Shown here: piece after piece, positions 1 to 35,899 of the stretch
How the letters are laid out: each line of letters starts with the position of its first letter
Numbering within the stretch: the stretch's first letter is position 1
Assembly (NCBI GenBank): GCA_001871495.1
Contig: MNVG01000053.1
Coordinates: 1 to 35,899, forward strand
Length of the DNA stretch: 35,899 bases
Reading direction: 5' to 3'
DNA from: Candidatus Micrarchaeota archaeon CG1_02_51_15
GTDB lineage: Archaea; Micrarchaeota; Micrarchaeia; Norongarragalinales; UBA8480
Notes under the pieces: generated by a model
Databases searched by the model: none
Told to the model about the DNA's origin: nothing
What the model saw: the letters and a program-made list of their open reading frames with translations, nothing else
Position numbers and translations under genes: made by a program

Positions 1-22
1 GCAACTTACTTGGTGGTTTGAA

Positions 23-271
23 TTGAACGTACATCCTGTTGCAGTCGGGTGCGTCGTCAACGGCGGCCGTGTGCTTTTAGTCCATCACAATGCGCTTGGT
101 TTGTGGCTGCCGCCGAGCGGTCGCATCGAAGAAAACGGGGTTCCCGACGATGCGGTCAAGCGCGAACTTCGTGAAGAACTTGGGTTGGATGTCGAGCTCG
201 TGCAGTGGAGCGGCTTGTCCTTGGAAGGCAAGATAGTTCGGCAGTTGGCACAGCCGTTTAGGCTCTTTTGA
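23..271 (+). pseudogene. Nudix hydrolase, apparently C-terminally truncated
   Basis: Nudix-box-like GRIEENGVPDDAVKRELREELGL. The ORF stops early, just upstream of a palindromic structure at 283-354. Confidence 0.65.
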
Positions 272-282
272 GGCAGAACCCT

Positions 283-354
283 ACGGACTTCATTCGTTTT
301 GCCGCTGCAAAACGATGCATCTTTTTGTTTGCGGACAAAAAGCTTGTAGTCCGT
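283..354. repeat. Double-hairpin palindromic element enclosed by an outer stem
   Basis: Outer stem ACGGACT 283-289 / AGTCCGT 348-354. Inner hairpins CGTTTTGC-CGCT-GCAAAACG (295-314) and CTTTTTGT-TTGCGG-ACAAAAAG (321-342), separated by ATGCAT. All stems perfect. Confidence 0.7.
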
Positions 355-380
355 GGATGAATGCCTCATAGAAGGGGTTT

Positions 381-402
381 GTAAGGGGATTTTTCCCCTT
401 AC
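381..402. repeat. Perfect inverted repeat (9-bp stem, 4-nt loop)
   Basis: GTAAGGGGA-TTTT-TCCCCTTAC. Confidence 0.8.
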
Positions 403-451
403 TGGATTGTTTTTGTTTGCTTAGCGGCTACTTTATCGTTGGGTAGCGCGT

Positions 452-472
452 GGCCCGCCCTTCGGGCGGGCC
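452..472. repeat. Perfect inverted repeat (9-bp stem, 3-nt loop)
   Basis: GGCCCGCCC-TTC-GGGCGGGCC. Confidence 0.8.
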
Positions 473-630
473 CTTTGGATGTTCGCGCCACCGGACGTGA
501 TGAGTGTATGAGTAGCGTGAGCTTTGATTTGCAGGGGGGCATGGAAGTGCGTTTGGCGGCGCAAATTTCCATTTTATTTTTACGCCTATGTATCGCGCCA
601 AAGCATTTTCAGACAAAGGGATTAAACAAG

Positions 631-683
631 CTTTTCGCCTGCAGGCGAAAAGATGTCGTACAAACCGCCAGCGAGCGGTTTGT
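631..683. repeat. Double-hairpin palindromic insertion inside tnpA
   Basis: CTTTTCGCCTGCAGGCGAAAAG (631-652, perfect 22-nt palindrome), spacer ATGTCGT, then ACAAACCGC-CAGCGA-GCGGTTTGT (660-683, perfect 9-bp stem). Confidence 0.85.
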
Positions 684-693
684 TCCGAGAGGC

Positions 694-716
694 TTGCGAA
701 CGCGAGGCGTTCGCAA
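694..716. repeat. Perfect inverted repeat within tnpA coding sequence (10-bp stem)
   Basis: TTGCGAACGC-GAG-GCGTTCGCAA. Confidence 0.85.
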
Positions 717-859
717 TCGCAGGGCGTTTGAAGGTGGAGGTCGCTGCTTCAGAGTTCGGTCCGGACCACTGGCACTTGTTTGTTGTGCGCGCGAAAAACT
801 ATTCTGAGGTGGAACTAGCGCGGCGTTTCAAGGGCGCGACAAGCCGCGCCTTGCGGCGG

Positions 860-877
860 GACTTGCTGCAGCAAGTC
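860..877. repeat. Perfect 18-nt palindrome within tnpA coding sequence
   Basis: GACTTGCTGCAGCAAGTC. Confidence 0.8.
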
Positions 878-893
878 AGGAAATACGAGTGGG

Positions 894-911
894 GCGACCA
901 CTTCTGGTCGC
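894..911. repeat. Inverted repeat within tnpA coding sequence (7-bp stem, 4-nt loop)
   Basis: GCGACCA-CTTC-TGGTCGC. Confidence 0.6.
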
Positions 912-1043
912 ACGGCTATTTTTCAGAAACAATAGGACGCGTAACCACTGAAACAATCAAACACTATATCGAAAAAAGCCAAACCAAACACTGGCCACAA
1001 TCCAAACAAACCACACTAACCGCCTACTAAAACAAACCGGACG

Positions 1044-1063
1044 CCTGCCGCTTCAGCGGCAGG
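1044..1063. repeat. Inverted repeat just 3' of tnpA; possible right-end hairpin of the element
   Basis: CCTGCCGCT-TC-AGCGGCAGG, followed by a smaller TTGCC-AAT-GGCAA. Confidence 0.7.
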
Positions 1064-1099
1064 TAGTTCACGTTTGCCAATGGCAAGTATAAAGAAATC

Positions 1100-1561
1100 A
1101 TGGTTGTTCCCAAAGAGTCTTATGGCCTTTGGATAAAAACATCCTCTTCTGTCGATTCTACCCAAGAATTTTTTATAAAAGCCAAAGACTTGTTTGCAGG
1201 CCGGACCGCGTTTGTCGAAGTAGGCGGAAATGCTAAAGCAGATAGGATCGAAGTTAGCTTGAACCTAGGCCCGAATCCGTCAAGGTATCCCAGTGGCGGT
1301 ATCAAATTGGCTTCATTCGGGTTCTTTGGGGTCGAACCGTACGGGGAACGGGTATTAATGTCCCAGCGTTTGCCCGACTCATATTATTTTTCCTATGACG
1401 GAATCAGCACTAACGGAATAACTTACGTCTGGGACGCCAGTTGGGCGGACGGAAGCTATTACGCTGGAAAAACAGGCGAGGGCGAGGATGCAATCAAATC
1501 CTGGCTTTTGTTCTTCAAAGCAGGAAACGTGCCGTATTTCAACGTAACTCTAGTTCCTTGA
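1100..1561 (+). CDS. Hypothetical protein (153 aa)
   Basis: Intact ORF with protein-like composition; no family recognised. Confidence 0.55.
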   Translation: MVVPKESYGLWIKTSSSVDSTQEFFIKAKDLFAGRTAFVEVGGNAKADRIEVSLNLGPNPSRYPSGGIKLASFGFFGVEPYGERVLMSQRLPDSYYFSYDGISTNGITYVWDASWADGSYYAGKTGEGEDAIKSWLLFFKAGNVPYFNVTLVP

Positions 1562-1603
1562 TGGTTAAGAGGCAATACGGCATCAGTGGCGGAAAAGAAG
1601 AAT

Positions 1604-1675
1604 AGCCCCGAGCGGATTCGAACCGCTGTCAGGAGGTTCAGAGCCTCCTATCCTTGACCGCTAGACGACGGGGCT
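1604..1675 (-). tRNA. tRNA-Gln (anticodon CUG)
   Basis: Reverse complement AGCCCCG...GGAGG-CTCTGAA-CCTCC...GCGGTTCGAATCCGC-CGGGGCT. Complete acceptor, anticodon and T arms; anticodon CTG; no intron seen. Confidence 0.93.
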
Positions 1676-1721
1676 TTCTTTCAATGATTGTGCGCGCCTA
1701 AACTTTTATGGCTTTTCTCCG

Positions 1722-2114
1722 CTAGTTTATGGGCGAGGCGGGGAAGTGAAGGAGGTCGTGCATAACTAATAGCGTTGAAAAAAGATCGGTTTTGGTTTTT
1801 AAGTAGTGTTTTGCAAAATTTCTTTGAAAACAGTGCGGCAAACCATAAGCTTCAGGACCAGCGCGTGCACTGCCCCGCGCCTTACTTCCGGTCGTTCGTC
1901 TTCGGGCATTGCGGTTGTCGAAGACGAACGGGCGAGGACGCTTCCGCGCGCGGTCGCCCTCGCGCGCGAATTCATTTTTTGAACGCATAAACCTTTTAGT
2001 TTCCGTAGCGGGGTCGGTTGCTTGCATGACTTTTACAATTGCCGCGAGCCTCTTTGTCTGGTCATGCCTTGCTTCTTTAATGTGCGGGTCTAATTCCGTT
2101 TCGTTGTTTAACAC
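1722..2114 (-). CDS. Hypothetical ORF containing a palindromic segment (possibly decayed)
   Basis: 130-aa ORF; its low-complexity basic middle section coincides with the inverted repeats at 1893-1968. Confidence 0.3.
   Translation of the reverse strand: MLNNETELDPHIKEARHDQTKRLAAIVKVMQATDPATETKRFMRSKNEFAREGDRARKRPRPFVFDNRNARRRTTGSKARGSARAGPEAYGLPHCFQRNFAKHYLKTKTDLFSTLLVMHDLLHFPASPIN
1893..1968. repeat. Two tandem inverted repeats (12-bp and 8-bp stems)
   Basis: CGTTCGTCTTCG (1893-1904) / CGAAGACGAACG (1919-1930), then CGCGCGCG (1945-1952) / CGCGCGCG (1961-1968). Confidence 0.75.
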
Positions 2115-2161
2115 TTTGCCAAGCTCGTTTTAATTTTCTTGCCCAGCCGGAGTCGTTTGTC

Positions 2162-2587
2162 TTAAGCGAAAGTGGCTTCAAGCAGGAATCGCAATCCGGA
2201 TATTTCCCGCGAGTTTACTGCAAGGGCTAGTGCCTCTTCCTGTGGCGCGTCTAGTCCGTAAAGGAAGTGCGCGAGGGAGCTTACGCGGCGGTCGGCGTGT
2301 TCGAAAAAGTTGCGGAGTTTGTCGTAGGGCGCGTACCATGCGCTTCCGAAATCTGCTCCGTTTTCTTCCGCGCGTCCTCTAACGCGCAGGGCTTTTAGGA
2401 AATGGGGAGAGTGCGTTTGACGCACGGTCAACGCCATTGCCGCCGTCCGGCGTTCTTCAACGTGTTTGCTGTCAAGTCCTTTGCTAACAAATTGGTGTTC
2501 GGGGTCGAACGCTAGCGCAAAGCGTGCGGTTTCGGCATCCCTTGCTTTTTCTAGGAGGCGATTATTGTTGTGGGGGGTCTTCAGCAA
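2162..2587 (-). CDS. Hypothetical protein (141 aa)
   Basis: Intact ORF, helical-looking; no family recognised. Confidence 0.45.
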   Translation of the reverse strand: MLKTPHNNNRLLEKARDAETARFALAFDPEHQFVSKGLDSKHVEERRTAAMALTVRQTHSPHFLKALRVRGRAEENGADFGSAWYAPYDKLRNFFEHADRRVSSLAHFLYGLDAPQEEALALAVNSREISGLRFLLEATFA

Positions 2588-2718
2588 GTATTTTTGCTGG
2601 AATTCTTATTCTCCAATCAGGGTGGTTCGAAAGCATCATCAGCGGATCGTGCGGTAGAACGCGTTTTTTTTTCTTTTCTGTAGGGTCTTTTTACTATTTT
2701 ATCGCTCGTGTCAGATTC

Positions 2719-3183
2719 TTATTTTGATGCGTTTGCCCAAATAAACAATACTACTCCTGCGTCGACGAACCATAGCAGTGCGTGGATTATTTCCAGTGCA
2801 ATTGGTCCGAAAACGGTTCCGGTTGTTAAAGTAAGCAGTAGGCGCAGGATGTTGAAAGCAAGCAGGAACGGCGCGAATATTGCAAGCGTGCGTAGTCGTT
2901 TCTCTTCTTTCAGCGGAGTTGACCATAATAGGGCGGAAAGCATTATTATCGAGACGAGGCCCGTGCAGTCGGCTGCTATTTTAAACGCTGTTCCGTCTAC
3001 GCTAAGCAGAGTGCCTTGCAACGCGGTTTGGTAGCCGAGGCTATTAAGCAGGGTTTGTTCGGCGGTTGCGACTGCTTGTGCGACTGCAGTCAAGTCGATC
3101 AAGTGTATTAAGGCGAAGGGGAGGAAGAATAGGGGAATGAATCTCGCGAGGAATGCCTTGCCTTCGTTGGCTTCGGTTTTCAT
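2719..3183 (-). CDS. Archaeosortase/exosortase family membrane protease
   Basis: Multi-TM protein with the Cys/Arg/His triad pattern: DCTGLVSII, FNILRLLLTL, IIHALLWFVDAG. Confidence 0.8.
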   Translation of the reverse strand: MKTEANEGKAFLARFIPLFFLPFALIHLIDLTAVAQAVATAEQTLLNSLGYQTALQGTLLSVDGTAFKIAADCTGLVSIIMLSALLWSTPLKEEKRLRTLAIFAPFLLAFNILRLLLTLTTGTVFGPIALEIIHALLWFVDAGVVLFIWANASK

Positions 3184-3184
3184 C

Positions 3185-3715
3185 TTACCACGGGACTGAC
3201 TTTAGTTTCAGCCGGTGTGCAATTACGTTGAATAATATGTGAAGTACGAACGTGAGTACTGCCAGGAATACGAGGCCAGGTATTCCTGCTTGGGTTGGGA
3301 AGTACGGTGCGGCAAACGCGAGTGCAAAAAAGAGGAAGGTCAGTTGGTCGAGTAGCAGCGAGGGCTGGCCGCGTTCCATTCCTGTCCTTCTTTTGAAGAA
3401 GCTTCCTGCCAAGTCTCCGCATAACGCGCCTGCTGCAAGCAGGCCGCCTGTCAATAATTTTGTTCCAAATCCAGCTGCTGTTGTTGCGAACAAGTCGGGG
3501 ATTGTCGCTGCGAGCGCTGCTGCTGTTAGTATTCCGCACATTAGTCCGCCTATCAGGCCGTAGAGTGTCTTGCCGTCGCCGAGTATCCGTCTGCCGTCGC
3601 CGAGGCTTTTTCCCGAATCCAGTTTTGGGCCGCCTCCTAGTATTACCGGCATTGCGTTTGCAACGTAGGCGGGCAGAATAAAAAGTATTAGTTCCAAAAC
3701 AATTTGTAAATCCAT
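3185..3715 (-). CDS. carS: CDP-archaeol synthase (CarS, DUF46)
   Basis: Polytopic protein with NAMPVILGGGPKLDSGKSLGDGRRILGDGKTLYGLIGG signature. Confidence 0.9.
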   Translation of the reverse strand: MDLQIVLELILFILPAYVANAMPVILGGGPKLDSGKSLGDGRRILGDGKTLYGLIGGLMCGILTAAALAATIPDLFATTAAGFGTKLLTGGLLAAGALCGDLAGSFFKRRTGMERGQPSLLLDQLTFLFFALAFAAPYFPTQAGIPGLVFLAVLTFVLHILFNVIAHRLKLKSVPW

Positions 3716-3788
3716 TGCGCTAAAAGATAGCACTAGGGTTTTTATTAAACTCGCGCAAAACAATTTGCGTATTGGAGGTTGCTTTTAA

Positions 3789-3947
3789 ATGACAGTAATT
3801 GGAGACGATTTGATTCGCCATTGCCCTGAATGTTATTCCGTAGAAGGGTATTCGATTCCGCTTGTCCAGCGGAGCGGAAAACTGGTTTGTTCTAGGAATT
3901 CGTTGCACTGCTATTGCATAAAAGCGGGATTGCTTGAACGGACTTGA
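3789..3947 (+). CDS. Small zinc-ribbon-like protein (52 aa)
   Basis: ATG ORF MTVIGDDLIRHCPECYSVEGYSIPLVQRSGKLVCSRNSLHCYCIKAGLLERT with Cys pairs. Not in the supplied ORF track; overlaps the next ORF start. Confidence 0.55.
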   Translation: MTVIGDDLIRHCPECYSVEGYSIPLVQRSGKLVCSRNSLHCYCIKAGLLERT

Positions 3948-4476
3948 GTTGATTTACTTGACTGAAAAACCTTCGCAGAAAGACGTTGAAAAGCTAATTG
4001 AAGAGTCCACTAAAGTAGGCGCGGTGTTGGCTAACTTTTACTTCGATGCCCAAGGCCGCGACCGCGAGTCGCTCCAGAATTCTTTGGTTGACTTTGTTGC
4101 AAGGATTGCCAAAGAAAGGGGCGTGCTTTACTGTACGGGTGAAATAGAGAAGGCAATAGAGTCAGAGGGAATGTTTTCGTCTTACGGTGAAGTCCGCATT
4201 CTTGCAAAGTCTTTTGCTGACTTGCACAACGTTGCATTGGCTTACGGGCCTATTTCGGTTGAAGTGCTCAAGCCCCGTGAAATAAAGCTTAATCTTGACG
4301 AAGTGCACTCCGTTCTTTTGGACGCTTCGCAGTCCAGCCAGGATTTCGTGAAGTACATTACGGAAAAGACGATGAACCTTGAAGATCGTGCCAAGTACGA
4401 CGAACAATTGCGTCGCAGGGCCGAGTTGGGAAAGGCTTTGAGGGAAAAACGCGATCCTGCAAAGCAACTGCCTTAA
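3934..4476 (+). CDS. Conserved-looking hypothetical protein (180 aa)
   Basis: TTG-start ORF overlapping the upstream small zinc-ribbon ORF; no family recognised. Confidence 0.6.
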   Translation: MNGLELIYLTEKPSQKDVEKLIEESTKVGAVLANFYFDAQGRDRESLQNSLVDFVARIAKERGVLYCTGEIEKAIESEGMFSSYGEVRILAKSFADLHNVALAYGPISVEVLKPREIKLNLDEVHSVLLDASQSSQDFVKYITEKTMNLEDRAKYDEQLRRRAELGKALREKRDPAKQLP

Positions 4477-4482
4477 TCTGTG

Positions 4483-5448
4483 TTAAAGCAACGCGGTTGC
4501 AAGCAAAGGCAGCACTAATGTTGCTTCTGCTTCGACAAACGCGCTGTTGCGCTTGTCTTTCAACTTGTTCCAGCTTACTGCTTCGGTTGGCCTTGCGCCT
4601 GAGAGCGACCCATCATATTGCGTTCCGGTTCCCACGTAGATCGCGTAATCCAATCCATTGCGCAGTATTGCTGCGCCAATAAGGTGGTGCTTTGCGATTC
4701 CACCGCCTATTGTAAGTCCGGCCGTGTTTTTGGCTTCGAGAATCATTTTATAGAATGAAGCAAGGTCGCCTGCCTGGTCGACTACCAACGGTTTTTTCCG
4801 GCCTTGGTTGAAGAAGAACACGTGGTCGCCTATTGCTCCGTCTACGAAACCGGGGCAGTATATGGGGACATTGTGTTTGTTTGCCTGGAAGAGGAAGGAG
4901 TTTTCGTCCTTGATTCGGGTGCCGACTTTTTTGCAGTACTCGGAAGGAACCAATTGCCCGTCGTTTTCTTCATAGACTTCTTGGAGAATTGCGTTGTCTT
5001 GTTGTTCGAGCCAAGCGTAGGACTCGTCGGGAACGAATACGTTGCCTATCCTGTTTAGCCCTTGTTTTTTGACTTCAGTGTCGTCCGCGTCGAAGTCGCC
5101 TATTAAAAACGGCGCGTGCGTCTTCATGAAGTCTTCTTCAATTGCGCCTGTGCTCGTGATTATGGCTGCAAATGCATTGCGGGAAGTGAGTTGTGCAATG
5201 ATTTCCCGCAGGCCGCAGGAGATTATGTTGGACGTCATTGAAAGGAAAAGCGGAATTCGTTTGTTTCTTACTTCGCTTAGTAGGCAATGGGCCCGGCCCA
5301 GTTGGGTTGCCTGAAAGCCCAGTGACGAATAGAGGGAGGGTAATTCGGCTATAGTAAGGTCGTTCCGTATCGGGAAGCCCTGCGTTTCCTCGGAAAAAGC
5401 CCGTTTTTCCGTGCGTTTTCTCTTGAACGAAACGTTTTCGAAAGACAT
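4483..5448 (-). CDS. dys: Deoxyhypusine synthase
   Basis: NIISCGLREIIAQL, STGAIEEDFMK, TIGGGIAKHHLIGA, YVGTGTQYDGSLSGARPTEAVSWNK. Confidence 0.95.
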   Translation of the reverse strand: MSFENVSFKRKRTEKRAFSEETQGFPIRNDLTIAELPSLYSSLGFQATQLGRAHCLLSEVRNKRIPLFLSMTSNIISCGLREIIAQLTSRNAFAAIITSTGAIEEDFMKTHAPFLIGDFDADDTEVKKQGLNRIGNVFVPDESYAWLEQQDNAILQEVYEENDGQLVPSEYCKKVGTRIKDENSFLFQANKHNVPIYCPGFVDGAIGDHVFFFNQGRKKPLVVDQAGDLASFYKMILEAKNTAGLTIGGGIAKHHLIGAAILRNGLDYAIYVGTGTQYDGSLSGARPTEAVSWNKLKDKRNSAFVEAEATLVLPLLATALL

Positions 5449-5461
5449 TCAAAACACCTTC

Positions 5462-6619
5462 TTATGGTTGCACCCATTCTATTTCGTAGTACTCGTACTT
5501 GGATTTAGGCAGTTCTATTCTTTTTACGCGGTAGTCGGTCACTGCAGTCTCGCGGTCGCATATGCTTAGTATAAGGTCTAATCCCAACTGCCGTGCCTTC
5601 AATAGTGCCTGCGCCAACTCTGCTCCGCCGATTTCCTCTTCCTCAGACAACGCCAGCATCACGTACTTTGGACTGTCGGCTTTCGGGGTTTCGATTTCGC
5701 CTTTCTTGCGGTGGTAAAGCAGGAAGTCGAGTTCGGCTGCTGCTTCCTTCTTGACGCCGGGGATTGCAAGAATGAACGTTTTTTTAACTCCGTGTGCCAC
5801 GCGGATGGCGCGCGCCCATTCGCTTATCAGCATTTTAGCCTCGCGCGGGAAAACGTGTATGACGTGCTTGGAGTGCATCCATTCTTCCTGACCTAAAATT
5901 GGTTTGGCGCTCGGAAAATAGAGCCTGAAATGCGTGCCGAACTTGAAGCCCGTTTTCAAGACAAAGCCCCGCAGCCGCAGGTCTTCGTAAACGTCGTAGA
6001 GCGCCTTGAAGTCCGCGCGTCGTTTCGTTGCTTCTTTGAGCAACCTCGTTTCTTTTACGTTGAGCTTCAGTCCGCCGTGCCTCAAGAGGAACAAGGTCTC
6101 GTAAGCGTCGAGCTTCAACAACCGCCCGTGCTTTTTGGCCTTGTAAGTCCCCCATTGGCCGAACCAATTTTCTTCGTAAAGAGTTTTTGCCTTATCTTCG
6201 TCCAAGATGCTCATCATGTCGTCGCCGAAATAAACGGCCTTGAACGCAGCTGCCGGGCAAGCGAAATCGGTAGTAGGATATTTTATTACCGGGCTCCTTC
6301 CGTAAGGACCTGTTGCTTCCGTGATTGGTCGGGCAATCAACCCGCGGTCGCGCCAGTCGCGGTAACAAAAATAACGCGCCAAAAACTTAGGGCAGTCCTT
6401 AAAACCCGTGGTTGCCTGGTTGAATGAAATGCCGCGGCCTTTACGGACGCACTCTGCGTTCCTAACGTCAAGCAAATAAAGCGCCTCTTCAGGCTTGAGT
6501 TCCAAAACAGTCTTCTTACCTTGGAAGTCGCTACCGAAAAAACCGCGGTCAAGCGCCTGCACCGAAATAAGGTCGCGCACCAAAAACCTTCCGTCTTCAA
6601 ATTCGAATTGAACTCCCAA
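5462..6619 (-). CDS. endA: tRNA-splicing endonuclease, long single-polypeptide form (385 aa)
   Basis: Catalytic motif DLRLRGFVLKTGFKFGTHFRLY, then HSKHVIHVFP and AIRVAHGVKKTFILAI, with extra N- and C-terminal domains. Confidence 0.9.
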   Translation of the reverse strand: MGVQFEFEDGRFLVRDLISVQALDRGFFGSDFQGKKTVLELKPEEALYLLDVRNAECVRKGRGISFNQATTGFKDCPKFLARYFCYRDWRDRGLIARPITEATGPYGRSPVIKYPTTDFACPAAAFKAVYFGDDMMSILDEDKAKTLYEENWFGQWGTYKAKKHGRLLKLDAYETLFLLRHGGLKLNVKETRLLKEATKRRADFKALYDVYEDLRLRGFVLKTGFKFGTHFRLYFPSAKPILGQEEWMHSKHVIHVFPREAKMLISEWARAIRVAHGVKKTFILAIPGVKKEAAAELDFLLYHRKKGEIETPKADSPKYVMLALSEEEEIGGAELAQALLKARQLGLDLILSICDRETAVTDYRVKRIELPKSKYEYYEIEWVQP

Positions 6620-6801
6620 GCAAATTACCTCCAGCAGCCCGGCCTCAAAAAAGGCGGTGCAACCGACTGAGTTTACAACGTTCCCGTCCCTTCAAAAAAA
6701 CTGCGGAAACAACGTATTGATTATGGCTGCCGCCGTATAAAAACCGCTTCCAACGCCTGCGCGCAACCTCTTAAAACTTGTCGCACAATATTCTGTCTGC
6801 A

Positions 6802-8082
6802 ATGGACTTCAAACGGCTTTTTGAAAAAATGGCTTTCCTATTCCACAAGTCCGCGGCATCAGTCGAACCACCTGCGGAACAGGTTCCCAAAGGCGTGCTT
6901 GAAACCAACGTGCGTGGCCTCGAAACCGAACTGCGCGCCGCACGCGCCGTCGCTTCCAAAGAATACGAAAAGCCGCTGTTGTTAAAAGCAGCTGAAATAG
7001 CTGCCGAAGCCAAGGTTCTCCTTCCGTTGCTGGACGCGCTTTCCAAAAAAGAACTTCACGAAACGATTCCCCAGTACAAAATAGGCTTGCAGGAACGCGA
7101 CGCGTACTCCAAACGCATTAGGCCGCTACTTTTGCAGTTGGCTGCGCTCTTAACTTCAGTCGAATCGTATTCATCGGAGCTCTCGAATGCAGTTTCTTCG
7201 TTGTTGAAGGCAACTTTCGACAACCGTTACATCTTCCACTTCTTTCAAGATGAAATGAATGCAATGGGTGCGCCCATGAAGAAAATAGGCGAGTTGAGCG
7301 CGCAATACGAGGAAGAAGCAACTAAAGTGCGTTCGCAACTGGCGGAATTCGACGCCGCACTAGCCAAATGCGTTGAAACGCAAGCTGCACAAGAAGACTG
7401 CTTTAAAGGCTTTTCGGAAAAAACGAGGTTGCAAGTGGATTGCGGACAGGCGCGCAGCTCGCTTGAAGAACTGCTTGCCAAACACTCTTCGACCGAAACC
7501 GAGAATGCAAGAACGCAACTTACTTCACTTGAATCCGACTGTTCTTTGGCAAAAGAAGCCCTTGCTAACGCCCTCAATCCGTTTCAACGTAGTTTACGCA
7601 AGCACGCCAAAATGCTTGAAGACGAAAAATCGGCTGCATTCGCCTCTTCCTACGCCGAAACGCCTGTCGAAGCAGTGCTCGTGGAATTCCGTGAAACGGG
7701 GGATTTCAAACAACTTAGACAGCTTCTCGAAGGCCTGGCTGCCGCAGTAGAAGAAGGCAGGATTACCGACGACGACAAGGAACGGCTGAAAATACTTGGC
7801 GAAGCAACCCGCGTATGCGGCGGTTCAATACGGCCTCAGTTGGAAAAGTTTTTTGCATGCGAAAAAACCGCCCGTGAAATAAATGAAAAAATCGCTTCCC
7901 TTGAAACAGGCGACCGCATTGTAGGGCGCGAAAAACAACGGGTGCAGGCGCTGGAAACGTCTTTGGCGGAAGCCGAAAAACAAGGCAGCGAATACGAGGA
8001 AAAACGTGATGTTGCGTTTGCCGCGCTGCAAACTTCTGCCGAAAAACTGCTTGCAAGAAAAGTAGTGCTAAAAATAGGTTAA
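6802..8082 (+). CDS. Coiled-coil hypothetical protein
   Basis: Long Glu/Ala/Leu/Lys-rich helical ORF; ATG at 6802 (ORF track starts at 6778). Confidence 0.65.
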   Translation: MDFKRLFEKMAFLFHKSAASVEPPAEQVPKGVLETNVRGLETELRAARAVASKEYEKPLLLKAAEIAAEAKVLLPLLDALSKKELHETIPQYKIGLQERDAYSKRIRPLLLQLAALLTSVESYSSELSNAVSSLLKATFDNRYIFHFFQDEMNAMGAPMKKIGELSAQYEEEATKVRSQLAEFDAALAKCVETQAAQEDCFKGFSEKTRLQVDCGQARSSLEELLAKHSSTETENARTQLTSLESDCSLAKEALANALNPFQRSLRKHAKMLEDEKSAAFASSYAETPVEAVLVEFRETGDFKQLRQLLEGLAAAVEEGRITDDDKERLKILGEATRVCGGSIRPQLEKFFACEKTAREINEKIASLETGDRIVGREKQRVQALETSLAEAEKQGSEYEEKRDVAFAALQTSAEKLLARKVVLKIG

Positions 8083-9038
8083 ATCCTTTGCGCGTCGGTC
8101 GACTCGGATGCAACTACTTCCTTTCCGTTGCACGAAATCCCGTTTGTTCCTTTGGAATTTAATAGTATGAGCCGGGCGGTCTCTTTCAATGCATGGTTTC
8201 CTACTTTCTTTCCGCAATTACTAACAAAGGCAGTTGGCGCAGGGAAATCCGGTTCTAACAATGCTCCGTTTGCTTCCGCGTGGCGTGCAATGAACTCGTT
8301 TTCCGCTTTGTCCCGGCCTAGCACTGCCTTTTCTCCGGATTTCAAACGATAGTGTTTACCTACGCGTAGAAACAGTAGGTCGGTTGCCGAAAAAGGCTTG
8401 TGCTCAAAGAGTTCGGTTGCCTTCTTGCAAAAGCCTTTTTCAGTAAGCAAACAACCGCCTGCTGGTGAAGGAAAAGACAGTCCGCAGGCGCGCGCAAACT
8501 CTATTTGTCTCTCCCTCTGCCTGCCTTTAAGTTCCCATAGTTTCTTTCGGTCCACCAAGCCCGTTTCTTCTGCTTCAGTTGCAGGCAATGCTTTTGCCGA
8601 CAACGGCCTCAACAGTTTTCCCTCCAAGCACGTCTCGCGCTCTATAAGCCTCAGCTTGCCCAAAGTTTGCGACATCGGTCGTTGGCCTATTACTTCGCCG
8701 GTTGCAATAAAATCCGCGTTCTTTTCCGCCATGAGATTGCGCGCCAGCTTAAGCGAGTAAATGCGGCAGTCAATACACGGGTTGAACGCATTCCCGCGTC
8801 CGTGTTTTGGGTTCTCAAGAATTTCAAAGAATGCCTTTCCCTTGTCGATGACGGTCAGCGGGATTCCGAGCTGTTCTGCCGCATGCCGTGCTGCGTTCGT
8901 CCTTTCCGACGGTTCAAGCGGTCCCGAAAAAGGGTCTGTAAAAACCACGCCCTCTACTTCGATTCCCTGCTCGAGCAAAAGCTTAGCTGCAACTAGGCTA
9001 TCCAAGCCGCCGGACAATAAGACGAGTGCTTTGGCCAT
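8079..9038 (-). CDS. PP-loop ATPase, tRNA thiolation-type (ThiI/MnmA-like)
   Basis: MAKALVLLSGGLDSLVAAKLL (PP-loop SGGLDS), CIDCRIYSLKLA, GEVIGQRPMSQ, SPAGGCLLT. Confidence 0.8.
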   Translation of the reverse strand: MAKALVLLSGGLDSLVAAKLLLEQGIEVEGVVFTDPFSGPLEPSERTNAARHAAEQLGIPLTVIDKGKAFFEILENPKHGRGNAFNPCIDCRIYSLKLARNLMAEKNADFIATGEVIGQRPMSQTLGKLRLIERETCLEGKLLRPLSAKALPATEAEETGLVDRKKLWELKGRQRERQIEFARACGLSFPSPAGGCLLTEKGFCKKATELFEHKPFSATDLLFLRVGKHYRLKSGEKAVLGRDKAENEFIARHAEANGALLEPDFPAPTAFVSNCGKKVGNHALKETARLILLNSKGTNGISCNGKEVVASESTDAQRI

Positions 9039-9155
9039 CCTTAGTTTATTGGAAGTCAACTCATTTAAGCAGTTAGTTCCGACTGCTCATTGTGCAGTGC
9101 ATCGGCGCGCAAATAACTATAAAAACTGTTTTTATCCAAAGACGGACTGTTTGGG

Positions 9156-9560
9156 TTAAACGACTTTGAACTTGAACCCGTAGGCGATTAATCCTTCTTT
9201 GCCGTCTTCGAAAATACGGCGGAAACACATTTTCACATTCGTGCCGATCTTCACTTTCTCTGCAGGCGAGTCAACCAACTGCGTCAGCAGGTGCACTCCG
9301 TTTTCCAGTTCTACTATTGCAATGTAGTACGGCGTTTCGTGCTCGAAGCCCGCAGGCGCCGCGTGCACGTGAGTAAACGAATAGATTTTTCCGTCAGTGG
9401 GCATTTGTTTTGCAGAAAGTTTTCCTCTCCTGCGGCAAGTCGGGCAGACGACGCGTTCTGGAAAATAGTCTTTCCCGCACGTTTCGCAGTGGTTTCCCGC
9501 CAGGTTGTAGCGTGCGGCGCTGTTTCTCCAAATCAATGGCGTTGCATTTTTCATACTCAT
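9156..9560 (-). CDS. DUF35 Zn-ribbon/OB-fold protein, thiolase/HMGCS partner
   Basis: GNHCETCGKDYFPERVVCPTCRRRG plus OB-like C-terminus; adjacent to thiolase and HMGCS. Confidence 0.88.
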   Translation of the reverse strand: MSMKNATPLIWRNSAARYNLAGNHCETCGKDYFPERVVCPTCRRRGKLSAKQMPTDGKIYSFTHVHAAPAGFEHETPYYIAIVELENGVHLLTQLVDSPAEKVKIGTNVKMCFRRIFEDGKEGLIAYGFKFKVV

Positions 9561-10717
9561 AACCTCTTGTAAACGTGTACTACGCAAGTGGCCCCGCTTC
9601 CGCCAACGTTGTGCGTCAAACCTATCTCGGCGTTCGAAACCTGCCGTTTTCCAGCGCGCTGCTGCAATTGCAGCGTTGCTTCCACTGCTTGCGCTATTCC
9701 TGTTGCACCAACAGGGTGGCCTTTTGCTTTCAGGCCTCCTGAAGCGTTAATCGAGACTTTTGCATTCAACGCGGTTTCGCCTGCGGCTGCGGCGGGGCCT
9801 CCCTTTCCCTTTTCGAAGAAGCCAAGGTCTTCAGTCGCCATTACTTCGGCAATCGTAAAACAATCGTGGACTTCTGCAAAGTCAACGTCCTTGGCTTGAA
9901 TCTTGGCTTGGGTGTATGCCTGCCTTGCTGCCTCCTTCGTCGCCTTCATTTCGGTCAGAGTAGTTCGCTGTGCCAATGCAAGCGTGTCGCTTGCCTGGCC
10001 GGAAGCGATTATTTCAACTGGAGTGTCGCAATACTTTTTCGCCTTTTCTGAAGAACAAAGAATCACGGTGGCCGCGCCGTCGGTAATAGGCGAACAATCC
10101 AACAGCTTCAAAGGAGAAGCAATGTAACCCGACTTCATCACGTCTGCTATGGTAACCGCCTTGCGGTACCGCGCAAACTCGTTGTTAACCGCATTGGCGT
10201 GGTTCTTGACCGCGCAAGCGGCCATTTGCTCTTCACTGGTGCCGTATTCCTGCATGTGTCGTCTTGCCATCAACGCGTACAACGCCGGAAAAGTCGCGCC
10301 GTTAAACAACTCCCATTCCTGGTCGCCTGCGCCGCCTAAGGCAGTTGATGCTTCTTCAGTGCTGACTTCAGTCATTTTTTCGGCTCCGCCCACTGCAACC
10401 ACGTCGTAAGCGCCTGAAGCAACTGCCATTATTCCAGCTCGCAACGCAACTCCGCCCGAAGCACAAGCTGCCTCCAAACGCGTGGAAGCAACGGGATTCA
10501 TTCCCAGTTGGTCTGCAATCAACGCGCCTATGTGTTCTTGGCCTAATAGCCTGCCTGACGCCATGCAGCCGCCGAAAATCGCTTGCACGTCCTGTCCATC
10601 AACGTGAGCGTCGGTAATTGCCTTGCCTGCTGCTTCAGAAATCAATTCCCTGAACCCGGCGTTCCAGTGTTCACCGAACTTCGTAAGCCCCACTCCGATA
10701 ATCGAAACTCCTTTCAT
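9557..10717 (-). CDS. Acetyl-CoA acetyltransferase (thiolase)
   Basis: ASTRLEAACASGGVAL, EVHDCFTIAEVM, NASGGLKAKGHPVGATGIAQ. Confidence 0.93.
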   Translation of the reverse strand: MKGVSIIGVGLTKFGEHWNAGFRELISEAAGKAITDAHVDGQDVQAIFGGCMASGRLLGQEHIGALIADQLGMNPVASTRLEAACASGGVALRAGIMAVASGAYDVVAVGGAEKMTEVSTEEASTALGGAGDQEWELFNGATFPALYALMARRHMQEYGTSEEQMAACAVKNHANAVNNEFARYRKAVTIADVMKSGYIASPLKLLDCSPITDGAATVILCSSEKAKKYCDTPVEIIASGQASDTLALAQRTTLTEMKATKEAARQAYTQAKIQAKDVDFAEVHDCFTIAEVMATEDLGFFEKGKGGPAAAAGETALNAKVSINASGGLKAKGHPVGATGIAQAVEATLQLQQRAGKRQVSNAEIGLTHNVGGSGATCVVHVYKRL

Positions 10718-10729
10718 TGCAAAAACACC

Positions 10730-11767
10730 TTATAAACTCTTTATTTTTCGCCTGTGCTTGACGTAACCTGCGTAATCGACGTACTCCTTATCCTCAATTG
10801 CATTAAGCACGGCAACCTTGGGTCGCTTGGCTTCAATTCCTTCTTTAACCGTTATTTTGAAAGCGTCGCTTCCTGCGCCGCTTCCGTATGAAACAACTAA
10901 AATGCGTTGTCCCGGTTTTGCAACGTCCAAAACCGAGCACAAGCCAATCATTGCAGCAGCACTGTAAGTGTTGCCAATAAACGGCGTAATCAAGCCCTGC
11001 ATTGCTTTTGTTTCTTCAAAGCCAAGCATCGTTGCAGCCCGCAGCGGAAACTTCCCGTTAGGCTGGTGAAACACTGCAAAATCATAGTCTTCAGGCTTCG
11101 TACCTGTTTTCGCAAGCAGGCCTTTTGCCCCGCTCAAAACGTGCTTAAAGTAAGCCGGTTCCGCAGTAAAACGCCCAGCATGCCTTGGAAACTCGGCGTG
11201 TTGCCTCCGCCAAAAATCAGGCGTGTCGGTAGTAAAAGAATAAGTCGCGTCAATATCCGCAACCGTGCCTTCCTTGCCTATAATCAACGCAGCTGCGCCG
11301 CCTCCTGCGCTGTACTCCAGTGCGTCGTTAGGCCTGCCTTGCGCAGTGTCGCTGCCAACAGCCAAGCCGTATTTGACCATTCCAGACGAAACCATGCCCA
11401 TGCACGCCTGCACCCCTGCTGTTCCAGCCTTGCAGGCGAACTCAAAATCAGCCGCCGTCATTTCAGGCGTTGCGCCGATTGCCTCGGCAACCATTGTTGC
11501 AGTCGGCTTGACTGCGTACGGCTTGCTTTCGCTACCCACAAAAACCGCGCCAATGCCTTTAGGGTCTGCGCCGCAACTCTTTAATGCAACCCTGCTTGCT
11601 TCCACTGCAAAACTGCAGCTATCCTCGTCAAAAGAAGCGACCGCTTTCTCATTAATTCCCAGGCCTTTGCTTATACGCGCGCCTTCTTTGCCCCACACTC
11701 GCGCAATCTCGTCGACTTTAACCCGCATCCGCGGAACATAAGTGCCATAACCTACAATTCCAACCAT
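10730..11767 (-). CDS. Hydroxymethylglutaryl-CoA synthase
   Basis: MVGIVGYGTYVPRMRVKVDEIARVWG; FACKAGTAGVQACMGMV; FHQPNGKFPLRAATMLGF. Confidence 0.93.
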   Translation of the reverse strand: MVGIVGYGTYVPRMRVKVDEIARVWGKEGARISKGLGINEKAVASFDEDSCSFAVEASRVALKSCGADPKGIGAVFVGSESKPYAVKPTATMVAEAIGATPEMTAADFEFACKAGTAGVQACMGMVSSGMVKYGLAVGSDTAQGRPNDALEYSAGGGAAALIIGKEGTVADIDATYSFTTDTPDFWRRQHAEFPRHAGRFTAEPAYFKHVLSGAKGLLAKTGTKPEDYDFAVFHQPNGKFPLRAATMLGFEETKAMQGLITPFIGNTYSAAAMIGLCSVLDVAKPGQRILVVSYGSGAGSDAFKITVKEGIEAKRPKVAVLNAIEDKEYVDYAGYVKHRRKIKSL

Positions 11768-11957
11768 TAAACAAACAACTCCGTAAAAGCTCGGTGTAAG
11801 AAAGACAATAAACCCCAAACTAAATAAACGTATTCCACTTCGTCAATCGACGCTGCAAGTGTTTTTATGTCGGGTCTGGCGTTTCAAACTGGTCTGCCCA
11901 ATCGTTTACAATTATATTTCATCGCTTCCAAACCGTTTTAACAAAGGAAGTGAAAAA

Positions 11958-13223
11958 ATGTATATTGAATTAAGGAAACTCTCGGTCAACGAACGCTTGG
12001 AGGCGCTGGTTAAGGCAGGAATTATTTCGCAGGAGCAAGCTTGCGTACTGGGCAAAGATGGTCCGTTGTCGCTTGAAGCAGCTTCGCACATGATTGAAAA
12101 CGTTGTCGGAACCCACTCGTTGCCTTTTGCACTGGCAACCAATTTCGTGATAAACGGAAAAGATTACATGGTTCCAATGGCGGTCGAAGAACCGTCGGTG
12201 GTTGCCGGAGCATGCAACGCAGCCAAACTCTCGCTTCCAAACGGCTTTGTCGCTTCTGCCGACGAGTCGATTATGATTGGCCAAATCCAGTTGGTTAAAC
12301 TGCCCGACTGCACTGCGGCTGTTGCGAAAATACTTGCAGTAAAACAACTGCTTATCGAACGGGCAAACGCCTGCGACCCTGTTCTCTTAAAGTTTGGCGG
12401 AGGCTGTAGGGGCGTCGAATGCCGTGAAATTGATTCCCCGCGTGGCAAAATGCTGGTAGTCCACTTGCTTGTCGACGTGCGGGACGCAATGGGCGCCAAT
12501 GCTGTAAACTCGATGGCCGAATCAATTGCTCCCGAACTCGAGCGCATTACCGGCGGCCAAGCGCGTTTGCGCATTCTTTCCAACCTGGCTGATAAGCGGT
12601 TGGTGCGTGCGAAAACAGTTTGGACCAAACAGGCGTTGGAAGAAAGCACTAAAGGTGCAATGAAAGGCGAAGAAGTCGTAGAAGCGGTTTTGGACGCGGG
12701 GGCTTTTGCGCAAGCCGATTCCTACCGCGCTGCAACGCACAACAAAGGCATAATGAACGGAGTCGATGCAGTAGTCGTCGCAACTGGAAACGACTGGCGG
12801 GCAATCGAAGCAGGCGCGCATGCTTTTGCCGCGCGCACAGGAAAGTACCTGCCGTTAACCAAATACCGCAAGACCGCAGAAGGCGACTTGGAAGGAGAAA
12901 TCCAGTTGCCCGTGGCAGTCGGCTTGGTCGGGGGCGCAACCAAAACGCATCCGACTGCGCAGATTGCAGTAAAGATTCTCGGCGTAAAGACGGCTCAAGA
13001 GCTGGCGCAAGTAATCGCTTCAGTGGGATTGGCGCAAAACTTTGCCGCACTCAGAGCGCTTGCAACTGAAGGAATAAACCGCGGCCACCTCAAGCTGCAC
13101 GCGCACAACCTTGCAATAGCAGCAGGCGCAGGCGGCGCTAAAGCCGAGGCGATTGCCGCGCAAATGGCTACCGAGGGTAAAGTGAGCGCGGCCCGCGCTA
13201 AGGAACTACTTGAACGGACGTAA
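11958..13223 (+). CDS. hmgA: Hydroxymethylglutaryl-CoA reductase
   Basis: MVPMAVEEPSVVAGACNAAK; DAMGANAVNSMAE; GLVGGATKTHPTAQIAVKILGV; GHLKLHAHNLAIAAGA. Confidence 0.95.
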   Translation: MYIELRKLSVNERLEALVKAGIISQEQACVLGKDGPLSLEAASHMIENVVGTHSLPFALATNFVINGKDYMVPMAVEEPSVVAGACNAAKLSLPNGFVASADESIMIGQIQLVKLPDCTAAVAKILAVKQLLIERANACDPVLLKFGGGCRGVECREIDSPRGKMLVVHLLVDVRDAMGANAVNSMAESIAPELERITGGQARLRILSNLADKRLVRAKTVWTKQALEESTKGAMKGEEVVEAVLDAGAFAQADSYRAATHNKGIMNGVDAVVVATGNDWRAIEAGAHAFAARTGKYLPLTKYRKTAEGDLEGEIQLPVAVGLVGGATKTHPTAQIAVKILGVKTAQELAQVIASVGLAQNFAALRALATEGINRGHLKLHAHNLAIAAGAGGAKAEAIAAQMATEGKVSAARAKELLERT

Positions 13224-13228
13224 CTGTT

Positions 13229-14036
13229 ATGGCTTTGTCATTGGAGTACAAAAAGCACGGCTTGAAAGTATTCAGCAGGCCTGATTTCAAGCGCCTTGCT
13301 TTGAAGACCGAACCCGTAAAAAACAGGGAGAACCGGCCGACTCACTGGATTGTAGAACACGAGGGACTGACTGCCGTACCTATTCGTTCAAAGAACGGCG
13401 AGGTGGTGCAAGTGCTTCGAGACCCGTTTCCGCAAACGCAGCCTCTCGGTTATTCGAAAGAAAAATACGTCGACTGCGTTTGGCGAAACCGAGTTGTTTT
13501 CCTCGCGCGCGGGAATTGAAACCAAGATCGGCGAAATAGATATTGGGCCGAGCGAAGGAGACTCGAGAGTAGCGTACTTCAACTTTGCCGGCATAGTGCC
13601 TTTTGCGTTGAGGAAGGGAGTTTCGCGTAATGAACACGCGCTGCTCCTCGAAAAAAGGATGAATGCGCTAGCGGCTGAAAAGGAAAAGCTTAATGCCGCG
13701 CAGGGCGCGGGAAAGAATGGCGAAGCGGAAATCTCGAAGCTTCAGGAACGTCACTTGGACGCGTACGTTGAATTGTTTCACTTGAAGCAAAGTCTTTCAA
13801 ATTATCCTGCGGCTCCGTCAAAACCTTCGGGTCAAAAGTTATTGGGGTACCGGGGCAAGAAGCTGGGCAAGCTTTTGCTGGCTTTTGGAGAGGAAATTGC
13901 GGCAAAAGAGGGCAAGAAAACCATTGAAGCAGAATTGGACAAGCGTACTCTCGGCAGGGACCCGGAGAAACACGGCTGGGAAATAATTGAAGACAGGAAG
14001 TTTGCCAACAGTTACTACCGCAAGAAAATCGCTTAG
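13229..14036 (+). pseudogene. GNAT-like protein, split by a frameshift near 13475
   Basis: ORFs 13229-13519 and 13494-14036 together align along the neighbouring paralog at 14772-15488; frame 2 to 0 switch around TGCGTTTGGCGAAAC. Confidence 0.65.
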
Positions 14037-14105
14037 TTCAACACTGTTTTATACTGTAGCGGTCTTCGTTTTCAGGACGTAACTTTGAAGGAGGTCGGAT
14101 TTGTT

Positions 14106-14771
14106 TTGAATAAAGTTGTTTATTTGCTTGCAATTGTCGCGTTGTTGTTCGCAGGCTGTGTGGAAATGACGGTTTCGCAGACAGTTGAAAAAGACGGTTC
14201 GTCTGTTGCTGCAATGTCGGTTGACGCAAGCAAGATGAGTGAAGCAGTTGGAACTGATTTGAGCGACTCGTGCGCCAACGTCACCGACCTCGCAGTTAGC
14301 TGCACTGCCACTCGTACTTCCTTCAGTGTCTCCAAGCGCTTTTCGACTCCCGAATCTTCGGGCTTTTATGAATTCGTTGTTGAAAACGGTTTTCCCGACG
14401 TCGTCTATACGTTGACGGTAAAGAAACTGCCCGTGTCGTCGTTCGGTTTGCCTAGTGAAGACGACGAAAACAGTCAGGCGCTGGGAAAAGAGTTTTCTTC
14501 CGGAGCTGCTGCCGAATCGGTTTCCATGATGAAAATGATGGGAATCAAGCTATCTTACGACGTCACCGTTCCCGGCGAGATAGTTTCCGCAACCCCCGGC
14601 GGCAAAGTTTCAGCCAACAACGCTAAATTCGACTTGCTTGACGTGTTGGACGAAGAGGAAAACATAGTAGTCAAGTCAAGGGAACTGAACCTTCCTTACG
14701 TCGCAGGCGCTGCAATAATCCTGCTGGCAATAATCGCGTGCGCCGCGTGGTTCGTAAGTAAACGGAAGTGA
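14106..14771 (+). CDS. Putative membrane-anchored lipoprotein
   Basis: Signal peptide with lipobox-like LLFAGC and C-terminal TM VAGAAIILLAIIACAAWFV; TTG start 10 nt after GGAGGT. Confidence 0.65.
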   Translation: MNKVVYLLAIVALLFAGCVEMTVSQTVEKDGSSVAAMSVDASKMSEAVGTDLSDSCANVTDLAVSCTATRTSFSVSKRFSTPESSGFYEFVVENGFPDVVYTLTVKKLPVSSFGLPSEDDENSQALGKEFSSGAAAESVSMMKMMGIKLSYDVTVPGEIVSATPGGKVSANNAKFDLLDVLDEEENIVVKSRELNLPYVAGAAIILLAIIACAAWFVSKRK

Positions 14772-15488
14772 ATGCTGAAAATGGAACTTGCCTACGGCCG
14801 GCATTCTCTTGAGGTGTTCAAGCAGGCTCCGTTTGCCGATTTGAGTGTCGAGCCTGTTGAAAAAAAGACTCGCTGGCTAGTGGAACACGAAGGCAGGTCT
14901 ATTACCGTAATGAAAAAGCATTTGGAGTACGGCGAATTGATTCATCTGCTTAAGGATCCTGTGCATAAAGGTAACTTGATTGCAGTCAGGAAAGAAGGCG
15001 GATTCGGCGAACCCTTCGGAAAATATAACCTGACTACTTTTCGGAGCCACGGAATGGAACAACAGATTGGCGCGATCGAACTCAGTGAAGAGAAAAAAGG
15101 TAGTTTCATTAACGAAGTACAGGTAATGCCCGGAACCTTTAAAAAACGAGTTTCAAAAGAAGGCCTTTACGGCCACCTTACCGGAATTTACGGCAGGGGC
15201 GAGAATACGATAAAACTGAGCAACGAGTTTCAACGCATTGAAGACGCGACTTCACCCTATATGATTAAGTTCGAACCGCCTAACGTTGGCAAGTATTACG
15301 GCTACCGCAAGAAAGGACTGGGGCGGTTGCTCATTCAATTGGTTGAAGAAATATCCCGCAAGCACGGCCACGACAAAATAGAGGGTTTCTTTCACTCCCG
15401 AACTACCGGGCGTTTCCTTCCGAAACACGGTTGGACAATACACCCTTCGGAACAAGCTTACGTGCATGGAGAAAAAAAGCTGAATTAG
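14772..15488 (+). CDS. GNAT-like acetyltransferase family protein
   Basis: C-terminal YRKKGLGRLLIQLVEEISRKHG resembles the GNAT acetyl-CoA loop; paralog of 13229-14036. Confidence 0.5.
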   Translation: MLKMELAYGRHSLEVFKQAPFADLSVEPVEKKTRWLVEHEGRSITVMKKHLEYGELIHLLKDPVHKGNLIAVRKEGGFGEPFGKYNLTTFRSHGMEQQIGAIELSEEKKGSFINEVQVMPGTFKKRVSKEGLYGHLTGIYGRGENTIKLSNEFQRIEDATSPYMIKFEPPNVGKYYGYRKKGLGRLLIQLVEEISRKHGHDKIEGFFHSRTTGRFLPKHGWTIHPSEQAYVHGEKKLN

Positions 15489-15592
15489 CAGATTCAACGA
15501 CCTCTTCCGCTTTTCAAAGTCTTCCTAAAGCAGAACAAGAATCATGACTTGCATTTATCCCAGGGTGCATTGTTGTCGCTACTTCGAGAATG

Positions 15593-16635
15593 TCATTCGC
15601 TAAACTCTTCAACAGTTATTCCTTGGAAGTCGAACTGCGCGGGAATCGCCTTGAAGCCTTTTCCGCCAAGCGCCTCTTCGACATTTTCCTTTACTTCGTT
15701 TTCAACCAACGCCAACGCCGCTCCTGCGGGCCCGCCTGCTCCTGTTAGTTTCGCGCCAAGCGCGCCTGCTTCCAACGCAGTTGCAATTGCCGCCTCAATC
15801 CCCTCGCTGGAAACACCGTACTTGCGCAACAAACCATGGTTTTCGGAAAGTGCTTGACCCAGTTGTTCTGCGTCGCCCTCTTGACGCAGTTGCGATTCAA
15901 CGCGAATAACAACAGGGTCGAACTCGTTGCAAACCGCTTTTCTTTCTTCCGGCGTGACTTCCGAAGGAAGTTTTTCAAACTTGTTTCTCGCGAAAAAGGC
16001 AACCAATTCACCGGTTGTCATAGGTTTTTCGTCGCCGCGTTTCGAGTCTATTACTATCAGCGCGGTTCCTTCAGGAAGGCGCAAGTCTAAGTCATTGAAA
16101 AAAAATTTCGTGTTTCCGTTCGAGTCCCATTCCTTGCGAAAACCCTGAGGTTTTCCTGCAATGACCGTTCGTGCGTCGATTCCGCTTGCGCTTCCTCCGA
16201 CTACTCCGTTTTCCTCAATCTGCACCGCATCGAAAAGCTCGTCGCGCGAAAGGGTTCTTCCGAGCCAGGTGTAAGTCGCGGAAGCAAGGGCGGCCGCAAT
16301 CGACGCGCTGTTTCCCGTTCCTTTAGGCGCTCCGCCCAAGTGCCGGGTTGCCTTCAAAGCCCCGGTTTCATCGAGCGTCTTGTTGCATTGTCTGAAAATG
16401 TGCTGCAGCATTGCAGCCGCGCCTTTCAACAGAGGGTGGCCGGAAAAAACTCCGTTCGCGTCGTACTCGAACGAAAATTGTCCCGCGTCAAACGCAAAAC
16501 GCGGCGCGCCCTCCAATTCAGTTAGTTCAACTGCATTCCGTATCGAAAGCGGAACTGCAACTGCACGACCTCCGTAAACCACTGCGTGCTCGCCGCAAAT
16601 AATGAGCTTGGTAGGGGCGGAAGCAAATAGTTTCA
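15593..16635 (-). CDS. mvk: Mevalonate kinase (GHMP family)
   Basis: MKLFASAPTKLIICGEHAVVYGG; GGAPKGTGNSASIAAALA; GAKLTGAGGPAGA. Confidence 0.92.
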
Positions 16636-16747
16636 TTAGTGGGTTATTGACCGCGTTTAATAAAAAAGCGGCGAGTGTTCGCCGTTTGTCGAACTTCCGC
16701 GAGTTTTTATTGGTTGTCAAGCTTAATTGAAAAGAAGTGATTATCTT

Positions 16748-17296
16748 TTGAAAGTAGTGTTGTGCGTAACCGGCGCATCAGGCGCCCAGTACGGGCTCAG
16801 GTTGGCGCAAGAGTTGAAGAAAAAGACAGAGCTTTCCATAGTTGTTACTGACGGCGCGAAGAAAGTTTTTTCCTACGAACTGCCTACTGCATTAGCCGAA
16901 TTCCGCAAGTGCGGAAAGCTTTATACCGAAGGGGAAGTTGACGCGTCGTTTGCCTCAGGTTCGGCTGGCTTCGACGCGGTGGTAGTATGTCCTTGTTCGA
17001 TGAAGACGCTTGCGGCAATTGCCTGCGGGTTTTCCCACAACGCCGTAACTCGGGCGGCAGACGTTGCATTAAAAGAACGCAAGAAGCTGGTGTTGGTGCC
17101 GCGGGAAACTCCGCTGAGCGAAATTCATTTGGAGAACATGCTTAAGCTCTCTCGCGCAGGCGTCGTGATACTTCCGGCGTCTCCTGGTTTTTATCACTCG
17201 CCAACTGAAGTGGATGACTTGGTTGCATTCGTAGTCGGCAAGGCAATGGATGCGCTTGGTGTAGAGAATAACGTCTTCAAAAGGTGGACTAAATGA
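16748..17296 (+). CDS. ubiX: UbiX-family flavin prenyltransferase
   Basis: VVLCVTGASGAQYGLRLAQELK; VCPCSMKTLAAIACGFSHNAVTRAADVALKERKKLVLVPRETPLSEIHLENMLKL. Confidence 0.93.
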   Translation: MKVVLCVTGASGAQYGLRLAQELKKKTELSIVVTDGAKKVFSYELPTALAEFRKCGKLYTEGEVDASFASGSAGFDAVVVCPCSMKTLAAIACGFSHNAVTRAADVALKERKKLVLVPRETPLSEIHLENMLKLSRAGVVILPASPGFYHSPTEVDDLVAFVVGKAMDALGVENNVFKRWTK

Positions 17297-18591
17297 GTTT
17301 CAGGCAATTCGTTGAAAAACAAAAGATGACTGGCAAGCTTAAGATTGTTGGAACGCCGGTCTCCAAGCACTTGGAGGCAGCAGGGTTGCTTAATTCCTTG
17401 GACGGCACGCCGGTACTGCTTGAAAAAGTCGAAGGCACTCGGTTCGGAATTGCGGGAAACGTTTTTTCCTCCAAGCAATTGATTGCAGAGTATTTTGGCG
17501 TAACGCCGCAGCAACTTACTCCCCTGATGATCAAAGCGCTTGAAAACCCTTCAGAGCCCAGGGTAATTGAAAGTCCGGCTTGCCAGGAAGTCGTAGAAGA
17601 CGGGGTTGACTTGGATGCTCTTCCGTTGCTGTTCCACTGCGAAAAAGACGGCGGGCCTTACGTCTCGTCGGGCGTGGTTGTTTCCCGCGACAAGGAGTTG
17701 GGGCTGAACGTGAGTTTCCACCGTTGCATGCAAATATCGAAAAGCAAGTTTGCCTTGCGTATCCTAGAACGCCACGCCGACGCGTTCCTCAAGCGGAACG
17801 GCGGCGAACTCGACGTGGCAATTTGCGTGGGCAATTCTCCTAACGTCCTTCTTGCAGGCGCAATGTCCGTAGGACTTGGAGTAAACGAATTCACGATTGC
17901 CAACTCGCTTGCGCCGCTTTCGCTTGCCCGTGCGAAAACAGTTGACGTAATGGTTCCGTCAGACTGCGAGTTCGTAATCGAGGGAAGGATTACTTCCGAG
18001 TTGCACGACGAAGGGCCGTTTGTGGACTTGACCGAAACTTACGACGTTGTTCGCAAACAACGCGTAATGGAGGTAAATAAAATCACGCACCGAAAAAATG
18101 CTTTGTGGCAGGCACTATTGCCTGGAAAGCTCGAGCACAAACTGCTAATGGGCATGCCGCGCGAGCCAACTATATTTAAGGAAGTCAACAAGGTCTGCAA
18201 TTGCACTGACGTTTCCATAACTCCCGGCGGCTGTTCGTGGCTGCACGCAGTAGTCGCGATAGATAAGAAAAACGAGGACGACGGACGAAAGGCAATCGAA
18301 GCCGCTTTCAAAGGACACGCGTCTCTAAAGCTTGCGACGATAGTCGATTCGGACATCGATGTTCTGAATCCGCTGGAAGTAGAGTGGGCGGTTGCAACCC
18401 GTTTTCAAGCCAAGAGCGATTTGGTGGTAAAACCCGATGAGAAAGGCTCGTCTTTAGACCCTTCGGCCGATCCGATTACCCGCGCTACCTCGAAAATGGG
18501 CTTGGATGCAACCAAGCCTTTAGTCGTAAAGGGAAAGAATTTCGGCAAGGCCGTGTACAAGAAAGTAAACCCGGCAGACTACATGGAGTGA
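17293..18591 (+). CDS. UbiD-family decarboxylase, candidate anhydromevalonate phosphate decarboxylase
   Basis: UbiD-like ORF overlapping ubiX by ATGA and located within the mevalonate cluster; specific substrate inferred from context. Confidence 0.87.
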   Translation: MSFRQFVEKQKMTGKLKIVGTPVSKHLEAAGLLNSLDGTPVLLEKVEGTRFGIAGNVFSSKQLIAEYFGVTPQQLTPLMIKALENPSEPRVIESPACQEVVEDGVDLDALPLLFHCEKDGGPYVSSGVVVSRDKELGLNVSFHRCMQISKSKFALRILERHADAFLKRNGGELDVAICVGNSPNVLLAGAMSVGLGVNEFTIANSLAPLSLARAKTVDVMVPSDCEFVIEGRITSELHDEGPFVDLTETYDVVRKQRVMEVNKITHRKNALWQALLPGKLEHKLLMGMPREPTIFKEVNKVCNCTDVSITPGGCSWLHAVVAIDKKNEDDGRKAIEAAFKGHASLKLATIVDSDIDVLNPLEVEWAVATRFQAKSDLVVKPDEKGSSLDPSADPITRATSKMGLDATKPLVVKGKNFGKAVYKKVNPADYME

Positions 18592-18597
18592 TGCGAT

Positions 18598-19788
18598 TTG
18601 AAACTAACTAAAGGAGAGCAACGGATGCTTGAAGGCAAAGACGGTCACGCGGCTCAAAAAAGCATGGAAATTCTATGTGCACTGGGCGAAATTTACGGCG
18701 CCAAGCGCCTAATAGAAGTTGCTTCCGTACAAGTTGCCGGCGTTTCCTACCATAACCTTGGGGATGCAGGGTTAGAGTTCCTGCGGGAACTAGCGCGCGA
18801 CGGCCACGCGCGTGTGGTCACCACCCTGAACCCTGCAGGTATGGACTTGGAGAATTGGCGCAACCTTGGAATAAGCGAAGACTTTGCCCGCAAGCAACAC
18901 GAAGTAATCGCGGCTTTTACTGCAATGGGAATAATTCCATCCTGTTCGTGCACGCCTTATTTGGCAGGCAATCTTCCGGCAAAGGGAGAGCACGTTGCCT
19001 GGAGCGAATCATCGGCGGTGTGTTTCGCCAACTCCGTTCTCGGCGCGAGGACGAACCGCGAAGGCGGGCCTTCTGCACTGGCAGCTGCGCTAACTGGAAA
19101 AACTCCAGAGTACGGAATGCACTTGGACGAAAACCGCAAGGCCCAAGTTACAGTTAAGGTTAAGGCAAAGTTGGAGACCAACGCCGACTTCGGCGCTATG
19201 GGCTGGTGCATAGGACAGAAAATCAAGAACAAAATCCCGTTCATTATAGGAGTAAAACACGCGAGCGTGGACCAGCTCAAGAGCTTTTCCGCGTCAATTG
19301 CCACTTACGGTGGAACTGCATTATTCCACCTGAAAGGAATTACTCCCGAACGCACTCTAAAACCAAATGAAGAAATAACAATTACTCCCGAAGATATTCA
19401 AATCGCGTTTACGGCGCTTAATGAAGAGGAGACTGACGTGGACTTCGTGGCCGTCGGTTGTCCGCACGCGAGCATAAAAGAAATCCGTAAAATAGCCGAA
19501 CTCCTAGACGGAAAAAAAGTAGTTGCGGAACTCTGGATTGCAACTGCAAGACAAACGAAGTTGCTCGCCGACCAAATGGGTTACTCTAAGACAATAGAGG
19601 TTGCCGGTGGAAAGTTCGCTTGCGACACTTGTATGGCAGTCGCGCCATTGAAAGGAAGATTCAAGGTATTGGCAACGGATTCGGCTAAAGGCTGTTACTA
19701 CGGTCGTGGCTCCAACTCGTTCAAAACACGGTTCGGTTCATTGGAAGACTGCATTAACTCGGCGGTGAGTGGAAAATGGAAGCAATAG
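18598..19788 (+). CDS. Aconitase X catalytic subunit, candidate phosphomevalonate dehydratase large subunit
   Basis: [88 protein letters not shown]. Confidence 0.92.
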
Positions 19789-20171
19789 GAAGAAAAATAG
19801 CCAAAGGCAGTGCCGAAGGCGAGGCACTGGTTTCGTTACAGCCGATTTCGTTTTACGGAGGCGTCGACCCTTCCAACGGAGTAATTGTCGAAAAGGGCCA
19901 CGAGCTAGAGGGAAAAAGCATTTCCGGCAGGGTTTTGGTTTTTCCACAGGGAAAAGGTTCGACGGTTGGCTCTTACACCCTCTATCGTCTGAAGAAGAAC
20001 GGCGTTGCTCCGATTGCAATAATCAACAAGGAAGCAGAAACCATTGTCGCAGTAGGCGCAATAATCTCGGAAATCCCGATGGTTGACCAACTGCCTTCCG
20101 AAGCCTATGCCGCGCTTAAAACCGGAACAAAAATACGCGTCAATGCCGACGAAGCGAAAGTAACTTTCTAG
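19776..20171 (+). CDS. Aconitase X swivel domain, candidate phosphomevalonate dehydratase small subunit
   Basis: [49 protein letters not shown]. Confidence 0.92.
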
Positions 20172-20751
20172 GTTCTTTGGCGCGCAAGTGCGATTCCAGC
20201 AATCCTAGTGCCGCGTGGTAACCCGGCATTATTTTTTCGGGCTTTTCCAAAGCCATTCTCCTTGCTTCACTCAACGGAATCAGAACAGGCATTGAAAGCT
20301 CGTTGGAAACAGACGCGCTAGGCGCGCTTGCCGAATGCGTTAGTGCCGCCTCGAATTTTTCGAAGCGAAGAAATGAGGGCAACTCATTTTGTTTGAGTCT
20401 TACTGCCAGTACGTGCCCGTGAATGGACGGCGTGTTTTGCGAAGTTCCTTCCGAAGGCGGCGCCAGGTGAGACGGCGCTCTGCCCAAGTAGGTTACGCTT
20501 GAAACCTGCTCTTTTCTCAACGGCAGTTCATCCTGCATTTCGTCAAGTAACGGGCGTACCATTTCGCGTTTTTTCCCTTGAACGCCGAGTGAAGAAAGCC
20601 GCGTGACTCCCCCACTTTATCCGAACTGGTGAGTTCCGGTCCACCTGCCATCCTTTTTTGTCCTGCGTTGCGAAAACAAAACCCAGGGCTCTCCTTTGAT
20701 TAGGCAATAGCCGATTGCAACCAATCCAAACAATTCTCGGGCGCCTTGCAT
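20140..20751 (-). pseudogene. Nudix-like protein interrupted by an in-frame TAA
   Basis: From ATG at 20751: MQGARELFGLVAIGYCLIKGEPWVLFSQRRTKKDGRWTGTHQFG-stop(20617-20619)-SGGVTRLSSLGVQGKKREMVRPLLDEMQDEL... continues in the same frame to 20140. Confidence 0.55.
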
Positions 20752-20758
20752 TGCCACA

Positions 20759-21559
20759 TCAAATCTTTACCAAGGTTCCTTTGACTTTCTTTCCAAGTAA
20801 TGCCTTCTGCACGCGTTTTGCGCGGTTGCCGTTCACTATGAAAATGGGCGTAATTTTTGCTTCTTCAAGCAACTCGTTGATTTTGCCTTTCATTCCTCCT
20901 GTAACGTCAGTTGTTTTCGCGCCTTCAAGCTTCGCAAGCACTTCATACTTATTCTTTTCGCACACCAGCCGCACGCAAACCGCGTTGGGATTGGTTTTAG
21001 GATCAGAGTCACACACGCCGTCCACGTCGCTGGCAAAAACCATTCGCGTTGCCTTCAACTCGCGAGCAAGATAGGGCACTATTTGGTCTCCGCTCACAAC
21101 CGACCCTCCTTGAACCGAGTCGAGGACAAAATCCCCGTAAAAAACGGGAACCATCCCGAACTCAATAAATTGCCTTACTTTGGTTAAATCGAAGTTAGCA
21201 ATGCGTTTGTTTTCCTGGTTTAGCAGGGAAGATGGAGGCAGGCCGATTGCGGGAACTCCAGCGTCCAACAATGCGCGCACTATAATTTGGTTCAACTGGT
21301 TTACGCACCAGTGAGTGTCGGCAAACGCAATTTTTTGTTCCAACGTGCGCACGCCGTCTTTAATCTCGTGTTTTTTTACAACTGCGTGGCCGAAACATCC
21401 TGCGCCGTTGACCAGGATCAACGAAAGCCCGGGTTGTTCCAAACGCGCTTGCGCAATCGCCTTCGCCAGTCTATTAATTGCACCTTTGCGGGATTGCATA
21501 ATCCCGTTTTTGATTGTGACTACGCTGCCGCCGAGCTTCAAAACGACCAATTCAGACAT
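20759..21559 (-). CDS. ipk: Isopentenyl phosphate kinase
   Basis: Amino acid kinase fold: VVLKLGGSVVT; LILVNGAGCFGHAVVKKH; GGSVVSGDQIVPYLA; DVTGGMKGKINELL. Confidence 0.92.
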   Translation of the reverse strand: MSELVVLKLGGSVVTIKNGIMQSRKGAINRLAKAIAQARLEQPGLSLILVNGAGCFGHAVVKKHEIKDGVRTLEQKIAFADTHWCVNQLNQIIVRALLDAGVPAIGLPPSSLLNQENKRIANFDLTKVRQFIEFGMVPVFYGDFVLDSVQGGSVVSGDQIVPYLARELKATRMVFASDVDGVCDSDPKTNPNAVCVRLVCEKNKYEVLAKLEGAKTTDVTGGMKGKINELLEEAKITPIFIVNGNRAKRVQKALLGKKVKGTLVKI

Positions 21560-21684
21560 AACCAAGTTGAAGGGACTAAATACTTTAATACGCTGCCTTG
21601 CCCGCGTCGCTTCCGACCAAGGTTTCCCGGAAAGTCGTCACGACCGCGTTACGAAAGGGAGTAAAGGTAAGCGTGCGGTTGCGT

Positions 21685-22257
21685 TTAAGGCGTTTGTTCC
21701 TGCTGAAAGTGTTCCCTTATTTTGCGGACCGTTTCGGTTAAGAGGGCGTCGAAGTTTCCGGCGTTCCTCACGCTTAAGCGTGCGCCCGCGATTATTTCGG
21801 GAAGCCCTGCTTGGACTTTAACTTGGTTCCGTTTACGCAGGTTGGCTTTAGAGTCCTTGCGGGTCAATTGTTTCCGGTGCGCGTGCATTGCCTGCCTGAA
21901 GCTTCGGTTGGCGGTAACGTTTACTATTAGCAACCGGTCCGCGGGAAAACTTGATTTCAACAGTTCGTACAATCCCGAATCGTACACTCCTTCAACCACC
22001 ACGGGGCCGTTCTCGGCGTGTTTTTTTATTTCCCTTAACACGTGCGGCCGCAGGTTTTCAAACGCGGGTTTTACTCCCGTGTGCTTGAAAAAATCCGCCA
22101 AATGAGCGTATCCTTCGAGCCTAGCGCGTTCGCGCATCATCTCGCTTGCGTTTACCGTGCGTGCTTCGAGTTCCCGGGCCAGTGCAGGGCTGAGCGTGCT
22201 TTTTCCAACCGCGGAGCGCCCGGTCAACAATATTATGGGGTGTTCCATTGGTTTCAC
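21685..22257 (-). CDS. P-loop nucleotide kinase-like protein
   Basis: Walker A GRSAVGKST; adenylate kinase/dephospho-CoA kinase-like architecture. Confidence 0.7.
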   Translation of the reverse strand: MKPMEHPIILLTGRSAVGKSTLSPALARELEARTVNASEMMRERARLEGYAHLADFFKHTGVKPAFENLRPHVLREIKKHAENGPVVVEGVYDSGLYELLKSSFPADRLLIVNVTANRSFRQAMHAHRKQLTRKDSKANLRKRNQVKVQAGLPEIIAGARLSVRNAGNFDALLTETVRKIREHFQQEQTP

Positions 22258-22670
22258 TTGCGTGCGCGCAATAATCTTGCAATCATTTTACGCGTGTCGC
22301 GCGTTAAATCCAGTTTCAACGCGTTTTTCGGGCAGGTTATCCGGTAGCCGCAGTGTTCCTCGCTTAAAGTCGGCTTTCCGGCAAATCGTCCGGCGTAAAC
22401 AAATTCCACTACGTGATAATCGTCTTGCCCTATCCTTACGCGGTTTGCATCCGCGTCCAATAACGTAATCCCTATCGGGGTTAAACCGGTTTCTTCAAGC
22501 GTTTCGCGCATTGCGGCTTGTCGCGGAGTCTCGCCCCAACTTATTTTTCCGCCCGGAAGCTGCCACTGCGCGGCCCCCCAAGTGCTTTCCTTCCGTCTCT
22601 TAAGCAAAAGTATCCTGCCTGCCGGGTCGCTGAGGAGGCACCTTGAAACGCAGGTTATTTTCTTGTTCAT
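22254..22670 (-). CDS. Nudix hydrolase
   Basis: LPGGKISWGETPRQAAMRETLEETGL. Confidence 0.92.
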   Translation of the reverse strand: MNKKITCVSRCLLSDPAGRILLLKRRKESTWGAAQWQLPGGKISWGETPRQAAMRETLEETGLTPIGITLLDADANRVRIGQDDYHVVEFVYAGRFAGKPTLSEEHCGYRITCPKNALKLDLTRDTRKMIARLLRARK

Positions 22671-22683
22671 CCGGAACTCCTTT

Positions 22684-24063
22684 TCAGTATTTTACCAGCG
22701 TATGCAAATCGTATTTGCCCAAGCCCCGCCTTGCGTTCAGGCTTTCAAGTTCAACTATTGCGAATATCCCGGCTATTCTGCCGCCGGAGTGTTCCGCCAT
22801 TCGGGACATTACGCGCATTGTTTCGCCGGTCGCCAGTATGTAGTCCACCAACAAAACCCTGCTTCCCTTCCGTATCGCGTGTTTCTGGAGATTTACCACG
22901 CGTTGAGGGTTGTATTCGTGTTCGTAGCACGCGGTTATGACTTCGCCGGCCAAGTCCTTGCGGAACATCGGCACCACCCCGCAACCCAGCGCGTTGGCTA
23001 TTGCCCCCGCCCAAACGAGGCCCTGCATGTCCTTCGCAATCACGTAATCTATCCCGTAGCCGGAATACTTTTTTTTAGCGTAACCTATTATGTCCCGAAA
23101 CAACGCAGCATTCCTCATGAGAGGAGTGGTGTCCCTAAACACCATTCCCTTGACTGGGAAATCAGGCACTGAGTTTATTGCCTTCCGTATCCTCCGCGCT
23201 AGCCCGAGTGCCTGCGGGTTCCCGTCGGCTTGTTCGGTCGCGGTTTTTGTGCTGTGCTTGTAAACCCAAATGTATTCGTGCATTGCTTCAAGCGTACGCA
23301 ATCCGTTCGCCGTCGTCGTCTTTTCGGCGATTGCGCTTATCACCTTCTTCCTGCGTTGCGCCGAAAGTCCGTTCCACCTGTCCCCGAACATGAACGACAG
23401 CAGGCGGTTTCCGTTCTTTCCGGGGTTGAATTCGCCGTTCTTGAAGCACGACGACAGGTTTATGCTCGACGCAACCGTTTCCGCATAATGGGGTATGCCA
23501 AGCTCCTTGAGTTTCTTCCTGATGGTTTCGCCGGTTGTCTTTCCGCCGCCGGCTATTCTTTTTATCGCGGTGTGGCTGCTTTCGGCGCTCCTTACGACTA
23601 TCACCGCCGTGCCGTTTTCTTTCAGGCAGCCGTAAATTTTTTCCAAAGCGTTTGCGCCCGCCTTGGCCTGCCAGTCCAAGAAATAGACCACGTTTATGCA
23701 GAGTACCAAGTCGTATTCGTCTTTCAGGTTTCGGGATTCGAATCGTTCGGTCCAAACATTCCTTATGTTACCGGACAAGCCGAGCAGTTTTGCGCGGCGG
23801 AGGAACTTTCCGCGCATTTGGGCAGACGGGTCCAGGTAGTCTATTTCAAGGTTCTTGCGCGGAAGCCTGGCCAACACCTCCAAGTCGTCTTCGCCCGAAC
23901 CGCCCCCCACGCACAGCACTCGCCGGCAGCCGAGCTTCGCGCGCATTATTTTCATTGACAAGTATCTGCTTACAATGCGTTTCTGGTCGATGTTCTGCAG
24001 GAACATCGAATAGAACGCCGCGTTTTTCTTAAAGAAGTCAAGTACCTTGCCGTTCGTGGCCAT
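22684..24063 (-). CDS. Fusion of a class I SAM methyltransferase-like domain and an adenine-phosphoribosyltransferase-like domain
   Basis: N-terminus RVLCVGGGSGEDDLEVLA...YDLVLCINVVYFL; C-terminus FPVKGMVFRDTTPLM...VLLVDYILATGETMRVM. Confidence 0.78.
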   Translation of the reverse strand: MATNGKVLDFFKKNAAFYSMFLQNIDQKRIVSRYLSMKIMRAKLGCRRVLCVGGGSGEDDLEVLARLPRKNLEIDYLDPSAQMRGKFLRRAKLLGLSGNIRNVWTERFESRNLKDEYDLVLCINVVYFLDWQAKAGANALEKIYGCLKENGTAVIVVRSAESSHTAIKRIAGGGKTTGETIRKKLKELGIPHYAETVASSINLSSCFKNGEFNPGKNGNRLLSFMFGDRWNGLSAQRRKKVISAIAEKTTTANGLRTLEAMHEYIWVYKHSTKTATEQADGNPQALGLARRIRKAINSVPDFPVKGMVFRDTTPLMRNAALFRDIIGYAKKKYSGYGIDYVIAKDMQGLVWAGAIANALGCGVVPMFRKDLAGEVITACYEHEYNPQRVVNLQKHAIRKGSRVLLVDYILATGETMRVMSRMAEHSGGRIAGIFAIVELESLNARRGLGKYDLHTLVKY

Positions 24064-24134
24064 TTCCCAATCGGTATAGCTTGCGCGCGTTTTCGTTATT
24101 AATGTTCTGCCCCCGCGAGCTTTGAATATGGTGA

Positions 24135-25019
24135 TTAGGGCATTTTCGGACCAAATTGACGGATTGTGCTAATAAGTAAAGGGTAAAGTTGTTCGTTTCG
24201 GTGGTTGAATCTGAATTCCATTTTTTTGACGTATTCGGGGTAGTTTTTGCGGTTGATTCCGTGGTATTTGTGGAAGCGTTCTTTGGCGAATGACCAGAAG
24301 CCTTCGATGCCGTTGATGTGGTTGTCGGAACAACGGCTTGCAAGCCGTTGTACGACGACGTTTCGCCAGCAGGCGAAACGCTCGTGTCCTTTGCCGAATG
24401 TTTTTGAGTGTTTGACTCGGTTGTGTTTGCCGTATTGTTTCAAGTCTTTGTAAGACTTGAAGTCGTCAGTGTAAAACATCGAACCTTTCCGCGTTTTCTT
24501 TTGAATGTGTTCGAACAATGTTTTTGCGGAAACGTCGTCAACAACTGCAGTGTAAACGCGGCCGTTTAGCTCTAAGATTCCGAATACTGCTTGCTTGTTG
24601 AACGCTCCGCGGCCGCGATTGCCTTTGCGTCTTCCACCGGAATAGGACTCGTCTGCAAGCGTTTTGTCCTGCCGGACAAAACGATGTGTCGAAAAGCCCG
24701 CCAGCTTTTCGAACACTTCGACGAGTCCGCGTAGTTTCTTGAACTCGTTTTCAGAGTATTCGATGATTGCTCGGCGAAACGCGGCGTAGCGTTTCGCAAC
24801 TGTTTCGTAATCCAAACAGAGTTCACGAGCGCACTTGCGTGCGCTTACTTCTAAATAAAAATAGTACAAGACTTTCAAATCGCGTTTGAGCTTGATCAAA
24901 CTATATTTTTTGCGGCAATTCTTACACTTTATACGCTTGTCACCGAGACGCGACAAACCATAATTGCCACAAAACCAGCACTTGCGACCATGTTCGTACA
25001 TAGCACTTCCAACAACCAT
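24135..25019 (-). CDS. IS1595-family transposase carrying two double-hairpin insertions
   Basis: N-terminal zinc ribbon CWFCGNYGL...CKNC; DESYSGGRRKGNRGRGA; MFYTDDFKSY; HINGIEGFWSFAKERFHKYHGI. Confidence 0.9.
   Translation of the reverse strand: MVVGSAMYEHGRKCWFCGNYGLSRLGDKRIKCKNCRKKYSLIKLKRDLKVLYYFYLEVSARKCARELCLDYETVAKRYAAFRRAIIEYSENEFKKLRGLVEVFEKLAGFSTHRFVRQDKTLADESYSGGRRKGNRGRGAFNKQAVFGILELNGRVYTAVVDDVSAKTLFEHIQKKTRKGSMFYTDDFKSYKDLKQYGKHNRVKHSKTFGKGHERFACWRNVVVQRLASRCSDNHINGIEGFWSFAKERFHKYHGINRKNYPEYVKKMEFRFNHRNEQLYPLLISTIRQFGPKMP
24330..24380. repeat. Double-hairpin palindromic insertion in the IS1595 transposase (copy A)
   Basis: ACAACGGCTTGCAAGCCGTTGT (24330-24351, perfect 22-nt palindrome), spacer ACGACGA, CGTTTCGCC-AGCA-GGCGAAACG (24359-24380). 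Confidence 0.88.
24660..24712. repeat. Double-hairpin palindromic insertion in the IS1595 transposase (copy B)
   Basis: CGTTTTGTCC-TGCC-GGACAAAACG (24660-24683), spacer ATGTG, TCGAAAAGC-CCGCCA-GCTTTTCGA (24689-24712). Confidence 0.88.
24774..24797. repeat. Perfect inverted repeat in the IS1595 transposase (9-bp stem, 6-nt loop)
   Basis: GCGAAACGC-GGCGTA-GCGTTTCGC. Confidence 0.75.
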
Positions 25020-25074
25020 AGACGCAAAAACACGCTAAAAGTAGTTAAATTAGTCCGTTTTTGTCACAATCACC

Positions 25075-25232
25075 AAAAGAAATTCGGCGACCAACTCAAA
25101 AGCAAAAACAAGACCGCAAGAATAAACGAACTACTCTGCAAAATCATTGCCTACAACATAACCGTCCTAATAGCCGAAATGTACGAACTCGGCATAAAAC
25201 CTGAATTCTGCAATTTAAGTGCCGAAAACTGA
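25075..25232 (+). pseudogene. C-terminal remnant of an unrelated DDE transposase
   Basis: KKFGDQLKSKNKTARINELLCKIIAYNITVLIAEMYELGIKPEF resembles C-termini of archaeal IS4/IS5-like transposases; abuts the IS1595 right end. Confidence 0.6.
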
Positions 25233-25254
25233 ACCTAAAGAAAAGCCTTTAAGT

Positions 25255-25410
25255 GCAAAGCTGCCCCCGCGCGAGGCAGCCGGTGCCACCGAGGACGGCG
25301 GTCGATTCCGTCCGGCCGTTTCGACCCCCGGCATTTCTCGGCTTGCCTGCAGAAAGAGGCTCGGAAACAAGGTTGGGCAAGCGATTTGTCGCGCACCGCA
25401 ACCGTTTTTT
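25255..25410 (+). ncRNA. Candidate structured RNA or GC-rich inverted-repeat region (unclassified)
   Basis: GC-rich, no convincing ORF. Stems GCTGCC/GGCAGC, GGACGG/CCGTCC, GGTCGA/TCGACC, GCTTGCC/GGCAAGC; AT-rich promoter-like stretch upstream. Confidence 0.25.
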
Positions 25411-25467
25411 AAAGCCCGCATTCTGTTTATTGTGAGACTGCATTCAAGCAAAGGAGTTGATTTTCAC

Positions 25468-25839
25468 TTGGTTAATAACAAGAACTGGCATTTGGAGGCG
25501 GCGCGGGCTCACGCGGCTTCGAAAGGAAAGATAATTGAGGAAGGGCCCCACGCGTCGGTTTGCGTGGCTATGCACACTCCGATTGCAGTGAGGTACGTTA
25601 CTTCGCGTAACGGAGAGGCTAATGCGTACATTTTCCTGTTGCCTGAAGAAATGAAGGGAAGCCAAGACGAACGCCAAGTAAGGAAGTTTTTGGCAACCGC
25701 AAAGGCGGCTTTACGCGTTTCGGCCGCTCACAACCAACTTAAAGGCGGCGGGCCCAACGGCATAACCATACCTCAGTTCAACCAGTTGCATCTTGAGCTG
25801 ACTACTGCGAAGTTATTGCTCGACGCCCACGGCAAGTAA
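25468..25839 (+). CDS. Hypothetical protein (123 aa)
   Basis: TTG start after AAAGGAG; tracked ORF extends implausibly upstream to 25219. Confidence 0.55.
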   Translation: MVNNKNWHLEAARAHAASKGKIIEEGPHASVCVAMHTPIAVRYVTSRNGEANAYIFLLPEEMKGSQDERQVRKFLATAKAALRVSAAHNQLKGGGPNGITIPQFNQLHLELTTAKLLLDAHGK

Positions 25840-25849
25840 GCCCAATGGC

Positions 25850-26353
25850 CTAGCCGAGTGTTTTTTCCGCTATTTTCCTGAACCACGGCGTGTACTTCTC
25901 CGGGTTTTGGGCTAGGTCCTTACGCAATTCCGAGGGTGCAATCCACTTTGTTTCGCACACTTCCTCGGGATTAGGGTTGACTTGTCCGTCGTACTCGCCG
26001 AAGAAAACGTGGTCGAACTCGTGTTCCGTCAAGCCGTGGTCCAACTCGGCCTTGTAGGTGAAAGCGTATTTTTCCGCAAGCGGGCAGTCGAAGCCCATTT
26101 CTTCACTCAGGCGGCGGTGGGCTGCTTGTTCGACGGCTTCGCCTTTGCGGGGGTGGCTGCAGCAAGTGTTTGCCCAAAGGTCGCCGCAGTGGTACTTGGA
26201 GTGGGCGCGGCGCTGGAGCAAAACGTCTCCGCTCTTGTTGAAGACGAGCACGGAAAACGCGCGGTGCAGTCTGGCCTGGCGGTGGACCCGCATTTTTTCC
26301 ATCAAGCCTGTTTCGCAGTCGTTTTCGTCAACTAGTATTACTTGTTCAGTCAT
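25850..26353 (-). CDS. idi: Isopentenyl-diphosphate delta-isomerase, type 1
   Basis: HRAFSVLVFNKSGDVLLQRRAHSKYHCGDLWANTCCSHPRKGE; RRLSEEMGF; LTEHEFDHVFFGEYDG. Confidence 0.95.
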   Translation of the reverse strand: MTEQVILVDENDCETGLMEKMRVHRQARLHRAFSVLVFNKSGDVLLQRRAHSKYHCGDLWANTCCSHPRKGEAVEQAAHRRLSEEMGFDCPLAEKYAFTYKAELDHGLTEHEFDHVFFGEYDGQVNPNPEEVCETKWIAPSELRKDLAQNPEKYTPWFRKIAEKTLG

Positions 26354-26437
26354 GTTGCATTGCCGGTAATTGAATGTAGGGGTGGGCTTATTATTTTAAG
26401 GGCGCGTTTTGGGGTTTAAGGCGGAGTTGGTTGGAAA

Positions 26438-27397
26438 GTGGTTTTGGAGTATAGGGAAGATTCTACTAAAGGCGTTTTGACTGTTGTTTCCACAGAGAGG
26501 GGCAAGCGACCGTCCGTGGCCGGAAAGGGCGCCAGGAAGGTTTGCCCGTTCTGCCCCGGTTCCGAGTCCATGGTGCCGCCGGCGGTTTTCGAGTCCGAGG
26601 GTAATAAAGGCTGGAGCGCCCGCGCGTTTCCCAACAAGTTTGCGATAGTGCGGCTTCCGGCGGTTGGAGAGCGGATTGCGTGCGTTGAAGGCGATTTCGG
26701 GCATTCGTTTGGTAGTGGCGTGCACGAAGTAATTGTCGAAACCAGGGCGCACAACCGTTTGTTCCAAGACTTTACCGACTCTGAGGCAATGCATTGTCTT
26801 GAAGTCTACAAGAATCGTTTTCGCGAACTAGGTGAGTTGAAGGGAGTTGAAAGCGTTTTTTTGTTCAAAAACCACGGCGGGAAAGCAGGCGCCAGTGTGG
26901 AGCACGAGCACGCGCAAATCATTGCACTGCCGTTCGTTCCGCCCATACTGGCGGAAGAGGCGCGGTTTGTTAAGAAAACCTTGAGGCAGGGAAGGTGTTG
27001 GTTCTGCAGGAACGACGAGTACCTGGAGCGCCACAAGGGGTTGGAGCTCGCGGAGACGAAACACTTCGTGGCGTTTTGCCCTCCGTTTGGCCGTTTTCCG
27101 TTCGAGTCTTGGATTGTTGCCAAGCGGCACGTGCGTTCTTTCTTGGAGTTCACGCCTGAAGAAGATAATGAGTTAATGAAGTTGTTGCGCCGCGTTGTCC
27201 GCGCAGTTCACGACGTTGCTTCGGAAGATTACGTGATTTTATTCCACAACGGGTTCAAGGGCGGGGAAATGCATTTTCATGTCGAAATAGCGCCGCGACC
27301 CAACGTGTGGGGCGGGCTTGAACTCGGTACGGGAATAATAGTTAACTCGGTTGCCGGAGAAGAAGGAGTCAAGAAGCTGCGCAAGGCGATGAAGTGA
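26438..27397 (+). CDS. galT: Galactose-1-phosphate uridylyltransferase family (GalT/HIT)
   Basis: CPFCPGSE; FLFKNHGGKAGASVEHEHAQIIALPF; HFHVEIAPR. Confidence 0.88.
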   Translation: MVLEYREDSTKGVLTVVSTERGKRPSVAGKGARKVCPFCPGSESMVPPAVFESEGNKGWSARAFPNKFAIVRLPAVGERIACVEGDFGHSFGSGVHEVIVETRAHNRLFQDFTDSEAMHCLEVYKNRFRELGELKGVESVFLFKNHGGKAGASVEHEHAQIIALPFVPPILAEEARFVKKTLRQGRCWFCRNDEYLERHKGLELAETKHFVAFCPPFGRFPFESWIVAKRHVRSFLEFTPEEDNELMKLLRRVVRAVHDVASEDYVILFHNGFKGGEMHFHVEIAPRPNVWGGLELGTGIIVNSVAGEEGVKKLRKAMK

Positions 27398-27542
27398 ACG
27401 AGCGGGAAATGCCGAAACTTCCTGCTTCGGAGGCGGCGCTGGAGCGGTTCAAGAAAGCGGGAATGGGTCGCAGGCGGTCTTGACTTTGTTGCAGGGTTGA
27501 TATTATCAAAAACTAGGTGGCATTACCGGGGTAGCGGCATTT

Positions 27543-28895
27543 TCATTTCTGGCGTGAGAGTTGCAGTATTGCTTCGTTGTATTTGTTGTTTACGTTTCCT
27601 GGTTTAAGCGGTTTTGTCATGTCGTGTTGTTTAAGCCGGTTTTCGGGATCCCTTTTCCTAAGCAGTACGCCGAGTCGTTCGGCTATCCGCGCCAACGGGG
27701 GATATGCAGGGTGCAGTTCGATGAAATTGTTTGTTTCGCGTTCCAAAACCGTTTGAGGTTTGGAGTAGGGTAGGCCGTGGAATGCACGGACTATTGCGTC
27801 TTTTTCCGGCGGCAGTCTTGCCGCAAGCAGTTTTTCGCGAGTGAAATCGGCTTCTTGGAAGATTAACGGTTTGTCGTGCAGGATGTGCTTAAGAGTTGCC
27901 AGCGCGGAGTAGTAGAGGTTGCGGCTTTCGCTTTTTACTTTGGGTCGGCCGAAACGGTCTTGTTCAATTTGTTTCATCAACGGCCCGAAGTGCCTATTTA
28001 CTTCCGTAAAAGAAGGGTTTGGCTGTGCGGCAATGAAAGAGTTGGCGTGGCGTGCGGCTTTCGCTTTTTCTAGCGGCATTGCGTTGATTTCCTTCTCACT
28101 GAACGAAAGTCGGTGGATTGCCCGCAAGGCGAACTGCTGGCCTTGAGGCAATCGGTTTATTCCCGCGGCAATTTCTGCGTCCGAGTATTCGCGGGAAGGG
28201 TAGTGAGGCAAGCCCGGCAGCGCGAGTTTTTGACGCAGGGAAGCAATGCTTTCGGCAGGCTTGGGCGGTTTTTCGTGCTTCCTTACTTTCTCTGCGATTT
28301 CTTTGACTTCAGTCGGTTCGGTTATTTTTATCGACGCGTTTTTCCGCCGTAGTCTTGCTATTGCTGCGTGCACTATTTGGCTGACGCGGTTCGCAGGGTT
28401 TGCCGGAACGTGTTCTTGCGTGAGCGGAAGTATTTTTTCGCCTACTGCGCGCAAGTCGTTTTCGCCGTGTTCTTCAATGAATTTGTTTACGATAATTGCA
28501 TGGCTTGCTTCCTGCGGTTTCATTGCGGCAATGGCTTCGGAAGTGAACTGCAGTCCTTTTGCGGCGCGTAGTACGAGTTGGTCGCGGAAAGGCAGGGCGT
28601 TTAAAAGCAGGCTTGCAGTTTGAGCGTGTTCTTCCTTGCTTGGCCGGGGTTCGGGCGGTTCGGAAGCGAATTTTTCCACAAGCGACATGTCGTCTTCTCG
28701 TGCCGGCGTCTCGAGGGAAATAAGTTGTCCTCGTCTTTCGGTTGCCCGGGCCGCCTTCAGCGCATCCTTAACCGCGTTTGCAATGGTCTTTCCATAGTAA
28801 GCGTCCGGGTTTTCCGGCGACGGATTGCGTTCTATCGCGCGCCGCAGCCTGATTCTGGCGTGCGCTGCAAACTCTTCTCTTTCAATCGGGTTCAT
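27543..28895 (-). CDS. Sigma-70-like protein with three tandem sigma4-like modules
   Basis: First module ends NRVSQIVHAAIARLRRK, matching the region 4.2 pattern SRVSQIxxxAxxRLR; modules at about residues 98-185, 246-340 and 356-450. Confidence 0.55.
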   Translation of the reverse strand: MNPIEREEFAAHARIRLRRAIERNPSPENPDAYYGKTIANAVKDALKAARATERRGQLISLETPAREDDMSLVEKFASEPPEPRPSKEEHAQTASLLLNALPFRDQLVLRAAKGLQFTSEAIAAMKPQEASHAIIVNKFIEEHGENDLRAVGEKILPLTQEHVPANPANRVSQIVHAAIARLRRKNASIKITEPTEVKEIAEKVRKHEKPPKPAESIASLRQKLALPGLPHYPSREYSDAEIAAGINRLPQGQQFALRAIHRLSFSEKEINAMPLEKAKAARHANSFIAAQPNPSFTEVNRHFGPLMKQIEQDRFGRPKVKSESRNLYYSALATLKHILHDKPLIFQEADFTREKLLAARLPPEKDAIVRAFHGLPYSKPQTVLERETNNFIELHPAYPPLARIAERLGVLLRKRDPENRLKQHDMTKPLKPGNVNNKYNEAILQLSRQK

Positions 28896-28969
28896 GGCGC
28901 TTTTGCGGCGCTCGCCTGGATGCGCGGCTCGTACTTTTCCAACAGCTTCCTGAAGCGTTCTTCGCTCAT
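28892..28969 (-). CDS. Possible small ORF (25 aa) coupled by ATGA to the sigma-like gene
   Basis: MSEERFRKLLEKYEPRIQASAAKAP; stop overlaps the downstream ATG. Confidence 0.3.
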   Translation of the reverse strand: MSEERFRKLLEKYEPRIQASAAKAP

Positions 28970-28985
28970 CAATCGGATTATCGCT

Positions 28986-29402
28986 TCACTTCTTTTCTTC
29001 TTTTGCTTCTGCCTTCTTTTCTTTAGCTTTAGGCGTGAAGCCGAGTTCTGCAAGCGGTTTTTGTCCGTATTCCTTGATTTTTGCGTTTAGTTGTACCGTG
29101 TTTGCCGAGATTTTGTTTCCGGTTACGGTGCGTTTCCTGCGGACTCCCTTAATCGAGTGGCGGATTCCTGCTCCTTTTGAAAGGTAGGCCTTGACGCGGC
29201 GTTGTCCGTCGATATCGTGGCGCATTGGAAAGCCGTCCTTGTCGCTTCCACCAGTTATTGTTAGAGTGTAGCCGGGCAGCCCTGCAATGCCGCCTTCAAT
29301 GTCGTCGCCAATCTTCTTGCCTGCAAACTGGGCTTCCTTGGTTTTTTCAACTTCCTTCTGGAAACAATTGCCTGTCTTGCAGTCTGCTATCACTATCTTC
29401 AT
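28986..29402 (-). CDS. rps6e: 30S ribosomal protein S6e
   Basis: MKIVIADCKTGNCFQKEVE...GGSDKDGFPMRHDIDGQRRVKAYLSKGAGIR. Confidence 0.96.
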   Translation of the reverse strand: MKIVIADCKTGNCFQKEVEKTKEAQFAGKKIGDDIEGGIAGLPGYTLTITGGSDKDGFPMRHDIDGQRRVKAYLSKGAGIRHSIKGVRRKRTVTGNKISANTVQLNAKIKEYGQKPLAELGFTPKAKEKKAEAKEEKK

Positions 29403-29548
29403 TTTACTTCGACCTCCCGTCAAATAATTTGGTCCGCTCAGTTTACGTCCCGAACGGTTGCAACCATTATGCTCCCGCCCGCTTTTATTGGTTGCGGCCG
29501 CAAGCGGTTTTTAAACGGAGCGCGCTTATTTTTAATGAGGCAGGAATC

Positions 29549-30529
29549 ATGGGGTCGCGCAAATACGAAGTAGTTAGTTCGGCAGTAGAGTATAGTTTGA
29601 AACGGCTTGATGACGAGCAGCACTTGCGTGCGGTCGTGCATCATTTGGACGAGCGGCAAATTGTGGCTCTTTGGAAAAAAGAGGTCGAATCAGGCAATTA
29701 CGGACGGGCCGTCAATTTGCTGCATGCTGCAGTTGACGCAGGAAAGTACGGCAAGCGCCAGGCTCAATTGTTCACGTTTTCGCAAGTTGGTTCATTGCTT
29801 GAAGCGCACAATTTTCTGGAGTTTAAAGGCCTTTTGAGAGCAGTTGTTTCCAAGGGGCTGTTGTTTGACGAGGGCGCGTCTCTTGCCAAGTTTTCAAAAA
29901 AGCTCGTTAGTGCCGGCAACAATCCGCTGGCGCGCGAGGTATTCGGCCTGGGTTTGGAACGTAACTCGTTTTTTGGCAAGCGGGGCCCGGACTCAAGGTT
30001 GGTGTTGGGCGTAATAGGCCACGCGATTGAAAACAAAGAGTTTTTTTTGGGTGCCGAGTGGTTGAGCCAGGTGGTTGAAAAAAAATTGGTTTTGCGCGAG
30101 CACGCCAAACCGGTTTTCGGCAAGCTAGTCGAGTCTACGCGTGCTCATAATACGGGCGCGTTTTTGCTTGTCTTGCGGAAGGCGGTTGAGGCCAAGGCAC
30201 TCAAGAAGCCGGGGCGGCTTTTTCAAGAGGCGTTTGAGCTGGTGCGGCGGAATCCACGGGATGCTTCCGACTTGCTTGAACTGGGTTTGATGTATGACTT
30301 GTTGGAAAAAAACCACGCGGAGAACCTGCTTGACCAAATGGAGGTGTTGCCGCACTGGGCCAGTAATAGCAGGGATCATCAAGTGCAGAGCTTGCGGGGC
30401 CGTCTGTACGCAGTTGCCGGCGAGCACGATAATGCCCAAATGATTGCAGACTGGCTGGGGCAGCAGGGTGAGGCGCACGAAGGAAAGTCGGCTTTAGTGA
30501 TTCACGAGATTGAGCGCAGGCGGCGTTGA
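29549..30529 (+). CDS. Alpha-helical repeat (solenoid-like) hypothetical protein
   Basis: ATG at 29549; successive helix pairs reminiscent of TPR/PPR-type repeats; tracked ORF extends into non-coding upstream. Confidence 0.6.
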   Translation: MGSRKYEVVSSAVEYSLKRLDDEQHLRAVVHHLDERQIVALWKKEVESGNYGRAVNLLHAAVDAGKYGKRQAQLFTFSQVGSLLEAHNFLEFKGLLRAVVSKGLLFDEGASLAKFSKKLVSAGNNPLAREVFGLGLERNSFFGKRGPDSRLVLGVIGHAIENKEFFLGAEWLSQVVEKKLVLREHAKPVFGKLVESTRAHNTGAFLLVLRKAVEAKALKKPGRLFQEAFELVRRNPRDASDLLELGLMYDLLEKNHAENLLDQMEVLPHWASNSRDHQVQSLRGRLYAVAGEHDNAQMIADWLGQQGEAHEGKSALVIHEIERRRR

Positions 30530-30621
30530 ACGCGTTTGTTTTCCAACTTTTTTGTAAAGAGTTATTAACGATTGCGGTGATAACGGGTTTCCGTAACGAG
30601 AGTTAAACGGAGGTTTTTTCA

Positions 30622-31815
30622 TTGAAGGCAGGAACAAGGTTGTCGAAAGTCAAGTACGCCATCCGCGACGTAATGCTGGCCGCAAAGCAAGTGGAAGCAA
30701 GCGGAAAGAAGGTTTTGAAGCTCAACCTCGGCGATCCTAATGCGTACGACTTTGACGTTCCGCCGTATGTTAAGAAGGCGCTTGTCACGGCTTTGGATTC
30801 GGGCAAGAGCGGTTACTGCGATTCGCAAGGCGATTTGGCGTTGCGCAACGCGGTTGTAAAGCAGAACAGCAGGCGCGGCTTTGACTCGAGTGCTGACGAA
30901 GTGATGGTGTGCAGCGGCTTGAGCGAGGGGTTGTCTATGCTTTACGGTGCGGCAATGGAGCGGCACGAGAACGTGTTGATTCCGTCTCCGACTTACCCTA
31001 TGTACGAGTCGCTCGCGCATTATTACGAGTTCGAACCGCGTTTTTATTCGTGCGACGAAAGCAACGGTTGGCAGCCTGATGTTGACGATTTGCGCAAGAA
31101 AATGGACGAGCACACTCGGTTTGTCATAGTAATTAACCCGAATAATCCTACTGGCGCGCTGTACGACGAAAAAGTGTTGAAGGAAATAATCAATTTGGCA
31201 GGCGAGTTTGGGGTTCCGGTTGTTTCAGACGAGATTTACGACGAGCTGTACTTTGGAAAAAAACCGGTTTCAATGGGGAAGCTTGCAGGCGACGTGCCTT
31301 GCATTGTGATGAACGGGTTGTCGAAAAACTATTTCGCGCCTGGCTGGAGAATAGGGTGGATGACGTTCCTCAACTGCAGCCAAAGCCCGTTGTTTGAGGC
31401 AGTAAACCAGGTTTCCCGCATTCGGTTGTGCTCTTCTTCCGTTGGGCAGGCGGCTGCGGCGCATGCGTTGGAAAACGAAGGGGAGTACGCAAAGTTCTTG
31501 CCTGCGCAGCTTGCGAAACTCAAGCCCCGGCGGGATTTGGCGTTCAAGCGCTTGAACGAAATAAATGGCTTGAGCTGCGTAAAGCCCGAAGGCGCGTTTT
31601 ATGCCTTCCCACGAATTGAGTCCGGGCCTTGGGTTGACGACAAGGAATTTTGCTTGGACCTACTGAAGGAAAAAGGGGTTCTCACTGTTTTCGGCAGCGG
31701 TTTTGCAGAAGCACAGGGTTCGAAGCATTTCCGCATTGTCTTCCTGCCGCCTGAAGATGTTTTAAACCCGGCTTTCGACGCGATTGAAGAGTTTATGAAA
31801 GAAAAAGGAGCGTGA
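30622..31815 (+). CDS. Class I/II PLP-dependent aminotransferase
   Basis: LNLGDPNAYDF; INPNNPTGALYDE; VSDEIYDELYFG; NGLSKNYFAPGWRIGW (PLP lysine). Confidence 0.93.
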   Translation: MKAGTRLSKVKYAIRDVMLAAKQVEASGKKVLKLNLGDPNAYDFDVPPYVKKALVTALDSGKSGYCDSQGDLALRNAVVKQNSRRGFDSSADEVMVCSGLSEGLSMLYGAAMERHENVLIPSPTYPMYESLAHYYEFEPRFYSCDESNGWQPDVDDLRKKMDEHTRFVIVINPNNPTGALYDEKVLKEIINLAGEFGVPVVSDEIYDELYFGKKPVSMGKLAGDVPCIVMNGLSKNYFAPGWRIGWMTFLNCSQSPLFEAVNQVSRIRLCSSSVGQAAAAHALENEGEYAKFLPAQLAKLKPRRDLAFKRLNEINGLSCVKPEGAFYAFPRIESGPWVDDKEFCLDLLKEKGVLTVFGSGFAEAQGSKHFRIVFLPPEDVLNPAFDAIEEFMKEKGA

Positions 31816-31823
31816 ATTTCGAA

Positions 31824-32786
31824 ATGGACACTTTGATACTAGGAAAAAAAGACGTGCAGGAAGTGCTGTCTATGAGCGGCGCGATAACCGCGTTGGAAAC
31901 CGCGTTGCGCAAAAACTTCAGCATGCCTCCTAAAGTTTATTTGGACGTCGGCAGCCGAGGCGACTTTCGGGCAATGCCTTGCTTTCAAGAACCGTATTGT
32001 TCACTGAAGTGGGTGAACGTTTACCCTGATAATTCAAAGCAGGGCCTTCCGACTGTAATGGCGACAATAATCCTTAACGACGCGACGAATGCCGTGCCCT
32101 TGGCTGTAATGGACGGTTCGTTAATCACGGCTTTCAGGACCGGTGCAATGGCTGCGTTGGCAACCAAGTACTTGGCTAGAGAAAATTGTTCCGTGCTGGG
32201 TTTGGTTGGCGCGGGAATGCAGTCGCGCACGCAGCTGCTGGCAATCCAGGAAGTCGTTTCGCTTAAAGAAGTTCGCGTTTGCGACGCGCGACCGGAAGCG
32301 GCGCAAACGTTTGCCTCTGAAATGGCGGTCAAAACACGTGCGAAGATAGTTGTTGTACCCGGCGTGGAACAGTGCGTGAAGGGAGCCGATGTTGTTTCGA
32401 CGATTACGCCTTCGCGTTCGCCCATAGTAAAAAGCGAGTGGGTTGGCGAAGGAATGCACTTGAACTGCGTGGGCGCTGATGCTGCAGGAAAGCAAGAGCT
32501 TGAATCTTCAATTCTTAACCGCGCAAAAGTGGTTGTGGACAATCGCGAGCAGGCCGTTCACAGCGGCGAAATCAACGTTCCAATATCTAGTGGCTTATTC
32601 AAGGAAAACCAAATTGTCGCTGAGCTCGTGCAAGTGGTCCGTGGCGAGAATAAAGTGCGTTATTCGCCTGACGACTTGACTTTGTTCGTTTCAACCGGAT
32701 TGGCAATCCAGGATTTGGCCGTCGCATCAATGGTCTACGAAGCAGCCAAGGCAAAAAGAATAGGGGTAACAACCGAGTTCGTGTAA
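31824..32786 (+). CDS. Ornithine cyclodeaminase / alanine dehydrogenase family (mu-crystallin)
   Basis: LKWVNVYPDNSKQGLPTVMATIILNDATNAVPLAVMDGSLITAFRTGAMAALATKYLA; LGLVGAGMQSRTQLLA. Confidence 0.93.
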   Translation: MDTLILGKKDVQEVLSMSGAITALETALRKNFSMPPKVYLDVGSRGDFRAMPCFQEPYCSLKWVNVYPDNSKQGLPTVMATIILNDATNAVPLAVMDGSLITAFRTGAMAALATKYLARENCSVLGLVGAGMQSRTQLLAIQEVVSLKEVRVCDARPEAAQTFASEMAVKTRAKIVVVPGVEQCVKGADVVSTITPSRSPIVKSEWVGEGMHLNCVGADAAGKQELESSILNRAKVVVDNREQAVHSGEINVPISSGLFKENQIVAELVQVVRGENKVRYSPDDLTLFVSTGLAIQDLAVASMVYEAAKAKRIGVTTEFV

Positions 32787-32806
32787 GAAAAATAAGGCGA
32801 GCGTAT

Positions 32807-33408
32807 TTGGTTGAACGTCCTTTTCCAAAGAAGCCGGTTTCGTGGCTGCACTTGAACCAAGAGCAGCGGACGGACTTGAAAGAAAACCGCAAAGAAACCC
32901 CGCTTGCGATTTTCCACCCGTCTTATTTGCAAGAACACGGCGGGTTGAAAGACAAAGTGGCTGACAACACGTTTTTGGAAAAGCTGGCGGGTGCTACGCG
33001 TAGCCGCGTGGTTTTTCTTTTTGCAGACCAAAACGGCGCCACCAATTGGGCAAGGGATTAAAGCCGTTCATAAATAGTCTTTCGAAAAATGCAAGGGGCG
33101 TTGTTCTTGTACCGACCGAATTTGCGAATGCAACTCCTTTTGTTCCGCATTCGTTCCGTGCGGACGCTTCCAGAATGGTGCGGTTGCCTAACGAAAAGAC
33201 TTTTCTGTCCGGCCATTTCAAAGCGCACTCCGTTTATCCAAAAACAGGCGCGTGGGATATGTTGGCCGATTTTTTCAAAAACCACGGAATCTTGGACTTG
33301 GACGTTGTGGGCGTAATGTCGGTCAACATGGAAGACCGGCGAGGGTTTGAAATTGAGGCTCATCACGCCAGAATCCGTGAAGAAGTCGCTCCGCGGTATC
33401 TGTATTAA
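32807..33408 (+). pseudogene. Hypothetical gene probably split by a frameshift near 33050
   Basis: ORFs 32807-33061 (frame 2) and 33046-33408 (frame 1) read as a continuous protein if one G is added in the AAGGG run. Confidence 0.45.
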
Positions 33409-33526
33409 AAATCCTGATTTCGTGGTTTTGCTAGGCTGCGTGCCCAAGTGCCGCTATGAATTACACTCGCGCGGAGTATGGGTGCACATTCCCAAAGGCC
33501 TGACGCTCCCGCATTCGGAGGAGTAA
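33377..33526 (+). CDS. Possible small or continuing ORF
   Basis: GTG-start VKKSLRGICIKNPDFVVLLGCVPKCRYELHSRGVWVHIPKGLTLPHSEE; not in the supplied track. Confidence 0.35.
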   Translation: MKKSLRGICIKNPDFVVLLGCVPKCRYELHSRGVWVHIPKGLTLPHSEE

Positions 33527-33532
33527 CCCGTT

Positions 33533-35299
33533 TTAGAATAAGGAGTATCCTTTTATCTTCTTTATTTCACTTATGAGCGCGTGCTCGCCTTCACTGAAGG
33601 CCTGCTTGTATTTTTCGGCAATGGTGTTCATATCTTCCTTGCTCATGTTGGAGTAGAGCAGTTGTTTGGCGAAAACTTGCCTGCCGAAGGTCGGGCCGGT
33701 TATTGAAACTGCGATTTGCTGTCCTTTCTTTGCCTCGTCAAGCGGTTTTTTCTCGTGCTGGATTCCCTGCACGCGGCCTACTTCCACTCCCTCTGCGTTA
33801 AGGAGTTCCACGTCTTTCCGCAGCGTTCCTTCCATTACTTCCACGCCTACTACGCACGGGTGGTTGACCCTGAAACACGAGTCGGGCAACACCATTATTT
33901 TTGCAGGAGGAACGAGTTTGGTGAATGCTTCTTTTTTCTCGCGCGTCTTCTCCTCGTCCACCCAGCGCTTGTAGGTCTCTATCAGGTTGTAAATCACTTT
34001 TTCTTCGAAGATTTTAACGCGGTTTTCTTCTGCGAACTTCCTTACTTCCTCTTCAATAGGCACGTTGAAGGCGAATACGACTCCTTTGCACGCGTCTTTT
34101 TCCCGCACTCCATTGGCTTCTACTATGTCATGGCGTGAAACGGGTCCGATTGCCGCGCGGCGTACCGAAATTTTTTCTGACGCAAGCAGCTTCGTTATTG
34201 CCTCCAGGCTTCCTAAGGTATCTGCTTTGAATACTGCGCCCAGTTCGTTGCTTTCGACGACTATCTTCCGCACTTCGCCTAACAACGCTTCTTTAAGCTT
34301 TTTTTCCTCCTCGGCGTTTTTGACGCAGTAAATAGAAGAGCCGGCAAGTGCTTCGTCCGCGTGTTCGCACGCTATTTTCACTCCGCTTGCTGCAAAAACT
34401 TGCTTGACCGGATTGAATTTCTGCCTTGGGTCTCGCATTTCGTCCAAAGGCTTGGGCTTTAGCAACGCTTTTACTTTAGAGGTGGCTACGTTCGACTGGG
34501 TTGCAAAAACGATGGTGTCGCCTTCCGAAAGCGAGCCGTCGTACAGTATCACGTCCAGCGTCTTGCCCAGCCCGGGTTCTTCACGGACTTCGAGGATGCT
34601 TCCCTTCCCGCCTTGGTCGCTGTGGAGTTCCAATCGTTTTTCCAAAAACTTTTGCGCCAATCCCGCGACGTACATCAATAATTCTTGAAGTCCTTCGCCT
34701 GTGCGGGCGCTCACAGGAACAATAAGAATTTGTTTGGTGAAGTCTTCCACGCGGTCGAAGCGCTCGGCTGAAAAACCGCGTTCGTACAACGAGCCCACCA
34801 ATTCGTAGAGCTTCTTGTCCAAGTGTTCTTGGACGTCCAGCCTTTGGCGTGATAATGTTTCTGAAAAGCACGCGTTCTTGTCGGCAATCCAACCGCTCAT
34901 TGCATCAACTTTCGTTGCCGCAACTATAAAGGGCACTTTGTATTCGCGGAGTATATCCAGCGCTTCTTTGGTTTGGTTCTGGATTCCCTGGTTTATGTCC
35001 ACTACCAGTATTGCGATGTCGGCAATGCTTCCCCCGCGTTTGCGGAGGTTGGCGAACGCCTCGTGGCCCGGCGTGTCGATGAAAAGCAGGCCAGGAAGCG
35101 TCAATGACAGTTTCGTCTTGCCCAACAGCTTTTCACAACGTTCCCGTATTACTGAAACAGGCACTTCGGAAGCGCCCACGTGCTGGGTGATTGCGCCCGC
35201 TTCTCGGGACTGCACACTGGACTTGCGCACGGCATCCAACAGCGTGGTCTTGCCGTGGTCAACGTGGCCTAACACAGTTACAATAGGCTGGCGCAACAT
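33533..35299 (-). CDS. infB: Translation initiation factor aIF5B/IF-2
   Basis: [60 protein letters not shown]. Confidence 0.97.
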
Positions 35300-35325
35300 T
35301 GTTTTCAACTTTTTTTATTTTTTAC

Positions 35326-35898
35326 CTAGCCGAACATGGCTTTTTCGTCGGCGCGCTTGTACGCGTAAATTTCGTTGGGCTTGAACCACAACCCGATTTC
35401 GTTTTCGGCTTCGCCTTTGTTGCCTGAAGCGTGCATTATGTTGCGGATAGGCCGCTTGCGCACGTTCGCCAAGTAAGACGAGTCAATCGAGTAATCGCCG
35501 CGGATTGTTCCAGGTGCGGCCAAAGTCGGAAGCGTGTTTCCGCAGTGCTTGCGGATAATGTCTATTGCGCAGTGGCCTTCCCAAATCATTGCCACTACTG
35601 GGCCTGATGAGAGGTATTCGCAAAGCCATTCCTTGACTTTTTTGCCTATTGACAAGTCGTCACTGCAACCCATGTCCTTGGCAACGTCCAAGTTGTGTTC
35701 TTTGTAAAAAGAAACCGTTTTGTTGCCCACGCTGCGCAACCAGCCTTCGTCCGAAGGATAGTGCTTTGCAACGAATTCCTTTGACGGTTGCACCATCTTC
35801 ATTGCGACCAACTTGAGTCCGCAGCGTTCGAAACGCGTTATGCAGTCGCCTATTATTCCCCGTTGCACTCCGTCTGGTTTTATTGCTACAAAAGTCCT
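35326..35898 (-). CDS. ndk: Nucleoside diphosphate kinase (5' end truncated by window)
   Basis: [60 protein letters not shown]. Confidence 0.93.
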
Positions 35899-35899
35899 T

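Follow-up and report, generated by a model that had tools for sequence, protein, structure and literature searches.

A double hairpin inside a Y1 transposase pseudogene of a Micrarchaeota archaeon as a probable copy of a small non-autonomous mobile element

The interrupted Y1 transposase gene

The window, i.e. the whole 35,899-nucleotide stretch of DNA analysed here, is contig 15 of the genome of Candidatus Micrarchaeota archaeon CG1_02_51_15 (1.13 Mb, 91% complete, 56 contigs). Near its left end lies an IS200/IS605-type Y1 transposase pseudogene, flanked by the probable hairpin ends of its insertion sequence and interrupted by a double hairpin arranged as CAAGC, hairpin 1, GATG, hairpin 2 and CCGA. 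A longer form of the same element precedes the pseudogene, and an IS1595-type transposase gene further to the right carries two more copies (Table 1).

Table 1. Features of the window discussed in the text
Feature	Position	Strand	Remarks
Long form of the element, 113 nt	258..370	-	outer inverted repeat TGAGGCA...TGCCTCA; core at 291-346, copy at 289-348
Y1 insertion sequence, left-end hairpin (probable)	452..472	+	GGCCCGCCC-TTC-GGGCGGGCC; unrelated to the inserted element; no element-model match
Y1 transposase pseudogene (IS200/IS605-type, PF01797)	508..1030	+	ATG 508; G run slip 534-539; broken at 627-688
Double-hairpin element in the Y1 pseudogene	627..688	+	62 nt; covariance-model match and deletion-scan optimum; ends +/- about a base
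Hairpin 1	631..652	+	fold; covariation over 15 copies
Hairpin 2	656..688	+	unpaired base on the 3' side near the foot; fold; covariation over 15 copies
Y1 insertion sequence, right-end hairpin (probable)	1044..1063	+	followed by GTAGTTCAC as in L040; no element-model match
IS1595/ISXO2-type transposase ORF (PF12762, 294 aa)	24135..25019	-	carries two in-frame element copies
Third element copy, 60 nt	24325..24384	-	in frame, same orientation as the IS1595-type gene; covariance model 62.8 bits; exact gap versus homologues
Second element copy, 60 nt	24656..24715	+	in frame, opposite orientation to the IS1595-type gene; covariance model 71 bits; exact gap versus three homologues

As an earlier note on this DNA had stated, the pseudogene reads GGANFHFIFTPMYRAKAFSDKGIKQAF on the 5' side of the hairpins and REACEREAFAIAG on the 3' side, in different frames. 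The note further proposed that removal of 50 nt (633-682) repairs the frame exactly. Such a deletion does produce a single open frame, whose product matches Pfam Y1_Tnp (PF01797) with an E-value of 2e-25, compared with 5.4e-20 for the ORF 653-1030 alone, and resembles solved IS200-type transposase structures; however, it leaves four surplus residues relative to uninterrupted homologues. When all in-frame deletions between 600 and 720 were scored on two profiles built without the window sequence, the optimum on both was 62 nt. Deletion of 627-688 gave 136.0 and 149.6 bits, deletion of 633-682 gave 128.5 and 144.4 bits, and the downstream ORF alone reached 107.7 and 119.4 bits. The 50-nt junction was rejected on the basis of this length scan and the four extra residues. 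Nor is the repair exact, since a second frameshift further 5' leaves the gene broken even when the insert is removed. The product started at ATG 508, MSSVSFDLQGG, begins with MSS like the homologue in genome G215, and is one frame off the segment HGSAFGG. Judging from the sequence, the Y1 gene is broken twice: the insert is one lesion, and the other is the frame slip within the G run, unless that is a sequencing error.

Uninterrupted Y1 homologues were found in genomes G215 and G167 (41-47% identity); a search of GTDB contigs gave no close relative of the transposase. No equivalent spacer peptide is present in uninterrupted homologues, and with 627-688 removed the protein aligns without gaps to those at loci L040 and L041. 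A third palindrome, near 697-716, sits within this gapless coding alignment and is not an insertion. Because the protein scan tolerates shifts, being nearly indifferent to placements from 622-683 to 631-692, the exact ends of the insert were taken from other copies of the element. The start shared by the three empty sites described below is the C of CAAGC or the next base, corresponding to 627-688 or 628-689 in the Y1 gene, and ends derived in this way coincide with the optimum of the independent length scan.

Fold and distribution of the element

The fold of 620-735 is more stable than the average of shuffled sequences by 13.7 kcal/mol (z = -3.98), and none of 200 shuffles was as good. Two hairpins placed side by side make up the element core, and the second has one unpaired base close to its foot. 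The core is 56-67 nt long, most commonly 60, and in 11 of 17 copies the length is divisible by three. The frame CAAGC...GATG is conserved and the ends are CAAGC and CCGA or variants thereof, while the stems vary in sequence and still pair. Over 15 copies, double-sided changes occur in 22 of 24 pairs and 93.9% of the cells pair, a result equalled by none of 500 shuffles; sliding the structure by 1-3 columns abolished the signal. This alignment was fitted to the model and hence leans towards the structure, whereas the two-sequence MAFFT alignment and the single-sequence folds were not so fitted. A double hairpin on contig 13 shares AACAAGC, GATGTCGTACAAA and CCGA with the window copy, and six of its stem pairs are changed on both sides. 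The base on the 5' side of the core is a purine in all 17 copies, which is suggestive only, as the flanking columns belong to a model that leans towards AA; there is no longer motif, and no clear preference on the 3' side.

Exact searches with the linker GATGTCGTACAAA recovered only two structured copies, and none in 59 other genomes; the family becomes visible only by means of covariance models. A model built on two copies found eight in this genome and nothing convincing in the 59 relatives. With the rebuilt model, on which the genome copy count rests, about 18-20 loci were obtained in this genome, four of them in the window. Most copies in this genome are intergenic or lie within doubtful ORFs. 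Among 301 genomes of the class, 14 others matched at E <= 0.01, compared with roughly three expected chance matches, and nine of the 14 had matches below 1e-6. Scattered copies exist in about nine other Micrarchaeota genomes. The element was absent from the same-genus genome and the five same-family genomes checked. In a GTDB pattern scan, matches of at least 33 bits occurred only in Micrarchaeota and in one contig labelled uncultured archaeon. Bacterial matches of the 20-base GTDB pattern scan scored no higher than 24 bits on the model and were taken as chance palindromes, and three pattern matches in viral contigs, all at 16.8-18.4 bits, were unconvincing.

Genome G136 holds three copies with identical cores, and the 113-nt unit of the window is 96% identical to a copy on contig C26; by sequence, both point to recent spread. 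Copies L109, L185 and L186 (contigs C30, C16 and C44) form one subfamily. They are identical along 88-99 nt, of which some 40 nt are right flank, and represent a recently multiplied unit; two of the three lie at contig ends. Genome G033 contains two near-identical double hairpins (L125 and L126) with a long outer stem, GAGGGGGC...GGCCCCCT, and a weak model match of 28 bits; these may be remote relatives within the family. On contig C11, an MCM replicative helicase gene with an apparent LAGLIDADG intein (L114:2130-4100) adjoins an element copy.

Copies inserted into pre-existing genes

That the palindromes are insertions, as the earlier note claimed, is borne out by three further inserts in the same genome for which an empty site exists at the DNA level. 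Two of them are in the IS1595-type gene. Its homologues, two in genome G004 and one in G047, show 71-81% DNA identity and are colinear with it except for two 60-nt gaps, which fall exactly on two model matches. At 24656-24715 the junction (plus strand) reads CTCGTCTG|CAAGCG...CGAACA|CTTCGA against the empty site CTCGTCAGCTTCGA, with 1 nt ambiguous; at 24325-24384 (minus strand) it reads GGACA|CGAGCG...TTCCGA|CAACC against GGTCACAACC, with 2 nt ambiguous. The third insert, of 66 nt and likewise in frame, occupies a cupredoxin gene on contig 48, upstream of which the same contig carries an uninterrupted paralogue (92% protein identity). Here the paralogue has GGGTTAACGACGACC and the interrupted copy GGGTTAACGTGCG...TCGTACAACGACGACC, with 4 nt ambiguous. 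Together with the Y1 insert, at least four copies are shown to be insertions into pre-existing genes, three in number. Since the ambiguity amounts to 1, 2 and 4 nt at the three sites, a target-site duplication common to all of them could not exceed 1 bp.

The inserts of 60, 60 and 66 nt keep the reading frame open, whereas that of 62 nt in the Y1 gene does not. Overall, however, 11 of 17 copies have lengths divisible by three, and it is not clear that the host genes are functional; insertion in frame does not have to mean selection at the protein level here. The interrupted cupredoxin copy also has a premature TAA. In the IS1595-type protein both inserts adjoin presumed catalytic motifs, one just before ADESY and the other before HINGIEGFW. 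Despite its open reading frame, this protein may be inactive. At 24640-24735, the right flank of the insert, GACGAGTCC, shows perfect complementarity to the left one, GGACTCGTC, whereas the homologue with the empty site reads GATGCTTCC; this could possibly reflect quasi-palindrome correction after insertion, or chance.

Possible means of spread and relation to known elements

The copies constitute a structured, dispersed element family, and we put at about 75% the probability that the double hairpin belongs to a Micrarchaeota family of small, non-autonomous mobile elements. In the mechanism we propose, a core of about 60 nt would insert without needing a target-site duplication and with a purine on the 5' side. 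Its targets would be intergenic DNA and genes, other transposons included. Some copies have a further inverted repeat outside the core, so that the whole unit measures 90-113 nt. The folded single strand would be the form that is recognised and moved, as the stems change sequence freely while their pairing is kept. The most likely mover would be a single-strand transposase of the Y1 (HUH) type working in trans, in the way suggested for REPINs. Single-strand transposition of this kind, known from IS200/IS605, fits the lack of duplication, the apparent 5'-side preference and the conservation of shape over stem sequence. We favour a Y1 enzyme only tentatively, at somewhat below even odds.

No transposase partner was identified for the element. 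Of this Y1 type the genome has a single nearly full-length copy, which is broken, and the element model (R3) does not match the hairpin ends of the window's Y1 insertion sequence. Other Y1 insertion sequences lie at the ends of contigs C4, C6, C13, C31, C34 and C42 (L003-L008); in the parts covered, no ends shared with the element are visible. Multi-copy IS elements probably break the assembly, and intact Y1 copies may be absent from it. In the other carrier genomes, no element was found near a Y1 gene, and four carriers, G042 (about seven copies), G077, G079 and G213, have no detectable Y1 gene, although at 75-91% completeness such absence is weak evidence. As carriers of this kind exist, co-occurrence with Y1 cannot serve as proof of the mover. 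A conceivable but not probable alternative would be a lineage-specific Micrarchaeota element which, lacking a transposase dedicated to it, moves in folded single-stranded form through an enzyme of the host or through an unrecognised recombinase. Free drift of its stems would then follow from recognition being limited to the shape, the unpaired bases and a few fixed positions.

As a rule, DDE elements leave behind a duplication several bases long. It is unlikely that the element is a classical MITE, that is, an internally deleted DDE transposon moved through its terminal inverted repeats by a DDE transposase. IS1595-type transposases are present, and the unit as a whole is quasi-palindromic, several copies matching the model on the opposite strand too. 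Against this, no target-site duplication is needed, the ambiguity at 24656-24715 being just 1 nt, and what is conserved is the two-hairpin fold, conserved terminal inverted repeats being absent from the ends.

A structured RNA or regulatory element under selection, whose copies arose by ordinary duplication, would account for the strong covariation, the conserved unpaired positions and the predominance of intergenic copies and doubtful ORFs in this genome. We nevertheless regard it as quite improbable in view of the precise empty sites within transposase and cupredoxin coding sequence and the patchy distribution, with the nearest relatives devoid of copies; moreover, a search of eight element-bearing loci against Rfam returned 0 matches above the gathering score.

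Very little speaks for an archaeal intron cut out by the tRNA-splicing endonuclease, with the Y1 protein restored at the RNA level. Removal of the 62 nt does restore continuity from HGSAFGG on, and a splicing endonuclease gene is present in the window (5462-6619), but the predicted folds form no bulge-helix-bulge from the flanks and insert ends, a separate frameshift lies upstream in the Y1 gene, and three of the four coding insertions are open and multiples of three, which splicing would not require. Finally, it is hardly credible that the Y1 gene contains no insertion and is translated from ATG 653, within the element, where the ORF 653-1030 is open, or has a lineage-specific spacer, because the upstream frame matches the N-terminus of the family, the spliced form scores 28-30 bits above the downstream ORF alone on two profiles, and, when the 62 nt are omitted, no spacer is needed in the alignment to a profile built on 29 homologues.

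The mobile element that we favour may be compared with several known systems. The IS200/IS605 relatives called PATEs carry palindromes, leave no target-site duplication and show a preference on the 5' side only. The Micrarchaeota element likewise bears palindromes and inserts without target-site duplication (1-nt ambiguity at 24656-24715); unlike PATEs, its ends are not common to the window's Y1 insertion sequence. REPINs and BIMEs, moved by RAYT (TnpA-REP), are paired inverted hairpins, non-autonomous and recognised in single-stranded form (PMC3116915, PMC6006769). The element resembles them in that two inverted hairpins form one non-autonomous unit. REPs are defined by a tetranucleotide, GTAG or CGTC, which borders the palindrome on one side (PMC3733652), and the Micrarchaeota element lacks such a tag at the hairpin foot; neither was a RAYT found adjacent to it in the carrier MAGs, which are incomplete. 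In a 2018 survey, archaeal Y1 proteins belonged to the IS200 subclass only (PMC6006769). As both the tag and the RAYT association are lacking, we do not file the family under REP/REPIN.

Rickettsia palindromic elements (RPEs) and the Wolbachia protein-coding palindromes are short, lie between and inside genes, often in frame, and have no dedicated transposase known (PMC2229807, PMC3733652). RPEs measure 105-146 nt and occur in many conserved genes (PMC2229807). The present element is similar: it too is a short palindromic repeat, and in three of four coding cases it has entered a protein gene in frame. It differs, RPEs being compared by description, in its core of 56-67 nt, in domain and lineage, and in its hosts: instead of conserved functional genes it occupies an IS transposase gene, a duplicated cupredoxin gene that has a premature TAA, and a Y1 gene with a frameshift. 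Palindromes of M. jannaschii, archaeal repeats fused into protein genes according to a 2005 report as cited in PMC2229807, appear alike by that description, being archaeal and in protein genes; their host is a methanogen, far from Micrarchaeota. The nearest known systems are thus RPEs and the M. jannaschii palindromes by behaviour and REPINs by anatomy, and we read the Micrarchaeota copies as a new family of non-autonomous palindromic elements, set apart from RPEs by description.

Our literature searches found no earlier papers on such elements in Micrarchaeota or DPANN; RPE- or REPIN-like elements are so far known mainly from bacteria, with one archaeal report, from a methanogen. Owing to the clean empty sites, one of them a same-contig paralogue, and to diverged stems which still pair, the insertion rule and the recognised shape are directly measurable, which makes this family good material for testing how such palindromic elements move. 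In tiny archaeal genomes the element also gives rise to short in-frame insertions, and it can mislead gene annotation: the ORF 653-1030 begins at an ATG within it.

A separate matter is the longer units. Besides those in this genome, units of about 90-115 nt with an outer repeat were found in G042, G136 and G169. The outer palindrome of the 113-nt unit was not found in empty form among the element loci examined; the outer arms may belong to an older element of full length, or may be a target that the core prefers. A NUDIX-like ORF (23-271) at the left end of the contig is apparently cut short where the 113-nt form begins, at about 258-271.

Follow-up and report, generated by a model that had tools for sequence, protein, structure and literature searches.

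Transcription initiation is defined by sigma factors in one of the two prokaryotic domains and by TFB in the other, and a gene on a micrarchaeal contig raises the question of what a bacterial-type sigma protein with multiplied DNA-binding modules does in an archaeon. The window (the whole contig stretch of 35,899 nt that was analysed) carries on its reverse strand an ATG-initiated open reading frame (ORF) of 450 codons at 27543-28895, a position that was given exactly in an initial annotation describing a sigma-70-like protein with three sigma4-like modules in an archaeal genome. The archaeal setting is beyond dispute, as the window is unmistakably a micrarchaeal chromosome: it encodes eS6, an aIF5B-like factor, deoxyhypusine synthase, a tRNA-intron endonuclease, HMG-CoA reductase and AcnX, and its gene order is conserved with other micrarchaea. 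If archaea keep, duplicate and remodel sigma modules, it becomes directly testable whether sigma works with the archaeal RNA polymerase (RNAP) or is a mere DNA reader, and tandem sigma4 would be a natural design to lengthen DNA recognition. The features discussed below are as follows (L-numbers denote loci of related genomes or of the same genome).

26438..27397, forward strand: GalT/HIT-family protein, downstream convergent neighbour (profile search)
27398..28985, no strand: 1.6-kb lineage-specific insertion holding the gene (synteny comparison)
27543..28895, reverse strand: 450-aa ORF with ATG start, apparently degenerate sigma2 plus three tandem variant sigma4 modules (sequence reading, alignments)
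28707..28883, reverse strand: sigma2.2-2.4-like segment, residues 5-63 (co-linear TIGR02937 match; z 4.1 to the L059 sigma2)
28626..28706, reverse strand: acidic sigma2-sigma4 linker (PAREDD...), residues 64-90 (direct reading; the TIGR02937 alignment spans it)
28335..28625, reverse strand: sigma4 module M1, residues 91-187 (alignments, profile, model pLDDT mostly 72-94)
28188..28334, reverse strand: low-confidence linker, residues 188-236 (pLDDT mostly under 40)
27870..28187, reverse strand: sigma4 module M2, residues 237-342 (alignments, profile, module model)
27546..27845, reverse strand: sigma4 module M3, residues 351-450 (alignments)
28455..28556, reverse strand: insertion between sigma4 helix 2 and the helix-turn-helix (HTH) of M1, residues 114-147 (alignments A2 and A6; modelled as an extra helix)
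28011..28112 and 27696..27776, reverse strand: equivalent insertions of M2 and M3 (alignments A2 and A6)
28341..28397, reverse strand: recognition helix of M1, NRVSQIVHAAIARLRR (DSSP of the model, alignment A2)
27879..27935 and 27549..27590, reverse strand: equivalent recognition helices of M2 and M3 (alignment A2)
28892..28969, reverse strand, -1 frame: 25-aa ORF MSEERFRKLLEKYEPRIQASAAKAP, candidate sigma region 2.1, overlapping the start of the 450-aa ORF by ATGA
28986..29399, reverse strand: ribosomal protein eS6, upstream neighbour (Pfam PF01092, E 2e-36)

The ORF is read through its 450 codons without interruption, and its ATG lies 90 nt past the stop codon of eS6, which is encoded by the same strand. 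Measured against core genes of the host, the codon adaptation of the ORF is 0.747, within the span seen for 18 such genes (0.703-0.807); it is even across the gene, M3 included (0.73-0.77), and exceeds that of all other frames of the same stretch (0.59-0.71). Thus, the ORF is a real, coding and host-adapted gene, and a frame artefact was rejected on the same grounds. Whole-protein orthologs were not found in 98 relatives, except for one weak match containing stops, nor in GTDB contigs; phage, plasmid and IMG/VR collections gave none in searches that are sensitive to close relatives only, and a sequence search of the PDB with the 450-aa protein gave no match.

The three modules, each of about 100 aa, align with one another far above shuffled background, as the initial annotation had predicted for internal repeats: pairwise scores are 68, 52 and 57, where shuffled sequences average 27-29 (sd about 5; 2,000 shuffles, p 0.0005-0.0015), with z scores of 8.2, 4.3 and 6.1 when tighter module bounds are used. 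They also match the sigma4 of other proteins, with M3 reaching z about 13 against L035, a shorter sigma-like protein of the same genome (contig C24) that ends in the same variant of sigma4 as the modules, and z 11 against L102, while M2 scores z 8.7 against L102 and M1 z 3.9 against L058; by these z scores M3 resembles L035 and L102 more than it resembles the other two modules. The L058 variant connects further to canonical sigma4 (z 9.4 and 7.5). It is this chain of significant comparisons, beyond motif resemblance, that identifies the modules as sigma4; Pfam Sigma70_r4 (PF04545) alone gives 17.6 bits, below its cut-off of 24.1.

A profile made from M1-M3 only picked out two other proteins among 961 ORFs of related loci, L067:2692-3777 (= L102:4691-5776) from another genome of the order (E 0.002) and L058:4322-5293 in the sole other genome of the genus searched (E 0.018), which answers the call for homologs in related archaea. 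What matches in each of them is the sigma4 at the C-terminus, and the insertion sits at the same place, some 20-30 aa between sigma4 helix 2 and the HTH, giving a pattern (LPxxxxxxRAxxxLxY, an insertion with N..I, the HTH and the recognition helix) that the window modules share. The combined profile A2, built from M1-M3, L058 and L102, found these sequences, L035 as an independent weak match and nothing else, placing the variant in three of 295 genomes of the class. The window modules are therefore sigma region 4 of a rare inserted variant restricted to this order, and the protein is almost certainly a sigma-70 homolog carrying three such modules. Unlike the window protein, L058 and L102 are complete sigma-70 factors with a single sigma4 and full sigma2 and sigma3 by Pfam and NCBIfam (L058 with regions 1.2, 2 and 3 and 179.8 bits to the RpoS model; L102 with region 2 and region 3, PF04539 E 2.5e-11). 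We also observed that the RpoS-like factor of L058 lies near an ORF with GAF/cyclase-like profile matches (L058:4322-8003, reverse strand).

The modules are basic (pI 9.6-10.0, versus 6.6 for the sigma2 remnant), and they retain the -35-contact residues only in part. In alignment to E. coli sigma70, the counterparts of R586 and Q589 of the -35-reading helix are kept in M1 and neither is kept in M2 or M3. M2 and M3 may thus bind other sites or none, and their specificities probably differ from that of M1. When -35/-10-like sites were sought in 20 kb of the window, as had been suggested, they occurred at chance level (12 found versus 9.6 expected) in what is a weak test.

Structure prediction bore out the proposed sigma4 fold for M1 and M2, and no non-HTH fold emerged. 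As MAFFT put sigma2 in the wrong place when the protein was aligned over its full length with entire sigma factors, predictions used sigma4-only rows. Full-length AlphaFold2 modelled M1 and most of M2 confidently, the first half of M3 with moderate confidence, and the linkers and the end of M3 with low confidence; the insertion within sigma4 is modelled as an additional helix. The closest solved chains to the model of residues 80-195 (the M1 region) are almost all region 4 of sigmaA/sigma70, including Vibrio sigma70 (Z 7.6, 2.8 A, 74 residues) and Thermus thermophilus sigmaA (Z 8.7, 3.9 A, 75 residues), Z values to be read with the caution that helical models commonly attain middling Z. M2 modelled alone, with six sigma4 relatives in its input alignment, reached pLDDT 82.7 and pTM 0.72, and its top nine PDB matches are all sigma4, the best being SigR region 4 (Z 5.8, 3.4 A, 65/65 residues). 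Foldseek E-values for the M1 and M2 models are not significant, so the structural argument rests on sigma4 filling the top ranks and on coverage of the whole sigma4 domain. By these models, the predicted M1 and M2 folds match the solved sigma4 HTH.

The N-terminus had likewise been suspected of being sigma-like, and this held in part. N-terminus and M1 together (residues 1-192) match the NCBIfam sigma70 model TIGR02937 with E 1.1e-5 (25.1 bits; cut-off 42.9), residues 4-124 being co-linear with it from region 2.2 into sigma4, whereas the N-terminus alone gives E 0.042. Because TIGR02937 and PF04545 scores stay below the curated cut-offs, we file the protein as a derived homolog and not as a bona fide sigma factor. 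A 'protein arginine kinase' match of residues 1-90 alone (E 4e-4) was set aside, as it covers 70 of 345 profile positions, weakens with more context and falls behind the sigma model when M1 is added. No sigma3 was detected between the sigma2-like segment and M1, and it is apparently also missing in sigma-like proteins of several order members (L023, L059 and L061).

What the in-frame N-terminus lacks is region 2.1. Similar sequence lies in the -1 frame, past the eS6 stop and ahead of the ATG, starting at 28969; a slip of one base at an A4 run parts it from the 450-aa frame. With MSEERFRKLLEKYEPRIQASAAKAP joined to the protein, TIGR02937 scored 33.9 bits (E 2.2e-8, profile positions 2-141; still below 42.9), compared with 25.6 for the in-frame extension, and PF04542 rose from 15.0 to 18.4 bits, covering positions 1-69 of 71, whereas nine of ten shuffled extensions gave 24.4-25.6 TIGR02937 bits and one gave 30.1. 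A local profile of the sigma factors of the class showed no gain from the same extension, the window protein itself scoring only about 6 bits. That the -1-frame ORF may encode the missing region is suggestive only; a frameshift mutation, a consensus error in the A4 run, programmed frameshifting or coupled translation could each underlie the arrangement. The N-terminus itself appears to be a degenerate sigma2.

The gene sits in an insertion. The galT-like and eS6 genes adjoin, with nothing recognisable between them, in L097 of the same genus and in at least three members of the family or order (L098, L099 and L101), so this lineage has acquired the 450-aa gene. Its surroundings showed neither a target-site duplication nor an obvious boundary of the insertion. 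Two further stretches of the window are absent from the genus-mate: 21566-26437, which holds an IS1595-type transposase (24135-25019) and a methyltransferase-phosphoribosyltransferase ORF, and the region from eS6 to ornithine cyclodeaminase, with an aminotransferase gene and an ORF of helical-repeat appearance at about 29546-30529 (forward strand) that has no Pfam match.

Elsewhere, the genome encodes TFB (contig C22), in keeping with the general reliance of archaea on TBP/TFB, and the cyclin-fold repeats of TFB/TFIIB (PF00382) have no Pfam match in the 450-aa protein. Three or more additional sigma-like genes of this genome lie on contigs C4, C23 and C24, near genes for SMC, archaeal ATP synthase subunit B and phosphoglycerate kinase. 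A 670-aa protein of the same genome (L034:10332-12344, forward strand) fuses an N-terminal homing-endonuclease-associated repeat (weak Pfam match) to sigma2-3-4 and has several similar-looking segments. Across the class, sigma region 2 exceeds the Pfam cut-off in 34 of 295 genomes, a few of which may reflect contaminants (for example, the small contig G022:C29), with 11 of 29 in the order and none of four archaeal controls.

To account for these data, we lean towards a sigma-derived, multivalent and sequence-specific DNA-binding regulator. Its origin would be a sigma-70 factor of bacterial type that this micrarchaeal lineage carried, whose sigma4 with the inserted helix would have multiplied to three or been joined by related sigma4 domains through fusion, with sigma2 degenerating and sigma3 absent. 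Three basic HTH modules on flexible linkers could then contact successive major-groove sites, and the protein may regulate target promoters or compete at them. Sigma proteins with added repeat units occur elsewhere in the genome too (L034), which we count in favour of a regulator. The protein probably does not replace TFB as general initiation factor: the out-of-frame region 2.1 and the loss of sigma3 argue against a standard initiation role, and the presence of TFB means that canonical archaeal initiation is available. The same points, together with the degenerate sigma2 and the lack of a -35/-10-like excess in the weak promoter test, make it improbable that the gene encodes a working alternative initiation factor, in which sigma2, with region 2.1 supplied by frameshifting, would dock on the clamp coiled coil of archaeal RNAP while three sigma4 read extended upstream elements, even though the sigma2-sigma4 order is co-linear, joining the -1-frame ORF completes region 2 and the genus has complete sigma factors.

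The one-base slip would also fit a decaying gene, that is, a sigma factor frameshifted in region 2 and drifting, as would the contact residues lost from M2 and M3 and the absence of the gene from the genus-mate; we regard this as rather unlikely, though less so than the alternative initiation factor, since 450 codons are open, codon adaptation is core-like and even into M3, the hydrophobic and helical pattern is kept in all three modules and the M1 and M2 models are of high confidence. No better than for the initiation factor are the prospects of a sigma-derived part of a mobile element or of virus-host conflict, settings in which sigma-like genes diversify fast: the lineage-specific insertion, which has other insertions and an IS1595 transposase nearby, the patchy distribution of sigma genes in the class and the densely packed arrays that divergent sigma genes form in tandem in other micrarchaea speak for it, and the host-like codon usage, the ribosomal and metabolic neighbours and the empty searches of phage, plasmid and IMG/VR collections (for close relatives) against it. 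Scores under the curated Pfam and NCBIfam cut-offs could point to a generic HTH repeat protein without sigma ancestry, which module-to-sigma4 z scores of up to 13, the insertion common to true sigma factors and the sigma4-filled fold ranks render very improbable. Bacterial contamination or mis-binning, conceivable as sigma factors are bacterial and the bin comprises 56 contigs, has a negligible chance, being refuted for the window by the archaeal genes on the same contig and the conserved synteny; moreover, the tetranucleotide use of L058 matches its own genome (r 0.92).

Compared with sigma-70 factors of the RpoD/RpoS/ECF type, the window protein shares the sigma2-to-sigma4 order, the sigma4 fold, the recognition-helix signature NRVSQI...ARLRR and ISLETP plus an acidic linker, but it has three sigma4 for one, a 20-30-aa helical insertion in each, a degenerate sigma2 and no sigma3. 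That bacterial-type sigma factors are known from archaea was correctly stated in the initial annotation: the first are attributed to Rinke et al. (cited in PMC6126073), and sigma-70 genes are published from DPANN, most prevalent in Woesearchaeota, where they likewise reside beside TFB (Castelle et al. 2021, PMC8204110). That study found no anti-sigma factor, and repeated sigma4 is not among the features described in the excerpted text.

The supposition that triplication would be unusual in any domain agrees with the open-access literature (most subscription journals being outside its scope), in which we found no description of tandem sigma4, and is qualified by a second expansion within Micrarchaeota. 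L040:5059-8091 (forward strand, 1010 aa; Alinen sediments Micrarchaeota bin-4478), overlapped by 4 nt by an upstream 594-aa sigma protein, and L036:2727-5705 (reverse strand, 992 aa) have a sigma2-like start followed by sigma4 repeats as in the window protein, with six to eight repeats detectable, and are confined to one genus (g40) among the 295 genomes. Their repeats differ in being canonical sigma4 without the insertion, belong to another family and compare with the window modules at chance level (z -0.8 to 0.8), and a search of the window genome with L040 gave no match; sigma4 has therefore apparently multiplied at least twice. A broader and rather speculative proposal, doubtful on present evidence, is that Micrarchaeota have repeatedly made modular DNA-binding proteins from horizontally acquired sigma-70 by tandem sigma4 multiplication (three copies of the inserted type in this gene and as many as eight canonical ones elsewhere), with sigma-type promoter reading beside TBP/TFB and the present gene possibly supplying sigma2.1 by frameshifting or start-stop coupling.

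Two other loci of the class were noted in passing. L037:3853-11137 (reverse strand, genome G064) is a tandem array of about seven divergent sigma-like genes, and L042:2836-5883 (reverse strand, genome G101) is an open frame of 1015 aa in which several sigma4-like segments, separated by low-complexity linkers, can be made out by eye.
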